Shown here piece by piece: positions 1 to 64,000 of a DNA stretch of 64,000 nt (positions within the stretch are counted from its first letter, which is position 1; each line of letters begins with the position of its first letter). The notes below the pieces were generated by a model, which did not search any database, was not told the DNA's origin, and saw nothing but the letters and a program-made list of their open reading frames with translations. A program made the translations under genes and the position numbers. This DNA is from Cytophagales bacterium (GTDB taxonomy: Bacteria; Bacteroidota; Bacteroidia; Cytophagales; 172606-1), in NCBI GenBank assembly GCA_030446715.1, contig JAUJMU010000001.1, positions 1-64,000 of the forward strand, read 5' to 3'.

Positions 1-126
1 TTTCCGGACTTACGTTTCCAATCGCCAAACGTGTTTTTCTTCGGTTACCCATAACAAGCGCATAAACACAATGTATATATTCCGCTAGCGGTTATCTCCA
101 GAATCAGCAAAATAACAACCAAACCC

Positions 127-1410
127 CTACAACTCAACCTTCTCCTTACTGCTCACCGATGCCTCGGCCGGGGTCTCCGGGGCAAGGTTAAACTCGCCTT
201 CCCATTTGGAAACTACGCAGGTGGCAACCGCATTGCCGACTACGTTGGTAGCCGAACGGCCCATGTCCAGAATCTGGTCAATGCCCAGCAGCAGCAGCAG
301 GCCCTCCTGCGGAATGTTGAACGTGCTCAGCGTACCGGCAATGACCACCAGCGAGGCCCGTGGCACGCCGGCCACGCCCTTGCTGGTCACCAGCAGCATC
401 AGCATCATGGTGATCTGCTGCCCCAGCGTAAGCGGGATGCCGTATGCCTGGGCAATAAATACCGTGGCGAAGGTCATGTACATGATCGAGCCGTCCAGGT
501 TAAAGGAATAGCCCAGCGGCAGCACGAAACTGACGATCCGGTTGCTGCAGCCGAAGCTTTCCAGCGCCTCCACGGTACGCGGAAAAGCAGCTTCGGAACT
601 AGCCGTGCTGAAGGCCAGAATAAACGGTTGTTTAATGTAGGCCAGCAACCGGCCAAAGGGCACCCCAACCGCCAGGCAGATACCCGACAGCACAATGCCG
701 ATGAAAAAGATCAGTCCGCCGTAGAAGCAGGCGATCAGGTATACGTACCCGCTGAGAATGCCGATTCCCTGCTTGCTGACCACCGCGGCCATGGCACCAA
801 ACACACCGTACGGAGCAAAATTCATTACAAAGTTGGTAACCTTGAACATCACGTGGGAAATGGCATCCATCGCTTTTACCACCACTTTGCCCTGCTCCCC
901 GATGGCGGCCGTGCCGATGCCGAAGAAAATGGAAAACACCACAATGGGCAGGATTTCATTGTTGGCCATGGCGTCAATCACGCTGGCCGGGAATATATGC
1001 GAGATAAAACTTTTCAGGTCCAGCGCCTTGGCCGATACGCCGGAATCGGCACCCGACGGCGGCAGGGGAATGTTCATGATCTCGCCCGGCTTGAAAATAT
1101 TGACCAGCACAAGTCCCAGCGTCAGCGACAGCAGCGTGGCAAATATGAAATAAGACATTGTTTTTGCCCCGATCCGCCCGACGGCGTTGAAATCGCCCAC
1201 TTTGGCAATACCCACCACCAGCACCGAAAACACCAGCGGGGCGATGATCATCTTGATCAGCCGCAGGAAAATATCACTCAGCAGCTGCAGGTCGGTAGTC
1301 CGGAGAGACCAGCCACCGATTGTAAATATCGTTTCCGGGAAAAAATGACCGATGATCACCCCCAGCAGCAGCCCGATGAAAATGCGGGTAGTCAGGTTAA
1401 TGCGTTTCAT
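127..1410 (-). CDS. dicarboxylate/amino acid:cation symporter (DctA/GltP family)
   Basis: A 427-residue integral membrane protein that should couple uptake of a C4-dicarboxylate or acidic amino acid to H+ or Na+ entry. Seen: multiple hydrophobic segments, the serine-rich re-entrant motif STASSEAAFP near residue 270, the NLDGS motif after it and the NVVGN motif near the C-terminus, all hallmarks of the SLC1/DAACS family. Length matches the family (about 420-440). The last 20 residues are a charged cytoplasmic tail. It is divergently oriented from the IclR regulator across a 252-bp gap, so that regulator might act on it, but this is only positional. Substrate (succinate/malate versus glutamate/aspartate) cannot be settled from motifs alone. 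Confidence 0.93.
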   Translation of the reverse strand: MKRINLTTRIFIGLLLGVIIGHFFPETIFTIGGWSLRTTDLQLLSDIFLRLIKMIIAPLVFSVLVVGIAKVGDFNAVGRIGAKTMSYFIFATLLSLTLGLVLVNIFKPGEIMNIPLPPSGADSGVSAKALDLKSFISHIFPASVIDAMANNEILPIVVFSIFFGIGTAAIGEQGKVVVKAMDAISHVMFKVTNFVMNFAPYGVFGAMAAVVSKQGIGILSGYVYLIACFYGGLIFFIGIVLSGICLAVGVPFGRLLAYIKQPFILAFSTASSEAAFPRTVEALESFGCSNRIVSFVLPLGYSFNLDGSIMYMTFATVFIAQAYGIPLTLGQQITMMLMLLVTSKGVAGVPRASLVVIAGTLSTFNIPQEGLLLLLGIDQILDMGRSATNVVGNAVATCVVSKWEGEFNLAPETPAEASVSSKEKVEL

Positions 1411-1477
1411 GTAGTGGTAAGTAAGGCAGTGGCATTCGGAGAAATGCCTTTATCTGCAAGATAAGAAAACCCAGGTA

Positions 1478-1502
1478 CCTTTTCGACAGCCGTCCGAAAA
1501 GG
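1478..1502. promoter_or_regulatory. palindrome in divergent symporter/iclR intergenic region
   Basis: CCTTTTCG and CGAAAAGG face each other around a 9-nt spacer in the 252-bp gap between two divergently transcribed genes. It could be a regulator operator or simply a small hairpin in the symporter leader. A second, weaker pair (GCCCGG and its partner around 1517-1550) lies nearby. Function is inferred only from position. Confidence 0.3.
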
Positions 1503-1662
1503 GGCGGGGCGGCTTCTGCCCGGCACAAGGAATCCGTACCCGTCGGGCAGGAAAGTAAATAACACCCAAATCAGTCCGGCTTTTTATCCTGCACCGGCAA
1601 TCCGGCTTTTGGTTTCTTATGATTAGCTTTAGGCTTCACATAACTATCGAGAGCCTGTCTGC

Positions 1663-2381
1663 ATGATTCAGGTTGTCAGAAGAGCCCTCGATATTCTGGA
1701 GTACGTTGCCACCCGCCCGGAGAGGGCCTGCTCCCTCACGGAGATTGCTGAAAGCCTGAAGCTGCACCAGGCCACCTGCGCCAACATCATCAAAACCTCG
1801 GCAGATAAACAGTATCTGGAGCACGTAGGCCGGAAAAAAGGCTACCGGCTGGGCGCCATGGCCTACAATCAGAACCTGATACTGGCGGCCAAAGATATAA
1901 TGGAGGAACTCACCGGGCGGCTGAACGAAACCTCGCTGCTGGGCATCCTGCGGAACCAGAAACGATTTATCGTCCACCTGGTCAATAGCGACCAGGACCT
2001 GCAGGTACGCAGCAAGACCGAACAGAACCTCTACGAAACCGCCAGCGGACGTTTGCTGCTGGCTTACCTGCCCGACAAGGAGAAAGACAACGTGATCGGT
2101 GCCACGGGTTGCCGCAGCCGCACATATGGCCCGAAGCCGGTAGCCGCGGGACGCTGCTGCAGGCGCTGGACGACATCCGGGAAAAAGGCTTGGCCGTGAG
2201 CCTTTCGGCCAAGCACATCGTGGGGCTGGCCGTACCTATTTACAGGGCGGGGCAGGTGATTGCCAGCCTCAGTGTGTTCCTGCCGGAGAGCCGCTTCACC
2301 GACCGCCACCGGACTGAGATTCTGGAATCTTTAAAAGCCGCGGCCCGGAAAATCAACGAATGGCTGGAGAAGGAGGCGTAA
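1663..2381 (+). CDS. IclR-family transcriptional regulator (one frameshift)
   Basis: The N-terminal part (to about residue 148) carries an IclR winged helix (CSLTEIAESLKLHQATCANI around residues 24-43) and the start of the effector domain. The reading frame then breaks. The remainder (IWPEAGSRGTLLQALDDIRE onward, ending at 2381) continues in another frame as the IclR C-terminal ligand-binding fold. Restoring one G in the GGG run at 2106-2108 makes a continuous protein of about 239 residues, normal for the family. It converges on kduD, with the two stops about 40 bp apart. IclR members such as KdgR control pectin/uronate catabolism, so regulation of kduD is a reasonable inference. Whether the frameshift is real or a sequencing error is open; the homopolymer context favours error. 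Confidence 0.82.
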
Positions 2382-2422
2382 ACCCGGTGATGCTTTTCAG
2401 GTTTTCAAAAGCACACTTATCC

Positions 2423-3193
2423 TTATCTTCCCATCCACCCGCCGTCTACGGTGAGAATGGTGCCGCTCACGTAGTCCGAGGCGCGGGAGGCCAGAAAAAC
2501 CGCAGCGCCTTTAAAATCGTCCGGTTCGCCCCAGCGGCCCGCCGGAATCCGCGACAGAATGGACTTGCTACGTTCCGGGTCATTGCGCAGGGCCTCTGTG
2601 TTGTCGGTGCTGATGTAGCCGGGAGCAATGGCGTTGACCTGCACGCCCTTGCCGGCCCATTCGTTGGCCAGTGCTTTGGTGAGGGAGCCGATGGCGCCCT
2701 TGCTGGCCGCGTAACCCGGCACCGTAATGCCGCCCTGAAAAGTGAGCAGGGAAGCGGTGAAAATGATTTTGCCGCCCCCCCGGACAACCATATCCCTGCC
2801 AAACTCGCGGCTGATGATGAACTGCGAATTGATGTTGACTTCCATGACTTCGTCCCAGTATTCGTCAGGATGTTCGGCGGCCGGTTTCCGGAGGATGGTG
2901 CCGGCATTGTTTATTAAAATATCTACCGGCGGACATTCCCGTTTTACCTGCTCAATGAACCCGTAGAGGCCCGGCCGGTCCGAAAAATTGCACTGGTACC
3001 CCCGGAAACTCCGGCCAGTGGCCCGTACCGCCTGTTCGACGGCACTGCCCGAAAGCTCCAGCGAAGCCGATACGCCGATGATGTCGGCACCGGCTTCGGC
3101 AAGGCCAATGGCCATTGCCTTGCCGATGCCCCGCTTGCAGCCGGTGACCAAAGCGGTTTTGCCCTTCAGGCTGAATTGTTCAGGTATGTGCAT
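2423..3193 (-). CDS. kduD: SDR oxidoreductase, KduD-like (2-deoxy-D-gluconate 3-dehydrogenase)
   Basis: A 256-residue short-chain dehydrogenase. Seen: NAD-binding TGCKRGIG at residues 17-24, NNAG near 95, a catalytic Ser (FTASLL) and YAASK motif near 145-162, and the C-terminal GRWGEPDDFKG...DGGWMGR pattern typical of KduD. KduD reduces or oxidises 2,5-diketo-3-deoxygluconate/2-deoxygluconate in uronate catabolism. It lies downstream of, and in the same direction as, a truncated zinc alcohol dehydrogenase, with a type F1 repeat filling the gap. The start ATG at 3193 sits inside the repeat's AACCATG phrase. The facing IclR gene is a plausible regulator. Other SDR sugar dehydrogenases cannot be excluded. 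Confidence 0.85.
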   Translation of the reverse strand: MHIPEQFSLKGKTALVTGCKRGIGKAMAIGLAEAGADIIGVSASLELSGSAVEQAVRATGRSFRGYQCNFSDRPGLYGFIEQVKRECPPVDILINNAGTILRKPAAEHPDEYWDEVMEVNINSQFIISREFGRDMVVRGGGKIIFTASLLTFQGGITVPGYAASKGAIGSLTKALANEWAGKGVQVNAIAPGYISTDNTEALRNDPERSKSILSRIPAGRWGEPDDFKGAAVFLASRASDYVSGTILTVDGGWMGR

Positions 3194-3275
3194 GGTTGGA
3201 TGTTTATATGGTTATATGGCTGCATTGCTCAATTGTTTAATTGCTGCATTGTCAGAGCAGCCATTCAATAGCTTC
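3191..3275 (-). repeat. intergenic phrase-repeat hairpin F1, copy 1 (shortened)
   Basis: On the plus strand the segment reads as iterated phrases (GGATGTTTATATGG, TTATATGGC, TGCATTGC, TCAATTGTTTAATTG, CTGCATTG), followed by a short opposite arm (AGCAGCCATTCAATAGC). It occupies the whole gap between the alcohol dehydrogenase stop (3274) and the kduD start (3193). The kduD start codon lies in the final AACCATG phrase. The opposite arm is much shorter than in the other three copies. Confidence 0.7.
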
Positions 3276-4080
3276 AACAGCTAATGAGGTACTTCATTCC
3301 TTCAGGATTACTGTCAATGGTCTCAAACACCTTCTGTACTTCCGCCAGGGGAGAAACCTGCGTAACACAATGCATCCGCGGTATGTGCCCTTCAGCGGTC
3401 AGTCTAATGACCTCCTCAAAATCCTCCGGTTCGTACACCCGCGCCCCGATCAGCTTGAGTTCCCGCCAGAAGAACCGGAACAGGTCTACCGGCTTCGGCT
3501 CCGGATGAATGGCGACCATCACGATCCGGCCGCGGACCCGGGGCAGTTGGGTCATTACCGCCACTCCGGCCGCTACACCCGAAACTTCAAAGACAACGTC
3601 GGCCATCGCACCACCCGTAAAAGCCCCGGTTGCCGCCACCAGGCCAGTTTCCCCCGGATTGACCGCTTCCAGCCCCAGCGACCGGATGAGTTGTAACCGG
3701 TGCGCGTTAGGCTCTGATACCATCACGTTGGTGCCTTTGTGCCTCGCCACAAGCCCGATCAGGATACTGATGGGGCCACCGCCGATTACGACCACGTGTT
3801 CTCCCGCCTCCAGTTGACTCAGCCGCACGTCGTGGCAGGCAACCGCCAGCGGCTCAATCGATGGTGCCGTGTTGCAGGGAGACGTTTTCGGGCAGTTTGT
3901 GCAGCGTATGAGCGGGTACTACCCAACTGGCCTGCATGCCGCCGGGAGAGTCAATGCCGATGTGCGTGTAACCGTTATCGGAAGGAACCGGAGTTCCGGG
4001 GTTCAGGGGCCGCACGGCTACTTTTTCGCCGGCCGCAAATCCTTCCACGCCCGGCCCGACTTCGGCAATTTCGGCGAGTA
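3274..4080 (-). pseudogene. zinc-type alcohol/polyol dehydrogenase, 5'-truncated and frameshifted
   Basis: The C-terminal 184 residues hold a Rossmann fold (VVVIGGGPISILIGLVARHKG) and the MDR C-terminal lobe. An upstream piece in another frame (GFAAGEKVAVRPLNPGTPVP onward, about 64 residues) belongs to the GroES-like N-terminal domain. Removing one T (minus strand) near 3862 joins them as HGTIDEPLAVACHDVRL. The first 55-60 residues, which would hold the catalytic-zinc cysteine, are absent: the coding sequence runs directly into the 5' end of a susC-like gene near 4080. Related enzymes are sorbitol or galactitol-phosphate dehydrogenases. Without the N-terminus the product should be inactive even if the frameshift is an error, unless the junction itself is an assembly artefact. 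Confidence 0.8.
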
Positions 4081-4249
4081 GTGCCTTTTACCAGCACATT
4101 CACGCCCGGCAGACTTTCCCCTGATCCGATGTCACGCTTCCCCTTACGGTAATTTCCCCGCCGCCCTGAGCCAGCACCTGACCCGTCTGGCTAAGCATCA
4201 GCAGCAGAAATATCCCGAAGCTGAGTACTGCTTGTAGTGGTGTTTTCAT
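4081..4249 (-). pseudogene. 5' fragment of a SusC/RagA-type TonB-dependent receptor
   Basis: Reading on the minus strand from the ATG at 4249 gives a signal peptide (MKTPLQAVLSFGIFLLLMLS, then QTGQVLAQ) followed by GGGEITVRGSVTSDQG. With one G restored in the run at 4118-4121 it continues as ESLPGVNVLVKGTT, the start of the CarboxypepD_reg-like domain found at the N-terminus of SusC receptors. After about 57 residues the match ends abruptly and alcohol dehydrogenase coding sequence begins. The rest of susC (normally about 1000 residues) and any susD are missing. This marks a deletion or rearrangement junction. Confidence 0.75.
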
Positions 4250-4482
4250 ATAGGCTATCTATAATACTATTATATAAAAAAATTATAAATTTATACAGTA
4301 ATAGAATAAGAAAGTATAATGCAAAGCTTGTCAAGTTTTTTAGCTATACTTTTTTATATTGTACTTTTCCAGCATCAAGGGCCTGCCGGATGAAATTTTA
4401 CGGTCGGGACATGAACAGAATGCGGTTGGATGTCGGGGCACCTATCCATTATCATTGCTGGTGTTTACAGCATATTTGTCTG

Positions 4483-5211
4483 ATGAGCATTCACATTGGC
4501 ACCTCCGGCTGGAGTTACGACCACTGGCACGGCGTACTGTACCCGCACGGCATACCGCTCTGGGAGCGGCTGGGGCACTACGTGCAGCACTACCATACCG
4601 TGGAGCTGAACAGCAGCTATTACCGCTGGCCCACGCCGGCGGGGTTTAAAAGCTGGCAGCAGCGGTTGCCGGCGGGCTTTCTGCTGAGTGCAAAAGCACC
4701 ACGGGGCCTCACCCATGCCCAGTGCCTCTACAAACCGGAGAAGTGGATGCTGCGGATTGCCAGTTGCTGGCACGAACTGGCCGGCAAGCGGGCCGTGCTG
4801 CTGGTGCAGCTTTCGCCGCTTTTTGCCTGCGACTACGACCGGCTGGCGTATTTTCTGGAACAGGTTCCGCACTGGATGCGGGTAGCCGTGGAGATGCGGC
4901 ACCCGAGCTGGCACAATGACGCCATTTTTTCGCTGCTGGAGCGGCACCATGCGGCCTACTGCATCATGAGCGGTGCCCACCTGCCGTGCGTACTTAGGGT
5001 AACGGCGCCTTTTGTGTACGTGCGGCTGCACGGCCCCGACCACCAGCACCTCTACGGCGGCTCCTACTCCGACAACGACCTGCACTGGTGGGCTGACCGC
5101 ATCCGGGAATGGCAATGGGCGGGCAATGAAGTATTTGTGTACTTCAATAATGACGGCGGCGGCAACGCCGTCCGCAACGCCTCCACGCTGAAATGGATAC
5201 TGGGCTGCTGA
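4483..5211 (+). CDS. DUF72 domain-containing protein (YecE-like)
   Basis: A 242-residue protein from the ATG at 4483 (MSIHIGTSGWSYDHWHGVLYP). The same frame is open further upstream, but that part does not resemble the family. Seen: GTSGWSY at the N-terminus, VELNSSYYRWPT, the SAKAPRGLTH segment, the VAVEMRHPSWH motif and the C-terminal YFNNDGGGNAVRNA, all diagnostic of the DUF72 TIM-barrel family. Function is unknown; the fold suggests a nucleotide- or sugar-related enzyme. It stands alone: upstream is an AT-rich 233-bp gap containing the susC remnant start, downstream is the convergent bioD. Confidence 0.93.
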   Translation: MSIHIGTSGWSYDHWHGVLYPHGIPLWERLGHYVQHYHTVELNSSYYRWPTPAGFKSWQQRLPAGFLLSAKAPRGLTHAQCLYKPEKWMLRIASCWHELAGKRAVLLVQLSPLFACDYDRLAYFLEQVPHWMRVAVEMRHPSWHNDAIFSLLERHHAAYCIMSGAHLPCVLRVTAPFVYVRLHGPDHQHLYGGSYSDNDLHWWADRIREWQWAGNEVFVYFNNDGGGNAVRNASTLKWILGC

Positions 5212-5223
5212 GGGAAAAGACTG

Positions 5224-5847
5224 CTACGCTTCCAGCGCCTTGCTTTCCACCAGTTTGAGGGCGTAGCGGTTGATTACTTCCGGGGTAATGGCTTTTTCCT
5301 GGTGCACCCGGAGCAGTTGCCTGTACCCGGAATGCTGCAGGATGATCCGCTCCGACTCCTTGTTCTCAGGCCCGTTGAAAATAATGCCTTTCACGCGGAT
5401 TCTGCGGCGCTCCAGCTCCCGGATGGTCAGCAGGGTATGGTTGATGCTGCCCAGGTAAATATTGGCCACCAGAATCACCTCGGCATCCAGCCGGGGTACC
5501 AGGTCAATCACAAAATGCTCATCGTTGATGGGCACCAGCACGCCACCGGCTCCTTCAATGATGAGGGTATTTTCCGTGTCAGGCAGCAGAATATTGGCAA
5601 TGTGAATCTCTATTTCCTCCAGGCGGGCCGCGGCGTGCGGCGACAACGGAATGCTCAGCAGATACGCTTCCCGGTGAAAAACGGACTTCTGGTTGTGCAC
5701 CAGCGTCATGACGGTATCGGTATCGCGGGGCTGGCCCGACTGGATCGGCTTCCAGTAATCGGCCTGCAACGCCTGCGTAATGATGGAACTGACCACTGTT
5801 TTGCCGCTCTCGGTCCCGATTGCCGTAATAAAATATCTTTTTGCCAT
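5224..5847 (-). CDS. bioD: dethiobiotin synthetase
   Basis: Catalyses ATP-dependent carboxylation of 7,8-diaminopelargonate to dethiobiotin, the penultimate step of biotin synthesis. 207 residues, within the normal range. Seen: the P-loop GTESGKT at residues 11-17, the conserved WKPIQSGQ with the catalytic Lys, and EGAGGVLVPI near residue 98, all BioD signatures. It follows the bioF remnant on the same strand with 18 bp between them, as expected for a bio operon. It is intact, in contrast to bioF. Confidence 0.95.
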   Translation of the reverse strand: MAKRYFITAIGTESGKTVVSSIITQALQADYWKPIQSGQPRDTDTVMTLVHNQKSVFHREAYLLSIPLSPHAAARLEEIEIHIANILLPDTENTLIIEGAGGVLVPINDEHFVIDLVPRLDAEVILVANIYLGSINHTLLTIRELERRRIRVKGIIFNGPENKESERIILQHSGYRQLLRVHQEKAITPEVINRYALKLVESKALEA

Positions 5848-5865
5848 AACGGTAAAGGTAACAGA

Positions 5866-7024
5866 TTAAAAAGCCGGCTGGACATTCCGCGGCTGGAGGG
5901 CAGCGGCGAGTAGCCGGACCAGCGCGGCAATAGCTTCGTCCGGGCTGTACGTGTGCAGGCAGATGCGCAGTCGTTCTTCACCTTCCCGGACGGTGGGCGA
6001 AAGGATCGGCCTTACATCGTAACCCGCCGCCTGCAAGTGCGCCGCCACTCCTTTGGTCCGGGCGTTGCCGCCAATCCGGAGGACCTGAATCGGGCTGAGG
6101 CTGGGGATAAAAGAGTGGGCAAGTCCCTGTTCTGTTACTTCCTGCCGGAAAAGGGCTACTTTCCGGTGAAGGGCCACCGGCAACTCCGGGTGGCGGGCCA
6201 GAAAGCGGAATGATTCCCGCACTGACACCAGGCTGTGCAGCGGCAGGGCAGTGGTATAGATAAACGGCCGGGCGAAGTTGATCAGGTAATCCGTCAGCGT
6301 CCGGGACCCGGCTACGCAGGCACCGTGTACGCCCTAGCCCTTGCCAAAGGTGTAAATGCGGGCAAAAATCCGGTCCTGCGGGTTTTCGGCACAGGCAATG
6401 CCGCTGCCCGCATCACCCCACAGGCCGGTGCTGTGGGCTTCATCCCAGATCAGGTGGGCACCGTACTGCTCACAAAGGTTCAGCAACCCGTGCAGCGAGG
6501 GCAAAATCGCCGTCCATGGAATATACCGATTCGGCCACCACAAAAAGTTTCTCCCGTTGCCGTTTGCAGGCGGCGCCGGAGGTCGTCCGGGTCATTGTGC
6601 CGGAAAGCGAAGCGGCTGGCAAAACTCAGCCGGGCACCTTCTTTCAGGCTGGCGTGGATGTATTCATCGTAGAGAATGGTATCACCTTTTTGCGGAATGG
6701 CCGAAAGCACGGCCGTGTTGGCGGCATAACCGGAGTTGAACAAGAGGTTTCTTCCGCCCCCGAAAATCCGGGCCAGTTCTTCTTCCAGCTCCAGCACAAA
6801 GGCATTGTTGCCGAAATCAGCCGGGAGCCGGTAGCGCCGTTGAGGGCTCCGCCTGCTGTTGGTACACCTCCTGAATCTGCCGGTGCAATCCGGGGTTCCG
6901 GGCCAGACCAAGGTAGTCATTGGAACAGAAGTCCACCTTTCCGTCACCCAGCGACAGACGCCGCAGATTACCCGCTTCCTGCCGGGCGTAGTGCTTCCGA
7001 TAATTTCCGTTCGATGGACTTCAT
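5866..7024 (-). pseudogene. bioF: 8-amino-7-oxononanoate synthase, multiply disrupted
   Basis: The protein can be rebuilt piecewise: MKSIERKLSEAL (start 7024), SNDYLGLARNPGLHRQI, NNAFVLELEEELARIFGGGR, LLFNSGYAANTAVLS, VVAESVYSMDGDFA, LHGLLNLCEQYGAHLIWDEA, ARIYTFGKG, then VHGACVAGSRTLTDYLINFA and the C-terminal domain to 5866. Homology covers full length (about 386 codons). The frame changes at least five times, at short homopolymers (6984-6986, around 6828-6840, around 6570, around 6510). There is also an in-frame TAG at 6334-6336 directly after the PLP-lysine motif FGKG. The enzyme condenses pimeloyl-ACP with alanine. The lesions are too dense to dismiss without reads, yet several are simple homopolymer indels. 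Confidence 0.85.
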
Positions 7025-7069
7025 GCCGGGGCAAAAGTACGCAGAAGCCTGAACAGTAGGTTGGTAAGG

Positions 7070-7195
7070 GTGCAGGTGCAGTATGCGGATTATTTCTTGT
7101 GGATCACCGCAAGGTTTTCTCTGAATTTACGCTGACAAAAATTCTTCTGCGGGCATCTGCGGCCTTATCTGCGATAATCTGCGGGAAACATCTGT
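7070..7195. repeat. intergenic phrase repeat F6 (ATCTGCGG units)
   Basis: The gap between bioF and the RNA methyltransferase carries iterated TCTGCGG/ATCTGCG phrases (7145-7186: CTTCTGCGGG, CATCTGCGGC, TTATCTGCG, TAATCTGCGGG), followed by ATCTGTGA. A looser partner with GCGGATTAT and GGATCACCGC lies at 7084-7110. The architecture resembles the other phrase repeats here, but the two arms are more diverged and a clean stem is not obvious. Confidence 0.45.
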
Positions 7196-7226
7196 GACGT
7201 TTGTACCACTAGCCGGCCTGATCAGC

Positions 7227-8027
7227 CTAACCCATCCCGAAATTCCGCTGGCGGCAGGCCTCAAAGATCAGTATCGCGGTAGTGGCCGACACGTTGAGGA
7301 ATCCACTTCGCCGCGCATGGGTACTTTGATCTGTTTGTCGGCCCCGTACAGCCAGACGGAGGTGAGGCCGGTTGCCTCCGTGCCCATCACCAGAGCCGTG
7401 GGTTGGGTAAAATCCACGGCGGTGATAGTATTCTTTGCCGGTGAGGGCGGCGGCGTAACTGGTAATTTTATTCGTTTTCAGCCAGCGGAGCACTTCTCCG
7501 GAAGGTGCCGCCACCACGATTGGTAAGCAGGCGGCCAGACTGGACCGGATCGTGTTGGGATTGAACAGGTCCGTCTGCGGATCGCGAACAATGACGGCAT
7601 CCACTTTGGCGGCATCAGCGGTGCGCAGGATGGCCCCCAGATTACCCGGTTTTCTCCACTGCCTCCAGCACAACCACCAGCGGGGCCGCCGACAGCTTCA
7701 GGTCGGCCAGGCTCAGCTGACGGGGTACGGCAAGGGCAATCACACCATCCACGTTTTCGCGGTAAAAGCCATCTTCCCGAATACCGGCGGCGTTACCTCA
7801 AACGCGGTCACGGCTGCATCTGCTAGTGCCTCCACGCCTGCCCGGTCACGGACTTTGCCGGGGCACACAAACAGGCTGTCGATCCGGAAGCCGGCTCTGG
7901 CAGCCAGCGTCATTTCGCGCAGCCCTTCAATCACGATCAGCCGCTGGGTGCGCCGTTCCGATGGTTTTTCGGTCAGCTTGATTACGTTCTTGATCCGGCT
8001 GTTCTGCAGGCTGGAGATAAGTTCCAT
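7227..8027 (-). pseudogene. SpoU/TrmH-type RNA 2'-O-methyltransferase, multiply frameshifted
   Basis: The N-terminal part (MELISSLQNSRIKNVIKLTE, start 8027) is the substrate-binding domain of the SpoU family. The C-terminal part has the knotted SPOUT motifs KPGNLGAILRTADAAKVDAV, LVMGTEATGL and FLNVSATTAILIFEA. Four one-base frame changes separate them (near 7780, 7650, 7424 and 7302), each restoring the family sequence when corrected. The corrected product would be about 265 residues, normal for a tRNA/rRNA ribose methyltransferase. Either this is a poorly sequenced stretch or the gene is decaying; bioF next door shows the same density of lesions. Confidence 0.82.
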
Positions 8028-8176
8028 TCATTACATAACTATATTTGAATATGTCCTGTTTTATGGGTCAGCAAAAGATATACTTACCGTACCGGAAGGC
8101 TGTTTGTAAGGTGTACAAATTCCTTATATCCAGTCATACGGAATGAAACCACACCATTACTGAGTCGCCTGATACG

Positions 8177-9142
8177 CTACTGCTGTAGTATCAGTTTCTC
8201 TAAACGGCTGATGAGAGGGGCTGATTGTTGTTCCTGAAACTTTCTCGCAAACAGGGCAGACGTGGCCAACAAAGCATTCAGGTCCGTCAGATCCAGAACT
8301 TTGGGAACCTCGCCAAGCGTTTGCCAGTCAATGTAATGACAGCCGTACTCATTGGATGCTGCATATTTCTCCAATGATGCCACCCGCTCAAAATCGTGGG
8401 TAATTTTATGGGCAAAAGGAGAGCTTCTTACAATGGAATGAAAAAATATTTCATCCGGAAGGAGACTGTGCTTATGAAAACTTACATAGTCCTGGTTGTT
8501 CCGGACAAAATCCAGAACATATTTTATGCATTGGTCAGTAAGAGACCACCATTGGGAGCCGTGGTACAAGGGAATCTTTGCGTACAGACGTTTGGGTATT
8601 ACGTCCAGCAAACGGTTTGAAAGCTGGTGTAATCCCTGAAACGGCGCAGTCTTAAGATTGAGCAAATAGTTGTCAATAAAGTGGTAACGTGCCACGTACT
8701 TAAAAATAAAGTCCGGCTGAGAAGCATTAATGCCACGGTCAATCCGGATGAATTCTTTGTCGGATGAAAAACTATTTCGTATGTGCTCAATCTTTTTTAC
8801 AGGAAAATCCGAGCCGCTCAGCAGGCAGTACCGCTTGAAGGAGCAACCGGAATCCACGGCTGATTCCAGCAAGTTCAGGGTAGCCTGAATCATACTATAC
8901 CCTCCCCAGAATACTTTGATCCTACGGTTTCCGGTGAGGTAGGAAACATTATGCGACTCCGGTACAGCCTTTTTAAAAGCTGCTAAATCAGCCGCCTTAT
9001 CCACGTGCACAAAAAAATGAGCCCATTCGCAGTTAAGCATTCGCACTAACCTGCTGAAATGGGCTACCTGATGATGCACAAGGATAAGATAAGCTACTTT
9101 GGAGACAGTCGGGCCGTAAAGTGGTACTGCAGAGTGTGACAT
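8177..9142 (-). CDS. core-2/I-branching-type glycosyltransferase (GT14)
   Basis: A 321-residue protein of the Branch/GT14 family, which in animals adds beta-1,6-GlcNAc and in bacteria is found in polysaccharide loci. Seen: VAYLILVHHQVAHFSRLVRM at the N-terminus, FFVHVDKAAD, the LLSGSDFPVK motif, the HGSQWWSLT motif and the LLPDEIFFHSIV motif, which is the usual order in the family. No transmembrane segment or signal peptide. It stands alone with AT-rich flanks and a 16-bp tandem repeat just upstream. Acceptor and product are unknown; a role in capsule or lipopolysaccharide decoration is an inference. Confidence 0.88.
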   Translation of the reverse strand: MSHSAVPLYGPTVSKVAYLILVHHQVAHFSRLVRMLNCEWAHFFVHVDKAADLAAFKKAVPESHNVSYLTGNRRIKVFWGGYSMIQATLNLLESAVDSGCSFKRYCLLSGSDFPVKKIEHIRNSFSSDKEFIRIDRGINASQPDFIFKYVARYHFIDNYLLNLKTAPFQGLHQLSNRLLDVIPKRLYAKIPLYHGSQWWSLTDQCIKYVLDFVRNNQDYVSFHKHSLLPDEIFFHSIVRSSPFAHKITHDFERVASLEKYAASNEYGCHYIDWQTLGEVPKVLDLTDLNALLATSALFARKFQEQQSAPLISRLEKLILQQ

Positions 9143-9166
9143 AACTTCTCAGAATATGGAGCAGAA

Positions 9167-9198
9167 AACAATTGATAAATTTAACAATTGATAAATTT
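9167..9198. repeat. 16-bp perfect tandem duplication upstream of the GT14 gene
   Basis: AACAATTGATAAATTT occurs twice head to tail, 25 bp upstream of the glycosyltransferase start at 9142. Being AT-rich and in the promoter position, it could vary promoter spacing or strength through slippage. That role is inference. Confidence 0.6.
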
Positions 9199-9307
9199 AT
9201 AGTTGAACAACCTTTGGCTTATCTGGCTATATGGAAACAATTCAGAGAATGTTTTGCATTGCATAAAAGCGGGAACCGGTAGTTGAACTTAAGGTGTCAA
9301 GGCCTTC

Positions 9308-9868
9308 ATGTTTATGAAAGCCTGTTTTCAGGAACTGACCGATTCGCAGTGGGAAATTATTGAAAAAATCATTGCTGATAAAAGAAAACGGTGACATTCT
9401 CTGCGCACCGTCTGCAATGCAATACTGTGGATTGTCTATACGGGCAGTCAGGGGCGGAATCCGGAGAGCAAATATCCTCATGGAGCGAATCTGCTCCAAT
9501 GGCAGAGTGTATACTACTACTTCAGAAAATGGCAGAAGACCGGCGTATGGGAGCAGGTTCCGGACAGTCCGGTGGTGCAGGAGCGGATAAGGCAGGGCAC
9601 AGACTGCAGGCCTGTGACCAGGCCTGCCGGCAAAGATTCACCCCGCACGTTACTGATCATTACAGTTACCGGGTAGAAATTGCACAAAGGCCGGAGTCAG
9701 CTAAGGGCTTTGTGCGCCGGAAAAACTGCTGGCCGGTCGAAAGAAGCTTCAGATGACTCAACTTCAGAAGAAGACCGGCCAGGGAGTATGAGAAAACCAC
9801 AGATTCCTCCGAGGCTATGCTGCAGATCGCTTTTATTTCTTTTCTGCTGCCGGGACTTGCCAGATGAA
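9308..9868 (+). mobile_element. decayed IS5-family transposase remnant
   Basis: Translation from 9308 gives ELTDSQWEIIEKIIADKRKR, an in-frame TGA, then HSLRTVCNAILWIVYTGSQ, QSVYYYFRKWQKTGVWEQV and VVQERIRQG. These are the N-terminal DUF4096-type region of IS5-group transposases. A downstream block in another frame (KNCWPVERSF, TGA, LNFRRRPAREYEK, EAMLQIAFISFLLPG) is the transposase C-terminus. The central DDE catalytic region is missing. The stops look like point mutations rather than homopolymer indels, so this is genuine decay. No clear terminal inverted repeats or target duplication were recognised. Confidence 0.8.
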
Positions 9869-9920
9869 ATTTTAAAACATTCCCGTAAAGTGTATTTTAC
9901 TTTTTATCCGGAACCTATTA

Positions 9921-10092
9921 TACTGTAAACTAAGTTTCTATGTATTTAAGTGACCTCTTACTCTACTGTCATTCCCGGAGAGAATCTTTGTAGTTGAAGT
10001 TATTGTACCCCTTTCAATACAAAGATTCCCTCCGGGAATGACTGCGAGAGGAGGCTAACCTGGGATAACAACTTATTTAGTTTACAGTGTAC
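9921..10092. repeat. MITE-like element with internal REP-like hairpin (F7)
   Basis: A 25-bp arm pair, 9968-9992 and 10018-10042 (GTCATTCCCGGAGRGAATCT followed by TTGTA), differs at one position and forms a strong stem-loop. Outside it, TACTGTAAACTAA (9921-9933) faces its reverse complement TTAGTTTACAGTGTA (10078-10092). The nested inverted repeats without coding sequence resemble a miniature element or a REP-type repeat of the GTCATTCC...GGAATGAC kind often seen in Bacteroidota. Confidence 0.65.
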
Positions 10093-10111
10093 TATGCAAA
10101 GGTGAACATCT

Positions 10112-10265
10112 GTTATTATGAACGAAGTGAAAAACCTGCAAAATCTATAAAGCTATATAATTCACTGCGCTCAGTACATTGTAAACCAAGTAAGTTGTTA
10201 CTTTTCAGTATGACATCGGGAGGAGACAAGTCTGAAATATTAACTTATCTGATTTACATTGTACT
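10112..10265. repeat. second REP/MITE-like hairpin cluster
   Basis: GAACGAAGTGAA (10120-10131) pairs with TTCACTGCGCTC (10161-10172). After it, TACATTGTAAACCAAGTAAG (from about 10175) faces AACTTATCTGATTTACATTG (10242-10261) and the following TAC. The second pair resembles the terminal repeats of the adjacent element at 9921-10092, so the two may be diverged copies lying side by side. The whole of 9143-10380 holds no intact gene. Confidence 0.5.
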
Positions 10266-10380
10266 CAATTACTTTTGCTTAAGTCCTGTTATCAATTCAC
10301 CGGCTTTATTTGAAAAGACCGGTTTTTCCATTTCTTGAGAAGTTATAATACTTTTTTGTAGCTAATACAGGAGTGGATCA

Positions 10381-12192
10381 TTACTCCTTCCCTTCCTTCG
10401 AACCCATGCGCTTGCGTTCGTTCTCGTCAAGGTAAATCTTCCGCATCCGGATCGCCTTCGGCGTTACTTCCACGTATTCGTCCTTCTGGATGTATTCCAT
10501 GCATTCTTCCAGGGAGAACTGCACTTTAGGGGCAATTTTCACGTTTTCGTCCGTGCCGGAAGCCCGCATGTTGGTCAGTTTCTTGCCTTTCTGGATATTG
10601 ACCACGATGTCGTTGGAACGGGTGTGTTCGCCGATTACCTGACCGGTGTACACTTCCTCACCCGGGTCCACGAAGAACCGGCCGCGGTCCTGCAGCTTGT
10701 CAATGGTATACGCCGTGCCCGGACCTTGTTCCATGGAAATCAGCGAACCGTTGATCCGGCCCTGGATGGGACCTTTGTACGGCTCATACGCTTTGAAGCG
10801 GTGGTTCATGATGGCCTCGCCCTGCGTGGCAGTGAGTACATCGTTACGCAGACCGATGATGCCTCGGGAAGGAATGTTAAACTCAAGGTGCTGCAGATCG
10901 CCCTTCGGCTCCATCACCAGCAGTTCGCCCTTGCGCTGCGTCACCAGTTCGATTACCTTGCCGGCAGAGGTTTCGGGAACGTCTACTACCAGCGTTTCTA
11001 TGGGCTCATTGCGGACACCGTCAATTTCCTTGAACAATACCTGCGGCTGGCCTACCTGCAGTTCGTAGCCCTCGCGGCGCATGGTCTCGATCAGGATGGA
11101 CAAGTGCAGGATGCCCCGTCCGAAGACAATGAATTTATCTTCCGTATCCGTGGCTTCAACGCGGAGGGCAAGGTTTTTCTCCGTTTCCTTCATCAGGCGG
11201 TCACGCAGGTGGCGGGAAGTTACAAACTTACCGTCGCGGCCGTAAAAGGGCGAGTTGTTGATGGTAAAGAGCATACTCATGGTCGGCTCGTCCACGGCAA
11301 TGCGGGGCAGGGCTTCGGGCGTATCGGCATCCGATAAGGTATCGCCGATTTCGAAGTCTTCCAGACCGATTACAGCGCAGATTTCACCCGCCTTTACTTC
11401 GGATACTTTGGCTCTGCCCAGGCCTTCAAATACCTGCAATTCCTTGATTCTTACTTTTTTGGTAACGCCATTGGCCTTCATCAGCACCATATTGGCGCTT
11501 TCCCGCAGGGTTCCGCGAAAAACTTTGCCAATGGCGATCCGGCCTACGAAAGAGGAGTAGTCCAGCGAAGTCACCTGCATCTGGGCCGGGCCTTCATTGA
11601 TGGGGGCCGCCGGAATATTGGCCACGATGGCGTCCAGCAGCGGAATGATGTTATCGTTTCTTTCCTTCCAGTCGGTGTTCATCCAGCCCTGCTTGGCGGA
11701 ACCGTACACGGTCACGAAGTCAAGCTGGTGTTCGGTGGCCCCAAGGTTATACATCAGGTCAAACACCAGTTCGTGTACTTCGTCGGGGCGGCAGTTTTCC
11801 TTGTCGACTTTATTGATCACGAGAATGGGCTTCAGTCCGATCTGCAGGGCCTTGCTCAGTACGAAGCGGGTCTGCGGCATCGGGCCTTCAAAGGCATCAA
11901 CCAGCAGCAGCACGCCGTCGGCCATCTTGAGTACGCGTTCTACTTCCCCGCCGAAGTCGGAGTGACCGGGGGTATCAATGATATTGATTTTGACGTCCTT
12001 GTACCGGACGGATACGTTCTTGGATACGATTGTGATTCCGCGTTCGCGTTCGAGGTCATTGTTGTCGAGAATCAGGTCTCCGAATTCCTGGTTCTCGCGA
12101 AAAATCTTGGAGGCGTGGATAATCTTGTCCACGAGGGTAGTTTTGCCGTGGTCAACGTGTGCAATGATGGCAATGTTGCGTATGCTCTGCAT
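10381..12192 (-). CDS. typA: translational GTPase TypA/BipA
   Basis: A 603-residue ribosome-binding GTPase with the EF-G-like domain order. Seen: the P-loop [12 protein letters not shown] near residue 11, the [15 protein letters not shown] switch II motif, the [14 protein letters not shown]4 motif, elongation-factor domain II, domain V and the TypA-specific C-terminal domain ([19 protein letters not shown]...). Length is typical. It assists ribosome assembly and stress adaptation in other bacteria. Intact and single-gene; the upstream side is a 177-bp gap shared with the divergent S9 peptidase. Confidence 0.97.
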
Positions 12193-12369
12193 ATAAAGGT
12201 TTAAAAATCAAGGCGCAAAGATACTAATAAACCCGGTTTTTTCCATCATAAGTTCCGTTACCGGAAAGTTAAGTTCTGAGCACGGCAACCGGGCACCAGC
12301 TTGGCGGAAAGCTGTAAATTGGCGGACCCGTTATTGGGAGCCTATTCTCCTGTTATTTCTACATAGTCT

Positions 12370-14562
12370 ATGCTTATTTTCAGAAAGACGTTTCCTGCCT
12401 TTTTTGCCACGCTGCTCATGCTGGCCGTTGCCGCGCAGGCCCAGCCGGACGGGAGCAGAATCCAGGCCACCGACCTCACCCGGATCAGGCAATTCGGGCC
12501 GGTATACGTGGCACCCGACGGCCGGAAAGCCGTGTACACCCTGACCACCACCGAGCCGGACCCCGAAAAAGCCTTCGAGTACAATTACATCACCCATCTG
12601 TACCTGACCGATTTTACGCCGGGCAGCCACAAAGCCCTGACCCGTGGTCCGGAAAGTGCCCGGCAACCCGCCTGGTCGCCGGACAGCCGTTCGATTGCCT
12701 TTGTGCGGACGGTAAAAGGCAAGCCGCAGATTTTTGTGCTGCCCCTGAGCGGCGGTGAGGCGTATCAGATCACCCGGCACCCGTACGGCGCGGGCAGCCC
12801 TAAGTGGTCACCGGATGGCCGGCACCTCCTTTTTTCGGCCAGCCTGTCTTTCGGTGAATTGCTGAAAGATTCTACGCTTAATCCCAACAAGGCCGTACCC
12901 GGCTGGTCGCTGGAAAAACCCGGCTTCTCGCGCCATGAAGCGATTAAAACCTTCGAAAAAGGAGGCCCCAGGCCCGATCCGGACGGAAGCCTGGCGGAAA
13001 TACGGGCGTACCTGGAAAAAAATGCCGAAGACAAGAAAGCCCGCGTTGTCAACCGGCTGAATTTGCAGGGCGAAGCTGAGGTGGAGCCGGAACTCAACTT
13101 TGAACACCTGTACGTGGTCGAAGCCCGCGAAGGGGCCACGCCCAGACCGCTGACCGGGGGCTTTTACTCCTACAGCAATGGCTACTGGATGCCCGGCGGA
13201 AAACGAATTATCTTTTCGGGTGTGGGCGACACTACGCTGCACCCCGACCGGGACCGCGAAAGCCGGATTTACACGATGAACCCCGACGGCACCGGCAAAA
13301 AGGTCCTGCTGGCGGACAAAGACAAACAATACACCAGCTTTTCGCTTTCCGGCGACGGCAAAACGCTGGCCTTTGTGCGCTCCGGCACCGAAGGGCTGAG
13401 CCGCCCCGAGTTTGGCCTGCTGAACATGGCCGATGGTAAAACGCAGTACATTGACCACGACCGGTCCATTACCAATCTCGGCTGGACGCCCGACAGCCGC
13501 TACCTCTACTTCACCAGTCCCGCCAATGGTGGCTTTCCGCTGTACCGGATCACCCCCAAAAACCCCAAAGCCGAACGGCTGACCGATTTTGAAACCGGCG
13601 TGGCGGCTTTTGGGCTGAGCAATGACAAGGTGCTGTTCGTAAAAACGGAAGTAGCCAATCCTTTCGAGCTGTACGCGGCCGGCCTGAGCCTGAAAAAGCC
13701 GGTACGCCTTACGGAGCACAATGCCCGGTGGCTGGCCGGTAAAAAGCTGAGCTTTCCCGAAAAGCACACCCTCACCAATTCACTCGGGCAAACGGTGGAT
13801 TACTGGATCATGAAACCGGCTGATTCTGAGCCGGACCGCAAATATCCCCTGCTGCTGCAGATGCACGGCGGCCCTACGGCCATGTGGGGCCCGGGTGAAA
13901 GCAGCATGTGGCACGAACTGCAGTTTTTTGCGGCCCGGGGCTACGGCATTGTGTACGCCAACCCCCGGGGTTCGGGCGGATACGGCAGCGAATTCCTGCG
14001 GGCCAATTACCAGGACTGGGGTACCGGCCCGGCAAGCGACGTACTGGCCGCGGCTACCCAGGCCGCCAAAGAGGCGTGGGTGGATACCAGCCGCCAGGTA
14101 ATTACGGGCGGCTCGTACGCGGGCTACCTCACCGCCTGGATCGTGGCGCACGACCACCGGTTCAAGGCCGCCTTTGCGCAGCGGGGCGTGTACGACCTCA
14201 CTACCTTTATGGGCGAAGCCAATGCCTGGCGGCTCGTGCCCAACTACTTCGGCGGCTATCCGTGGCAGGATAACATTAAAAAGGTGCTGGACGAAAACTC
14301 TCCCCTCACCTACGTGGACCAGATCCGGACGCCGCTGCTGATCAAACACGGCGAAAATGACCTCCGCACGGGGGTGTCGCAGAGCGAAATGCTGTACAAG
14401 AGCCTGAAAGTGCTGGGCCGCGACGTGGAGTACGTCCGGATGCCCGGCGCCACGCACGAACTGAGCCGCTCCGGCAACGTCCGCCAGCGCATGGACCGCA
14501 TTTTGCGCATCTACGAATTCATGGAACGCTACATCGGCGAACAGAAAGCCGCGGCACGGTAA
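12370..14562 (+). CDS. secreted S9-family peptidase (dipeptidyl/acylaminoacyl peptidase)
   Basis: A 730-residue serine peptidase with an N-terminal signal peptide (MLIFRKTFPAFFATLLMLAV, cleavage near AQA-QP), a TolB-like beta-propeller over roughly residues 35-470 and a C-terminal alpha/beta hydrolase domain. The catalytic triad is visible: Ser582 in GGSYAG, Asp664 in HGENDLRTG and His696 in GATHELSRSG. This is the family's Ser-Asp-His order. It likely trims peptides in the periplasm. Intact, monocistronic or co-transcribed with the short GH97 remnant 54 bp downstream. Confidence 0.94.
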   Translation: MLIFRKTFPAFFATLLMLAVAAQAQPDGSRIQATDLTRIRQFGPVYVAPDGRKAVYTLTTTEPDPEKAFEYNYITHLYLTDFTPGSHKALTRGPESARQPAWSPDSRSIAFVRTVKGKPQIFVLPLSGGEAYQITRHPYGAGSPKWSPDGRHLLFSASLSFGELLKDSTLNPNKAVPGWSLEKPGFSRHEAIKTFEKGGPRPDPDGSLAEIRAYLEKNAEDKKARVVNRLNLQGEAEVEPELNFEHLYVVEAREGATPRPLTGGFYSYSNGYWMPGGKRIIFSGVGDTTLHPDRDRESRIYTMNPDGTGKKVLLADKDKQYTSFSLSGDGKTLAFVRSGTEGLSRPEFGLLNMADGKTQYIDHDRSITNLGWTPDSRYLYFTSPANGGFPLYRITPKNPKAERLTDFETGVAAFGLSNDKVLFVKTEVANPFELYAAGLSLKKPVRLTEHNARWLAGKKLSFPEKHTLTNSLGQTVDYWIMKPADSEPDRKYPLLLQMHGGPTAMWGPGESSMWHELQFFAARGYGIVYANPRGSGGYGSEFLRANYQDWGTGPASDVLAAATQAAKEAWVDTSRQVITGGSYAGYLTAWIVAHDHRFKAAFAQRGVYDLTTFMGEANAWRLVPNYFGGYPWQDNIKKVLDENSPLTYVDQIRTPLLIKHGENDLRTGVSQSEMLYKSLKVLGRDVEYVRMPGATHELSRSGNVRQRMDRILRIYEFMERYIGEQKAAAR

Positions 14563-14616
14563 GAGCTTGTTCGGGTATCATTATCGGTTATCAGCAGGAT
14601 CGGTTAGATACAAACC

Positions 14617-14982
14617 ATGACACATCCACTCCGCTTCCTGCTGCCCGTGCTGCTGCTGGTCCAGACCTTTGCCACCGCGCAAAGGCAGCAGGTGACTTCA
14701 CCGGATGGTAAACTCCAGGCGGCTTTTGCGCTGCGGAACGGCAATTTCTACTACCAATTGTCCTGGCAGGAAAAGCCCGTCATCCTGGAGTCGCGGCTGG
14801 AACTGAGGCTGGCGTATTTCGGGAAAGATGTGCTGAAGCCCGATTCTCTCTGGCAGGGGCTGAGGTGGGTAAATACCGAAACCCGGGCCGCCGAGATCGG
14901 GCAAAGCGGTGCTTGGTTACCAGCCGCAAGGTGCCCCCTTACTCCCGTAAGGTTGCAGTTATCAGTAGCCCGGAAGGGCTGA
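14617..14982 (+). pseudogene. GH97 glycoside hydrolase, N-terminal remnant
   Basis: The first 100 or so codons encode a signal peptide (MTHPLRFLLPVLLLVQTFAT) and the beginning of the GH97 N-terminal beta-sandwich (SPDGKLQAAFALRNGNFYYQ, then KPVILESRLELRLAYFGKD). Similarity stops near residue 95. The frame then runs through unrelated sequence and ends at 14982, whereas GH97 enzymes (SusB-type alpha-glucosidases and relatives) have 630-720 residues. The following 135 bp hold no recognisable continuation. This is a deletion remnant, not a simple frameshift. Confidence 0.7.
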
Positions 14983-15117
14983 GTTGGTTGTAGTGCTGGC
15001 GCGGGAGTCCTCCCGTGCCTTCCGCAAAGAAGCGTCCCGCTTCAAGCCGCCCCGGTCACAAATCAAACACGAATCTTATTTGACGGGCGGTTATTGTAAT
15101 ATTCCGGCGTTTTGAGT

Positions 15118-15778
15118 CTATCCCTTCAAGTATAAAAAATATTTTTCTTCCGCTGTCGGATTGCACAGAGACTTACCTTTAAAGAAGATGATAACCGGGT
15201 CAGAAAGGACAATGGGCCCGCCAACCTGCATCTGATCCGAAAGTGGGCCTTGCATTTGCTTTACAAAGACCCGGATAAAATCAGTTTGAAACGAAAACGT
15301 AAAAAAGCCGCTCGCGATAACCAGTGAGGAGAGCAGCCGGTATTTGAAATACTCCGGTATGGTAACGCGGTATTCGCTCCATGCCACCGGGATCGTATTC
15401 TGAAACTCCCATTCCCGCAGATCAAAGAGAAAATCTGACTGGATGGTGTAGCTGTATTCCACCATGCTTCCCTCTTTTACGTTGGGCATTGTGAAGTTCT
15501 TCAGATACCAGTTACTTTTTGAGAATCTTGATCCGCACATGCCGTTCGTGCACGATTTCAAAGCCATCCGTACCATACTTGAAGTAAGGCTGGCCGTAGT
15601 CGCCCAGTACTGCCGCTTCGGCGGCAGTGTCCCTGGCGTAAGACTGCATGTCGAGTTCGGCCATTTCTACCTTGCCGAACTTCATTGGCTCCTGCTGCGC
15701 AGTAAGCGGATGCGACAGGAGAAGGCATAAACTGGCTACGCATGCCGGCAGCAGCCAATGCAGTAAAGAGTGTTTCAT
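15118..15778 (-). pseudogene. DUF3857/transglutaminase-like protein, internally deleted and truncated
   Basis: From the ATG at 15778 a signal peptide is followed by MKFGKVEMAELDMQSYARDT and DGFEIVHERHVRIKILKK, the start of DUF3857 proteins, and then a stop. In a second frame, directly at the same point, the family sequence resumes as NWYLKNFTMPNVKEGSMVEY, FLFDLREWEFQNTIPVAWSE and YRVTIPEYFKY. Roughly 50-60 residues between the two blocks are missing. The transglutaminase core and everything after it are replaced by about 75 unrelated codons. Full-length members have about 650 residues and act in the periplasm. Two deletions must have occurred. Confidence 0.75.
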
Positions 15779-16127
15779 GGAAAGTAAATAAAAATGAACA
15801 GGTAAACTTATACCAGAAGTGATAGTAAGACTATTGATTTTTAATGAGAAGCCAGAGTGGCTGCTGCGCTGGAGAAGTGGAGTGCTATTTTATGAAATAA
15901 TACGGGCAATTAAAAATAGTTGACATTAATTATTTACAATCAACTACCCGTTAAGACAGGTTTCACAAAAAGGTGAAAAAAGTGGGAGTAAATAATGCAG
16001 TCAGCGAAAAAAGGCAAAAGGTATAGACGGGCAGGAATCAATGGCAAACCTTCAGACGGGCTGAGTTACAGACGGCAGCCGGATGCGCCAACCCGGCTTA
16101 CGGGATGCGGCAAGGGGTCACTAACGG
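15779..16127. other. 349-bp intergenic region without gene
   Basis: No coding sequence recognised. It contains a small stem (TAGTTGA at 15917-15923 with TCAACTA at 15940-15946, flanked by CGGG/CCCG) and three short AGACGGG-like repeats between about 16024 and 16077. The region separates the DUF3857 remnant from the end of the histidine kinase gene. No function is assigned. Confidence 0.5.
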
Positions 16128-17231
16128 CTATTCATCTGCAGAACGCTGCTCTCCGGTATCCCTTTTAGGCACTTCAATGAAAAAGGTAGTGCCCTGATTT
16201 TCGCGGCTCTGAAACCAGATACGGCCACCGTGCCACTCCACTATCATTTTAATAACAGACATTCCCAAACCGACGGAAGGTTCGCCTTTAATGCCCGGTC
16301 GCCGGGCCGGTGTAAATTTATCAAACAAACCCGCATGCAGCTTCTCCGGAATGCCGATGCCGTTGTCGGCTACGGTAACCATCAGGCTATCGGTTTTTTC
16401 TTCAATGCAAACTTCAATCACCCCGTTGTCGTGGGTAAACTTGATGGCGTTGGAGATCAGGTTGTTGATTACCTGCATGAACTTGACCTCGTCGATATCG
16501 GCGAACAATGTTTCGGGGGCCGACAGGGTAAAAGTTTTGGCAATCCCATCTTCTGCTGACTGGTACTGCCTGATGACCTCCGCTACTTTCCGGATCAGGT
16601 CTATCCTTTTCTTTACGAGTTTGACGGATGCCGACTCCATAAATTCCTGATTCACAAACTCGCGGATCAGGCTGATGCCCCGCTGGCTGGTGTTTCTGAT
16701 GAGTTCGATTACCTCGTTGAGTTCCGGGTTTTCGTAAGACCGGGCATGCCTGGTCAGTACGCCGCTCAGTCCCTGAATGGTGGCCAGCGGACCGGCAAGG
16801 TCATGGGAGAGAATTTCCAGCACGGCATTTTTCTTGGCTGTGTGTTTTTTCAGTACATCACTGTATTCCTTATGTCCGCTGATATCCTTGGCAAAGCCAC
16901 TGATAATCAACTCGCCGGACGGCTGCGCCAGCACAAACGGGGTCAGGCAAATCCACCGCTCCGAACCATCGGGCCGCAGAATCCGGAACTGGAAGTCGTT
17001 TACAGGCTTCCCGCCGAGCAGCGTACGGATGTTATCGCACACAAAATTACGGTCTTCGGGATGAACGGTTTCCGCCAGTCCGGCCGGGTCGCGGATTACT
17101 TCCGCGCGGGTACGTTGCCAGACCCGCTCAAAGGCAGGGTTCAGGTAACCCATCGTGCCGGTGGTGGCGTTGTATTCAAAAATAACCTGACCGGTCTGCC
17201 CGGCAACCTGATGTAGATATTGTGGTGTCAT
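16128..17231 (-). CDS. PAS-domain sensor histidine kinase
   Basis: A 367-residue soluble kinase from the ATG at 17231. A TTG 15 bp further upstream is the only longer option. Seen: an N-terminal PAS domain with PAC region (about residues 5-125), a HisKA H-box EILSHDLAGPLATIQGLSG with the phospho-accepting His near residue 145, the N-box VINNLISNAIKFTHDNG, G1 VADNGIGIPEKLHAGLFDKF and G2 GLGMSVIKMIVEWHGG. No transmembrane segment, so it senses a cytoplasmic signal. No response regulator is adjacent, so it is an orphan kinase. Confidence 0.92.
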   Translation of the reverse strand: MTPQYLHQVAGQTGQVIFEYNATTGTMGYLNPAFERVWQRTRAEVIRDPAGLAETVHPEDRNFVCDNIRTLLGGKPVNDFQFRILRPDGSERWICLTPFVLAQPSGELIISGFAKDISGHKEYSDVLKKHTAKKNAVLEILSHDLAGPLATIQGLSGVLTRHARSYENPELNEVIELIRNTSQRGISLIREFVNQEFMESASVKLVKKRIDLIRKVAEVIRQYQSAEDGIAKTFTLSAPETLFADIDEVKFMQVINNLISNAIKFTHDNGVIEVCIEEKTDSLMVTVADNGIGIPEKLHAGLFDKFTPARRPGIKGEPSVGLGMSVIKMIVEWHGGRIWFQSRENQGTTFFIEVPKRDTGEQRSADE

Positions 17232-17310
17232 GGAAAAGCAGAACAAAGTTCTATCAGCGGAGGGGGCAAATTCACATCTAAAATACAGTAATGTGCGGAC
17301 TTGCCCAAGG

Positions 17311-18033
17311 TTATGTCCCCGTTGCTTTGGAGAGAACCTGGGTCATCACGTACACCAACCCGCCGACTGAAGCAACCGTGAGTAGAATGATACCCATCTG
17401 CACAAAATCACCTTCGTTCGGGTTTTCGAGCAGTTGCCGGAAGTTGCGCGTCTGGGTGCCGGCCAGAATTGCCAGTGCCGTACGCGGCAGCATGCCCGCA
17501 AAGCCACCCCAGATAAATTTTTTAATGTTTACTTTCAGCATGGCCAGCACTACGTTCATCACGGCAAAGGGCAGCACCGGCGAAAGCCGCGACAGGATGA
17601 TCACCTTCAGTTGTCCGCCCTGCAGGTTGCGGATCACGTTGCGGGCTTTTTCTCCCCGCGCGAATTTTTCCAGAAAACTGCCCTGATCGAGGCGGCTGGC
17701 CGCCTGGTACCCAATCCAGGAGGCGGCAAGATAGGCCATGCTCATGGGCGCAAGGGCAGGCCAGCCCAGAAAATAGCCGCTGAGCAGGGCAATGAAAGTG
17801 GTGGGCGTGAGGGCAAAAGCCATGGTCAGGCTGGTGAGGGCGTAAAATCCCGCCCACTGCACCCATCCAAAACCGGCAATGGCCGCTTCGAAACGCCATG
17901 CACCGTAGGTCAGCGCCGAACTCACCGTGAGGGGCAACAGCCCCAGCAGCAGCAGGTACAGCAGGGAGCCGCGGTTGGAAAGAACAGGCTGGTCAGACGG
18001 CACGATAGAATGATTCAGTGGTAAAGTTCCCAA
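17311..18033 (-). CDS. TVP38/TMEM64 family membrane protein (VTT domain)
   Basis: A 240-residue inner-membrane protein with five or six hydrophobic segments. The VTT/SNARE-associated core is visible: ALLSGYFLGWPALAPMSMAY, SRLSPVLPFAVMNVVLAMLK, and the following KFIWGGFAGMLPRTALAILA region. Related DedA-superfamily proteins handle undecaprenyl phosphate or lipid scrambling and membrane homeostasis. No ATG is available near the N-terminus: the start is a TTG at 18033, or possibly GTG at 18003. It is divergent from the L,D-transpeptidase-like gene. Confidence 0.86.
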   Translation of the reverse strand: MGTLPLNHSIVPSDQPVLSNRGSLLYLLLLGLLPLTVSSALTYGAWRFEAAIAGFGWVQWAGFYALTSLTMAFALTPTTFIALLSGYFLGWPALAPMSMAYLAASWIGYQAASRLDQGSFLEKFARGEKARNVIRNLQGGQLKVIILSRLSPVLPFAVMNVVLAMLKVNIKKFIWGGFAGMLPRTALAILAGTQTRNFRQLLENPNEGDFVQMGIILLTVASVGGLVYVMTQVLSKATGT

Positions 18034-18218
18034 AAAGTGTATCCCGGATCAGTCGGAATCTTATACGGAAGCAAGCACCGGTAATAACAGATCCGAAGGT
18101 TTTTCTTCACCGTCCGGATCTGTTATTATGTATGGAGAACATTCAGGCGGGAAACTTTTTAAACTTCCGCAATGTTTTGAACAGGCAGCACGTTAAACCA
18201 AAAAATCAGTTTCAGCAC

Positions 18219-18869
18219 ATGAGAAACCCCACATTATCATTTGCCTTGTTACTTTTTGCGGGTTCCCTATCCTTACAAGCACAGCCGGCGGCGCCGTCTT
18301 TATCCACCAGACAATCAGTTACTCCGATCGAAGCCGTTGCTTCCGCCAAAACCATCAACCGCATTTATCCGGAGTCTCTGTACCAGAAAGCCATGGATGC
18401 CATCACGGCGGATAAGTCGCTGGCCGACCGCAGGATTGCCTGTCTGGTGGATTTCTCCAAACCCTCCCACGAGAAGCGCCTGTGGATTGTGGACCTGCAA
18501 ACGGGTGAATGTTTGCTGAATACATGGGTTTCGCACGGAAAAGGAACGGGTCGCAGTGCAGTGGCGCAGGTGTTTTCCAATACATCCGGCAGTGAATGTT
18601 CCAGCCTCGGCCGGTTTGTGCCCAAAGAAGTATTTGACGGCAAGCATGGCCTCAGCTTACGTTTATCTGGCCTTGACAAAGGAGTGAATGATTTTGCGGA
18701 GCAGCGGGGCATCATCTTCCACGCCGCGGAGTACGTCAACGAATACAATGCTAAGGTCTATAAGCGTCAGGGCAACAGCCAGGGCTGCTTCGCTGTACCA
18801 CAGCAGGATATCAAAAAGGTAATTGATCTGCTGAAAGGCAATGCAGCCTTCATCATGGCAGGAGCCTGA
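18219..18869 (+). CDS. murein L,D-transpeptidase catalytic domain family protein (YkuD_2)
   Basis: A 216-residue exported protein from the ATG at 18219; upstream in-frame codons are non-coding leader. Seen: a signal peptide (MRNPTLSFALLLFAGSLSLQ), LVDFSKPSHEKRLWIVDLQT, TWVSHGKGTGR, a conserved FHAAEYV with His, and GNSQGCFAVPQQD with the expected catalytic Cys. These match the YkuD_2 family of Bacteroidota, presumed to cross-link or anchor to peptidoglycan. Length agrees with the family. Divergent from the TVP38 gene and convergent with corC. Confidence 0.9.
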   Translation: MRNPTLSFALLLFAGSLSLQAQPAAPSLSTRQSVTPIEAVASAKTINRIYPESLYQKAMDAITADKSLADRRIACLVDFSKPSHEKRLWIVDLQTGECLLNTWVSHGKGTGRSAVAQVFSNTSGSECSSLGRFVPKEVFDGKHGLSLRLSGLDKGVNDFAEQRGIIFHAAEYVNEYNAKVYKRQGNSQGCFAVPQQDIKKVIDLLKGNAAFIMAGA

Positions 18870-18899
18870 CCGCTTCTGCCTTTCTGCCTTTCTCCCTTA

Positions 18900-20186
18900 C
18901 TACCTCCCGCGTATTGCCGGCTGAACGGTGAGCTTGATCACATCAATGCGGGCGTTGTGTACGGCAAGCACCGTAAAGCGGAAAGCACCCACCGTGATCT
19001 GCTCGTTTACTCTTGGCATCTTTGCCAGTGCCGCCAGGATCAGTCCGCTCAGCGTTTTGTGTTCCCCCTCGGGCAGATTCAGGCCGTATTTCTGGTTGAG
19101 GTACCGTATTTCGTGGCGGGCACTGAGCAGGTAGGTGTTTTCGTTGAGCTTCTCCTCCACCCAGTCTTCACTCTGATCATGTTCGTCCTGGATTTCGCCG
19201 AAGATCTGCTCCATGATATCTTCCAGACTCACTAGTCCCGAGGTGCCGCCGAATTCATCAACCACCAACGCAAGGCTGCTCTTGCCGGATATAAATTTGA
19301 GCAAGACCTCGCTGACCGGTGTGGTTTCGGCTACCACCTGAATCGGCTCGAGCAGGGCTTGGATCTCCTTAGGCTTTCTGAACAGGTCCAGGGCGTGGCA
19401 GTACCCAATGATGTTGTCAATGGTGCCTTTGTAAACAATCACCTTGGAATGTCCGCTTTTCACGAAAGCCTCCCGCAGCACACTTACCTTGTCTTTCACC
19501 TCTACGGCGGTAATTTCGGTGCGTGGCACCATACACTCCCGCACCCGTACAGTTTTGAAGCGCAGGGCGTTGTTGAAAATAGCGGTATCCACCTCCGGTT
19601 CTTCCTTCTCCTTGCTGCGGCGGGCAAGGCTGGTCAGGTACTGATTCAGGTCGGTAAGATTGAAAACCTCTTTGCTCTCGGGCTGCGGAACATCCAGTAC
19701 CCGCTTCACCACCCACTTTGAGAGCCGGGACATCACCGCAATGAGCGGATAAAGCAGATAGTGCAGCACCCGGATGGGAATGGAAAAAGCCTGCAGGAAA
19801 GCATCGGGATTGACCAGAAAAACAAGTTTGGGCAGAAATTCAGCTACCAGCAGGAAAGGCAGCGCGAGAGCCAGAGCCAGCAGGGGCAGCACCAGCAGCG
19901 GCGACTGCCAGCCGGCGGGAAGCAGGGAGAGCACCAGCGGATAGCCGGCTTCGGCCGCAAACAGGCCAAACGTTACCATAGCCAGCACGTACCCGATCAG
20001 GGTAGTGCCCACGAAAGCCGAAGGATTCTTGACAAACCGGTACAGGATACGCCCCGAATAGATTCCTTTCTTGTCCATAAACTCAATGTGCAGCTTATTG
20101 GCAGCTATAAAGGCAATCTCCAGACAGGAAAACATGGCTGCAAAGGACAGAGAGAGCACAATCCCGGTGGCTTGCGCGAAAGTCAT
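18900..20186 (-). CDS. CNNM/CorC-type transporter-associated protein (hemolysin C family)
   Basis: A 428-residue membrane protein. An N-terminal DUF21/CNNM domain with four hydrophobic segments covers about residues 1-190. Two CBS domains follow (CMVPRTEITAVEVKDKVSVL onward). The C-terminal CorC_HlyC transporter-associated domain ends near residue 420 and is preceded by VDEFGGTSGLVSLEDIMEQI, a family hallmark. Homologues export Mg2+/Co2+ or related cations. Its start overlaps the stop of the small membrane protein upstream by 4 bp, and it is the last gene of the coaX-OMP-lptC string, a conserved order in Bacteroidota. Confidence 0.93.
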   Translation of the reverse strand: MTFAQATGIVLSLSFAAMFSCLEIAFIAANKLHIEFMDKKGIYSGRILYRFVKNPSAFVGTTLIGYVLAMVTFGLFAAEAGYPLVLSLLPAGWQSPLLVLPLLALALALPFLLVAEFLPKLVFLVNPDAFLQAFSIPIRVLHYLLYPLIAVMSRLSKWVVKRVLDVPQPESKEVFNLTDLNQYLTSLARRSKEKEEPEVDTAIFNNALRFKTVRVRECMVPRTEITAVEVKDKVSVLREAFVKSGHSKVIVYKGTIDNIIGYCHALDLFRKPKEIQALLEPIQVVAETTPVSEVLLKFISGKSSLALVVDEFGGTSGLVSLEDIMEQIFGEIQDEHDQSEDWVEEKLNENTYLLSARHEIRYLNQKYGLNLPEGEHKTLSGLILAALAKMPRVNEQITVGAFRFTVLAVHNARIDVIKLTVQPAIRGR

Positions 20187-20446
20187 CGGGATTTGCCGGG
20201 TTTACGGACCGGCTTCGGATTACGGGTCGGGCGGCCGGGGGTCTGGGCGGCTTTCTCCGCGGCCTGCGCTTTCTTCTTACGGAGCTGAAACACCAGAAAC
20301 AGGGAAATAGACAGCATGAATATCCAGTAGCTGTGCGTAAAACCCACCGTAAAGTTTTCGTTGTTGGTGATCACGATGAGCTGGTGCACCCCAATGATTG
20401 TAAAAGCGGCAGCAAGGGAAAGCAGTACGATATCAGTTAGCTTCAT
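20183..20446 (-). CDS. small two-TM protein of the lptC-corC operon
   Basis: An 87-residue protein from the ATG at 20446, overlapping the end of lptC by 14 bp and the corC start by 4 bp, so it is translationally coupled on both sides. Seen: two hydrophobic helices (LTDIVLLSLAAAFTIIGVHQ and SYWIFMLSISLFLVF) and a basic C-terminal tail ending KPVRKPGKSR. No known domain recognised. A longer reading to 20521 exists but lies within lptC. The overlaps make it very likely real. Confidence 0.8.
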   Translation of the reverse strand: MKLTDIVLLSLAAAFTIIGVHQLIVITNNENFTVGFTHSYWIFMLSISLFLVFQLRKKKAQAAEKAAQTPGRPTRNPKPVRKPGKSR

Positions 20447-20999
20447 CAGTGGCAGTTTGCTTGAGCGGGAAGACGCCGGTAGGCTTCCGGATGCTGTACC
20501 GGCTGAAGTCCTGGGCAGCATCCAGACCTTCGCCCTTCAGGATTTCGTCGTCAGTCGTGATGGTTACAAACTTCTCCGTGTAAATGGTCTTGGTATCGGG
20601 CTTCCAGTTCAGTTCTTCAGTATTGAGCGTTTCGCCTTTTTCGATGTTGTTGACGACCACGTTGCCGGTTACGTTGTAAATATTGTTGGCGTACCGGACA
20701 CCCTTGTTGGCTTTCAGAGTGGTGGTTTTCGCGCCTTTATCGTCAAAAAATTCAACGTAGACGCCTTTCGGGAAGTAACGGTCTCCGTTGGCCTTCTCCG
20801 TCTGCAAGGGTGCTTTCAGGTGAATTTTGAGCCGGGCCGAATCACTGAAGATCATTTCGAGGTCGTGTACTTCTGATAGCGGGCCTTTGTATTCGGGTAT
20901 CTGCCTGATCCCTTTTTCATCACCGCAACCGGTCAGCAGCATCAGCCCGGCCAATACCGTCACAGCCGAAAGCACCCGGAACCTGATTGTTTGCCACAT
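20433..20999 (-). CDS. lptC: LPS export ABC transporter periplasmic protein LptC
   Basis: A 188-residue lipoprotein with signal peptide and lipobox (LAGLMLLTGCGDEKG). The body has the LptC/OstA-type repeated beta-strands: DARLKIHLKAPL-like segments, YFPKGVYVEFFDDKGAKTTT, TLKANKGVRYANNIYNVTGN and VVVNNIEKGETLNTEELNW. LptC relays lipopolysaccharide from the LptBFG complex to LptA across the periplasm. It is followed by overlapping genes. Upstream, a 124-bp gap with an F2 repeat separates it from the barrel protein. Confidence 0.92.
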   Translation of the reverse strand: MWQTIRFRVLSAVTVLAGLMLLTGCGDEKGIRQIPEYKGPLSEVHDLEMIFSDSARLKIHLKAPLQTEKANGDRYFPKGVYVEFFDDKGAKTTTLKANKGVRYANNIYNVTGNVVVNNIEKGETLNTEELNWKPDTKTIYTEKFVTITTDDEILKGEGLDAAQDFSRYSIRKPTGVFPLKQTATDEAN

Positions 21000-21002
21000 A
21001 CC

Positions 21003-21110
21003 TTGAAAAATTATAAATTTTAGATTTTGAATTTTGAATTGAAAAAGTTAAAGCATGAATACCATCTGCTCAATCCAAAATTCATAATCCATCATTTAAA
21101 ATCTTGTTCT
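21003..21110. repeat. intergenic phrase repeat F2, copy a
   Basis: AT-rich facing arms: TAAATTTTAGATTTTGAATT then TTGAATTG on one side (21013-21041), and CAATCCAAAATTCATAATCC then ATCATTTAAAATCTTG on the other (21071-21106). The arms consist of iterated ATTTTGAAT phrases. The element lies between the barrel protein stop and the lptC start, both on the minus strand. Confidence 0.6.
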
Positions 21111-21123
21111 ACGAACAACCCGG

Positions 21124-22440
21124 TCAGTCAATTTTTGGTTTCAGGAACCAGCCAAAATCATTGATGGTAAAGCCAAACACCACGTTTATGTAACGTTCAC
21201 GGATCAGATTGCTCTCCAGGGTGCCGCGCTGTCCTATGGCAAGAGAAAGGTTCATGTACGAAACGCTGCGCCGGTCGGCGGGAGTAATGGGCAGGAATAC
21301 GCCACCCCGCAGGCTCACATCGCTTAATTGTTTACCTCCACCCGGCACCGAGAATGGCATCTGGGAGTAGTTGAGGCCAAACCGGTAAGTAGCCCTTTTG
21401 AAATAACTGTCAATTGACCGCCAGTCGGGGGTCCACTCGCCGCCCACGCCTAAGGTAAAGGTGTTCCGCAGAGCGCCGAGCTGGTTGTCGGCCTGCAGAT
21501 CAGAAAAACGGCGGAACGTCACATCGGCGGCCAAAGCCCAATGCAGGGGCTCTTCGAGGCTGACGCCAAGTTGGTAACCGCCCGGCAGCCTGGTTGTAGC
21601 GGACACGGTATCCAGCGGTACCAGCTCAATATATTCTCCGTCGGACTGGCCGCGGTACTGGATGGACGAAAACTGCTTGCCCTTCAGGTCGCGCGAGATG
21701 TCGTAGGTAGCACCTACGTTCCAGTATACCCGGTCGTTGAGCCGGTGGCGGTACACCACCCCCGGCTTGAACACAAGGTCAGACTGGTTGGTGCGGCGTA
21801 CGGATGCCACATTGTAACCAATCAATGAATCGGCAAACACCTGCGAAACGGCTTCCTTCGTAATGGAGCCGAACACAAAGCTGGTTTGCAGGCCAATGGC
21901 CAGATCCTGAATAAGCCGTTCCTGACCGTCTTCTTTCCGGAACACGGTCACGCCATTGGTGAAGCTGACCGCATTGAGTCCCCCCAGGCCACGGTAAGTA
22001 TACAGAGCCGGGGTAGTGCTCCCGATCACGGTGCCTCTGGTAGTACTCTCGTACTGATGCGCACTGTAAGGTGCCAGATTGACGCCCAGCGTCCAGCGGC
22101 GGCTGGCCGGAAAAGCAAGGGCAAGGTAGTTGAGGTTCAGGTTGAAGTCGCGCTGCTGAGCCTGGCCGGTTCTGAGCTGTTTCAGTCCGCCGGCAAAACC
22201 GACATCAAAGGCAGTGCTCCGGTTGCGGACCAGCAGGGCCGGATTGACATTGTTGATGAAGATACCGTTGGCATAGGCAGCACCCACGCTGCCAATGGCT
22301 ACGTTGGGAGCAAAGCCGGGGTAAACAAGTTCGCCAATACCGATCTGAGAATAGGGGGAGTTGCCGACACGTTGCGCAAATCCTGTCTGAACAGCCAGAC
22401 AGCAAAGCAGCATGACGGCAATCCTAAGTGAGTGAAACAT
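21124..22440 (-). CDS. outer-membrane beta-barrel protein (FadL/OmpP1-like, uncharacterised)
   Basis: A 438-residue protein with a signal peptide (MFHSLRIAVMLLCCLAVQTG, cleavage after FA-QR). The N-terminal RVGNSPYSQIGIGELVYPGF and the repeated amphipathic strands up to a terminal aromatic-containing strand (NVVFGFTINDFGWFLKPKID) indicate a large barrel. Its place between coaX and lptC is conserved in Bacteroidota. The start overlaps the coaX stop by 17 bp. Substrate unknown; similarity to fatty-acid or hydrophobic-compound transporters is by general architecture only. Confidence 0.82.
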   Translation of the reverse strand: MFHSLRIAVMLLCCLAVQTGFAQRVGNSPYSQIGIGELVYPGFAPNVAIGSVGAAYANGIFINNVNPALLVRNRSTAFDVGFAGGLKQLRTGQAQQRDFNLNLNYLALAFPASRRWTLGVNLAPYSAHQYESTTRGTVIGSTTPALYTYRGLGGLNAVSFTNGVTVFRKEDGQERLIQDLAIGLQTSFVFGSITKEAVSQVFADSLIGYNVASVRRTNQSDLVFKPGVVYRHRLNDRVYWNVGATYDISRDLKGKQFSSIQYRGQSDGEYIELVPLDTVSATTRLPGGYQLGVSLEEPLHWALAADVTFRRFSDLQADNQLGALRNTFTLGVGGEWTPDWRSIDSYFKRATYRFGLNYSQMPFSVPGGGKQLSDVSLRGGVFLPITPADRRSVSYMNLSLAIGQRGTLESNLIRERYINVVFGFTINDFGWFLKPKID

Positions 22441-23158
22441 TATGTAGTAAGATACGATTCAAGCCGATTAACACCAGTTCCGGCACCGCAAAGATGATGC
22501 CTTTTAATTGAGATTCAAAGAAATGCGCATCGCCGCCGCAGAGAATAGTGGTCAGGGGAAAAAACCGGGACCCGTACCGGGCCATCATGCCTTCTATTTC
22601 TCCCAGCAGGCCATTGACTACTCCGCTCTGCATGGCCGCACGGGTGGTTTTGCCGATGATTGCTGCACCAGCCTCCGGTTCAATTAACGGCAAACGTGCC
22701 GTAAACGTATGCATGGCCCGGAATCGCATGTGCAATCCCGGCGAAATAGCCCCGCCGTGGTAATTGCCGCCGGCATCCAGGAGGTCGTAGGTGATGCAGG
22801 TGCCAAGGTCAATCACGAGGCAGTGCTTACCCGGATACCGGGCGGCGGCTCCTGCTACGGCGGCCAGCCGGTCCATGCCCAGCGTCTGTGGCGATTCGTA
22901 CAGGTTGGCAACGGGTACGGGCAGGCGGTAATCCAGCACATAAACGGAAGAAATCACGGGCAGCAGCTGAGTCCGGAGTGCCGCCGCGTCGCCGCTTACC
23001 GAGCAGATGATCACGTGCCGGGGCCGCACCTCCTCTACCAGGGCCGGCAGTCCGGCAACCTCCACTCTCCGGGCTGGCTTTACCAGCATCTCTCCCTCAA
23101 AAATGCCCACCTTGGCGGCCGTATTGCCCAGATCAATGGCAATATTGTATGGTTGCAT
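22424..23158 (-). CDS. coaX: type III pantothenate kinase
   Basis: Catalyses ATP-dependent phosphorylation of pantothenate, the first step of coenzyme A synthesis. 244 residues. Seen: the N-terminal acetokinase-fold phosphate loop IAIDLGNTAAKVGIFEGE, the LGMDRLAAVAGA segment, CLVIDLGTCITYDLLDAGGN and GGAISPGLHMRFRAMHTFTA, all CoaX signatures. The ATG and first codons (MQPY) are read from the terminal AACCATGCAACCATAC phrase of an F1 repeat that fills the upstream gap. First gene of the coaX-OMP-lptC string. Confidence 0.95.
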   Translation of the reverse strand: MQPYNIAIDLGNTAAKVGIFEGEMLVKPARRVEVAGLPALVEEVRPRHVIICSVSGDAAALRTQLLPVISSVYVLDYRLPVPVANLYESPQTLGMDRLAAVAGAAARYPGKHCLVIDLGTCITYDLLDAGGNYHGGAISPGLHMRFRAMHTFTARLPLIEPEAGAAIIGKTTRAAMQSGVVNGLLGEIEGMMARYGSRFFPLTTILCGGDAHFFESQLKGIIFAVPELVLIGLNRILLHNVSLT

Positions 23159-23338
23159 GGTTACATTGCTGAATTGTTGCGCTGTTCAATTGTTGCATTG
23201 CTACATTGTTTAATTGCCTGATTGTTGGACGGCTATATGGTCATATGGTTGTATGGCCGGCATGATCCTTACAGAAGCAGACAATCTGACAATGCAGCAA
23301 TGCAACAGTTTAGCAATTTAACCATACAACCATTCAAC
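23150..23338 (-). repeat. intergenic phrase-repeat hairpin F1, copy 2 (core-containing)
   Basis: Fills the entire gap between the coiled-coil protein stop (23334) and the coaX start (23158). Read in the direction of transcription, a TTG-rich arm (GTTGAATGGTTGTATGG, TTAAATTGC, GTTGCATTGC) is followed by a core, then by a CAA-rich arm (CCATACAACC, CAATTAAACAATGTAGC, AATGCAACAATTG). The core CAGATTGTCTGCTTCTG-N-AAGGATCATGCCGGC (23256-23288) recurs in copy 4. The arms can fold into a long imperfect stem. Confidence 0.75.
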
Positions 23339-23891
23339 TCATCAGCAAGCCGTAAAGGATGATCAGTACCACGCCGGCCACCAGCACGGCAAGGCCGATG
23401 AGCCAGTAGTTGACCGCGGGTGCTTCCGGTACGGGGGCAGAACGTTCTGAAGGGTTACGTTCGGGCAGCGAAAGGCTCAGTTTGGTTTCCAGCGCCTGTT
23501 TGCTCTGTTCGAGTGAATAGATAATGTTGTTCTGTTCGCGGCTTCGTTCGATCAGTTGAGTGAGCTGGGTATCTTTGGCAGCCAGTTGCCGGTCCTTCTC
23601 GGCCAGCTGCGTCTCCAGCAGGGCAATCAGCGTAGATTTATCGGGACCGCCGGGGGCAGGAGCAGACATCGGTTCAGGCTCGGGGGCGGCCGGGGCAACT
23701 TGCGCGACGGCAGCTTTCGGTACCACGCCAAGGTGCTTGTTCATAAAATCAAGCCTGATCCGGAACAGCCCGTCCTCAAAGCGGACGTACTTGCTGCTGC
23801 GGTGCTCCTCGCAGAAACGGCTGATTTCGCGTACGGAATGCCCCGACAGCCGGGCGGCCTTTTTTACGGAAACAAACTGCTTATCTGCCAT
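23334..23891 (-). CDS. tail-anchored coiled-coil protein with N-terminal helix-turn-helix-like segment
   Basis: A protein of about 185 residues from the ATG at 23891 (MADKQFVSVKKAARLSGHSV); an upstream ATG at 23924 is possible. Seen: an N-terminal MerR/excisionase-like segment (SVKKAARLSGHSVREISRFC), a proline/alanine linker, a coiled coil (LLETQLAEKDRQLAAKDTQL onward) and one C-terminal membrane helix (WLIGLAVLVAGVVLIILYGL). This layout suggests a membrane-tethered DNA- or protein-binding factor. No specific family recognised. It precedes coaX on the same strand. Confidence 0.72.
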   Translation of the reverse strand: MADKQFVSVKKAARLSGHSVREISRFCEEHRSSKYVRFEDGLFRIRLDFMNKHLGVVPKAAVAQVAPAAPEPEPMSAPAPGGPDKSTLIALLETQLAEKDRQLAAKDTQLTQLIERSREQNNIIYSLEQSKQALETKLSLSLPERNPSERSAPVPEAPAVNYWLIGLAVLVAGVVLIILYGLLMS

Positions 23892-24018
23892 TGGCCGGGA
23901 GTCGTTTAGGGGAAAGATGCGCAAAATTGTTGGTTAGGGGCAAATAAAATAATAGTTTTAAGATTGATCTTTCTGACCCGGCGATCTTTTCCACTCATAA
24001 ACCTTTCGGGTATTGCGC

Positions 24019-26163
24019 ATGAAAACAAACTTTGTCAACCTCCTCTCCGGTACCCTGCTGAGCCTTTGCCTGGCAGCCGGAGCAAATGCCCAGTCACAAA
24101 TGGCCAACACCGCTCCCCTTCAGCCGCCGGCGGCTAAGAAAAACCCGAAGCAGCTCACGATGCACGGCGTTACGCGTACTGACAACTACTACTGGCTCAA
24201 CCAGCGGGAAGATCCGGAAGTGATTGCGTACCTGAACGCCGAAAACAGCTATCTGAAGCAGAAAATGGCGCATACCGAAGCCTTACAGGAAAAACTGTAC
24301 AACGAAATGCGCGGACGCATCAGGGAAGACGACGCTTCCGTGCCTTTTCTGGAGAATGGTTTCTATTACTATACCCGCTACGAAAAGGGCGGCGAATACC
24401 CGCTGTACTGCCGCCGGAAAGGGTCGCTTACCGCCACCGAAGAAATCATGATCAACGGCAACGAGATGGGCAGGGGCAAAGGCTATTTCAGTATCAGCGG
24501 CTGGCAGGTAAGTCCCAACAGCAATCTGCTTACGTTTGCCGTAGATACCATTGGCCGCCGCATTTACAACCTCCGGTTCAAGGACCTGAAAACGGGTAAA
24601 ATGCTGCCCGACGTGATTACCGCCACCACGCCCAATGTCGCCTGGGCCGCCGATAATCAGACGGTATTCTACACCCGGCAAGACCTGCAGACGCTCCGCT
24701 GGGATAAGATTTACCGCCACCAGCTGGGCACGGACCCGGCAAAAGACGTGCTGGTCTACAATGAGCCCGACGAAACTTTCTACGCTTCGGTAGGCCGGAG
24801 CAAATCCAGAAAATACATCCTCATCAACTCGGGCAACAGTTCTTCCATGACTTCCGAAGCTCAGTATCTGGAAGCGGGTAATCCGGCCGGCCCTTTCAGG
24901 ATGTTCCTGCCCCGCCAGAAAGGCCACCAGTACGACATTGACCACGCCGACGGCAGGTTTTACATCCGCACCAACGACGGAGCCCAAAACTTTAAGCTGA
25001 TGTCGGCAGCGGAAGGCAACCTCGCCAAAGCCAGCTGGAACGAAGTGGTGCCGCACCGCCCGGACGTGCTGCTGGAGGGCTTCGACCTGTTCAAAGATTA
25101 CCTGGTGCTGCAGGAACGGGCCAGGGGCCTGACCCAGATTCAGGTCAGGGGCCTGGAGCGGCGACGCCCACTTTCCGGACTTCGGCGAAGCGGCCTACAC
25201 GGCTTCCGTGGCGCATAACCCCGAATACAATACCAAAACCCTGCGCTACAACTACACTTCCATGACCACCCCCAGTCGGTGTATGATTACGACATGGCGG
25301 CCCGTACGCGCAGGCTGATGAAACAGACGGAGGTGCCGGGCAGTTTCGATTCTGAAAATTACCAGACCGAACGGCTGTTCGCCACGGCTTCTGACGGCAC
25401 CAAAGTGCCAGTTTCACTGGTGTACCGCAAGGGCATCCGCAAAGATGGCAACAATCCGCTGCTGGTGTACGGCTACGGTTCTTACGGCATTTCTATGAAC
25501 CCAGGGTTCAACTCATCGGCGCTGAGTCTGCTGGACCGCGGCTTTGTGTACGCCATTGCCCACATCCGCGGTGGTCAGGACATGGGCCGCGCATGGTACG
25601 AAGACGGGAAGTTGTTCAAGAAAAAGAACACCTTCACCGACTTTATCGCCTGCACGGAATTTCTGCAGAAAGAAGGCTTTTCGCGGCCCGGAAAGACCTT
25701 TGCCATGGGCGGCAGTGCCGGTGGCCTGCTGATGGGTGCCGTCATGAACATGCGTCCCGACCTGTACAAGGGCATGATTGCGGCCGTACCGTTTGTGGAC
25801 GTGGTGACCACCATGCTCGATTCGTCCATTCCACTGACCACCAATGAATACGACGAATGGGGCAACCCGAACGAGAAGGAATATTTCGATTACATGCTGT
25901 CTTACTCACCGTACGACCACATAGAAACAAAAAAATACCCGAACCTGCTGATTACGACCGGCCTGCACGATTCGCAGGTGCAGTACTGGGAGCCGGCCAA
26001 GTGGGTAGCCAGGTTGCGCGAACTGAATAAAGAAAACAACCTGCTGCTCCACACCAACATGGAAGCCGGCCACGGCGGCGCTTCCGGCCGCTTCCGCCGC
26101 TACAAGGAAACGGCTATGCAATACGCTTTTCTGCTGGACCTGGCAGGGGTAAAACAGCAATAA
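24019..26163 (+). CDS. S9A prolyl oligopeptidase / oligopeptidase B-like, two frameshifts
   Basis: A secreted serine peptidase: signal peptide from the ATG at 24019, N-terminal [20 protein letters not shown] and [18 protein letters not shown] typical of PtrB-like enzymes, beta-propeller to about residue 430, then the hydrolase domain. The triad is present: Ser in [11 protein letters not shown], Asp in [12 protein letters not shown], His in [11 protein letters not shown]. The frame breaks near 25155 and again near 25275. In the third frame between them the family sequence continues ([39 protein letters not shown]), so each break is a one-base indel. Corrected length is about 715 residues, normal. 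Sequencing error is the simpler explanation. Confidence 0.88.
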
Positions 26164-26277
26164 CGGGAGACCGGAAGAAGGGAGGAACAAAACTTTTATT
26201 GCTCTGCGGAAAACCATTCAGTAAAAGAATTGTATAAGTATCGCATGGTACCAACCTTATTTAACCAATATAATTCC

Positions 26278-26956
26278 ATGAAAAAAACCGTCCTTCTGGC
26301 AGCTTTGTCTGCCATTACCGGCCTGGCCACTGCGCAGGTTTCCATTATTCCCAGGGCCGGTATCACTATCGCCAATGCCTCTCTGGCCGACGATAATGGC
26401 CTGCGCAACGGGAAAACTTCACTGCTGGGCTTTACTGGCGGGCTGGGGTTCAACTTCAGCGTGACGGATGATAATTTCTTCTCCATCCAGCCGGAGATTC
26501 TTTACGTTCAGAAAGGCTTTTCAGCGGCCGCCACCGGCATCATCAATTACAATGGCGATTACCGGCTCAATTATGTGGAAGTGCCGCTGCTTTTCAAAAT
26601 CAACTTTGGTGGCAAGCGGTTAAACTCTACGTGAATGCCGGCCCCAGCGTGGGCTATCTGCTCAATGGCCGCATAAAGGAGAAGGGAATGTGCTGGGGAT
26701 AATTGGATCTTCTCTTGATGAACCTATTGAATTTACCGATTCACCAAATCCGGTTTCGGTCACTGAACTGGACGCCAACCGGGTAGAAATCGGGCTCAAC
26801 TTCGGCGGCGGACTCGGTCTCTCACTGGGGAGAAGTGTACTTTTCGGCGATGTGCGCTACAATGCCGGCCTCACCGACTTCAACCGCGATGCTAAATCCA
26901 AAAACCAGGTATTTGCCATCACTGCCGGTCTGCGGATTCCCCTGGGGGGCCGTTAA
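26278..26956 (+). CDS. outer-membrane beta-barrel protein (PorT/OMP_b-brl type), two frameshifts
   Basis: From the ATG at 26278: signal peptide (MKKTVLLAALSAITGLATA), then alternating barrel strands SIIPRAGITIANASL, FSIQPEILYVQKGFSA and YVEVPLLFKINFGGKRL. The frame then breaks in an A-run near 26625 (LKLYVNAGPSVGYLLNGRIK resumes) and again near 26685. The C-terminus (VEIGLNFGGGLGLSLGRSVL, FGDVRYNAGLTDFN, ending GLRIPLGGR) is a typical last-strand region. Corrected length is about 226 residues. The family is common in Bacteroidota; its function here is unknown. Both lesions are single missing bases in A homopolymers. Confidence 0.82.
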
Positions 26957-27021
26957 GAGAGGAGACCGGAACGCGGGAGAAGGCCGGAAGATCAGTCCGG
27001 TTAACTTCCCGAATTCTTGTC

Positions 27022-27143
27022 CGAAGTCAGGATTTTCTCAAAATGGTCAACGTAACACTGACCACGGTCACGTGTAGGGTATGGACCGCCGTTTGTGTCT
27101 CACAAACGGCAACCCGGAAGCGTTTTGAGAAAGTCCTGACTAC
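27022..27143. repeat. inverted-repeat element between convergent genes
   Basis: AGTCAGGATTTTCTCAAAA (27025-27043) faces TTTTGAGAAAGTCCTGACT (27123-27141) with one mismatch. Inside lies a second inverted repeat, GCCGTTTGTG...CACAAACGGC (27088-27110). Nested terminal and internal inverted repeats over about 117 bp without coding sequence suggest a small non-autonomous element. Confidence 0.6.
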
Positions 27144-27161
27144 ATCATCAAATATCAGGCA

Positions 27162-27198
27162 AAAGGGGTACTGTCGTTTCGGGACAAAGTACCCCTTT
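27162..27198 (-). terminator. intrinsic terminator between convergent genes
   Basis: AAAGGGGTACT (27162-27172) pairs perfectly with AGTACCCCTTT (27188-27198) around a 15-nt loop. On the minus strand the stem is followed by a short T-rich stretch after the lipoprotein gene stop. It could also terminate transcripts from the barrel-protein gene arriving on the plus strand. Confidence 0.65.
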
Positions 27199-27210
27199 GC
27201 TGTTTAAAAA

Positions 27211-27855
27211 TTACAAGCTCTGCTCCTGCGTAAAAGTGAGATTGCTGCCCAGCGTATACACCACCGTGCGGCTTCCCCCGGTCGGATTGGCATTTGCGTC
27301 AGTATCCTTGTACACCGGGAAGGTACGCAGCAGCTTGCCTCCCTCTACCTTGAATTTGTCGTGCCCCATGTAGCCTTTGGCGGCGGCACCTTTCAGGGGA
27401 GGCAGGGTAATGGCCTGTTTGCCGTTTTCAGTAAACTCGTAGCCGTACACTACCCCGTACGACCCGCTGCCCGTGCTTTCCACAAACACCAGTACTTCCG
27501 GTTTCCCGTTGTTGTTCAGGTCGGTGGTCATGGAGCCGGTCACCTGTCCGTCAATATTCTCAGTAAACTCCGTCAGCACCTTGCCGGCACGCCGGGCTTC
27601 GATTTGCAGGTCTTTCATGGTCTCTTCGCCCTGCACGGTTACGCTGATGGCGTAGTCCTGATTTTCCAGCCGCCGCTGGTAGGTAACACTTTCGGCGCGG
27701 GTGGTTACGGTAATGCCAGTGTCCCGGGGAGCAGTTGTGGTAACGCCTACGGTGGGGGCGTCAGTTGTCTTTTCGGTAGCCGTCTGGCTCTGGCAGCCAG
27801 CAAGGAGTATGGCACAAAATGCGCCCATGCATAAATTCCGGATCATTGAGGTCAT
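27211..27855 (-). CDS. lipoprotein, possibly PliI-like lysozyme inhibitor
   Basis: About 214 residues from the ATG at 27855 (MTSMIRNLCMGAFCAILLAG, then the lipobox Cys). A Thr/Ala-rich linker follows, then a domain with DLNNNGKPEVLVFVESTGSG, YGYEFTENGKQAITLPPL and GYMGHDKFKVEGGKLLRTFP, then VYKDTDANANPTGG. The last segment resembles the GYxGHDxF...FPxYxxGDxNxxPTGG pattern I associate with PliI-type periplasmic lysozyme inhibitors. That assignment is from memory and tentative. It would sit on a membrane facing the periplasm. Confidence 0.7.
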   Translation of the reverse strand: MTSMIRNLCMGAFCAILLAGCQSQTATEKTTDAPTVGVTTTAPRDTGITVTTRAESVTYQRRLENQDYAISVTVQGEETMKDLQIEARRAGKVLTEFTENIDGQVTGSMTTDLNNNGKPEVLVFVESTGSGSYGVVYGYEFTENGKQAITLPPLKGAAAKGYMGHDKFKVEGGKLLRTFPVYKDTDANANPTGGSRTVVYTLGSNLTFTQEQSL

Positions 27856-27939
27856 AGTGGTGTGGTCCTGCAAGATAAACATACTAAAACGTTTATCATT
27901 CACTCAAAAACTTCCCGGCCCATCAATTCCCGAACTTTC

Positions 27940-28587
27940 TTACCGGCTTCCCTCCCACTCCCGGTAAAACTGCTCCAGGTAAGTTTCCATAAACTGGTGC
28001 CGGTGCTCGGCCATTTGCCGGGCGGTGCCGGTGTTCATCAGACCTTTGAGTTTCAGCAGCTTCTCGTAAAAATGATTGATGGCCGTATTTTTTCCGGAAC
28101 GGTACTCTTCCGGCGTCATGGCGGTGCGCGGAGCCTGTGAAGGGTCGTGCATGAGGTGGCCTTTCCAGCCGGCGTAGGCAAATACCCGGGCAATGCCCAT
28201 CGCCCCGATGGCGTCCAGCCGGTCGGCGTCCTGTACCACCTGCGCCTCCCGCGTACGCACAGGCTTGTTATTACCCCCCTTGTACGACATGGTGCCGATA
28301 ATTGCCAGCACATGCGCGGCGTCACGGGCCGGTACGCCATTAGCTTCCAGCCAGGTGGCCACCTTAGCCATGCCGGCCTGGGCGGAAGGATTCAGCTTTT
28401 CATCGGCAATGTCGTGGAGCAGGGCGGCCAGTTCGCACACGAAAAGGTCAGCCTTTTCTGCCTTCCCGATTCGCATGGCCAGCTCCGTCACCCGGTAGAT
28501 GTGCCACCAGTCGTGTCCGCTGCTGTCGCCGGCAAGTTGCTCCTGCACCCAGGTGCGGGCCTGCTGTAAAATTCTTTCTCTGGTCAT
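27940..28587 (-). CDS. HD-domain phosphohydrolase
   Basis: A 215-residue protein from the ATG at 28587 (MTRERILQQARTWVQEQLAG). The long upstream frame to 28866 runs into the promoter of the next gene and is not family-like. Seen: GHDWWHIYRV (first His), AALLHDIADEKL (HD pair), and VVQDADRLDAIGAMGIARVF (last Asp). This matches the YedJ/YpgQ-type HD family of metal-dependent nucleotide hydrolases. Soluble, no partner domains. Natural substrate unknown. Confidence 0.9.
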   Translation of the reverse strand: MTRERILQQARTWVQEQLAGDSSGHDWWHIYRVTELAMRIGKAEKADLFVCELAALLHDIADEKLNPSAQAGMAKVATWLEANGVPARDAAHVLAIIGTMSYKGGNNKPVRTREAQVVQDADRLDAIGAMGIARVFAYAGWKGHLMHDPSQAPRTAMTPEEYRSGKNTAINHFYEKLLKLKGLMNTGTARQMAEHRHQFMETYLEQFYREWEGSR

Positions 28588-28721
28588 GGGCCGACGGGTC
28601 AGAAGTGGAGTGCCGGAAGCGGCTCCGGCAACTGCACCTGCGTATCCGCGTAAAAGAGCATAATGCAGCCGCTCCGGAAATCCGGTGGCCGCAATGATAC
28701 TTAACTTAACTAAAATCAGGC

Positions 28722-29213
28722 ATGGAAACGAACGATCAGAAACCAGAAGATAAAAAAACCAGTCAACCCACCAGTCAGGCCGAAGGAAGTGATCAGAATA
28801 CCGGCAACAGCCTGAGGGATTTTCCGAAAGAAAACCTGCTGGACATGAAGAAAGGCGCTGAGGCAATGGATAAGTTCGGAGGACACCCCGAACCGATAGA
28901 AGGCCGGTCCATCAGCGGTGCCGGCTCCGGCCCGGGTACCGGCGACTGGGGAGGCGACTTTGACCGGCCCGGCAGCCCGGAAGGCGCTCCGGCCCAAAAT
29001 GACTACGTGGAGCACCAGCTCCCGCCCGATGATGTTTCCGGCACTACTTCCGATTTTGACGAAGCCGCCGGGGCACTGGCTACCGACAAGCGCCAACAGC
29101 CTGCTGACGCCGCCGAACGGGCAAACGACAGTGCCTACCTGCCCGGCAGCGGAGCGGTTCGTACGGCCGAAGACCGGATTCCGCCCGCCAAAAGCGAGGA
29201 AGACGAGGAGTAA
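28722..29213 (+). CDS. acidic, low-complexity hypothetical protein
   Basis: 163 residues, very hydrophilic, rich in Glu, Asp, Gly, Pro and Ser, without cysteine or tryptophan-rich core (only one Trp, in GTGDWGGDFDRPG). Starts METNDQKPEDKKTSQPTSQA and ends PAKSEEDEE. Predicted to be largely disordered. No domain recognised. It is divergent from the HD hydrolase and precedes pheS by about 280 bp. Base use is coding-like, and the high-GC third positions support a real gene. Confidence 0.65.
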   Translation: METNDQKPEDKKTSQPTSQAEGSDQNTGNSLRDFPKENLLDMKKGAEAMDKFGGHPEPIEGRSISGAGSGPGTGDWGGDFDRPGSPEGAPAQNDYVEHQLPPDDVSGTTSDFDEAAGALATDKRQQPADAAERANDSAYLPGSGAVRTAEDRIPPAKSEEDEE

Positions 29214-29490
29214 AAAGTAATTTTTCAAAGTCAGGCGAAACGCAGTGCAGTGCCGCTAACAATACTTCCCCGGTACTGCGCTGCGTTTTAAGCTTTATAA
29301 TAATCAGGCGATAATTATTATATGCGCAGAAGCATCAACGTTCTTTGTGCAAATACGAATATGCACACGGTCAGACCCGTGCTGCCCGGACAACGAACAA
29401 CCAATACCAACAACTTCTCCCTATTCCTGCCATCTAAAAATCTGCCCCGGCTGTATCCTCACACCGGGAAGGTACGTATATTTGCGGACT

Positions 29491-30519
29491 ATGCTGGAGA
29501 AAATAAGAGCAATACACCAACAGGTAGAATCTATCCAGATCGAAAACGGTGATCAGTTGGAGCAGTTCCGCTCGGCCTACGTAGGCCGCAAGGGAGTGAT
29601 TGCCGATCTGTTCGAAAGCCTCAAAACCGCACCGCCCGAAGACCGCCGGGCCATTGGTGCTGAACTGAACAACCTGAAAAACTTAGCCCAGAACAAGTTT
29701 ACCGAAACCCGCGACCGGCTCGAAACCCAGCAGGCGCAGGCCACCCAGCCCGCCCCCGTAGACCTGACGCTGCCCGGCTACCCTAACGAGATGGGGTCCA
29801 TGCATCCGTTGTCAATGGTCAGGGCCCGCATCGTGGAGATTTTTGAGCGGATCGGCTTCAACGTGGCCGACGGGCCGGAAATTGAAGACGACTGGCATAA
29901 CTTTACTTCTCTCAACTTTCCGCCCAACCATCCGGCGCGGGAAATGCAGGATACTTTTTTTATCGGGAAAAACCCCGATATGGTGCTGCGTACACACACC
30001 TCTTCGGTACAGGTGCGGCTGATGGAAAACGGCAAGCCGCCCTTCAGGGCCATTATGCCGGGGCGGGTATACCGCAACGAAGCCATTTCAGTCCGGGCAC
30101 ATTGCGTGTTTCACCAGGTAGAAGGCATTTACATTGACCGCAACGTGAGTTTCATGGACCTGAAACAGACGCTGTACCACTTTTCCCGCGAAATGTTTGG
30201 CAAGGACATCAGGATCCGGTTCCGGCCGTCGTTCTTCCCGTTTACGGAGCCCAGCGCCGAAATCGACATCAGCTGCCTGATCTGCAAGGGCTCCGGCTGC
30301 AACATCTGCAAGCACAGCGGCTGGGTGGAGATTGGCGGCTCGGGCATGGTCGACCCCAACGTGCTGACCAACTGCGGCATTGATCCGGAGGAGTTTACCG
30401 GCTTTGCGTTCGGCATGGGCATTGAGCGGATAACCAATCTGCTCTACCAGGTCCGTGATCTGCGCCTGTTTACGGAAAACGACGTACGCTTTCTGCGGCA
30501 ATTCGGACCGGTGAGTTAG
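29491..30519 (+). CDS. pheS: phenylalanyl-tRNA synthetase alpha subunit
   Basis: 342 residues from the ATG at 29491 (MLEKIRAIHQQVESIQIENG). An upstream in-frame extension to 29347 is leader sequence. Seen: the N-terminal coiled-coil tRNA-binding arm, class II motif 2 (FRAIMPGRVYRNEAISVRAH), FHQVEGIYIDRNVSF, RFRPSFFPFTEPSAEIDISC, and motif 3 FAFGMGIERITNLLYQVRDL. A Cys cluster CLICKGSGCNICKHSGW lies between the last two. Length is normal. pheT is not adjacent, which is common in this phylum. Confidence 0.97.
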   Translation: MLEKIRAIHQQVESIQIENGDQLEQFRSAYVGRKGVIADLFESLKTAPPEDRRAIGAELNNLKNLAQNKFTETRDRLETQQAQATQPAPVDLTLPGYPNEMGSMHPLSMVRARIVEIFERIGFNVADGPEIEDDWHNFTSLNFPPNHPAREMQDTFFIGKNPDMVLRTHTSSVQVRLMENGKPPFRAIMPGRVYRNEAISVRAHCVFHQVEGIYIDRNVSFMDLKQTLYHFSREMFGKDIRIRFRPSFFPFTEPSAEIDISCLICKGSGCNICKHSGWVEIGGSGMVDPNVLTNCGIDPEEFTGFAFGMGIERITNLLYQVRDLRLFTENDVRFLRQFGPVS

Positions 30520-30520
30520 G

Positions 30521-30561
30521 AAGTTATAAATTTTAAATGCTGAATTTTGAATGCTTAATGG
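30521..30561. repeat. phrase repeat F2, copy b (single arm)
   Basis: Directly after the pheS stop, TATAAATTTTAAATGCTGAA and TTTTGAATGCTTAATGG carry the same iterated phrases as F2 copy a. It abuts the broken end of a VOC gene, so it lies at a deletion or insertion boundary. No facing arm is present. Confidence 0.5.
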
Positions 30562-30663
30562 TGGGCTGATTACCGGCAGGCCCAGCTGACCGTGGTAAAA
30601 GGCCACCGTGCGGTCAAAATCGGTTACGTAGAGACCGGTTTCTTTGATCTGACGGATGCTCAT
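30562..30663 (-). pseudogene. VOC/glyoxalase-family protein, 5' remnant
   Basis: From the ATG at 30663 the first 34 codons read SIRQIKETGLYVTDFDRTVA then FYHGQLGLPVIS, the typical first beta-alpha unit of a vicinal-oxygen-chelate domain. The frame then passes into an F2 repeat and antisense pheS. The remaining 90 or so residues of a normal VOC protein are absent. Confidence 0.7.
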
Positions 30664-30795
30664 AAAAGTGGTATTTTGTAACAGTACAGTGCCCCGGTCA
30701 GTAAACGGAACAAAGGCGCAAAGGGTAATTTAAGCCGGAAGTAACCTTTTGTTTTCGCTTATTTCGTCCAATCTTGCGGAAAGCCTCCCGAAATT

Positions 30796-32814
30796 ATGCT
30801 GCTGAGAGCCTCTTTTGAATTTCCGTTTAAAGACCCGGTACTGGTTTTTTCGCTGATTCTGCTGATCATCCTGCTGGTACCGCTGTTTCTGAGGAAGCTG
30901 CGGATACCCGGCCTGATCGGGATGATTATCGCCGGGGTAGTGATCGGACCCAACGGCCTCAACCTGCTGGAGCGCAACTCCAGCTTTATTCTTTTCGGCA
31001 CGGTGGGGCTGCTCTACATCATGTTTACGGCGGGGCTGGAAATTGACATGGAAGACTTCAGGAAGAACCGCCAGACCAGTATCATGTTTGGTCTGACTTC
31101 TTTTTTTATTCCGCAGATCGGAGGGATGGTGGCTGGCTTTTACATACTTGGTTTTGGGGTGGCGTCTTCCATCCTGCTGGGAGCGTTGCTGGGGTCGCAT
31201 ACCCTGCTGGCATACCCGGCGGCCAGCAAGCTGGGCATTGCCAAGAGCCGTTCGGTTACCATTACGGTAGGGGGTACCATCATTGCTGACCTCCTTTCGC
31301 TGCTCGTGCTGGCTGTCGTTGCCAGTTCGGCCCGCGGCGAACTGGGAGCCGGCTTCTGGCTGAGGCTGGTGATTTCGCTGGCCATTTACAGCGTAGTTAT
31401 CATCTGGGGGCTGCCCAGACTCAGCCGGTGGTTTTTCCGGAACGTGGAAAGTGAAAACGTAGCCCAGTATACATTTGTGCTGGCGGTGGTGTTCGTGACG
31501 GGCTTCATGGCCGAACTGGCCGGTCTGGAAGCGATTATCGGGGCTTTCCTTGCCGGTCTGGTCCTGAACCAGCTTATTCCGCACCGGTCTCCGCTGATGA
31601 ACCGGATTGAATTTGTGGGCAACGCGGTATTTATTCCTTTCTTTCTGATTTCGGTGGGCATGCTGGTAGATGTGCGGGTCCTTTTTAAGGGACTGGATGC
31701 CTGGATTGTGGCGGGTACCATGATCATAGTGGCAACCGCCGGAAAATGGCTGGCGGCGTGGCTTACTGAGCATTTCTTTGACTTTACGCCCACCGAACGG
31801 AACGTCATTTTCGGACTGAGCAACGCCCGGGCGGCGGCTACACTTACGGCGGTGCTGGTGGGTTTTGAACTGAAGGTGCTGGACGAAAGTGTGCTGAACG
31901 GAGCGGTGATCATGATCCTTTTTACCTGCATTGTCAGTTCATTCGTGACTGAAAGCGCCGGTCGCAAGCTGGCCATTGCCGAAAGTTCCAAAAGAGTTGA
32001 CCTGAGCGCAGGTCCGAGCCGGATACTGGTGCCCATATCCAATCCAGTCACTATTGAACATCTGATTGACTTTGCCATTCTGCTGAAGGAGCCGGCATCT
32101 CCGGTACCCATTTATCCGCTGGCCGTGGTAAAGGATGCCGAGGATACGGAAACGCAGCTGGTAAAGCAGAATAAGATGCTGGAACAGGCTATACACCACG
32201 CCGCGGCAGTAGATGAGCGGGTACAACTGGTTACCCGCATTGACATGAACATCAGCACCGGCGTGCTCAGGGCCATCCGCGAACTGCTGATTACCAAGGT
32301 AGTAATCGGCTGGAACGGAACTATCACCGCCCGGGAACGGATTTTCGGCAGTATCCTCGACAACCTGCTGGAGCAGAGTGTACAAACCGTTTTTGTGTGT
32401 AAAATTCTGCATCCGCTCAACACCATGAGGCGGATGGTGCTGGCCGTGCCCGCCAATGCCGGTCTGGAGAAAGGTTTCAGCACGTGGGTGATGGACCTCA
32501 ACCGGATGGCAAAGCAGATCGGCGTTTCAATTACCATTTTCGCCGACGCTGAGACCAGTCGTCAGATACAACTGGTACTGGCCAAAACGCCTCTGAACGT
32601 TGAGAAGATATACCGCAACGTAGAGGACCGAAGTCAGTTTCAGAGCCTTACCCGCGAGATAACGCCCGATGATCTGCTGGTGGTGGTCAGTGCCCGGGCT
32701 GCTACGCTTTCCTACGACAGCTACCTCGACCGGGTACCACGCCAACTGGCCCGTGACTTCGAAAAAATCAGTTTCGTGATCCTGTACCCGGAGCAAAGAT
32801 TAGTAGAGGCCTGA
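30796..32814 (+). CDS. Kef-type cation:proton antiporter with C-terminal cytoplasmic domain
   Basis: A 672-residue protein. Residues 1-390 form the CPA2/Na_H_Exchanger domain with 11-12 membrane segments (IPGLIGMIIAGVVIGPNGLN, FTAGLEIDMEDFRKN, AGLEAIIGAFLAGLVLNQLI, GLSNARAAATLTAVLVGFEL). Residues 400-670 are a soluble region that looks like two universal-stress-protein-like halves (RILVPISNPVTIEHLIDFAI; VVIGWNGTITARERIFGSIL). There is no RCK/TrkA-N domain. It probably exchanges K+ or Na+ for H+, with gating by the C-terminal domain. Monocistronic, ending near a strong bidirectional terminator. Confidence 0.92.
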   Translation: MLLRASFEFPFKDPVLVFSLILLIILLVPLFLRKLRIPGLIGMIIAGVVIGPNGLNLLERNSSFILFGTVGLLYIMFTAGLEIDMEDFRKNRQTSIMFGLTSFFIPQIGGMVAGFYILGFGVASSILLGALLGSHTLLAYPAASKLGIAKSRSVTITVGGTIIADLLSLLVLAVVASSARGELGAGFWLRLVISLAIYSVVIIWGLPRLSRWFFRNVESENVAQYTFVLAVVFVTGFMAELAGLEAIIGAFLAGLVLNQLIPHRSPLMNRIEFVGNAVFIPFFLISVGMLVDVRVLFKGLDAWIVAGTMIIVATAGKWLAAWLTEHFFDFTPTERNVIFGLSNARAAATLTAVLVGFELKVLDESVLNGAVIMILFTCIVSSFVTESAGRKLAIAESSKRVDLSAGPSRILVPISNPVTIEHLIDFAILLKEPASPVPIYPLAVVKDAEDTETQLVKQNKMLEQAIHHAAAVDERVQLVTRIDMNISTGVLRAIRELLITKVVIGWNGTITARERIFGSILDNLLEQSVQTVFVCKILHPLNTMRRMVLAVPANAGLEKGFSTWVMDLNRMAKQIGVSITIFADAETSRQIQLVLAKTPLNVEKIYRNVEDRSQFQSLTREITPDDLLVVVSARAATLSYDSYLDRVPRQLARDFEKISFVILYPEQRLVEA

Positions 32815-32844
32815 GACTTTGTGCTTTGATGCTTCATATTGTAA

Positions 32845-32938
32845 GTCTGAATCAGGATTTTCGGGATTAAAGAATTAAGGGATTATCAGATTTCCCTTGT
32901 CCTGCTCATCCCTTAATCCTGTGAATCCTGATCTGGAC
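32845..32938. repeat. intergenic phrase repeat F5 (AATCAGGATT / GGATTAAGGGAT)
   Basis: Left arm AATCAGGATTTTCGGGATTA with AAGGGAT (32850-32884) and right arm ATCCCTTAATCCTGTGAATC then CTGATCT (32908-32934) are imperfect reverse complements built from GGATTA/AAGGGAT phrases. It sits between convergent genes, just ahead of the intrinsic terminator. Confidence 0.55.
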
Positions 32939-32967
32939 TTCCCACACCACGAAACACCCGGAAAAGC

Positions 32968-33003
32968 AAAACCCGCCGGCGAAATTGTTCACCGGCGGGT
33001 TTT
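32968..33003. terminator. strong bidirectional intrinsic terminator
   Basis: AAAACCCGCCGG (32968-32979) pairs perfectly with CCGGCGGGTTTT (32992-33003), with a T-run on both strands. It lies between the stops of the antiporter (plus) and the DUF1573 gene (minus), so it can serve both. Confidence 0.88.
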
Positions 33004-33025
33004 CTGAAGGAATGAGTGTATTGAG

Positions 33026-33475
33026 TTACCTGGTTTTCTCTTCGGAAGCAGTCTCAGTTTTCACTTCACCTTTGATGACCAGCACAACCGGGGCGTCGGT
33101 ATTGGCCGTTACGGTTACGGTCTTGTGAAAGGCACCCATATTGGCCGCATTATAAGTAGCCGTTACGAAACCTTTTTTGCCCGGCGCAATCGGCTCCTTG
33201 CTGTAATCGGTAGCCGTGCAGCCGCAGGAACCCTGTACCTGAGAAATGATCAAAGGCACTTTGCCGGTATTGGTGAAACTGAAGGTGGTGGTTACGGGCT
33301 TGCCCTGGGCAATAACACCGAAGTTATGCTCAGGCTCCGACCATTTGAAAGCCGCTTTGGCTTCTGCTTTGGTATTGGATACCTTGACGGCCTTGCCGGT
33401 GCCGGCCGCATTTTGTCCGAAGGTCAGGGTAGCCACCAGACCGGACAGCAAGAGGGAGAGAAGATACTTTTTCAT
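33026..33475 (-). CDS. DUF1573 domain-containing exported protein
   Basis: A 149-residue protein with signal peptide (MKKYLLSLLLSGLVATLTFG). The DUF1573 Ig-like domain is clear: FKWSEPEHNFGVIAQGKPVT, FSFTNTGKVPLIISQVQGSC with GCT, and GKKGFVTATYNAANMGAFHK. This family is abundant in the Bacteroidota periplasm or cell surface; its role is unknown. The conserved SCGCT cysteine pair is present. Monocistronic. Confidence 0.93.
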   Translation of the reverse strand: MKKYLLSLLLSGLVATLTFGQNAAGTGKAVKVSNTKAEAKAAFKWSEPEHNFGVIAQGKPVTTTFSFTNTGKVPLIISQVQGSCGCTATDYSKEPIAPGKKGFVTATYNAANMGAFHKTVTVTANTDAPVVLVIKGEVKTETASEEKTR

Positions 33476-33704
33476 GGATTTAGATTAGACAGATTAGTAA
33501 CGTTAGGAGCCTGATAATTATTTTAATAAGGTAAAGTTACGCAAGTGAGTTCACTATTTCAGACACTTTTTTACCGGGAAGCGCCCAGTGAAGGTGAAAG
33601 GTAAGTTTTAAAGCATTTTTGTGGCGGAAGCAACCGGATAGCCGGCAAAAAAGAAAACCGGTGACGGGCCGTTTCGTAAAGAATGACAACCCAACCAGTC
33701 TTAT

Positions 33705-34124
33705 ATGCTACACAAGGCCCTGCTCATTGCCACTGAGGCGCACAAAGACCAGAAAGACCGCTACGGAGCCCCCTACCTGAGGCATGTAATGCGAGTGGCT
33801 GAAAGAGGCCGCAACGACGACGAACGGATCGTGGGTCTGCTGCACGACGTGGTGGAAGACACCGACCGAACCTTCGACGATCTGCGGCAGGAGGGCTTTC
33901 CGGAGCACATCATCCACGCCGTGGATTGCCTCACCAAACGGGAAGGGGAGGCCTACGATCAGTTTGTGGAACGGACCAAAGGAAGCAAGCTGGCCATTGC
34001 CGTAAAACTCAACGACCTTGAAGACAACATGGATGTACGCCGCGCCCCCCGGCTGGAGGAAAAGGATATTGACCGGATGAACAAATACCTGAAAGCCTGG
34101 CACCAACTGGTGTGGCTGCGGTAG
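33705..34124 (+). CDS. small HD-domain protein, (p)ppGpp-hydrolase-like
   Basis: 139 residues. Seen: ATEAHKDQKDRYGAPYLRHV, GLLHDVVEDTDRTFDDLRQE, and VKLNDLEDNMD, which match the His, His-Asp and Asp metal ligands and the ED of the RelA/SpoT hydrolase domain. It lacks a synthetase or TGS domain, like MESH1/SAH-type small alarmone hydrolases. Other HD substrates are possible. A textbook terminator follows 50 bp downstream. Confidence 0.87.
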   Translation: MLHKALLIATEAHKDQKDRYGAPYLRHVMRVAERGRNDDERIVGLLHDVVEDTDRTFDDLRQEGFPEHIIHAVDCLTKREGEAYDQFVERTKGSKLAIAVKLNDLEDNMDVRRAPRLEEKDIDRMNKYLKAWHQLVWLR

Positions 34125-34177
34125 CCTGTGCATTTAGTCCGGTAGTATTACCAGCTATCCGAAGGAAGTTTTTCAAG

Positions 34178-34201
34178 AGCCGGCAGCCGCCGGCTTTTTT
34201 G
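34178..34201 (+). terminator. intrinsic terminator after the HD-domain gene
   Basis: AGCCGGC (34178-34184) and GCCGGCT (34189-34195) form a perfect 7-bp stem with a 4-nt loop, followed by six T on the plus strand. Confidence 0.88.
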
Positions 34202-34324
34202 TTACTCCGGCTCTTCCCCCGGTTTTTACCTTTCACGGCTCATTTTTTTCGCTTCATCCGGACCGGCGTGCAACCGGTCTCCGGGTTTCGTATCTTTCGG
34301 CAGATCTGTTTAACTGCTGTGCCC

Positions 34325-34771
34325 ATGAAACCCGAAACCATTTTTTCCCTGCTCAACCTGCTGGCGCTGATTGGCTGGCTGCTGCTGATTGTGCTGCCCC
34401 GCCGGAGATGGACGAGTCGCGTGGTACAATCGGGTGCCGTCAGTCTGCTGTTTGCGGCCTTTTACCTTGTGCTGATCGTGGTGAGTCTGCCCGGCTCCGA
34501 AGGAGGCTTCAGTTCGCTGGCCGGGGTGCGTCGCCTTTTTGAAAACGACTACGCCCTTACGGCCGGCTGGGCGCATTACCTCGCTTTTGATCTTTTTGTG
34601 GGCAGCTGGATACTCGGCGATTCGCAGAAGTACCGTATTTCGCACTGGCTGATCATTCCCTGCCTGTTGCTCACCTTTATGCTGGGACCGGTGGGTTTGC
34701 TGACGTATTACCTGCTGCGGGCAGCTCTCAGGAAAACCATTCTGAACGGAGTAGCTTATGAAAACGCCTGA
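34325..34771 (+). CDS. ABA4-like (DUF4281) membrane protein
   Basis: 148 residues from the ATG at 34325. Four hydrophobic helices with the family pattern FSLLNLLALIGWLLLIVLPR, VRRLFENDYALTAGWAHYLA, FDLFVGSWILGDSQKYRIS and FMLGPVGLLTYYLLR. In plants ABA4 is needed for neoxanthin synthesis; bacterial homologues are uncharacterised. The stop overlaps the start of the next membrane-protein gene by 14 bp, so the two are translationally coupled and probably work together. Confidence 0.88.
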   Translation: MKPETIFSLLNLLALIGWLLLIVLPRRRWTSRVVQSGAVSLLFAAFYLVLIVVSLPGSEGGFSSLAGVRRLFENDYALTAGWAHYLAFDLFVGSWILGDSQKYRISHWLIIPCLLLTFMLGPVGLLTYYLLRAALRKTILNGVAYENA

Positions 34772-35600
34772 TTTTTGGTATGAATTGGTTCGCCGGAACC
34801 GGCCGCTGGCTTTGAGCGGACTGGTCTTTCTGGCGCTGGCCGTGATTTCTCTCCTGCTCATTCCACTGGATAGCCGCACTGTTACCGGCATCAATCCGTG
34901 GATCAAGCCGCTCAAATTTGACCTTTCGGTGGCCATTTACCTCTGGACGCTGGGCTGGCTCCTGCACGAGCTACGGGAAAAGTTCCCCCGTTCCGTCAGG
35001 TGGATCAGTTGGGGTGTACTGGGGTGCATGGCAGCCGAAATCATCTGTATAAAACTGCAGGCAGCCCGGGGTGTATCTTCTCATTTCAACATTGCAACTC
35101 CTTTTGATGGCCTTATTTTCGCGGTAATGGGGCAGTTTATCCTGCTCAATACGCTGCTGACTGCCTGGGCCACGGTCCTGTTCTGGATCAGCTCCCCGCG
35201 GGTGGAGCCGGCTTACCTGTGGGGCATCCGGATCGGGTTTCTGACCTTTATGCTGGGCAGTCTGGTCGGCGTGGTCATGGTCAGGAGCATGGCCCACAGC
35301 GTAGGCGTGGCGGACGGTGGCGCCGGCCTGCCCCTGCTCAACTGGAGCACCGCGGGCGGCGACCTGCGGGCGGCGCATTTTGTGGGCATGCACGCCCTGC
35401 AACTGTTTCCGCTGGCGGGCTGGCTGATGCACCGGTACCGGTTAAGTGTCGGGCCTTTTTCTCCCGCCCGGCTGACGGTGCTGTTCTGCATCGCCTATAC
35501 GGTACTGAGCATAGCCGTTTTTAAAAGGGCAATGGACGGTAAGCCGCTGGTGGCAAAAGGAGACGATTCAAAATTCAGAATCCATAATCAGAATCCATAA
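34758..35600 (+). CDS. seven-helix membrane protein coupled to the ABA4-like gene
   Basis: 280 residues, about seven transmembrane segments, overlapping the ABA4-like gene by 14 bp. Conserved-looking polar motifs near membrane ends include GINPWIKPLKFDLSVAIYLW, QAARGVSSHFN and DLRAAHFVGMHALQLFPLAG, with several histidines that could bind a cofactor. No named family recognised. The last 12 codons (DDSKFRIHNQNP) are read from an F2 intergenic repeat, so the natural C-terminus may have been replaced. Confidence 0.78.
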   Translation: MKTPDFWYELVRRNRPLALSGLVFLALAVISLLLIPLDSRTVTGINPWIKPLKFDLSVAIYLWTLGWLLHELREKFPRSVRWISWGVLGCMAAEIICIKLQAARGVSSHFNIATPFDGLIFAVMGQFILLNTLLTAWATVLFWISSPRVEPAYLWGIRIGFLTFMLGSLVGVVMVRSMAHSVGVADGGAGLPLLNWSTAGGDLRAAHFVGMHALQLFPLAGWLMHRYRLSVGPFSPARLTVLFCIAYTVLSIAVFKRAMDGKPLVAKGDDSKFRIHNQNP

Positions 35601-35610
35601 TTTAAAATTG
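35566..35610. repeat. phrase repeat F2, copy c (overlaps a CDS end)
   Basis: TTCAAAATTCAGAATCCATA and ATCAGAATCCATAATTTAAA repeat the AATTCATAATCCAT phrases of copy a, in the right-arm orientation only. The first 35 bp are translated as the C-terminal tail of the membrane protein. Confidence 0.55.
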
Positions 35611-35701
35611 TTTTCTTACCTACTCCCCGAAAGGTGATATATTTTATAAATTACCTGCCATCATAGGAATGGGTTTTCCCGCCATTTGATCTTTTGTTGC
35701 C

Positions 35702-36403
35702 ATGGCACTCTTCCCGGTTTTATTCCTGCTGCAACTGCTGCTGCCCGCGCCCCGGCCCCAGTTTCAGGCGCAGGTGCTGGACAATAACGTGAGCATCGGC
35801 TACGGACTCGCTACCGGCGACGTGGACAGTGACCGCAGGCCCGACATCCTGCTGGCCGACCAGAAGCAGATCGTCTGGTACCGCAACGGCGACTGGAAAC
35901 GCTTTGTAATGGCCGAAACCCTGACGGAACGCGACAATGTGTGCATTGCCGCCCGCGACATTGACGGCGACGGTAAGGTAGAGGTAGCAGTGGGGGCGCA
36001 GTGGAATCCCGGCGAAACTTCCGATACCACGCAGTCGGGTTCGGTCCACTACCTGATCCGGCCCAAAGACCCTGCCCAGCGGTGGGAGCCGGTAAAATTG
36101 CACCACGAGCCTACAGTGCACCGCATGAAGTGGGTGCAGACCGGCCGCCGGCAATTTCAGCTGCTCGTAGTGCCGCTGCACGGCCGGGGCAATCAGAACG
36201 GCAAAGGTGCCGGAGTGAACATTCTGGCTTATACTGTTCCCAAAAGCCCCCAGACACCGTGGCCTTACCAGATCGTGGACTCTACCATGCACATGACGCA
36301 CAATTTTGATGTACTTGAAGACAAGGAAGGCACGCAGTTGTGGACCGGCCGCGACACGCATAACCTGATCGTGTACCGGAACAAATCGGAGCGGGTGAAG
36401 TAG
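35702..36403 (+). CDS. FG-GAP/VCBS repeat protein, possibly 3'-truncated
   Basis: 233 residues with an N-terminal hydrophobic signal (MALFPVLFLLQLLLPAPRPQ). Two calcium-binding-like FG-GAP repeats are visible (GYGLATGDVDSDRRPDILLA; CIAARDIDGDGKVEVAVGAQ) and a third weaker region at IVDSTMHMTHNFDVLEDKEG, suggesting part of a beta-propeller. It ends abruptly after LWTGRDTHNLIVYRNKSERV, next to a phrase repeat. Seven-bladed propellers of this type usually have about 350-400 residues, so the 3' part may be lost. Exported; function unknown. Confidence 0.75.
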   Translation: MALFPVLFLLQLLLPAPRPQFQAQVLDNNVSIGYGLATGDVDSDRRPDILLADQKQIVWYRNGDWKRFVMAETLTERDNVCIAARDIDGDGKVEVAVGAQWNPGETSDTTQSGSVHYLIRPKDPAQRWEPVKLHHEPTVHRMKWVQTGRRQFQLLVVPLHGRGNQNGKGAGVNILAYTVPKSPQTPWPYQIVDSTMHMTHNFDVLEDKEGTQLWTGRDTHNLIVYRNKSERVK

Positions 36404-36500
36404 ATCGGTTGATCGTTCGTTGTTAGTTGATCATTATTCGTTGTTCGCCACGAGGTTATTCATCAGGACCTTCCGTAAAATTTATAAACTAACAACTAAC
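36404..36500. repeat. phrase repeat F4 (GTTGATCGTTCGTTGTTAG units)
   Basis: TCGGTTGATCGTTCGTTGTT, AGTTGATCATTATTCGTTGT and the opposite-strand match AAACTAACAACTAAC (36485-36499) form another iterated-phrase pair, between the convergent ends of the FG-GAP gene and the DUF58-linked gene. Confidence 0.45.
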
Positions 36501-37454
36501 TTACACCACCTCACTGGCCTTGCTGTTTTCCATCATGGTCCTTTTTTCGCGGTAGCGGCGGAGGGCGATGTATTCCAGCGTGCGTACCGAACGGAAGGAG
36601 TTTTCGGAGGGCATCTGCGCGTAGATCACCCGGTCAGTTTCCTGAAGGGCTTCGGCCAGTCCCTGGTCGGGCAGGATTTCGATGATTTCCTTGGTGGTGT
36701 AGGTGCTGAAGGGCTTCTCTTCCAGCCACTCCATGTATTCCTTCCAGATCACTACTGCGTTGGCTACGGTAGATACATCCACCTGCTGCCGGATGCGCCG
36801 GACCAGCTTTTCATAGTCACCTACAAAGCCACGGTGGTGCCGCGCCATCCGGAAAAGCTTGAACCGCTTGAGAATACGCTTGCCGAAAAAGAAGTAAATG
36901 ATCAGCACCACCAGCAGGGTAGCCACCACGCTGCCGAGCACCAGCGGGTAATTGGCCTGACGGGGCACCGGCACGTGGCTGGTGTTGGCACGCAGTTGCC
37001 TTACCGGCTCATTCTCGGTCAGCACGCGTTTCAGGAATACTGAATCTGCCGGAGCAAATACTGCCGTACAGTCGCGGTTCTGGATCACGTACACCGGCAG
37101 CGTCAGTCGCTGAATGCTGTCGGTCCCAAAGGTGACCAGCGTATAAACGGCGCTGTCAGTACTAAAGCCGTCTGCATCGGTGCGGGTGGGAAAAAATGCT
37201 TTGTCTACCCATTCAAAGGGAGAGAAGGAAAAATTGGAATCCGGAAAGATCACCTGCGCCGCCGCCGGGTGCCGCGAGGAGAGGGCGTACTGAAGCGGCA
37301 AACCGATCTTAGTCGTATCACCCAGAAAACGGCCGCTGGTCTGGACCGGAGACCGGGTCTGGCCGTAGCCCGGCACGGCAAGCCACAAAACCATCAGCAG
37401 GCTGGCTGTCCGGCAGAAGTGAAACGTTCCGGCAAAGACTACAGATTTCGGCAT
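36501..37454 (-). CDS. membrane protein downstream of DUF58 (Bat-type locus)
   Basis: 317 residues from the ATG at 37454 (MPKSVVFAGTFHF); the 14 codons before it are repeat sequence. Seen: signal peptide, a periplasmic beta-rich region (SNFSFSPFEWVDKAFFPTR, STDSAVYTLVTFGTDSIQRL), one membrane helix (YPLVLGSVVATLLVVLIIYF) and a cytoplasmic helical tail (VWKEYMEWLEEKPF-like, RRYREKR). Proteins of this shape sit between DUF58 and BatA genes in Bacteroidota aerotolerance loci. BatA/BatB themselves are not in the window at this point. Confidence 0.8.
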   Translation of the reverse strand: MPKSVVFAGTFHFCRTASLLMVLWLAVPGYGQTRSPVQTSGRFLGDTTKIGLPLQYALSSRHPAAAQVIFPDSNFSFSPFEWVDKAFFPTRTDADGFSTDSAVYTLVTFGTDSIQRLTLPVYVIQNRDCTAVFAPADSVFLKRVLTENEPVRQLRANTSHVPVPRQANYPLVLGSVVATLLVVLIIYFFFGKRILKRFKLFRMARHHRGFVGDYEKLVRRIRQQVDVSTVANAVVIWKEYMEWLEEKPFSTYTTKEIIEILPDQGLAEALQETDRVIYAQMPSENSFRSVRTLEYIALRRYREKRTMMENSKASEVV

Positions 37455-37466
37455 ACGCTGTCTGGC

Positions 37467-37556
37467 AATGGTAAATTTTAAATGTGGAACGCTCAATCAG
37501 ATGAAGTGCCACTGGCTTTCATGCAGTTTTCCTTTACCATTTAAAATTCAACATTT
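37467..37556. repeat. phrase repeat F2, copy d
   Basis: ATGGTAAATTTTAAATG (37468-37484) faces ACCATTTAAAATTCAACAT (37536-37554) between the DUF58 gene and the next gene on the same strand. The arms share the F2 AAATTTTAAAT phrase. Confidence 0.6.
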
Positions 37557-38438
37557 CTACTTCAGGCTTCCGCTGCTCAGGTTGCGGACTTTAAACAGGC
37601 GGACCAGCGGCGGAACAAAATCCTCATCGGTCCGGACGGACAAGTAGTTGGCAGCATTCTGGCGGCAGAACTTTTCAAGATGCGACTTTTTCCCCAGAAA
37701 CTCCTGCTGCCAGGCCTGGCGAAAATCGGACGATGAGGTATTGACCCAAACCGTGCGGCCGGTTTCCTTGTCGTATACCGGAATAATTCCCAGTTTGGGC
37801 GGGTCAGTTTCCTGACGGTCCAGCAGGTGAATGACCACCAGGTCGTGGCGTTTGGCCAGTGCTTTCAGGTCTGATTCGTATTCTTCATCGATAAAGTCGG
37901 ACACAAAGATAACCACGCTCCTTCTTTTCAGGATGTTCAGGGCGAAGCTGACCGCTTTGCTCAGGCTGGTACCCGCCGAACGGGGAATCAGTTGGAACAG
38001 ATTCATAATGAGTTCGTAGCCGTGTTTGAGGCCCTTGGCTGGCTTCATATATTTCTCCTTCTGGTCGGAGAAGCAGATCAGGCCCACCTGGCTGCCTTCT
38101 TTCACGGCCGAAAGGGTCAGCACACCGCAGATGTCGCGGGCAAGGTCGATTTTGGTTCGTTTGTGCCGCCCGATTTCCTGAGAGGCGCTTACGTCTATCA
38201 GACAAAAAACCGTCTGCTCTTTTTCTTCCCGGAAAATCTTTACGAAAGTACCGTGTCCCTTGGCGCTTACGTTCCAGTCAATGGCGCGTACATCGTCGCC
38301 GTACTGGTAGGTGCGTACGTCATCAAATTCCAGCCCTGAGCCTTTGAATACGGAATGGTAATCGCCGCGCATCTGCGAGTTTACCGCCTTGCGGATGCGG
38401 ATTTCGTACTTTCGGAGTCGGGCAAGCACATCCTTCAT
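37557..38438 (-). CDS. DUF58 domain-containing protein
   Basis: 293 residues, cytoplasmic. Seen: the DUF58 signature GSGLEFDDVRTYQYGDDVRA followed by IDWNVSAKGHGTFVKIFREE, then a vWA-like fold with the MIDAS-type start FCLIDVSASQEIG and VVIFVSDFIDEEYES. DUF58 proteins accompany MoxR ATPases and vWA (Bat) proteins, probably in envelope-stress or chaperone-like assembly. The next gene downstream is the membrane partner. No moxR is upstream within view; a 194-bp gap precedes lpxB's end. Confidence 0.92.
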   Translation of the reverse strand: MKDVLARLRKYEIRIRKAVNSQMRGDYHSVFKGSGLEFDDVRTYQYGDDVRAIDWNVSAKGHGTFVKIFREEKEQTVFCLIDVSASQEIGRHKRTKIDLARDICGVLTLSAVKEGSQVGLICFSDQKEKYMKPAKGLKHGYELIMNLFQLIPRSAGTSLSKAVSFALNILKRRSVVIFVSDFIDEEYESDLKALAKRHDLVVIHLLDRQETDPPKLGIIPVYDKETGRTVWVNTSSSDFRQAWQQEFLGKKSHLEKFCRQNAANYLSVRTDEDFVPPLVRLFKVRNLSSGSLK

Positions 38439-38632
38439 AGGCGGGCAGAGGGAGAAACTGCGGCCGCAACGGGCCGGCTAAAAAAGAAAACAGGGTCAAA
38501 TATACCTTTTTCAGCGTATTTGGGAGAAGCCGGAGTGTAAGACGGGTTCCTGCAGGCAGTGACAGGCCTCACAATGCCGTGGTGTCATCTGCGCCGGAAC
38601 TCCAAAGTTTCCAACCCCAACTCCCAAACTCT

Positions 38633-39739
38633 TCAACGCAGATACCCCACCATCAGCCGGGCAGTGGTAGCCGAGGCACCGGCCGTACCCATCATTCCCT
38701 TTATTTCCCGGTAGCCCGCAAGCTGGGTTTCCCGGCCATTGCTTCCCGGCAGAATGTGCTGCAATTCACCCAGCAGGCGGTCCGGATTCAGTTGGGTCTG
38801 AATCAGCTCCGGCACAACTTCCCGGTTGGCAATCAAGTTTACCAGCGAAATAAATTTCACCCTGATCAGCATCCTGGTGATCTGGTACGAAGCCCAGCTC
38901 AGACGGTAGCATACCACCTGAGGCACTTCAAACAGAGCCGTTTCCAGCGTAGCCGTGCCGGAAGTAACCAGCGCCACCGTAGCCTGCGCGAGTAAATCGT
39001 AGGATTTGTCGTAGACGACTTTGATGCTGTACTGCCGGGCCAGCCTTTCGTAGAATGCGGCCGGCAGGTTCGTAACCGCAGCTACCACAAACTGGTAACC
39101 GGACAGGTGACGCTTGACACTGAGCATCACTTCCAGCATTTTTTCCACCTCCTGCTGCCGGCTGCCGGGCAAGAGGGCAATAACGGGTTTGTCGTCCAGC
39201 TGATGCTGATGGCGGAAAGAAGGGTCTGGGGCAAAGGCAGCTATTTCGTCGAGCAGCGGATTGCCTACGTAGTCTACTGCGTAATCAAACTGGCGGTAGA
39301 ATTCCTGCTCAAACGGAAAAATGACGAACATCCGGTCGACCAACGCCTTGATCTTGAAGGCACGTTTCTGATTCCAGGCCCATACTTTCGGCGAGATGTA
39401 ATAGAAAACCTTGATGCCGTTGGCTTTGGCGAATTTAGCGATGCGCAGGTTAAAACCAGCGTAATCAACCAGCACGAGTACGTCAGGCCGGTTGGCCAGC
39501 AGATCCGCCTTGCATTGATCAATGAACCGGCTCAGGGTACGCAGGTTCTTGAATACTTCCCAGAACCCCATGAAAGCCAGTTCGCGGTAGTGCCGCACCA
39601 GATCGGCGCCGGCCTTCTGCATGGCGTCGCCGCCCCACGCCCGGAAAGTTGCCTGCGTGTCTTCCCGCTTCAGGGCCTTGATGAGATTCGCCGCGTGCAG
39701 GTCGCCGGAACGTTCCCCGGCAATGAGGTAGTATTTCAT
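38633..39739 (-). CDS. lpxB: lipid-A-disaccharide synthase
   Basis: 368 residues from the ATG at 39739. Condenses UDP-2,3-diacylglucosamine with lipid X to make the lipid A disaccharide, on the inner membrane face. Seen: MKYYLIAGERSGDLHAANLI, FRAWGGDAMQKAGADLVRHY, AFMGFWEVFKNL, VLVDYAGFNLRIAKFAKANG, YYISPKVWAWNQKR, ALLPGSRQQEVEKML and TSGTATLETALFEVPQVVCY, all LpxB signatures. Preceded by queD on the same strand, separated by an F3 hairpin that begins at the start codon. Confidence 0.96.
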   Translation of the reverse strand: MKYYLIAGERSGDLHAANLIKALKREDTQATFRAWGGDAMQKAGADLVRHYRELAFMGFWEVFKNLRTLSRFIDQCKADLLANRPDVLVLVDYAGFNLRIAKFAKANGIKVFYYISPKVWAWNQKRAFKIKALVDRMFVIFPFEQEFYRQFDYAVDYVGNPLLDEIAAFAPDPSFRHQHQLDDKPVIALLPGSRQQEVEKMLEVMLSVKRHLSGYQFVVAAVTNLPAAFYERLARQYSIKVVYDKSYDLLAQATVALVTSGTATLETALFEVPQVVCYRLSWASYQITRMLIRVKFISLVNLIANREVVPELIQTQLNPDRLLGELQHILPGSNGRETQLAGYREIKGMMGTAGASATTARLMVGYLR

Positions 39740-39842
39740 AGATTGAAGGAGTGAAGGATTGAATGGAGCAGAATAATGGACAGCAGGCATAACGTTCGCA
39801 GAAAAGGCAATTCAGTAATTCAATCCTTCAGTCCTTCAATCT
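39740..39842. repeat. intergenic hairpin F3 (GATTGAAGGAGTGAAGGATTG)
   Basis: AGATTGAAGGAGTGAAGGAT plus TGAAT (39740-39764) and its reverse complement at 39818-39842 match at 24 of 25 positions, with a 53-nt loop. Each arm is itself an iterated ATTGAAGGA phrase. It lies between queD and lpxB; the right arm overlaps the queD stop codon and the left arm starts one base from the lpxB start codon. Confidence 0.8.
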
Positions 39843-40258
39843 TCCCCGTAATATTCCACAAAATTGCGCGGGGTTTCGTAGAGTTGGAGCTTGTGCAGCC
39901 GGGCACCGGGAGCGGCCTGACGGATGGCAGGCGCCAGTATATTCCAGATTTCAATGATAAAAATTTCACAGCTGGCCATTTTGCCTGCCATAAAGTCTAC
40001 ATCCACGTTCAGATTGCGGTGATCCACCTTGTCAATGATCAATTCCTTAACCAGGGTGCTGAGTTTTTTCAGATCAATGACAAAGCCGGTATCGGGATCA
40101 GGGTTTCCCTTTACCGTAACCAGCAACTCAAAATTATGGCCGTGCCAGTTGGCATTGGCGCAGGGGCCAAACACCTCCGCGTTTTTCTCCGCCGGCCAGT
40201 TTGGATTGTAGAGTTTATGCGCTGCGTTGAAATGCTCCTTGCGCGTTACATACACCAT
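39836..40258 (-). CDS. queD: 6-pyruvoyl tetrahydropterin synthase / 6-carboxytetrahydropterin synthase family
   Basis: 140 residues. Seen: the zinc ligands FNAAHKL and HGHNFELLVTV, the GPCANANWHGHN catalytic region, DLKKLSTLVKELIIDKVDHR and the terminal LYETPRNFVEYYG, typical of QueD/PTPS. The probable role is conversion of dihydroneopterin triphosphate to 6-carboxytetrahydropterin for queuosine; a PTPS role is the alternative. No other queuosine gene is adjacent. The final codons (GED stop) fall in the F3 repeat arm. Confidence 0.88.
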   Translation of the reverse strand: MVYVTRKEHFNAAHKLYNPNWPAEKNAEVFGPCANANWHGHNFELLVTVKGNPDPDTGFVIDLKKLSTLVKELIIDKVDHRNLNVDVDFMAGKMASCEIFIIEIWNILAPAIRQAAPGARLHKLQLYETPRNFVEYYGED

Positions 40259-40356
40259 CTTTCAGTGAGCCTTTCCGGGACGTGATTGTCCTGCCCTTTT
40301 TTCTGCAAAGGTAGCGAAACGCCGGCAATAAGCTCCGGTGCGGATAAGGGCGCCGG

Positions 40357-41169
40357 TTATACCTTGCGGTAGGTTTTGGTGTTGGGGTCGTAGAGTTCGA
40401 AGTACTGCCGGTAGCCGTCGGGCATGGCGTCGTAGAAGCCGATCACGAAAAATCCGCCGGCAGGCAGGCACTGGTGAAATAACCGCAATACATTGAGTTT
40501 GAGCACTTCATCGAAGTAGATCATTACGTTGCGGCAGAAAATGATGTCGAACCGCTCCGTCATCGGGTCTTTCACCAGGTTGTGCTGGTAAAACTTAAAG
40601 TTCTGACGCGGAATCTTGTTGAACCGCATCGCATCGCCCTCCGGCGTGTAGTAGGCTTCCAGCGTTTTTTTACCCCCGGCGGCCCGGTAATTTTTCTGGT
40701 AGGCACCCATGTACATACCCGAAAAGGTGCCGGCAGTTGCAAGCTGGACAGACTGGCTGTTGAGGTCAGTAGCCACCACTTTCACCTTGTGAATCAGGTC
40801 TTCTTCCAGCAGCAGGATCGCCATTGAGTACACCTCTTCGCCGGTAGAGCAGCCGGCGTGCCAGATCCGGAGGCTGCTCCTGGGTTGAAACTGCAGAAGT
40901 ATATCGCTCCGCATCCGGAGCCAGAACTCGTGGTTACGGAACATCTCCGTCAGCCCCACGGTAATCTCATCAATAAAGGTATAGATGAACTGCCCGTCTG
41001 ACAATATTTTCCGCCACAATCCGATGGAATTTTCCAGCTGATAACGGCTGATCACCCGGGCCACCCGGCGCTTGAAGGAAATGGGTTCATAATTGGAAAA
41101 ATCCATTCCGTACCGGTTGAAAATAGCCCGGTTGAGGGAGGCCAGTTCTTCATCAGAAATATCAGACAT
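40357..41169 (-). CDS. cheR: chemotaxis methyltransferase CheR
   Basis: 270 residues. Methylates receptor glutamates using S-adenosylmethionine. Seen: the N-terminal helical domain, FRNHEFWLRMRSDILLQF, the SAM-binding IWHAGCSTGEEVYSMAILL, VVATDLNSQSVQLA, and FDIIFCRNVMIYFDEVLKLN. All are in the expected order and length. It is the last gene of the minus-strand chemosensory operon that begins at 51064, 62 bp after the GAF/PAS protein. Confidence 0.95.
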   Translation of the reverse strand: MSDISDEELASLNRAIFNRYGMDFSNYEPISFKRRVARVISRYQLENSIGLWRKILSDGQFIYTFIDEITVGLTEMFRNHEFWLRMRSDILLQFQPRSSLRIWHAGCSTGEEVYSMAILLLEEDLIHKVKVVATDLNSQSVQLATAGTFSGMYMGAYQKNYRAAGGKKTLEAYYTPEGDAMRFNKIPRQNFKFYQHNLVKDPMTERFDIIFCRNVMIYFDEVLKLNVLRLFHQCLPAGGFFVIGFYDAMPDGYRQYFELYDPNTKTYRKV

Positions 41170-41231
41170 GCTCAGGAATGCGATTCGGCAGGAGTGGATT
41201 AAGGGCAGGTGCGGACTGACTTTTACTCAGC

Positions 41232-43565
41232 TCACGTATCGGCGGCTACGTTTTCAACGTTCATGATCATCAGTATAAGGTAGTAATCGTTGTCATTGCC
41301 GGTAAAGTGAGGCGCCAGATAGGCATTGAAACACAGATTTCTGTTCTCAATAGCCCGGAACCGGAGTTTCAGCTGAATCAGTTCGGGCTGCCCGATCCTT
41401 TCCCTGAAATACCTGAATTCATCGGTACCCGCAAAGTACAGCAGGTCAAAAAAGGATGCATCGCGGGTCCGGTCAAATTCGAGACCCAGTATCCGGCTGG
41501 CCGCCTGATTGACGAGTTTTATTGTACCATCGGGACTGAACTCAATGACAGGCAGATTTTTGCGCTGGAGAATGGGCGTCAGGTCAAACTTGCTGTACCG
41601 GTCTTCGAGACGGATCAGAATATCGCTGATTTCCCCGATAAACTGATCGGTAGTTTCGGCCTGCATCTCCAGAATGGCATTTTTACGCTTTTCCTGCGTG
41701 AGCAATTCATCCAGTTGTTCGCGGAGACGGTGCTGTTCGCTGATATCCGACAACACGGCCAGTATCCGGTAAACCTGACCTTCCAGATTCCTGGAGGCAC
41801 TGAAAGAAGCAATGCAATATTTGATTTCGCCGCTTTTGGTGTACAGGCGTATCGTTTTCTGCCCTACGCCGCCATCCGTAAGAGAAGTCCACAGTTGGCT
41901 GCATTCATCCTGGCTGATAAACTCCGGGTCCAGCAGATCGGCAAGGCTTTTACCGCGAAGTTCTATGCGCCTGAAGCCGAACTCCTGTAAAAACACCGGA
42001 TTGGCCGTGATGATCTTTCCCTCAAGGTTGAGTTCAATCAGGGCAACGCACAGGTTCAGCGCCTCAATTTTGCTGACCAGTTCCAGTTCCTTTTCCTTTT
42101 GTTCGGTAGTAAACTGGGCAAACTGAACGATCTTGTAGGGCTTTCCTTCTACGTCAAAAATAGGGCTGTACGTACCCGTGAGCCACAGTTCGCGGCCGCT
42201 CTTGCTGATGCGCTTGAATTCGCCGGAGTTGTAGGCGCCCGTACGTACGCTTTCCCACATCATTTCGTACCGCTGTCCTTTGAGTTCTTCCGGTGACACG
42301 AAGCCGCGCTCCGGTTTGCCGATCAGTTCCTCGCGGCTGTACTCCATGAGGCTCAGGTACATGTCATTTACATCGGTGATTATTCCCTCCATGTCCAGCT
42401 CCAGGGTGGCATTGGTTTTGTTGATGGCCTGCACAATGGATGAGGTAAGGGCTGATTCCTGCTCAATCTGCTCCAGCTTCAGGCTGAGTTCTTCCTGCGT
42501 GGTCAGTAGCTCTTCAGCATTCTGCCGGAGCGTTTCCTCTTTCAGCCGCAGTTCGCCGGCAATCTGCTGCGATTCCTGGAGGAGCTTCTGAGTAGTCGTA
42601 TTGAAAGAGACAGCTTCAATGAAGGAAGCAAAGCTTTCGCAGACGGATTCGATGAACCCAATCCGGTAGGCCGGGAAAGGGTGAAATGAAGCCAGTTCTA
42701 CGGCTCCGTATACCCGGTCATTGTGCTTGACGGGTACAATCAGCACATTGGCCGGGGCCGATGCGCCGAGGGCAGAACTAATCTGAATATAATCTTCCGG
42801 CGCGTTATCCACGCAGATGGTTTCCTGTTCCGATACACTGGCTCCGACCAGGCCTTCCTTCCAGGCAAGGCGCTGCTGATGCTGCCGGGAGCAGGCATAG
42901 CCCGCCGTGAATACAAGGGCTTTTTCCTGCTGCTCTTCATCCACCAGGTACACAGCGCCCTGACGGGCCTCCAGGTAGTGGGCCAGCGCGTCAATGAATG
43001 CATCGGAAAGCTGTTGAAGATTGCTGTTCTGGTGGGTACGTAAAATTTCGCCGAACCGGGCCTGGCCGCTGACCAGCCAGTTGCGTTGTTTTTCTTCCTC
43101 CGAAAAAGCCATCAGTCGGGAACCCATGTCCGTGAGGGCCCTGCCCAGGCCGCTTTGCTGATTCAACCCACCCGTCTGTGAGGAGAAGTTGCCCTCTCCG
43201 ACGGATCTGGCAAACCGGGTGGCGTGCTGAAATTCGCCGGCGATTGCCTGCAGGTGGCTGTGCAGTTCGCTGCCTGCAAAAGACCGGTTGAATCCCTCCG
43301 GATCAGCCCCCTCTTTGACGGACTTTACTGCCCTCAGCGAAGCCTGTAGCAAAGCTACCAGGCTCAGACCCGCCCGCAGGGCTGCAAGGGCGCTCAGCAC
43401 AAGGCATATTTGCAGACCGGTCTGTATGCCGGCTGCCAGTGAGGCTGGCAAAGAATGGATATAAGGCAGGCACACCGCCGCGCCGGTCAGCACAACCAGT
43501 GCCAGCAGGGTGGTGATCATCTGATTCCTGAGCCGGTATTCTCTGCTTCTTTTGTGTTCTTTCAT
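41232..43565 (-). CDS. membrane GAF-PAS-PAS-PAS sensor protein without transmitter domain
   Basis: 777 residues in the chemosensory operon. Two N-terminal membrane helices (about residues 14-64), a linker with HAMP-like helices, a GAF domain (about 165-310; ARQGAVYLVDEEQQEKALVF, PVKHNDRVYGAVELASF), a coiled coil (about 325-375), and three PAS regions (NATLELDMEGIITDVNDMYL; VALIELNLEGKIITANPVFL with PAC; LPVIEFSPDGTIKLVNQAAS). No HisKA, HATPase, MCP, GGDEF or other output domain is visible. It resembles the input half of a sensor kinase or receptor, so it may present signals to CheA/MCP by direct contact. Inference from context only. Confidence 0.82.
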   Translation of the reverse strand: MKEHKRSREYRLRNQMITTLLALVVLTGAAVCLPYIHSLPASLAAGIQTGLQICLVLSALAALRAGLSLVALLQASLRAVKSVKEGADPEGFNRSFAGSELHSHLQAIAGEFQHATRFARSVGEGNFSSQTGGLNQQSGLGRALTDMGSRLMAFSEEEKQRNWLVSGQARFGEILRTHQNSNLQQLSDAFIDALAHYLEARQGAVYLVDEEQQEKALVFTAGYACSRQHQQRLAWKEGLVGASVSEQETICVDNAPEDYIQISSALGASAPANVLIVPVKHNDRVYGAVELASFHPFPAYRIGFIESVCESFASFIEAVSFNTTTQKLLQESQQIAGELRLKEETLRQNAEELLTTQEELSLKLEQIEQESALTSSIVQAINKTNATLELDMEGIITDVNDMYLSLMEYSREELIGKPERGFVSPEELKGQRYEMMWESVRTGAYNSGEFKRISKSGRELWLTGTYSPIFDVEGKPYKIVQFAQFTTEQKEKELELVSKIEALNLCVALIELNLEGKIITANPVFLQEFGFRRIELRGKSLADLLDPEFISQDECSQLWTSLTDGGVGQKTIRLYTKSGEIKYCIASFSASRNLEGQVYRILAVLSDISEQHRLREQLDELLTQEKRKNAILEMQAETTDQFIGEISDILIRLEDRYSKFDLTPILQRKNLPVIEFSPDGTIKLVNQAASRILGLEFDRTRDASFFDLLYFAGTDEFRYFRERIGQPELIQLKLRFRAIENRNLCFNAYLAPHFTGNDNDYYLILMIMNVENVAADT

Positions 43566-43617
43566 ACGACCTGCGCACTTACGCCATCTTGTATTTAGTC
43601 GGGACGTGCCTGTGTTT

Positions 43618-44262
43618 CTACCCCGGCTTCACCAGACTTTTTTTCAGCAGGCTCAGCTGCTGCTTGTTTTCCACCAGTCGCCGGATGGCCGGCAAAAAAT
43701 CACTTTTGAAAAACCAGATAAAAACCGGCTGCAGGTTGGTCTGGTAAGATTTAAACCGGGCTTGGATGTGAAAAAAGACGTCGAAATGGCCGGTTTCCCT
43801 GCCAAAGCAGGAGAGGGCATCGGCACAGTTCATGGTACGCAGGCCCGGCACATCGCCATAAATATATATATCCAGAAAGTTGGATAACTGCGTGATTACG
43901 GCTGCCGAGAGAATGTTGTCCAGCTCCAGCAACAGTGCCTGCTGCAGTTCATCAAGGCTGCCGTCGGCGGCAACTTCCTTACCGGGCGCAAAAACCTTAA
44001 AAATCCGGCGGGTATCGGCGGCGTCAAAGACCAGGTAGCTTGTACCTTCAATTGTTCCTTTGACGTCGGTGGTGAGGATATGCAGCGGCTCCTGAGAGGC
44101 ATCCGGCAGCAGAGGGCTTGATTCTGGCGGCGCAATGATCAGGTTGAACTGATTTACCAGCACTTTCTCGCCGGCCATCTTTGAAAAAGCGTCTGCTGCA
44201 TTGGCAAGGGCAGTGCTGATTAATTCCTTTGTTATATCCAGTTCGTATTCTGAGAGCCGCAT
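43618..44262 (-). CDS. CheC-type chemotaxis phosphatase-like protein
   Basis: 214 residues from the ATG at 44262 (MRLSEYELDITKELISTALA). Two CheC-like helices are recognisable: NAADAFSKMAGEKV and LDELQQALLLELDNILSAAV, the latter fitting the (D/S)xxxExxNxx active-site pattern (ELDN). The remaining C-terminal half has aromatic strands and a basic end. CheC/CheX/FliY proteins dephosphorylate CheY-P. Placed between cheA and the GAF/PAS protein, it probably ends the CheY signal, since no CheZ is present. No CheD partner is seen. Confidence 0.75.
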   Translation of the reverse strand: MRLSEYELDITKELISTALANAADAFSKMAGEKVLVNQFNLIIAPPESSPLLPDASQEPLHILTTDVKGTIEGTSYLVFDAADTRRIFKVFAPGKEVAADGSLDELQQALLLELDNILSAAVITQLSNFLDIYIYGDVPGLRTMNCADALSCFGRETGHFDVFFHIQARFKSYQTNLQPVFIWFFKSDFLPAIRRLVENKQQLSLLKKSLVKPG

Positions 44263-44319
44263 AATCAGATTGCTATACTTTAAAACCTGAAACATTGCCA
44301 ACCACGCCGGCAAAGCCGG

Positions 44320-46181
44320 TCATCTGGCGATTTTGATATTTCTGAACAAAAAATTGATGATGGAGGGCGCATCCAGCACCAGGCATACGCTGCCGTTGCC
44401 AAGGATGGTGGCTCCGCTGATGAACCGGATACTTTCCAGTGGCGGACCGATGGGTTTTTCCACGATTTCCTTCTGCTGGAGGAGTTTGTCAACTACAAAG
44501 CCAATGTCGCGGTTGTTGAACGAGACCACAATCACGTTCAGTTTGGCGGCCGCATCGATATTGCTGAAGCTCCGGTGCAGCCGGCCGTCAGAGAAGCTGT
44601 CGGTATAACTTTCCAGACTGAAAACGTCGTTGAGAAAAACCACGGGAATATTCTTCCCCAGGTGATTGGCCACCAAGCCGTTGCCGAGTTTATAAATCTG
44701 CGTTTTGGGAATCGATATAACCGCGTGGGTGTAGGCCAGCGGAAAAGCAAAGGCAGCTTCGCCGAGCTCAAACAGCAGGGCTCCTTTCACGGCCATGGAA
44801 GCAGGCAGCCGCAGACTGATGGTGGTGCCCGCACCTACTGCCGACTGCACCTGAATCAGCCCGCCGATGGAGTCAAGGGAACGCTTGACCACGTCCATTC
44901 CCACGCCCCGGCCAGATACGGAAGTCACCGTTTCGGCGCTTGAAAAGCCGGGTTCAAAGATCAGCGCAATGATTTCTTCTTCGGTCATCTGTGCTGCCGT
45001 ATCCTGGCGGATCACGCCTTTTTCCACGGCTTTGCGCCGGATCACGGCGGAGTCAATTCCCTTGCCGTCGTCGGTGATGTCAATGAAAACGGCGTCTTTT
45101 TCGCTGCGGGCCGAGAGCTTTACCGTACCGGCAGCCCCCTTGCCGGCCTGCTGCCGGACTTCGGGTTTTTCGATTCCGTGGCTGATTGCGTTGCGCACCA
45201 GGTGAATCAGCGAGTCGCTGAGAATCTGCAGGATGGTGCGGTCTATTTCGTTTTCGGTTCCTTCCAGCACAAGGTCCACCTGCTTGTCTTCCAGCGCCGC
45301 TACGTCGCGCACGATCCGGTGAAATTTGTTGAACAGCACGTCCACCTGCACCAGGCGCACATCCATCACCGAGTACTGCAACTCGGAGGTGATCCGCTGC
45401 AGGCGGGCAAATTCATTGTTGCGGTTGCGGCCCTGATCCCCGCTGACAGCAATCATGCGGTCCCGCTCAATGAGCAGTTCTCCCACCAGATTGAGCAGAT
45501 TATCCAGCTTGCGGATGGGAATGTGAATGTTATCAGATAAAGTGATTTTGCTTACCTTTCCGGCCTCTTCTTCCTCCGGCACGGCTACGTCGGTAAACCC
45601 GGCCGCTGAGAGTGCCGTATGGGCAGCTTCCTTTATTGCTTCCGGAGAAACGATTATCGCCCTGCCGGAGCAAGGGTTTCGGCGGAAGGGTCATCAGAAT
45701 GAACGGACGATACTGCTTCCGGCTGAATTATGCCTTCTGTCACCGGTGGTGCTACAGGGGTAGGTTTTTCGGTTTGTCCGGGGTTGGGCTCGGTGCGGGT
45801 ATTGCGCAGCACTACCTCCAGTTTGGTCTTGATGCCTCTGAACTTTACGCCATTGCCGGGTTTGGTGACTGCTCCGATCATTTCCGCCAGGGTATCGTTG
45901 GCCCGGAAAAGATCATTGAACAGCGCCGTGTTGATTGTCAGGCGGCTGTTCTTGATTTCACTGAAAATGTCTTCCAGCACGTGAGCCATGCCGGCAATAT
46001 CGTCAAAGCCCATGCCGGCCGCATTTGCCTTCAGTGTGTGGGTAATCCGGAAAATGGCGTTGATGGCGCGTTTGCCGGTGTGGTTTTTCTCCAGCTCCGT
46101 GAACAGTTTGTCCAGCTCTTCTACCTGCTCCTGCGACTCAGCCAGAAATATTTCCTTTATTTCGTCTTCCTTCGATTTCAT
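44320..46181 (-). CDS. cheA: chemotaxis histidine kinase CheA (one frameshift in linker)
   Basis: About 620 residues if one G is restored in the run near 45657-45660, where two open frames (46181-45654 and 45582-44320) abut. In the corrected frame the linker reads AIIVSPEAIKEAAHTALSAA. Seen: an Hpt/P1 domain with His48 in FRITHTLKANAAGM, a linker, P3 dimerisation helices (IPIRKLDNLLNLVGELLIER), P4 ATPase with N-box HLVRNAISHGIEKP, G1 DDGKGID, G2 GRGVGMDVVKRSLDSIGG and the P5 CheW-like regulatory domain. No separate P2 is obvious. The frameshift is in a homopolymer and is likely a sequencing error. Confidence 0.92.
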
Positions 46182-46220
46182 TGGTGTAAAGCTTTTGGCA
46201 GTCAGCGGTTGGTCATTGCT

Positions 46221-47270
46221 TTATGAGAGACAGCCCACCACAAAACCCGGTATTTCTTTAAGGGGTAGTACTTGTTTTACGGCTCCCCGCCCGATGGCTG
46301 CCCCTGGCATTCCGAATACTACGCTTGACTGCTCGTTCTGCGCGATGGTGAAAGCATTTTTACCGTGCATGGCAGCCATTCCGGCGGCTCCGTCTTTTCC
46401 CATGCCCGTCAGCATGATTCCGATGGCACGCGGACCGTAACAGCCAGCAGCCGAAAGCATCAGTGCATCCACGGAGGGATGGTTGAACTCTGCGTACCGT
46501 TCCTCCGTGCGGCTGAACCGCACCTTGCTGTTACTCCTTTCGCGGGTCAGCAGCGTATTCTGATCACCCGGCAGGATGTACACAATGCCATTCTGCGGCA
46601 TTTCGCCGTTGGTGGCCAACTTTACCGGGAGGGGCAGCATATCATTGAGCCGCCGGGCAAAAGATTCCACAAAATCGGCCGGCATGTGCTGCGCAATGAT
46701 TACGGGCAGCGGAAAGTTATCCGGCAGCTTCTGGAGGATTTCCTCAATTGCCCCGGTACCACCCGTGGAGGCACCAATGACCACCGCGTCGTAGGCAAGA
46801 TGGCTGTCGAAAGTATGGGCATTGGTGTTTCCCTTCGTCTTTTTGCGGTGGAGGGTGCGCAGGTCAGCCGAAGAGGCGGACCTGATCCTGGCCACCAGCT
46901 GATGCTCCATTTCCCTGATTTTGGAGCCCAGTACCCCCACCGGTTTGCTCAGGAAGTCGTACGCGCCGGCATCCAGTGCCTCAAAAACGGCTTCCGGGTT
47001 GGTATTGCCCAACGCACTCAGCACCACAATAGGCGTGGGGCAGTGCTGCATGATCTGCTTTACGGCGTACAAGCCGTCGTACTCGGGCATGACCAGGTCC
47101 AGCAACACTACGTCAGGCTTCAGGTCAGACGTTTTCCGGAAAGCCTCCTGCCCGTTACCCGCGGTGCCGACTACGCCGATATTCCCGTCTGACCCCAGCA
47201 TGTCGGATAGTACCAGCCGCATGAAACCCGAATCGTCAGCCAGCAGTACATTGATTTTAGGTAAGGACAT
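46221..47270 (-). CDS. cheB: chemotaxis response regulator protein-glutamate methylesterase CheB
   Basis: 349 residues. An N-terminal receiver domain with VLLADDSGFMRLVLSD and phospho-acceptor VVLLDLVMPEYDGLYAV (Asp near residue 57), then a linker and a C-terminal methylesterase with VVIGASTGGTGAIEEILQKL (catalytic Ser), IIAQHMPADFVESFARRLND (catalytic His) and LTGMGKDGAAGMAAM (catalytic Asp). Demethylates or deamidates receptor glutamines and glutamates in opposition to CheR. Lies 47 bp downstream of cheY. Confidence 0.96.
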   Translation of the reverse strand: MSLPKINVLLADDSGFMRLVLSDMLGSDGNIGVVGTAGNGQEAFRKTSDLKPDVVLLDLVMPEYDGLYAVKQIMQHCPTPIVVLSALGNTNPEAVFEALDAGAYDFLSKPVGVLGSKIREMEHQLVARIRSASSADLRTLHRKKTKGNTNAHTFDSHLAYDAVVIGASTGGTGAIEEILQKLPDNFPLPVIIAQHMPADFVESFARRLNDMLPLPVKLATNGEMPQNGIVYILPGDQNTLLTRERSNSKVRFSRTEERYAEFNHPSVDALMLSAAGCYGPRAIGIMLTGMGKDGAAGMAAMHGKNAFTIAQNEQSSVVFGMPGAAIGRGAVKQVLPLKEIPGFVVGCLS

Positions 47271-47317
47271 ACTTGAACCGGAAGAAAGAACGGACCCGGA
47301 CCCGTGGCCGGAAAAGG

Positions 47318-47683
47318 TTAAACCTGGCTTATTTTGTTGATCACCTCTACCAGGTGTTCCGTGGTGAAGGGCTTTACGATGTAGTCGATGGCACCCAGCT
47401 TGAGGCCTTCTTCAACTACCGATTGCTGACCCACGGCGCTGATCATCACCACCCGGGAGGGAACTTCTTCTTCCTTCAGCACCTTCAGAATATCAATGCC
47501 CAGCATATCGGGCAGGATATTGTCGAGGGTGATGATATCGGGCTGAAGTTCAAATGCCATGTCAATAGCCGATTCACCATTGGCGGCCATCCCGATGATT
47601 TCGTATCCGGCACCGGCAAGAGCGTCTTTGATGAGGGTCCGCATGTAAAGGGAATCATCAACTACCAGAACTTTTTTACTCAT
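47318..47683 (-). CDS. cheY: CheY-like single-domain response regulator
   Basis: 121 residues, a single receiver domain. Conserved residues are all present: Asp9 and Asp10 (VVDDSLYMR), phospho-acceptor Asp54 (DIITLDNILPDM), the Ser82 switch (VVMISAVGQ) and Lys104 (DYIVKPF). The ISAVGQQSVVEEGLKLGAID stretch is typical of CheY in PAS-receptor systems. Positioned between cheW and cheB. What it acts on is unknown: no flagellar genes are in the window. Confidence 0.95.
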   Translation of the reverse strand: MSKKVLVVDDSLYMRTLIKDALAGAGYEIIGMAANGESAIDMAFELQPDIITLDNILPDMLGIDILKVLKEEEVPSRVVMISAVGQQSVVEEGLKLGAIDYIVKPFTTEHLVEVINKISQV

Positions 47684-47717
47684 AGTATTATCTGAAAGAT
47701 TAATGCTTGCTGCTGTA

Positions 47718-48257
47718 TCAGGCTACTTTGGGAGAAAGTGATTGGATGATGTGCTCTTTGGAAATGACCCGGAAGGCATCAATGAGAATGATGATCCGGT
47801 TGCCGGAGCGTACAATCCCTTTGATGTAGCCGCTTTCGGTGCTGCCGTCGCCCAGCAGACCCGGTGAGAGGTCAATGTCATTTTCGGTAACTGTGAGCGT
47901 ATTGGGTACTTCCCTGACCAGAATGCCCATCCTGAACTCTTCGCTGGCCACTACCAGCGTGTAGTTGTGGGTCCGTTCGGGGCCGTTGTCAGCAATTGCC
48001 GGCAAACCAAACCGTGCCTCCAGGTCCAGGATGGCAAGGATGTTGCCCCGGATGTTGGCTACGCCCCTGATGTAGGGAGGCATGAGCGGAATGCGGGACA
48101 CCCTGGGCGTAATTACCACTTCCTTGATCTGGTCAATGACCAGGGCGTACTCTTCGCCACCCAGCCGGAATATGATCAGCTGGTAGCTGCTGCGGGTTTT
48201 CGGGTCAGCGTTGTCTGCCTTACGGGCAGAAATATCGTCCGTATGTGTTACACTCAT
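47718..48257 (-). CDS. cheW: chemotaxis coupling protein CheW
   Basis: 179 residues with a CheW fold over about residues 25-165: QLIIFRLGGEEYALVIDQIK, VSRIPLMPPYIRGVANIRGN, ILAILDLEARFGLP, and GILVREVPNTLTVTENDIDL. Couples the receptor to CheA. There is a 20-residue N-terminal extension rich in Thr and Asp. It starts 5 bp after the mcp stop (48263), so the two are tightly coupled. Confidence 0.94.
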   Translation of the reverse strand: MSVTHTDDISARKADNADPKTRSSYQLIIFRLGGEEYALVIDQIKEVVITPRVSRIPLMPPYIRGVANIRGNILAILDLEARFGLPAIADNGPERTHNYTLVVASEEFRMGILVREVPNTLTVTENDIDLSPGLLGDGSTESGYIKGIVRSGNRIIILIDAFRVISKEHIIQSLSPKVA

Positions 48258-48262
48258 GATGA

Positions 48263-51064
48263 TCAGGAAAGTTTGAACTGGGCGATGCTGCCTTTCAGCT
48301 GACTGGCTACTTCAGACAAGTTGCGGCCGGTTTCCGACACTTCGTTCATGGACTTGTTGAGTTCTCGCGAAGAGCTGGCTACTTCCTGGGTGCCGGAGGC
48401 GGTTTCTTCGGCCACGACCACAATCTTCTCGATGTTTTTGACTACTACGCCAATGCTGCCCTGCTGCTCTCTGGTAGCCTGGAGCACCTGCCGGGAGAGC
48501 TGCAGGGTGTCCACGCTGGAGGTATGGATGCTTTCAAACACGGTTTCTGCCTCTTTGGTGGCTTTGGTGCCGTTTTCCACGTTGGTCTTCATCTTGTCAA
48601 TGGCTTTGGTAGCTCCGGCCGTATCCTTCTGCACGTCCTTTACCACCCGCTCAATCTCCACCGCCGAGCGGCGCGAGTCCTCGGCCAGCTTTCTGATCTC
48701 TTCGGCCACCACGGCAAAGCCTCTGCCGGCATCACCGGCCCTTGCCGCTTCAATGGCCGCGTTGAGGGCCAGCAGGTTGGTCTGGGAGGCAATGTCGGTG
48801 ATTACGTTCAGCGTGCGGGAGATTTCCTCCGAGCGGTTGGTGAGCACATCAACCGAGGTAGAGGTAATGTCGGCCGACCGGGTGATCTCGTGCATGTTCT
48901 CCACTACGGCCCGGATGATTCTCAGCCCGTCGTTGCAGCTGTTCTGGCCTTTCTCGGCCGCTTTGGTAATGATGTCCGCCTTGCCGCCCATCTCGCTGGA
49001 AGACTTGAGAATGTCTTCCACCAGCCGCGAAGATTCGTCCGTACGCATGGCCTGCTCCTGGGCGCCTTCAGCCATCTGGGTGATGGCAGCGGCTACTTCG
49101 GTGGTGCTTTTTTTCATGCTTTCGGCCTTCTCCAGCATCTGCGAAGAAGAAGAAGCCACCGTGAAGGAGTTTTCCTCAATGCCCCGGATGAGCTTGTTGA
49201 TGTTGCGGATGGCAATGTTCAAAGCATTGGACATATCGGCCAGATCTCCCGATGCCTGCATGGCGAAAGTCTGGGTGAGGTCTCCCATGGACATGGCCGT
49301 TACGATGCGGTTGATCTCCAGGACCGGATCAGCAATGTTTCTCAGCAGTTGGTTGAGCGAATCACCCAGCTCCTTCCACGCCCCTTCTACCCCCGTCAGC
49401 ACTAGCCGCTCGCGCAACTGGCCTTCGGTACCGGCAAGGTTTACCACCCGGTTTACTTCCGTCATGATTGACTTGATGGTATCGCGCAGGTCTTCCAGGT
49501 CGCTGGTCACTTTGGCAATGTCGCCGTTCAGTTTTACGCCGTTCAGGTTCAGAGCCGTGTTCAGATTGCCCTTTTTCAACTCGTCAATGAAACGGGTGGC
49601 TGCCCGGAAGCCGGCCGTAAAGGCGGTTACATCGCTGGCCAGCTTGATGAACTTTTCAATCTCTCCTTTTTCGTTGTAGACCGGCGTATAGGTAGCCGAC
49701 AGCCATACTTCGCGGCCGGTGCGGGTAATCCGTCTGAATTCGCCCCGCAGCGCTTTGCCACTGTTCAGTTGCTGCCAGTACTCCTGGTAATCGGCGCTGC
49801 GGGCATATTCGGGATCTACGAACATACGGTGGTGCCTGCCGGCTATGTCTTCCAGCTGATATTCCATCATATTCAGGAATATATCATTGGCCGTGATGGC
49901 GTTGCCATGCCTGTCTAATTCTATGTAAGCATAAGAGGTATTGATCGCATTGATCTGGCCGGTCATCTGCGCATCTTTGCGCCGCATTTCCTCCTGAATT
50001 GCTTCCTGTAGCTGTTGCTGGTCCTTCAGTTCGGCAGCCTGCTGCTGCGAAGATTTCAGCAGTTCTTCCATTTCAGCAGTTCTCTCCTTCACTTTTGTTT
50101 CCAGTTCCAGCTGGAAGACGTGCAGATCCTTCAGCGGCTGAATGTCAATCAGGGTGCCCGCTACCCGCAGGGGCTTGCCGTTTTCATCTCTCAGTGTGTT
50201 ACCTACGGCTCTGAACCACCTGTACTGACCATCTTTCAGCTTCAGCTGATACTCCACGTCGTAAGGCGTCTTACCGGAAAAGTCAACAAGGTGCGCATTG
50301 AAGGCGGCAAGGGTCGCCGCCTTGTGATCCGGATGCAGCAGGTTGGCCCATGAGTCAAGGCGGTTGGGGAAGTCCTGCTCATTGGTGTAGCCTACCATCT
50401 GGCGGAACCGGTCTGCCCACCAGAAGGGCGTGTCATCGGCAAAAACCATGCTTTCAGGCACCGCCATATCCCAGAGTCCCTCAGTGGTGGTTTGGGTAAC
50501 CAGGTTGAATCTCTGCAGCATATGAGCGTTGCCGGAGTCTCTTCTCGTCATTTCCTCCCGGGCCGCCTCCATCTCCTCCATGCTCTGGCGGATCTGTTCT
50601 TCCTGCGCCCTCATGCTTTCCGCCAGGCGGTACATTTCGAGTTCGGCCTGCTGCGGGCTGGTAATATCGTATGCCAGTTCGATTACTTTGGATACCTGCC
50701 CCTTTTCGTTGAGGACCGGGGTGTAGGTGCTGGCCAGCCATACCTCATTACCGGATTTGCCGATGCGCTTAAATTCTACCCGCTGGCTTTCGCCTTTGCC
50801 CAACTCAGCCCAGAACTGGGTGTATGCCGGACTTTTCGCCTGGGAAGGATCTACAAGCGTGCGGTGGTGCCTGCCGACCACTTCACCGGCCTCGTAGCCG
50901 AGCCACTCCAGAAAGGTGTCATTGGCAAAGAGGGTGTTGCCTTTTTTGTCAAATTCCACACAGGCAAAGAAAGTATTGACTGCCTGCTGCAACCCTTCGC
51001 AGAAGGTGTCGTTCAGGTTCTTCTTACCCTGAGTTTCGTTTTTAAGCGTGTTCACTTGATCCAT
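48263..51064 (-). CDS. soluble methyl-accepting chemotaxis protein with three PAS domains
   Basis: 933 residues and no membrane helix, so a cytoplasmic receptor. Three PAS-PAC units: residues about 25-145 ([20 protein letters not shown]), 195-320 ([20 protein letters not shown]) and 375-500 ([20 protein letters not shown]). Each is separated by coiled-coil Gln/Glu stretches. HAMP-like helices follow, then the MCP signalling hairpin with [20 protein letters not shown] and [20 protein letters not shown]. First gene of the operon with cheW 5 bp behind. PAS1 and PAS3 are near-duplicates (shared [24 protein letters not shown]). Ligand or redox cofactor is not visible; a sensed internal signal is inferred. 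Confidence 0.95.
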
Positions 51065-51491
51065 TATATCTGATATTTAGGGACTTATTGAGTATGAGTT
51101 CCGGTCGGAGCCGGAAGCAGGGACAGGAATTCCCGGAGCCAGTATGCCAGAAGAGGCTGCACTACAGCAGGGTATCCTGCTACTTCCGGAAATGCCTGCC
51201 GGCGGGCACACAAGACTATTTCTGAGTGTTCAAAAGTAGGGCAACGGCAGTAAACCGCGACTTTAAACAGGGGGCATTACATAGCAGGTAATATTTTTGG
51301 GAAAGATGCAGAAGCATAGCCGGCCGGCTGATAAAGTGGGCGGCAGAAGCGGCAGCAAGCCTGACAGGTACAGGAAAAGTCTGTCTGTAAGGCCCTGATT
51401 GCGTGAGAACAAGCGGACCAGTAAACGAAAAATGAACTTTTGGGGAAATGACAGGCAGAAATATTACCTGCGTCTGCGGGACTATGCCTCT
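51065..51491. other. 427-bp region upstream of the chemosensory operon
   Basis: No coding sequence recognised; the open plus-strand frame from 51399 is antisense to the acetyltransferase gene. The stretch should carry the promoter of the mcp-cheR operon. TACTTTTG on the minus strand (51238-51231) fits the Bacteroidota -7 pattern TAnnTTTG, but no well-spaced -33 TTTG is seen. Confidence 0.4.
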
Positions 51492-52670
51492 TCAGGCAGT
51501 TACTTTATGGGAAATCACTGCTGCCCGGCGGAATGCCGCCTTTTCGTCGAACAGTTTCCGGAAGGTGATATGCGTTTTGCAGACTTTACCGCCCATAATC
51601 TCCACCATTTTCATCATGGTGGGGTTGAAATCGCCGATCCAGTTCATTTCAAAGTCCTGGTACCGCTGCCCGGGCACCTGAATATGCTTGCCGGCGGCGG
51701 CAACAATGGCACTTTCCAATCCTTTGCCCTGAAACTCGGGCACGAAGCCAAATACCAGGCCGAACATTTTGGTGCAGGTTTTACGCCACCGGTGCCAGAG
51801 AAACTTTGCAATGCCCGGCAGGTCCAGTTTGCCGTTTACGTACCGGAAAATCTGGTTCATTTCGGGCAGCATCACAAAAAAGCCGATGGGCACTTCGTGG
51901 TGGTAGGCAAACCAGATCAGGTCTTCGTCCAGAATGGGCTTAAATTGCTTCATCAGCGACTTTACCTGCTCCTTAGTCATTTCGGGTACGCCTTCGTGGT
52001 TGGCCCACGCCTTGTTGTAGATGGTGCGGAGGTCTTCGCCGTATCTGGTCAGCTTGTCCTTTTCAATGTGCCGGAAAACGTATTCCGGGTTCGCAAACAC
52101 CCGTTCAGCTTTTTTGATGATGATCGGGTGCAGGGGTTCCATCACCTTGCGGCAGTAGGTGTACTGCTGAAAAAAATCCCTGAAACCGTAGCCTTCAAAC
52201 AGTTCGCGGTAGTAGCGGTGGTGGTACAGCATGCCGTAGTTAGGCTCCGCAAAGCCATCGGTCAGCAGCCCCCAGAACTGGTACCGGTCGCCGAAGTTGA
52301 CAGGGCCGTCCATTGCCTCCATCCCCCGCGGCTGCAGCCAGGCTTTGCAAGTGTCGAACAGCAGGAAAGCAGCCTCTTTGCTGTTGATGCACTCAAAAAA
52401 GCCCATACCGCCGGTAGGCTGGTCGTAGGTGTAGGCGTTATCGCGGTTGATAAAGGCAGCTACCCGGCCAATGGTCTGACCGCTGGCATCCTGCAGCAGC
52501 CAGCGGGTACACTCCCCATTCTCAAACAGCTTGTTCCGCTGAGGATCAAACACCGCTTCGATGTCTTTATCCAGTGGCCTGATCCAGTTCTGGTCGCCGT
52601 GGTACAGGCGTACGGGTAGCTGAAGAAACGCCTTGCGGTGTGCGGGTGTGCTGACTTCTGTAATCTGCAT
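51492..52670 (-). CDS. GNAT-fold N-acyltransferase-like protein
   Basis: 392 residues from the ATG at 52670 (MQITEVSTPAHRKAFLQLPV). The sequence has the LYHGDQNWIRPLDKDIEAVF start, GRVAAFINRDNAYTYDQPTG, GFFECINSKEAAFLLFDTC and the GPVNFGDRYQFWGLLTDGF block of the large GNAT-related family common in Bacteroidota and Actinobacteria. A CoA-binding strand-turn-helix (GRVAAFIN; QGKGLESAIVAAAG) is recognisable. Substrate unknown; acylation of a lipid or peptide is possible. Single gene, ahead of a strong terminator for the DUF2383 gene. Confidence 0.8.
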   Translation of the reverse strand: MQITEVSTPAHRKAFLQLPVRLYHGDQNWIRPLDKDIEAVFDPQRNKLFENGECTRWLLQDASGQTIGRVAAFINRDNAYTYDQPTGGMGFFECINSKEAAFLLFDTCKAWLQPRGMEAMDGPVNFGDRYQFWGLLTDGFAEPNYGMLYHHRYYRELFEGYGFRDFFQQYTYCRKVMEPLHPIIIKKAERVFANPEYVFRHIEKDKLTRYGEDLRTIYNKAWANHEGVPEMTKEQVKSLMKQFKPILDEDLIWFAYHHEVPIGFFVMLPEMNQIFRYVNGKLDLPGIAKFLWHRWRKTCTKMFGLVFGFVPEFQGKGLESAIVAAAGKHIQVPGQRYQDFEMNWIGDFNPTMMKMVEIMGGKVCKTHITFRKLFDEKAAFRRAAVISHKVTA

Positions 52671-52722
52671 GGGGGATTGCCCGGGATAAAGCCCGAAAAT
52701 TAGGGCAGAAAGGGCGATAAAC

Positions 52723-52750
52723 AAAAAAGACAGCCCCGCGGAGCTGTCTT
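52723..52750 (-). terminator. intrinsic terminator after the DUF2383 gene
   Basis: AAGACAGC (52727-52734) pairs with GCTGTCTT (52743-52750), with CCGCGG extending in the loop. On the minus strand a run of six or more T follows. Ends the transcript of the gene at 52776-53234. Confidence 0.85.
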
Positions 52751-52775
52751 TGTCATTACGAATGGGGCAGAAAGT

Positions 52776-53234
52776 CTATTTGTGCAATTGCTTGAAGGTG
52801 CTTATTTTATTGTAAGCCTCCTGAATGGCGCTGTACTGTCTTCTTACAACGGCTTCAACGTTGGAAGGCAGCATTTGCTGCAGTGACTTCTCGTACGTTT
52901 CAAGCGCGGACTTATCACCCCGCTGGCACTCATCCAGAATGGCTTCGGTGCCACCGCTGGTAAAGGCAGATTTGATGTTGATCCAGCCACGGTGCAGGGC
53001 ACCCAGCACGCTTTCCCCGGCATCGGGATCACGGCCCATCAGGTTGGCTTCCCGTTCCAGTTCGGCGGAGAACTGGGTTCTTTGCTGGGAATAGGCGTTG
53101 AACAAAGTCTTGTACTCCGCATTGTCAACGTCTTCGGCGGCTGTTTTGTAGCCATGAGCACCATCATTGCAAATTTTGATCAGGTCTTCCAATATGGAGA
53201 CGGTATTTTTTCTGTTATCTGCCGAAGTTGCCAT
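52776..53234 (-). CDS. PA2169/DUF2383 four-helix-bundle protein
   Basis: 152 residues, predicted four-helix bundle of the ferritin-like DUF2383 family. Seen: VSILEDLIKICNDGAHGYKT, YKTLFNAYSQQRTQFSAELE, ALHRGWINIKSAFTSGGTEA and ILDECQRGDKSALETYEKSL. Proteins of this family are induced by stress; their biochemical role is unknown. Single gene with its own terminator. The start is the ATG at 53234. Confidence 0.92.
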   Translation of the reverse strand: MATSADNRKNTVSILEDLIKICNDGAHGYKTAAEDVDNAEYKTLFNAYSQQRTQFSAELEREANLMGRDPDAGESVLGALHRGWINIKSAFTSGGTEAILDECQRGDKSALETYEKSLQQMLPSNVEAVVRRQYSAIQEAYNKISTFKQLHK

Positions 53235-53376
53235 AATTGTTATTTTTTTGTTATAGTTTATTTAACTGTAATGCTTCATACGGACAAACGCACCGGAGGT
53301 TTAACTTTACCTGCCGCCCCCTGTACCGGAACCCTGACCGGTAAAAACCGTATTTCCCAGCAGCAAGTCTCCTCTT

Positions 53377-53562
53377 ATGCACGAAGCCCTGTATTCAGAA
53401 ACGCATCACTTCTTTCCCCGGTCGGCCCGCTACGACACTGGCCGGGTAGTCCGCAATTCCAGCGGTGAAAATGTGCTGTGCAATCTGGAAAGCCCCACGC
53501 AGATACTGTCCGTAAAACCCGGCATGCGGGTGCCGGAAATATGCCATTACATCAGATCCTGA
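53377..53562 (+). pseudogene. SAM-dependent methyltransferase, 5' remnant
   Basis: The first 52 codons (HEALYSETHHFFPRSARYDT, then NVLCNLESPTQILSVKPGMR followed by V) match the N-terminus of a class I methyltransferase up to the start of the SAM-binding motif I. The following codons (PEICHYIRS) diverge and the frame ends at 53562, inside the next gene's 3' end. The catalytic core is missing. The cut lies at the glycine-rich loop. Confidence 0.65.
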
Positions 53563-53828
53563 TACTCCGCGTGACGCTTCAGGTAAGAGGCCATGTACTG
53601 GCAGGTAGCCACCACCCGGAAGCCGTTCTCGCGGGCGTAGTCCAGGGCGGTAGTGGCCATCTGGCCGGCGATTTTCATATTGCGCAGACTTTCCTCTACG
53701 TAGGTGTGGTTGAAGTTCATCACCTTATCCTGCGGCAGGCTGTAGGTGAGTTCGGCGTCGGCTTCCTTGCCGTCTATGCGGGCGTAGAAACGTTGTTCGT
53801 CCTGGTCGTGCTGAATACTGATATCCAT
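53547..53828 (-). CDS. GCN5-related N-acetyltransferase (short YjdJ-like type)
   Basis: 93 residues. Seen: ARIDGKEADAELTYSLPQDK, MNFNHTYVEESLRNMKIAGQ (the acetyl-CoA-binding V-x-P-like loop replaced by VEESLRNMKIAGQMA), and ENGFRVVATCQYMASYLKRH. This is the compact GNAT_acetyltr_2 type, which is normally 90-95 residues. Cytoplasmic; substrate unknown. It precedes a methyltransferase remnant in convergent orientation. Confidence 0.9.
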   Translation of the reverse strand: MDISIQHDQDEQRFYARIDGKEADAELTYSLPQDKVMNFNHTYVEESLRNMKIAGQMATTALDYARENGFRVVATCQYMASYLKRHAEYQDLM

Positions 53829-53894
53829 TGTGGTTTGTGATTGAAGAGGGAGTTTTAAAAGTTACTTTTATAAATTTTTGCTATCCGCAGAGCC

Positions 53895-56024
53895 TTATGC
53901 CCCGTTGCTGATGAGTTTTTCCAGAATTTCCTGCGCGGCGGCGGCAATGACGGTACCCGGTCCGTAGATGCCGGTTACGCCGGCTTCTTTCAGGAAGGGA
54001 TAATCCTGCGGCGGGATCACCCCGCCGACAATCACCATAATATCTTCCCGCCCGATTTTGTGCAGTTCTCCGATCAGCTGGGGCACCAGCGTCTTGTGGC
54101 CTGCCGCCAGGCTGGATACACCGACTATGTGCACATCGTTCTCGGCGGCCTGCCGGGCTACTTCTTCCGGGGTCTGGAACAACGGACCAATATCCACATC
54201 AAAGCCGAGGTCGGCAAAACTGGTGGCAATCACCTTGGCGCCCCGGTCATGACCATCCTGTCCCATCTTGGCAACCATAATGCGGGGCCGCCTGCCTTCC
54301 AGCGCGGCAAACTGATCAGCCATTCCAAGGGCCCGTTTGAAGTTTTCCTCGTCAGAAATCTCTCCCGCGTATACGCCGGATACCGCCCGGATGGTTGCCC
54401 GGTGACGGCCAAATACACTTTCCATGGCTTCGGAAATTTCGCCCAGAGTGGCCCGGTGGCGTGCCGCATCCACGGCCAGCGCCAGCAGATTACCTTTTCC
54501 GGTTTCGGCGCAGCGGGTAATGGCCCGTAAAGCTTCCTGCACGGCTTCCGCATTACGGTCTGCTTTTATTTTTTGCAGGCGCGCAATCTGGGTATTGCGT
54601 ACCGCCGTATTGTCTACCTCCAGCAGTTCGATGTCCGTTTTCTCGGCTACCCGGTATTTGTTTACGCCCACGATTACATCTTTACCTGAATCAATGCGGG
54701 CTTGCTTGCGGGCGGCGGCTTCCTCAATCCGCAGTTTGGGTAGTCCGGTTTCAATGGCTCTGGCCATTCCGCCCAGTTCTTCCACTTCCTCAATCAGGCT
54801 CCACGCCTTGTGCGCCAGTTGGTGGGTAAGGGTTTCCAGGTAGTAAGAGCCTCCCCAGGGGTCTACGGTGCGGGTCACATCTGTTTCGGCCGCAATGATC
54901 AGCTGTGTATTGCGGGCAATGCGGGCCGAAAAGTCGGTGGGCAGGGCAATGGCTTCGTCGAGGGCGTTGGTGTGCAGCGATTGGGTGCCGCCCAGCACCG
55001 CGGCAAGTGCCTCTACGCAGGTGCGGGTCACGTTGTTGAAGGGGTCCTGTTCGGTGAGGCTCCAGCCGGAAGTCTGGCAGTGGGTACGCAGGGCAAGGGA
55101 TTTGGCACTTTCAGGATTAAAACCCTGCACAATTTTAGCCCAAAGCATCCGGCCAGCCCGCATTTTGGCAATTTCCATGAAGTGGTTCATGCCGGTTGCC
55201 CAGAAGAAGGAGAGCCGCGGCGCAAAGTCATCAATGGCAATGCCCGCCTTCAGCCCGGTGCGGAGGTACTCCAGGCCGTCGGCCAGCGTGTAGGCCAGTT
55301 CCAGGTCCGCCGTGGCGCCAGCTTCGTGCATGTGGTAGCCGCTGATGGAAATGGAATTGAACTTAGGCATGTGCCGCGAAGTGTAGGCGAAAATGTCGGC
55401 GATGATGCGCATGCTGGGCTCAGGCGGGTAGATGTACGTGTTGCGCACCATAAACTCCTTCAGGATGTCATTCTGAATGGTGCCGCTTAATTGCTCCGGT
55501 TTTACGCCCTGCTCTTCGGCGGCTACCATGTAAAAGGCCATCACCGGAATCACGGCTCCGTTCATGGTCATGGACACCGACATCTGGTCCAGTGGAATGC
55601 CCCCGAACAGAATCTTCATGTCTTCCACTGAGTCAATGGCCACCCCGGCCTTGCCTACGTCGCCTACCACGCGGGGGTGGTCAGAGTCGTAGCCGCGGTG
55701 GGTGGGCAGGTCAAAGGCCACGGAAAGGCCCTTTTGCCCGGCAGCAAGGTTGCGGCGGTAGAAGGCATTAGACTGTTCGGCAGTGGAAAAGCCCGCATAT
55801 TGCCGGATGGTCCAGGGCTGCTGCACATACATGGAGGCATAGGGGCCGCGCAGGAAAGGCGGCATGCCGGCACCGAAGCCGGGGTGTTCCAGGTTTTGCG
55901 TGTCGCCGGCAGTGTATAGTGGTTTTACCGGTATTCCTTCGGCGGGAGTCCATTCTGAACCCGGAAGGGTTGCGAAACTTTCCCGGTTTGGTGAGAACGC
56001 TATTTTAGAAAAGTCGGGTTTCAT
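53895..56024 (-). CDS. mutB: methylmalonyl-CoA mutase large (alpha) subunit
   Basis: 709 residues. Interconverts methylmalonyl-CoA and succinyl-CoA with adenosylcobalamin. Seen: [100 protein letters not shown], and a C-terminal B12-binding domain with the His loop [20 protein letters not shown] near residue 590. Length is normal. It follows mutA on the same strand, with an F1 repeat filling 220 bp between them. Confidence 0.97.
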
Positions 56025-56049
56025 ACAGGCAGCGGTTAGTGATCAGCAG

Positions 56050-56246
56050 TGTTGACAAGGAAGGTTATGGCTGTATGGTTATATGGCTGCATTGTTGCAT
56101 TGTTAAATTGTTGTCAGGCTGAACGGTCATTTTCCGGACCTCCAGCAATTCAACAGTTAAACAATTGGGCAATTGAACAACTCAGCCATTCAGCCATATA
56201 ATATGATCATCATTTGGGTATTAATGGCTGTGTGATTGAATGGTTA
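56050..56246 (-). repeat. intergenic phrase-repeat hairpin F1, copy 3
   Basis: Occupies the mutA-mutB gap and reaches the mutA stop codon (56244-56246). TTATGGCTGTATGGTTATAT, GGCTGCATTGTTGCATTG and TTAAATTGTTGTCAG (56064-56116) face CAATTCAACAGTTAAACAAT, TGGGCAATTGAACAACTCAG and CCATTCAGCCATATAA (56156-56201). The core (GGCTGAACGGTCATTTTCCG) differs from copies 2 and 4. Confidence 0.7.
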
Positions 56247-57542
56247 CAAATCTGATAACGGCTCGAACAGATTCTCAGGTACACTTTCTCCTTCCGCCGG
56301 CTGGTATTTGTTGATGCCGACCAGCACCTGTTTCCCCTGCCGGATGGCATTTTCCCTTTCGGTCCGCACTTTTGCAATTTCCTCCTGCACAAAGCCGCTC
56401 CGCCGCGCGGCCCGGTAGCCGCCATGGGCTTCTACCGTCTGGAACATTTTCCAGGCTTCCTGAGCAAGGGAGTAAGTCAGGCTTTCAAGGAAATACGTCC
56501 CGGCCGCCGGATCGGCTACCTTAGCCAGGTAGCTTTCTTCGCGTAAGATGGCGTGTACATTGCGGGCAATGCGCCGGGACTGGGTATCCGTTTCGCCGTA
56601 GCGGCTGTTGTAGGGCTCAACCGTAAGCGAGTCGCAGCCGCCCAGTACCGCAGCCATGCCCTCCAGCGTACACCTGAGCATGTTGTTATAGGCATCCTGC
56701 CGGAATTTATTCCAGCGGGCCGTCCGGACGTGCAGGCGAAAGTTGCTATGCTGTGCCTGATACGCCCCGGCCAGCTGGCCCACCAGCAGTCTCAATGCCC
56801 GCAGTTTGGCAATCTGAAGGAAAAAGCCGGTGTCTGCTGACAACCAGAGTTCAGTTGCCTTTAAAATGCTTCCGGCGGTTAGTCCCCGGTCGGTCAGCCC
56901 GTCCAGGCAATCAGTCAGTGCGGCCAGCGAAAAGGCCAGTTCCTGGGTCGCCGAAGCGCCGGCGTTGTGGTAATCGTGACCATTGATGACCAGCCGCGGG
57001 GGGACTGAGGCGTTCATGGCGGCGGCTACCGCATCAGCAAGGGCAATATCCGGCGCATCTCCGCCCGGCCAGTGCACGCCAAGCGTGGCCTGCCCTGCCG
57101 CGTCACCGCTCCGCTGCAAATCTTCCAGCAATGTTCCGCTGACGAGCAACTGTACCAGGTTCTGATCAGCCGGCAGTCCGGCCAGCAGCGTACGCCACGC
57201 AACTGAAGATTTATGGGTCAGATCAAAAAATATTTCGTCGGTTCCCGGGGCAAGTGACTCACGGGCCGTTTCGTTGGCGGCAGTCTCCTCGCGGACAGCG
57301 ATTTCGATCCGGCTGCGCCAGCCCGCCTGTTGCCTGAGCGGATGCGCAGGGATGTGGTGGATGTTCTCCCGGGTAAAGAATGGGGGCACAGTAATGCCCT
57401 CAGGCGTGAGCCAGTGCAATTTCTGGTTGAAGACCGCTTCCTTTTCCGCATCCGTGGCGGCTTTTATCTCTCTGAAAATCTGCTGCTTCCAGGCATCTGG
57501 GGTAACCGGGGAGAAGCTGGAAAATAAGGCTTCGTGGTTCAT
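56244..57542 (-). CDS. mutA: methylmalonyl-CoA mutase small (beta) subunit
   Basis: 432 residues with the mutase TIM-barrel (LQRSGDAAGQATLGVHWPGG, GASATQELAFSLAALTDCLD, FRLHVRTARWNKFRQDAYNN, GCDSLTVEPYNSRYGETDTQ, ANPAAGTYF-like VADPAAGTYFLESLTYSL). It lacks the C-terminal B12-binding domain, as expected for the non-catalytic subunit of the heterodimer. Ends with KYQPAEGESVPENLFEPLSD. It is divergent from dnaA across about 175 bp. The F1 repeat begins at its stop codon. Confidence 0.94.
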   Translation of the reverse strand: MNHEALFSSFSPVTPDAWKQQIFREIKAATDAEKEAVFNQKLHWLTPEGITVPPFFTRENIHHIPAHPLRQQAGWRSRIEIAVREETAANETARESLAPGTDEIFFDLTHKSSVAWRTLLAGLPADQNLVQLLVSGTLLEDLQRSGDAAGQATLGVHWPGGDAPDIALADAVAAAMNASVPPRLVINGHDYHNAGASATQELAFSLAALTDCLDGLTDRGLTAGSILKATELWLSADTGFFLQIAKLRALRLLVGQLAGAYQAQHSNFRLHVRTARWNKFRQDAYNNMLRCTLEGMAAVLGGCDSLTVEPYNSRYGETDTQSRRIARNVHAILREESYLAKVADPAAGTYFLESLTYSLAQEAWKMFQTVEAHGGYRAARRSGFVQEEIAKVRTERENAIRQGKQVLVGINKYQPAEGESVPENLFEPLSDL

Positions 57543-57717
57543 GTTTTACCTGCTGATTGCGTAAAGATAAGCGAAAAACCCTCCCTGTCTGATAGGGAAA
57601 GTTTTGTTACCGGAGGGGCGATATTTGATTTTTTTGTTAATTGTTTTTTTATCATTTTTGTCCTCCCCGTTTGGAGAGCAACCGCGGGTTCCGAACCAAA
57701 TCACTCTTTTTTCCCGG

Positions 57718-59153
57718 ATGCCTAAGGATTGCAGAACAGTGTGGAATAATTGTCTCCGGGTAATTCAGGAGCACATCCCCGAACAAAGTTTCAAGACTTG
57801 GTTTGAGCCCATTGTTCCCATGAGGCTTTCCAATAACGTGCTGACTATCCAGGTGCCCAGTCAGTTTTTTTATGAGTGGCTGGAAGAACATTATGTGCAC
57901 CTGCTCCGTAAGGCAATTGACGCCGAACTGGGCTCCGACGGACGGCTGGAATATTCCATCATTGTAGACAAAGGCAATGAGAAAAATAAGCCGTACGTTA
58001 TCAACATCCCGACCAGTAAGATGGCGGCCAACGTAAAAGAGGCCGCCAGGACGGAAGCGCAAACGGCTGACCGCTACAAAAGTCCCTTTCAGCTGCACGA
58101 ACTGGAAGGCAGTCAGTTTGCCTCTTACCTGAATCCACATTATACTTTCGATAATTTCATTGAAGGCGACTGCAACCGGCTTGCCCGTTCGGCGGGTTAT
58201 GCCGTGGCCAACAAGCCGGGAATTACTTCCTTCAATCCGCTGATGCTGTACGGTGGCGTCGGGCTGGGTAAACCCACCTGGTGCAGGCCATCGGCAACTA
58301 CATCAAGGAGCACAACCAGGGCAAGTTTGTGCTGTACGTCTCCTGCGAGAAATTTACCAACCAGTTCATCGAAGCCGTCCGCAACAACAACATGCAGGGC
58401 TTCACGAACTTTTATCTTCAGGTAGACGTGCTGGTGCTGGACGACGTGCAGTTTTTGTCCGGCAAGGAAAAAACCGGAAGCTTCTTCCATATATTCAACC
58501 ACCTCCACCAGGCCGGCAAGCAGATCATCATGACCAGTGATTGTCCGCCGCGGGAACTGGCCGGTTTTCAGGAACGCCTCCTTTCGCGGTTCAAGTGGGG
58601 CCTGACTGCCGATCTGCAGCAGCCTGACCTTGAAACCCGCATTGCCATTATTCAGAAGAAACTGCAGGGCGAAGGCATCATGATGGATGAAGAGGTAATC
58701 GAATACCTTGCCCACAGCATTGATACCAACGTGCGGGAACTGGAAGGCGTGATTGTGTCGCTGATGGCACAGGCTTCGCTGAACCGGAAAGATATCGACA
58801 TTGACCTGGCCAAAAAGACGCTGGTCAATATTGTTCAGCACACGGATAACAAGGAAATCAATATTGACTCCATCCAGAAAAAGGTAGCTGACCATTTTGG
58901 TATCTCGGTAGAAGATCTGAAATCGAAAAGCCGCAAGAAGGAACTGGTAGTGCCCCGGCAGATTGCAATCTATTTCACCAAGGAGTTCACTGATTTTTCC
59001 CTCAAATCCATCGGGTACCACTTCGGCGGCCGCGACCACAGTACGGTCATTCACGCCATCCAGACGATCAACGATCTGCTCAAAACCGATAAGGAAATCA
59101 AAAACGCGATTTCTGACCTCGGGCGGCAATTCAACGTGAAGGCAAAGCGGTAA
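57718..59153 (+). CDS. dnaA: chromosomal replication initiator DnaA (one frameshift in Walker A)
   Basis: From the ATG at 57718 (MPKDCRTVWNNCLRVIQEHI), N-terminal domain I, linker, AAA+ domain and C-terminal DNA-binding domain (FTDFSLKSIGYHFGGRDHST) are all present. The frame breaks at 58270-58272: GLGK is followed by out-of-frame codons. Inserting one A into the AAA run restores GLGKTHLVQAIGNYIKEHNQ and a protein of 478 residues. An essential gene cannot be null in the P-loop, so this is almost certainly an assembly or sequencing error. The frame is open upstream to a TTG at 57604, but the family starts at MPKDC. Confidence 0.95.
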
Positions 59154-59287
59154 GCCTGGCCGCGGTGCTGCTCCTGACGGGCAGTTTGCCTCTGTTTCTT
59201 CCCACCCCTGTTTTCCGGCATCCTGTTCCGCTGTATTGCCGTAACGGGGACATAGACTTACTTTACGGTCGCTAAAAAGGTAATGCG

Positions 59288-60790
59288 ATGAAAATCCTCT
59301 CCGCCGCCCAGATCCGCGAAGCGGATGCGTACACCATCCGCCACGAGCCGGTTTCGTCCCTTGATCTGATGGAAAGGGCCTCTCAGGCATTTGTTGACTG
59401 GTTTACCAGTCAGTATCCTTACGCAACGGGCATCAAGGTATTCTGTGGATTGGGAAATAACGGCGGCGACGGACTGGCCATTGCCCGGCTGCTGAGCCAG
59501 ATGCATTACCAGGTGCAGGCATTCGCCGTGCGCCACGCCGAAAAAACCTCCCCCGACTTTGCCGCCAACGAGGAGAGGCTGAAGCGGCTGATGGATTTGC
59601 GAGATATCAGGGCAGAAGCGGAGATTCCCTCCATCAGCGAGCAAGAGGTTGTGATCGATGCCATTTTCGGCTCCGGACTTACCCGGCCGGCCGATGGCCT
59701 TGCTGCCCGGGTGATCGAGGCTATCAACGGGAGCGGTGCCGCGGTAGTGGCGGTTGATATACCTTCCGGTCTTTACGTGGATGCACCGGGCAGCAGCGAT
59801 ATGCCCGTTGTCAAAGCGACGCATACCGTTACCTTTCAGCTGCCTAAACTTGCTTTTCTGTTGCCGCAGAACGAGCCGTACGTGGGTGACTGGCTTCCGG
59901 TAGACATCGGTCTGCATCCCCAGGCCATTGAGCAGGCACAGACTCCTTACCATTACGTAGAAGAAGATTATCTGAGAAGCATCATCCGGAAGCGGCCGAA
60001 ATATGCGCACAAGGGCCTGTTTGGCCATGCCTTGCTGGTGGCAGGCAGCCACGGGAAAATGGGAGCGGCTGTGCTGGCGGCCCGGGCCTGCCTGCGGTCA
60101 GGAGTGGGGCTGCTTACGCTGCACGTGCCCTGGAGCGGCTACGAAATCATGCAGGTATCCGTGCCGGAAGCCATGTGTCTGGTTGATACCAACGGGCAGT
60201 TTTTCACGGAAACCGGCGATACTACCGCTTTCAGTACGGTCGGCATCGGTCCGGGTCTGGGCACTCAGACCGAAACGGCCAAAGCGCTGGAAAAGCTGCT
60301 GCAGCGAACCACTGCCCCCATGGTGCTGGACGCCGATGCCCTGAACCTGCTGGCTAGGCACCCCGGTCTGCTGACCCTGCTGCCTCCGCACAGTGTACTT
60401 ACCCCGCACCCGAAAGAGTTTGAGCGGCTTGCCGGCTTTGCCGGCAATGACTACCACCGGCTGGAAATGCTGCGCACCTTTGCCCGCAGGCACCAGGTGG
60501 TAGTGGTACTGAAAGGTGCCCATACGGCCATTGCCCTGCCATCCGGCAATGTCTGTTTCAACATCGCCGGCAACCCTGGTATGGCTACCGGCGGTACCGG
60601 CGATGTGCTGACCGGGATCATCACCGCTTTGGCAGCGCAGCACTACCCGCCGGAGCAGGCTGCTATCCTTGGCGTCTACCTGCATGCACTTGCCGGGGAT
60701 CTGGCCGCGCAGGAAAAGGGATATACCGCCCTGGTTGCTTCGGATATCATTGAATATCTGCCCCGCGCATTCAGCAGATTTGGCATGTAA
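59288..60790 (+). CDS. nnr: bifunctional NAD(P)H-hydrate epimerase / ADP-dependent dehydratase
   Basis: 500 residues. The N-terminal YjeF_N epimerase domain (about 1-215) has FCGLGNNGGDGLAIARLLSQ and VIDAIFGSGLTRPADGLAA. The C-terminal kinase-like dehydratase domain (about 225-495) has HKGLFGHALLVAGSHGKMGA, VLDADALNLLARHPGLLTLL, VLTPHPKEFERLAGFAGNDY, and the NPGMATGGTGDVLTGIITAL phosphate loop with the catalytic Asp. Repairs hydrated NADH/NADPH. Stand-alone gene in the same direction as dnaA. Confidence 0.96.
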   Translation: MKILSAAQIREADAYTIRHEPVSSLDLMERASQAFVDWFTSQYPYATGIKVFCGLGNNGGDGLAIARLLSQMHYQVQAFAVRHAEKTSPDFAANEERLKRLMDLRDIRAEAEIPSISEQEVVIDAIFGSGLTRPADGLAARVIEAINGSGAAVVAVDIPSGLYVDAPGSSDMPVVKATHTVTFQLPKLAFLLPQNEPYVGDWLPVDIGLHPQAIEQAQTPYHYVEEDYLRSIIRKRPKYAHKGLFGHALLVAGSHGKMGAAVLAARACLRSGVGLLTLHVPWSGYEIMQVSVPEAMCLVDTNGQFFTETGDTTAFSTVGIGPGLGTQTETAKALEKLLQRTTAPMVLDADALNLLARHPGLLTLLPPHSVLTPHPKEFERLAGFAGNDYHRLEMLRTFARRHQVVVVLKGAHTAIALPSGNVCFNIAGNPGMATGGTGDVLTGIITALAAQHYPPEQAAILGVYLHALAGDLAAQEKGYTALVASDIIEYLPRAFSRFGM

Positions 60791-60900
60791 AATAAAAATT
60801 GTGGTTACTTAATCCCCTTTTCACCGTAAGAGGGCTTGGTCCGGGTTACCCGGATGCTATTTTTACATCAACAGTAAATTTTAAAATCAGAAATAAACCT

Positions 60901-61485
60901 ATGAAAAGATTCGGTTTGATTGCCATTGTAGCAATAGCACTTGTACTGCTGATGGGCGGTTGTGGCACTTACAATAATCTCGTCGGTAAGGAAGAAAACG
61001 TCCGCAATGCCTGGAGCCAGGTGGAAGCGCAGTACCAGCGCCGCGCCGATCTGATTCCTAATCTGGTGAATACAGTGAAGGGAGCAGCTAATTTTGAAAG
61101 GGAAACCCTTACAGAAGTGATCAATGCCCGGGCCCGGGCTACGTCCATAAACGTTGACCCTGCCAATCTGTCTCCTGAGCAGATCCAGCAGTTTCAGCAG
61201 GCCCAGCAAGGGCTGAGTTCGGCACTGGGTCGTTTACTGGCTGTGGCAGAAGCATATCCGCAGCTGAGGGCCACGGAAAGCTTCCGGGATTTGCAGGCCC
61301 AGCTGGAAGGGACCGAAAACCGGATCACGGTAGCCCGTAACCGGTATAACGACGCCGTAAATACCTACAATGTCGGCCGCCGTACTTTTCCGGCCAATAT
61401 ATTCGCAGGCATGTTTGGCTTTGGCGACAAAGGTTACTTTACCGCTCAGCCGGGCTCTGACCGGACACCAACGGTGCAGTTTTAA
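60901..61485 (+). CDS. LemA family protein
   Basis: 194 residues from the ATG at 60901. A hydrophobic N-terminus (LIAIVAIALVLLMGGCGTYN) is either a signal anchor or a lipoprotein signal (Cys in LMGGC). The LemA helical domain follows: NLVGKEENVRNAWSQVEAQY, QRRADLIPNLVNTVKGAANF, SSALGRLLAVAEAYPQLRAT, ESFRDLQAQLEGTENRITVA and RNRYNDAVNTYNVGRRTFPA. First gene of the lemA-TPM-TPM cluster common in Bacteroidota. The stop is followed directly by an F1 repeat. Confidence 0.94.
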   Translation: MKRFGLIAIVAIALVLLMGGCGTYNNLVGKEENVRNAWSQVEAQYQRRADLIPNLVNTVKGAANFERETLTEVINARARATSINVDPANLSPEQIQQFQQAQQGLSSALGRLLAVAEAYPQLRATESFRDLQAQLEGTENRITVARNRYNDAVNTYNVGRRTFPANIFAGMFGFGDKGYFTAQPGSDRTPTVQF

Positions 61486-61622
61486 ATGGCTGGATGGTTG
61501 AATTGCTTGATTGTTGCATTGTCAGATTGTCTGCTTCTGAAAGGATCATGCCGGCCATATAGCCATATAACAATTTAAACAATGCAACAATTTGATCATC
61601 CAGCCCCATAACCGTTCAACCC
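61484..61622 (+). repeat. intergenic phrase-repeat hairpin F1, copy 4 (core-containing)
   Basis: Starts at the lemA stop codon and ends 20 bp before the next gene. The 5' arm has GGCTGGATGGTTGAATTGC and TTGATTGTTGCATTGTCAG. The core (CAGATTGTCTGCTTCTG, one base, AAGGATCATGCCGGC) spans 61523-61555. The 3' arm has CATATAGCCATATAACAATT, TAAACAATGCAACAATTTGA and TCATCCAGCCCC. The 44-nt block at 61516-61559 matches copy 2 (23252-23295, opposite strand) with one mismatch, and both face the same way relative to transcription. Confidence 0.75.
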
Positions 61623-61641
61623 TGAAACTCTTCATTCCGTC

Positions 61642-62076
61642 ATGGCCGAATTATCCTTTACCGAGGAGCAGAAAAAGCAGATCGTTTCTACCATCCGCGA
61701 GGCGGAAAACCACACGTCAGGTGAAGTAAAAGTGCACATTGAAAAAAAGTGCGTCACCGTAGACGTAATGGAGAGGGCAAAGGAAGTCTTCTTTAAACTC
61801 GGGCTTGATAAAACCAGGCTGCGTAACGGGGTCTTGTTTTACGTGGCTCTAGATGATCATAAGTTTGCCGTACTGGGAGATGCCGGAATTGATAAGGTAG
61901 TGCCAGCTGACTTCTGGGACTCCACCAAAGACCAGATGCGGGAATATTTCCGGAACGGACAGATCACTGAGGGACTCTGCGCGGGTATTCTGATGGCCGG
62001 GCAGCAGCTGAAGGCCCACTTCCCCTACTCATCGGACGATATCAATGAACTGCCGGATGATATTTCATTTCATTAA
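61642..62076 (+). CDS. TPM domain-containing protein
   Basis: 144 residues, cytoplasmic. The TPM (TLP18.3/Psb32/MOLO-1) fold is recognisable: SFTEEQKKQIVSTIREAENH, TSGEVKVHIEKKCVTVDVME, FKLGLDKTRLRNGVLFYVAL and FAVLGDAGIDKVVPADFWDS. It lacks a signal peptide, unlike the next gene. Second gene of the lemA cluster. Function unknown; such clusters are linked to envelope maintenance. Confidence 0.92.
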   Translation: MAELSFTEEQKKQIVSTIREAENHTSGEVKVHIEKKCVTVDVMERAKEVFFKLGLDKTRLRNGVLFYVALDDHKFAVLGDAGIDKVVPADFWDSTKDQMREYFRNGQITEGLCAGILMAGQQLKAHFPYSSDDINELPDDISFH

Positions 62077-62171
62077 CCGCTGAACTGGTTCTGGTACTGG
62101 CTTTGGTAAAGAGATTTCTTTCACCCTTCCGTACCTGCCGGAAGTCGGCCTGTAAAATCAGACCATATTAA

Positions 62172-62933
62172 ATGAAGAATAGATTTTTCCCTTTAGCGCT
62201 GATGTTTCTGCTCAGTCTGGTGGTCCGGGCGCAGGAATTTCCCGCCCGGCCTAATCCGCCACAGGCGGTAAATGACCTGGCTGGAGTAATTAGTCCGGCC
62301 GACGAACAGGCGCTGGAGCAGAAACTGAGAGCCTATACCGATACCACTTCCACTGGTTTTGTAATTGTACTGCTTCAGTCTTACAACGGGTATGATCCCG
62401 CCGAATACACCTTTGAACTGGGCAACCAGTGGGGCGTGGGGCAGAAGGGCAAGGACAATGGCCTGCTGATCACCGTAGCTGTCCAGGACCGCAAATATTT
62501 TATTGCCACTGGTTACGGACTTGAAGGTTCCATTCCCGATGCCATTACGCGCCGGGTAGGGGATCAATATTTCAAACCCAATTTCCGGGGGGGCAACTAC
62601 TACGCCGGCCTTGACCAGGCAACTACTTACCTGGCTACTTTACCGGCCGGCGAATTTAAAGCCGCGCCGCGCAAACGGGATGGGGAAGGTGGTGGTGGAT
62701 TTAGCCTCCTGCCAATATTGATCATTTTTCTGATTCTCTTCTTTATATTCCGCAGGGGAGGTGGCAACCGGCGCCGGGGGTACCGCGGGGGCGGCATGTT
62801 CTTCCCGCCATTTATCACCTTCGGCAGTGGTGGCAGTTCATGGGGAGGCGGCTTCGGCGGCGGTGGAGGTGGCGGCTTCGGTGGCTTTGGCGGCGGATCA
62901 TTTGGTGGTGGCGGTTCGGGCGGCAGCTGGTAG
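62172..62933 (+). CDS. TPM domain membrane protein (YgcG-like) with Gly-rich tail
   Basis: 253 residues. Signal peptide (MKNRFFPLALMFLLSLVVRA), TPM domain (VNDLAGVISPADEQALEQKL, FVIVLLQSYNGYDPAEYTFE, DNGLLITVAVQDRKYFIATG, RRVGDQYFKPNFRGGNYYAG), one membrane helix (LLPILIIFLILFFIFRR) and a C-terminal Gly/Ser-rich tail ending GGSFGGGGSGGSW. The tail and TPM architecture match YgcG. Third gene of the cluster. Confidence 0.93.
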   Translation: MKNRFFPLALMFLLSLVVRAQEFPARPNPPQAVNDLAGVISPADEQALEQKLRAYTDTTSTGFVIVLLQSYNGYDPAEYTFELGNQWGVGQKGKDNGLLITVAVQDRKYFIATGYGLEGSIPDAITRRVGDQYFKPNFRGGNYYAGLDQATTYLATLPAGEFKAAPRKRDGEGGGGFSLLPILIIFLILFFIFRRGGGNRRRGYRGGGMFFPPFITFGSGGSSWGGGFGGGGGGGFGGFGGGSFGGGGSGGSW

Positions 62934-63037
62934 CCGGGTAGGTAGCCAGAAGCTGTTGCTGTTCCATCCTGTCTGGCAGCAGAAAATGTTTCCGTGATAA
63001 ATTTCCGGCAGGGCAATCCATCACCAGCTCAAGCTTT

Positions 63038-64000
63038 TCAATCCCGGCTGAAATTAATCTCGGTGTTATCCCCGATGTTCAGGCTTTGACTCATTCCTTT
63101 GAGGGAAGTATCATTGCCGATGATGGACTGATTCAGAACAGTGCTTTCCAGCTCGGAGAATGAGCCGATAATCGTATTCTGGATGATGGAATACCGGATA
63201 TCGGTATTGTCGCCGATGGCTACGTTGGGGCCGATGATCGAAGCCTGAATCTTGCAGTCAGCACCGATACTCACCGGCGGGATGATGATCGTACCCGGGA
63301 ACTGAGGATAAGAAGTATTTTTGTAGCCGTGCTTGTTGAGCAGGATGGCGTTGGCTTCCAGCAGCGTCTCCTTTTTACCGCAGTCATACCAGCTCAGGAC
63401 CTGCATAGTCCGCATTTTTGCGCCTTGCTCAATCATGTGCATAAGGGCATCAGTCAGGTGATATTCGCCCGAAGCTGATTCGGGTGACTGCATAATGTGC
63501 TCCAGTGAGGAAAACAGCAATGGCACGTCGGCAATCTTGTAAATACCTACCAGCGCCTGGTTTGACTTCGGGATTTTCGGCTTTTCCACCAGCTTTTTGA
63601 TCATTCCCTGGGGCTCTACTTCCGCTACACCAAAAGCCCCCGGCGTGTCTACCTTCTTCACCCCGAGCACCGAATATTCAGAAGCAATAAAAGCGGATAG
63701 ATCTACGGTCACGATGGTGTCACCCAGTACGATCAGCACTTCATTTTCCCCTTTCATCAAAGACCGGGTCAGCCATATGGCGTGTCCGAGTCCATTGCGG
63801 GGTTCCTGCAACACGTACTGTACCCTCAGGTGCGGATACGTCCTGGTTACGTACTTCTCAATTTTATCGCCCAGGTAACCGATTACCAGTATAAGCTCTG
63901 TGAATCCTCCTTCGGCAAGTGAATCAATAATGTGCGCCAGAATGGGCTTGCCTGCTACCGGAACCAGCGCCTTTGGCTGCGTATGGGTGTGCGGACGGAG
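63038..64000 (-). CDS. sugar nucleotidyltransferase with left-handed beta-helix (5' partial)
   Basis: 321 codons are visible and the gene continues beyond the window; the first readable residues are LRPHTHTQPKALVPVAGKPI. The nucleotidyltransferase domain has PHTHTQPKALVPVAGKPILA, ELILVIGYLGDKIEKYV, RNGLGHAIWLTRSLMKGENE and VLIVLGDTIVTVDLSAFI. The C-terminal hexapeptide-type repeats (IIPPVSIGADCKIQASIIGP, NVAIGDNTDIRYSIIQNTII) form a left-handed helix. Closest in pattern to glucose-1-phosphate thymidylyl-/uridylyltransferases or mannose-1-phosphate guanylyltransferases; the exact sugar cannot be fixed. Confidence 0.88.
   Translation of the reverse strand, partial: LRPHTHTQPKALVPVAGKPILAHIIDSLAEGGFTELILVIGYLGDKIEKYVTRTYPHLRVQYVLQEPRNGLGHAIWLTRSLMKGENEVLIVLGDTIVTVDLSAFIASEYSVLGVKKVDTPGAFGVAEVEPQGMIKKLVEKPKIPKSNQALVGIYKIADVPLLFSSLEHIMQSPESASGEYHLTDALMHMIEQGAKMRTMQVLSWYDCGKKETLLEANAILLNKHGYKNTSYPQFPGTIIIPPVSIGADCKIQASIIGPNVAIGDNTDIRYSIIQNTIIGSFSELESTVLNQSIIGNDTSLKGMSQSLNIGDNTEINFSRD

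Follow-up and report, generated by a model that had tools for sequence, protein, structure and literature searches.

The window (the whole stretch of 64,000 nucleotides analysed here) carries four copies of a family of intergenic repeats, F1. The four segments had been picked out by a sequence-only reading of the window; they are real, and all lie in gaps between co-directional genes. Copy 1 (3192..3255) is a single arm of eight octamers (ATGGTTGG ... ATTGTCAG) with no facing array, and runs up to the start codon of the gene at 2423-3193 (-). Copy 2 (23149..23333), with arms of +4/+9 and -7 octamers, occupies the gap between genes 22424-23158 (-) and 23334-23924 (-); its core, of type A, is at 23250..23277 (CTTCTGTAAGGATCATGCCGGCCATACA on the - strand) and is followed by the facing CAAT/CCAT arm of seven octamers at 23278..23333. 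Copy 3 (56067..56197; +6 and -7 octamers) sits between genes 53895-56024 (-) and 56244-57542 (-), with a type B core at 56108..56143 (GGAGGTCCGGAAAATGACCGTTCAGCCTGACAACAA on the - strand). Copy 4 (61486..61610) starts at the stop codon of gene 60799-61485 (+) and comprises six + octamers, a type A core at 61534..61562 on the + strand (CTTCTGAAAGGATCATGCCGGCCATATAG) and a facing arm that is partly out of register. Whole elements and single arms are given no strand.

The arms had been described as phrases of 8-11 nt: the iteration is evident, but the phrases are in fact octamers of exact period 8. Facing arms, ascribed to all four copies, are present in copies 2, 3 and 4, which fold strongly relative to dinucleotide shuffles (z scores of -7.1, -3.4 and -3.8, respectively), whereas copy 1 has a left arm only and folds no better than its shuffles (z -0.8). 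Copies 2 and 4 do share a core, GCATTGTCAGATTGTCTGCTTCTG[T/A]AAGGATCATGCCGGCCATA, with one mismatch and in the same orientation relative to transcription; the core of copy 3 differs from it. No Rfam family was found in the 64-kb window at gathering thresholds, which leaves F1 without a known RNA family.

A pattern scan of the source genome (6.43 Mb in 25 contigs) defines the arms as iterated octamers of the form ATKGYYNN. Four consecutive units match at 148 places genome-wide, compared with none for the reversed pattern, and there are no such matches in third-order Markov copies of 464 kb. Further copies of F1 are plentiful: a 189-nt query returned 45 matching places in the genome, and ~75 elements are present within the 1.61 Mb read, a sample enriched for F1 except along contig C18. 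At a looser threshold there are 78 candidates, at least one of which is a false call inside a gene. Given some 75 more elements and zero matches for both the Markov copies and the reversed pattern, chance is excluded as the origin of the arrays. The total for the genome is roughly 75 to 100 elements.

F1 elements are ~60-200 bp in length and have no coding content. Two-armed copies have the ATKG arm first and a CMAT arm facing it; single-arm copies, of which copy 1 is one, also occur. The lexicon of the arms is small (GAATTG, ATATGG, GCATTG, GAATGG, AAATTG, GTATGG and a few others make up most units) and linkage within words is strong (mutual information of 0.44 bits, compared with at most 0.07 when shuffled): words are therefore inherited as blocks.

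The arms are separated by a conserved core, which is of at least three types: type A (CTTCTGAAGGATCATGCCGGTCAGACAG) is represented by 27 copies, type B (GGAGGCCCGGGAAATGACCGTTCAGCCTGACAACAA) by 21 and type C by three, with the other 27 candidates left unassigned. All three types recur at unrelated loci. The shared orientation of copies 2 and 4 does not extend to the family, since both orientations relative to transcription are found (11 vs 11 for core A, 3 vs 11 for core B). A recurring motif, TACTGACAAGGAAGG, is located outside some core B and core C elements, for example at 56040-56066 of the window, and is often preceded by TTAGC(A/G)GTTAGC phrases; it is also present in a palindrome at the 167.7 kb site of G001, a genome of the same genus.

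It had been supposed that pairing is kept within each copy as its arms change. The match of a left arm to the right arm of its own copy (score 16.3) is, however, no better than to the right arms of other copies (16.8), and neither core A nor core B yielded a covarying consensus structure; on these grounds arm-specific compensatory evolution is rejected. Because arms match across copies as well as within them, the F1 hairpin is a property of a shared grammar and not of arm-by-arm compensation. Growth of the arms by phrase duplication, the other process envisaged at the outset, is not supported in the source genome, where identical neighbouring words occur at 0.027, compared with 0.030 in within-arm shuffles; pure octamer expansions are seen in a sister species, G002. 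The motif GTACTGACAAGG, considered as a terminal repeat, marks a minority of F1 ends only. A replication-strand bias, suspected in genome G139, received no clear support from regional GC skew; in the source genome a comparison of the longer arm with the GC skew gave 43 vs 26 (of 69).

Gene context, which is based on a simple ORF caller, places the 75 F1 gaps in three classes: 51 co-directional, 20 convergent and four divergent. The divergent class is about five times smaller than expected (P = 2.7e-4), and convergent gaps are filled end to end. Within co-directional gaps the stop codon is the nearer neighbour: its median distance from the element is 15 nt, compared with 42 nt for the following start (P = 6e-4). 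The placement of F1 is thus non-random with respect to gene orientation, as the four copies in the window had led the sequence-only reading to expect. A T-run follows the distal arm in only 7 of 74 stems; F1 elements are therefore not canonical intrinsic terminators. A role in mRNA processing, raised in the same reading, is possible; the proximity to stop codons may be mere tolerance.

F1 is not alone. Along contig C18 (644 kb) strong facing arms were found in 79 of 450 gaps, compared with none in shuffles. Only eight of the 79 are F1 and one is a masked N-run; others are of period 7 and consist of other phrases. Some are located within the window, where phrase palindromes occur at 20943-21123 (a different dialect of period 7, AAATTATAAATTTTAGATTTTGAATTTTGAA facing CAATCCAAAATTCATAATCC), 32815-33025 (AATCAGGATTTTCGGGATTAAAG facing AATCCTGTGAATCCTGAT) and 39740-39835 (TGAAGGAGTGAAGGATTGAAT; period 8). 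F1 belongs, as one ‘dialect’, to a broader class of palindromes made of iterated phrases, which inhabit the intergenic gaps of Bacteroidota, chiefly just 3′ of stop codons.

In the sister species, four-unit octamer matches number zero in G001 and 189 in G002, where the elements have a core of their own and arms that consist solely of (TTGAATTG)n, with as many as 18 units in one arm. At five F1 sites with alignable flanks F1 is absent from the sisters (G001 only at the 167.7 kb site). Palindromes of other phrases occur in G001 at three of the five: CGCAAAG at the 157.9 kb site, a GGATGGGTTATGAT-type palindrome at the 161.8 kb site, and nested GGGAGTT and CGCAAAG palindromes at the 167.7 kb site. 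In both sisters the gap that corresponds to 61.5 kb of the window contains an unrelated simple hairpin. Thus a hairpin recurs at a site while its sequence is replaced, although five sites are few. Replacement of one dialect by another at orthologous gaps suggests that what persists is a stem just after the stop codon, with wholesale change of its sequence; through such swaps, the long-standing question of whether palindromes between genes serve a function or are selfish becomes directly testable.

More widely, the octamer grammar has a very patchy distribution: it was detected in 23 of the order's 241 genomes and in 27 of 395 genomes of the phylum, a few of the phylum matches being plain single-phrase tandem repeats. 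Many of the matches outside the source genome are facing pairs with different, lineage-specific cores. Three genomes from one genus of the same order (G026, G041 and G081) match the reversed control pattern, with up to 30 matches, which is perhaps another dialect or a minisatellite. A different repeat, located at G000:C23:151174-151393, has dozens of near-identical copies in G001.

Phrase palindromes also house genes. PF05635, the 23S rRNA intervening-sequence protein (IVP) family (‘four helix bundle’), is present in 298 of the 395 Bacteroidota genomes sampled (75%); we know of no established function for these genes. In five genomes of one family, from the same phylum but outside the source class, F1-type octamer arms spaced about 415-440 bp apart enclose a PF05635 ORF. 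The source genome has seven PF05635 matches, most of which lie between facing arms of other phrases (e.g., GTTATTCGTTACTCGTTATTGG, AAGTGGTAAGTGGCAAGTG). None of the seven is inside F1 octamers, so the link between F1 and IVPs rests on the class and on other genomes.

Flank complementarity scores of at least 15 were obtained at 41 of 53 PF05635 loci and at 1 of 30 same-locus control ORFs (P = 2e-12), with median scores of 19 at the 53 loci and 10 for other ORFs there. The best arm period was 7 in 34 of the 40 PF05635 arm pairs tested. A comparison of own with cross-locus arms gave a permutation maximum above the own mean; the flanks still held coding sequence, which muddied this test, and the same-locus ORF control was relied on instead. 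At the level of genomes, all 23 octamer-positive members of the order have PF05635, compared with 167 of 241 overall (P = 2e-4, phylogeny not controlled); the phylum-wide association is weak (25 of 27 octamer-positive genomes; P = 0.04, phylogeny again not controlled). Because PF05635 is common in the phylum, co-occurrence of this kind is weak evidence. One IVP of the source genome weakly matches the bAvd model (E = 2e-5); the solved structure nearest to it is 2gsc. An orthologous PF05635 gene is found in both the source genome and G002 in a gap that reads as leuC-leuD: the protein is well conserved and the phrase arms around it have turned over. Neither F1 nor the nesting of PF05635 in phrase palindromes is described in the open-access papers searched. 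The nesting of these genes in palindromes of 7-8 nt phrases provides a testable substrate and a first concrete lead on function.

We give an even chance to the view that F1 elements are dispersed, non-coding (and in that sense non-autonomous) stem-loop repeats, similar to intervening sequences (IVSs), that are tolerated or used at the 3′ ends of mRNAs. The octamer grammar, the copied lineage-specific cores, the absence from sister sites, the proximity to stop codons, the avoidance of divergent gaps and the nesting of PF05635 are observed; mobility and a role in RNA are what we infer from them. The elements would spread as DNA copies. Their arms would be rebuilt from a limited set of inherited words when copies exchange sequence or the template switches from one copy to another, and not by compensatory mutations in paired arms. 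Once transcribed, any left arm could pair with any right arm, and each copy would yield a long but imperfect RNA duplex of low GC content at the 3′ end of an mRNA or between cistrons. ORF-less IVSs exist in rRNA, and by analogy with these the F1 stem might be met by RNase III or exonucleases, and might keep neighbouring messages apart or protect them. F1 could be tolerated or used by the host because only ‘a stem here’, whatever its sequence, would matter. Where the loop houses a PF05635 ORF, the copy would be the ORF-bearing form of the same class.

It is somewhat unlikely that F1 is instead a purely selfish repeat, similar to a MITE or REP and moved by some transposase, with no RNA function and a 3′ placement that reflects insertion tolerance. 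Such a repeat would be expected to leave lineage-specific cores at many loci and to be absent from sisters; purifying selection would deplete it from divergent gaps, and the orientation of its cores need not be tied to transcription, all of which accords with F1. The copies nonetheless bear no target-site duplication (51 of 62 share no flanking word of at least 4 nt, and there is no excess over random positions) and no GTAG/CGTC tag (GTAG is near an end in 4 of 62 two-armed copies, CGTC in 0 of 62). Nor is there an adjoining Y1 transposase: neither of the genome's two Y1_Tnp genes has an F1 array beside it, and one of these loci (L094) has a single two-unit match. A selfish repeat also sits poorly with the use of a single octamer grammar with unrelated cores across many families of the phylum, and with the other palindromes at orthologous gaps in a sister.

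The proposal that F1 elements are bidirectional terminators or 3′-end stabilisers, with the stem under selection and the phrases a mutational by-product of hairpin slippage, we consider quite unlikely. T-runs follow just 7 of 74 stems, some elements fold no better than shuffles, and conserved cores together with a shared lexicon would be superfluous for a terminator, even though the median distances (15 nt to the stop codon vs 42 nt to the next start), the end-to-end filling of convergent gaps and the unrelated simple hairpin in both sisters at the 61.5 kb gap are as this proposal predicts. Highly improbable is the idea that the arms serve as 8-bp binding sites, arrayed in opposite orientations, for a protein that binds DNA or RNA, with pairing incidental: it would account for arms that do not co-vary within a copy, for the restricted vocabulary with its within-word linkage (0.44 bits vs at most 0.07 shuffled) and for single-arm copies, but the arms of the two-armed copies that were read point towards each other, and the recurrence of this layout, in entirely different phrases, around PF05635 genes fits pairing better than a single binding specificity.

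A further reading that we regard as unlikely is that Avd-like PF05635 four-helix-bundle proteins recognise phrase-iterated stems and promote their spread or remodelling, with F1-type copies as non-coding dependants in one phylum-wide class of element. If true, these abundant and unexplained proteins would be responsible for much of the hairpin content of intergenic DNA in Bacteroidota.

Several known systems share features with F1. REPs and BIMEs are likewise high-copy intergenic palindromes near gene 3′ ends; a REP/BIME with RAYT is rejected, since F1 has neither the GTAG/CGTC tag nor a linked Y1 transposase and its arms are longer and of period 8. The sequence-only reading was in this respect correct to regard F1 as more structured than a REP, and also to distinguish it from a MITE, given that target-site duplications are lacking. 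Dispersed copies with conserved cores are a MITE-like trait of F1; the arms are poorly conserved, and no mobilising enzyme was identified for the family. In diversity-generating retroelements (DGRs) a DNA hairpin lies beside a system with a PF05635-related accessory protein, Avd (PMC3240598), but the DGR stem is 8 bp, and neither a reverse transcriptase nor a template repeat is implied for F1 or the PF05635 nests. The TAACTGA repeats of Beggiatoaceae are also short, iterated intergenic phrases near genes; these are direct repeats of one heptamer, mainly upstream of start codons, whereas the arms of F1 face each other (PMC4679880).

Two systems come closer. The P6b stem of the group I intron in Nostoc trnL (tRNA-Leu UAA) is formed of iterated, degenerate 7-nt motifs (TDNGATT or NNTGAGT); its arms are complementary, its length changes by whole repeats and its motif classes have been replaced between lineages (PMC4476775). 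F1 and its relatives similarly consist of iterated, degenerate short motifs in arms that are complementary as a class (period 8 in F1 and 7 around PF05635). However, P6b occupies one intron site, whereas the F1 class occupies up to ~100 intergenic sites per genome, mostly with 8-nt units, and has several dialects per genome as well as conserved cores. The IVSs of 23S rRNA have terminal inverted repeats and an ORF in the loop, are cleaved by RNase III and are inserted into the loops of existing helices (PMC4990558). The likeness may extend to the terminal inverted-repeat stem, to insertion at a pre-existing stem-loop and, for the ORF-bearing form, to a loop that contains a PF05635 ORF, which F1-type arms enclose in five other genomes but no F1 copy encloses in the source genome; the differences are that F1 and the PF05635 nests lie between protein genes rather than in a 23S rRNA helix, and that their stems are composed of iterated 7-8-nt phrases. 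F1 would work like the Nostoc P6b stem and like an IVS, but is a member of neither.

Follow-up and report, generated by a model that had tools for sequence, protein, structure and literature searches.

The question raised by this locus is whether a palindromic repeat that lies 5' of a gene for type III pantothenate kinase, coaX, merely borders that gene or has come to supply its start codon and first residues. The window analysed here is a stretch of 64,000 nucleotides from a Cytophagales bacterium, and an initial annotation, made from its sequence, had claimed that coaX begins ATG CAA CCA TAC within the end of a repeat arm, so that the residues MQPY come from the repeat, and that the start codon of a second gene, kduD, lies in a similar phrase. 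It also proposed that such a repeat could be a way to insert without losing expression, or to replace a translation start. The features at coaX are as follows.

22424 to 23158, minus strand: coaX, type III pantothenate kinase, 244 aa (PF03309, E 5e-45, residues 6-194)
23156 to 23158, minus strand: start codon of coaX (ATG), within the repeat word AACCATGC
23147 to 23155, minus strand: coaX codons 2-4, CAA CCA TAC (Q P Y), repeat-derived; TAC is at the position of the relatives' start codon
23145 to 23337, minus strand: palindromic word repeat, 5' of coaX and running into it; bounds set by the base pairing of both ends
23145 to 23254, minus strand: exit arm (coaX side), tandem 8-bp words ARCMATNN, ending in AACCATGC AACCATAC AA
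23255 to 23280, minus strand: core CTGCTTCTGTAAGGATCATGCCGGCC, one base off the core at 61531-61556 (plus strand)
23281 to 23337, minus strand: entry arm (upstream-gene side), reverse-complement words, the first of which holds the upstream stop TGA (23336-23334)
23334 to 23891, minus strand: upstream gene, 185 aa, without a Pfam match at E 0.001; its stop codon falls in the repeat's first word and is at the native position

The coaX product matches PF03309 and contains a DLGNT motif, which together we take to be the mark of a type III pantothenate kinase. On the minus strand its 5' end reads ATG CAA CCA TAC AAT ATT GCC ATT GAT CTG GGC AAT ACG, and the protein begins M Q P Y N I A I D L G N T. 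The frame 5' of this ATG (TAQQFSNVT) holds no ATG, GTG, or TTG after its last stop codon, and in the 3' direction an in-frame GTG first comes at codon 17, beyond DLGNT; the arm ATG is thus the sole conventional start of the gene, and the peptide expected from it is (M)QPYNIAIDLGNTAAK. The gene is intact and constrained, with dN 0.16, dS 0.93, and dN/dS about 0.17 against the closest relative, G002, a ratio that spans the whole divergence from G002, including the time before the repeat arrived. First three residues aside, the two genes align without gaps; at 76% identity, G002 is too distant to show the junction as it formed. The same genome carries another coaX-like gene (G000:C18:373035-373772, L036), which shares 31% identity with coaX and has similar genes in G001 and G002, and coaX itself may be dispensable because of it.

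The architecture of the repeat sets the boundary between element and gene. On the coaX side, the word array reads AACAATTG AACAGCGC AACAATTC AGCAATGT AACCATGC AACCATAC AA, and on the opposite side the words run, from the upstream stop codon on, TTGAATGG TTGTATGG TTAAATTG. The two ends, TTGAATGGTTGTATGGTTA and TAACCATGCAACCATACAA, are complementary at 17 of 19 positions. The coaX ATG lies in one word and the next is completed by codons 2-4, as seen in minus-strand positions 23170 to 23145 (AGCAATGTAACCATGCAACCATACAA). Because the arms pair as far as coaX codon 5, ATG-CAA-CCA-TAC-AA is repeat sequence, and the claim that the arm end holds the coaX start stands. The word AACCATAC, on the coding side, is in 8-bp register with the rest of the arm, a match that would arise by chance about once in 1024 per given position if letter frequencies were equal. 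The pattern ARCMATGNARCMAT has eight occurrences in the window, where shuffled sequence gives 0.07 on average, and all eight fall within four repeat elements, namely the coaX copy, one at kduD (below), and the following two.

56060 to 56197, strand not assigned: two-armed word repeat with a different core
61485 to 61591, strand not assigned: two-armed word repeat, its core like that of the coaX copy, beginning at the lemA stop codon

A search of the repeat against Rfam returned just three miRNA families of animals, with scores far under the gathering thresholds.

Relatives that lack the arm show where coaX natively starts. The gene was found in all eight genomes of the family, and its N-terminus is readable in six relatives (G001-G006); G007 was left out, its match beginning at a contig edge. 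In G002 the gene opens GTG AAC CTC GCC, in G001 ATG AAT CTC GTT, and in G003 ATG AAT ATA GCA, while G004, G005, and G006 have ATG followed by Asn-Leu. In all six, then, the start is the codon that matches TAC (Y4) in the window, and the protein opens (M/V)N[LI]. The DNA upstream of these six genes (75-320 nt inspected) is unrelated, and no arm was seen in it. Among 12 named coaX loci in a wider set, eight were inspected (L132-L135 were missed by the motif). Two have Met directly before Asn (L124, L128) and one has TTG at that place (L130); L129 and L131 have other short N-termini, and the three Spirosoma proteins (L125-L127) carry unrelated, longer N-termini without a Met immediately in front of the NLVID or YLVID block. 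Neither the six family relatives nor the eight further loci have MQPY. The comparison proposed at the outset, of N-termini in relatives without the repeat, accordingly came out in favour of a repeat-borne start for coaX.

The second gene in question, kduD, gives a different picture.

2423 to 3193, minus strand: kduD-like SDR dehydrogenase; start ATG at 3193-3191, native position, reached by a repeat
3191 to 3273, minus strand: repeat between the upstream stop (3276-3274) and the start codon of kduD; 8-bp words found at 3191-3253, the remainder entry-arm-like by eye only

The gene begins CATCCAACC ATG CAC ATA CCT, and its ATG does lie in the repeat phrase CATCCAACCATGCACATACC, as had been noted, but the comparison gives no sign of a start supplied by the repeat. 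Setting aside the window's own gene, the Met stands at the same spacing from a GK(T/V/I)ALVTG motif in seven of eight family sequences (six in relatives plus a second copy in the same genome, L052), the exception being a shorter second copy in G002. The N-termini are MSIVNLFDLTGK, MSLSALFDLSGK, MNLNELFDLSGK, MSNNSLFDLTGK (two), and MAILDLFNLTGK in the family, MSISTLFDLSGK in the second copy, and MHIPEQFSLKGK in the window. We rejected kduD as a second start replacement on this evidence: here the repeat only reaches the native start.

Other genes with a start codon in an arm were sought by sequence pattern. A non-exhaustive survey for exact arm words with CCATG, in which the ATG has to follow a complete word and precede NAR and which misses kduD and arms ending in CAATG, returned 12 in the genome of the window. 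Four open frames of at least 97 aa: coaX, PRA isomerase (PF00697), a thioesterase, and a cyclic-nucleotide-binding protein, with a displaced native start in coaX only; the thioesterase and the cyclic-nucleotide-binding protein each have a further in-frame ATG that is the likelier start. The PRA isomerase (L113) begins MQPRIKICC and its orthologue in G016 MKPRVKICC, at the same length, and other N-termini vary (MVRVKICC, MIRVKICC, MKRPRVKICC, and longer forms; 13 loci in other families, the gene itself counted among them, 10 caught by the motif); there is no sign of a moved start, although one is conceivable. At L105 and L114, the arm adds an upstream in-frame ATG, but a second, likelier ATG follows. 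Six further genomes rich in the repeat gave 11 such exact words, spread over four of the six; one word opens a gene (argD of G007, 379 aa) and the rest open frames of at most 28 codons. This argD (MQLFNVY) was likewise rejected, since the start is at the same position in all five relatives inspected: ATG in G005 and G006 (MDLFNVY) and G000 (MKLFDVY), and TTG in G001 and G002 (G003 and G004 were missed by the motif). Codon 2 is CAN in coaX, kduD, PRA isomerase, and argD, its A being set by the search pattern for the latter two. In kduD, PRA isomerase, and argD, the arm may have overwritten a native ATG in place, which is indistinguishable from simple abutting.

Enrichment of word-borne ATGs near elements was not established in these counts. 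Among 46 window genes away from elements, none has a perfect ARCM before its first in-frame ATG and eight have it with one mismatch. In 40 sampled stretches, 34 gene 5' ends face an arm; 18 of these, chosen by hand, were inspected, and three have a perfect in-frame word ATG (L113, L105, L114), only L113 being without a second ATG nearby.

On the other side of the coaX repeat, the upstream gene ends LLMS* in the window and LLLG* in its G002 orthologue; ending alike, the two place the stop codon in its native position. The gene is found in three of the eight family genomes, the window's own counted. In G002 it lies on the same contig as coaX, stops at the same position, and is accompanied by the same downstream gene, but it is separated from coaX by about 1.5 kb in which further ORFs are predicted, the last of them overlapping the coaX GTG; G002 is not a clean empty site. 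The repeat of the window occupies the place of this 1.5 kb, and different ORFs again lie 5' of coaX in the other relatives. At 24013-26163, the ORF list suggests that a gene presumably prolyl oligopeptidase-like, by the look of its sequence, is broken into two frames near 25218-25279. Different word-like intergenic repeats occur at 21008-21053 and 30521-30552 of the window (AAATTTTAGATTTTGAATTTTGAATT) and in L105 near 1137-1165 (TTGTCAATTATCAATTTTCAATT).

The coaX copy belongs to an abundant family. A search for three consecutive words, allowing up to one mismatch, gives 441 matches in the 6.4-Mb genome, where a reversed control gives one. Within the family, there are 312 matches in G001 (same genus), 155 in G007, and 41 in G004, with two in G002, one in G003, four in G005, and one in G006; elsewhere in the order, G009 has 208, G102 245, G051 105, and G139 188. 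At least one match is present in 102 of 148 genomes of the order, many with no more than their own control. Words thus occur by the hundred in scattered families (G000, G001, G007, G009, G051, G102, G139) and are nearly absent from sister species, and this patchy spread suggests repeated expansion or horizontal spread.

Placement was described for 48 elements, 44 from 40 stretches around zero-mismatch places on contigs C2 to C13 and the four of the window. Both arms are present in inverted orientation in 34 and a single arm was detected in 14. With neighbouring genes called by a simple codon score, 34 elements lie between co-directional, 12 between convergent, and two between divergent genes. 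Arms adjoin stop codons more often than starts: of 58 gene 3' ends that face an arm, 27 have it within 8 nt of the stop codon or overlapping it, seven at exactly 0, as a raw count. At the convergent pairs L089, L108, L111, L123, and L095 (second element), the arms span approximately stop to stop, with gaps of 0-6 nt on both sides, and by analogy they may resemble a bidirectional terminator that fills the gap. Similar arms (window 56060-56197 and 61485-61591; loci L084-L123) surround at least three different cores, such as CTGCTTCTGAAGGATCATGCCGGCC (L108), GGAGGCCCGGGAAATGACCGTTCAG (L089), and TCTGAAGAATTATTCCGATCCTGCGGCCCC (L086), and the L108 and L089 cores occur in either orientation. Exit halves of the 34 two-armed elements number 68 and hold 70 ATGs; 50 of these have at least 12 nt of context, and among them a purine stands at -3 in 45, an A at -3 in 32, and an A at -12 in 38.

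We propose that a REP-like palindrome very probably replaced the native start of coaX and that its own ATG, with a harmless extension (MQPY for M), restored translation. We infer the use of the arm ATG, the manner in which the repeat arrived, and the order of events, which would run as follows. A REP-like intergenic palindrome of degenerate tandem 8-bp words would have come between the upstream gene and coaX, removing the native start codon of the latter. Its last words would have brought an in-frame ATG (AACC-ATG-C AACC-ATAC) three codons before the first retained coaX codon, and selection would have kept a junction at which this ATG restores translation and the extension does no harm. Bacteroidetes mRNAs are described as naturally without Shine-Dalgarno sequences, and in Flavobacterium johnsoniae A at -3, -6, -12, and -13 together with low structure favours initiation (PMC6847099). 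Because Bacteroidota largely lack Shine-Dalgarno sites and the words give a purine at -3 and often an A at -12, such a takeover would be easy; likewise, with this context at most exit ATGs, the arm would make a tolerable leader. Against the arm as leader, it adds AUGs, contrary to the reported under-representation of AUG around Bacteroidetes starts (PMC6847099), and the full palindrome is predicted to hide the coaX AUG. Alternatively, the repeat could abut the native coaX start as it does in kduD, MQPY being an old coding extension that is word-like by chance or drift. Arm ATGs do stand at native positions in kduD, in argD of G007, and, judged by the one orthologue in G016, in PRA isomerase, and the variable CoaX N-termini of Spirosoma, which are unrelated to the repeat, also speak against replacement. 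We nonetheless regard this alternative as quite unlikely, since none of the coaX relatives inspected has the MQPY residues and the coding-side word is both in 8-bp register and paired with the opposite arm.

The proposed replacement would leave the coaX AUG at the base of a stem, and a further reading holds that the hairpin is a translational coupler, in which a ribosome terminating at the upstream stop opens the stem, with stop and AUG at its base, and coaX initiates. RNA of positions 23345-23120 is predicted to fold at -85.8 kcal/mol against -53.9 (sd 4.1) in 200 shuffles (z -7.9), with the upstream stop region and coaX codons 1-5 as its outermost pairs. In the model, the coaX AUG has an unpaired probability of 0.00 in free RNA. 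Averaged over -15..+15, the unpaired probability is 0.20, and it goes up to 0.51 once a ribosome footprint covers the upstream stop; a footprint placed further upstream gives 0.14. No TAnnTTTG motif occurs on the coaX strand in 23900-23100, so co-transcription is plausible. However, with the footprint on the stop the AUG is predicted to re-pair with upstream sequence (0.03), a transcript that starts inside the loop would be equally open (0.54, AUG 0.24), and arms generally pair no better within elements than between them. Co-variation of arms within elements was unsupported among the 34 two-armed copies, the mean being -38.0 kcal/mol within and -40.7 between, a comparison confounded by arm length, and the own partner is the best match in one of 34, namely coaX. 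Coupling of coaX to the upstream gene is possible in this model and speculative, and as the main explanation of the locus it seems rather improbable. It is highly unlikely that the element is a translation-compatible, putatively mobile spacer selected for entry stops and exit start codons. The abutment of arms on stops and the good context of exit ATGs would fit such a spacer, but entry stops are only slightly enriched (a stop falls within 24 nt in 54% of 204 entry frames and in 44% of those from mononucleotide shuffles), a single start replacement is verified, and an abutting pattern is described for ordinary REPs (PMC3733652). A broader version, in which the word palindromes of the order are translation-compatible spacers, an arm can take over a gene start because Bacteroidota initiate on unstructured, A-rich leaders, and the stem base at coaX couples genes that are non-adjacent in the closest relative, we consider unlikely. 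Of the two general properties suggested at the outset, replacement of a translation start is upheld for coaX, where all six relatives start at the Y4 codon without an arm, and unsupported as a general property, with kduD and argD keeping the same start position; insertion without loss of expression as a general strategy was not borne out, start replacement being supported once.

Among known systems, the repeat is closest in placement to the GTAG/CGTC REPs, which are described as lying near 3' ends, with termini that can supply a stop codon and some that overlap N-terminal coding sequence (PMC3733652). As in that description, the elements here are intergenic palindromes next to 3' ends, mostly in co-directional or convergent settings (PMC3733652), and their extragenic position, high copy number (441 vs 1), and mostly non-divergent setting (34/12/2 of 48) are those of REPs. 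They differ in being two-armed, with tandem 8-bp words, lengths of 73-209 bp, and several cores. The REP class is further defined by a GTAG or CGTC tag at one end of a palindrome of 20-40 bp and by an associated RAYT tyrosine transposase. By analogy, then, the repeat would be REP-like in placement, a likeness that rests on placement and palindromy. TAACTGA heptamer arrays, often found just 5' of start codons and patchy over distant lineages including Bacteroidetes, are likewise short tandem word arrays; as described, they are direct, non-palindromic repeats of one exact word with period 7, and the account of them drawn on here describes no supplied start (PMC4679880). The words here are degenerate, have a period of 8, and form inverted pairs. 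MITEs such as BrickBuilt of Porphyromonas (PMC4596501) and QMITE of Coxiella (PMC5896051) share the terminal inverted repeats found here, and one of them holds a minisatellite. QMITE insertions are reported to give genes a stop or C-terminal residues (PMC5896051), whereas start replacement goes unmentioned in the sections of the BrickBuilt (PMC4596501) and QMITE (PMC5896051) reports used here. The 8-bp words themselves found no description in the titles and abstract openings listed from one open-licence library, where the word strings led to a single, unrelated plant paper.

Rickettsia palindromic elements are palindromic repeats that become part of proteins. Rickettsia proteins with an N-terminal RPE-1 are reported to be expressed, and RPEs are described as interrupting or decorating coding regions (PMC3733652); at coaX, in contrast, the repeat carries the start codon, and the native start has been lost.

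In summary, coaX provides a concrete case, checked against relatives, of an enzyme gene under constraint whose start codon was replaced by a repeat. Among REPs, overlaps with N-termini have in many instances been ascribed to wrong start calls, the overlap perhaps being extragenic and translation perhaps starting downstream (PMC3733652); at coaX, where the overlap replaced the start and relatives show the native one, that escape is closed. A start codon inside an arm does not by itself indicate a new start, for kduD and argD look alike yet keep their native positions. The coaX case fits the loose start-site rules of Bacteroidota and would make a simple test case for how repeats remodel gene starts.
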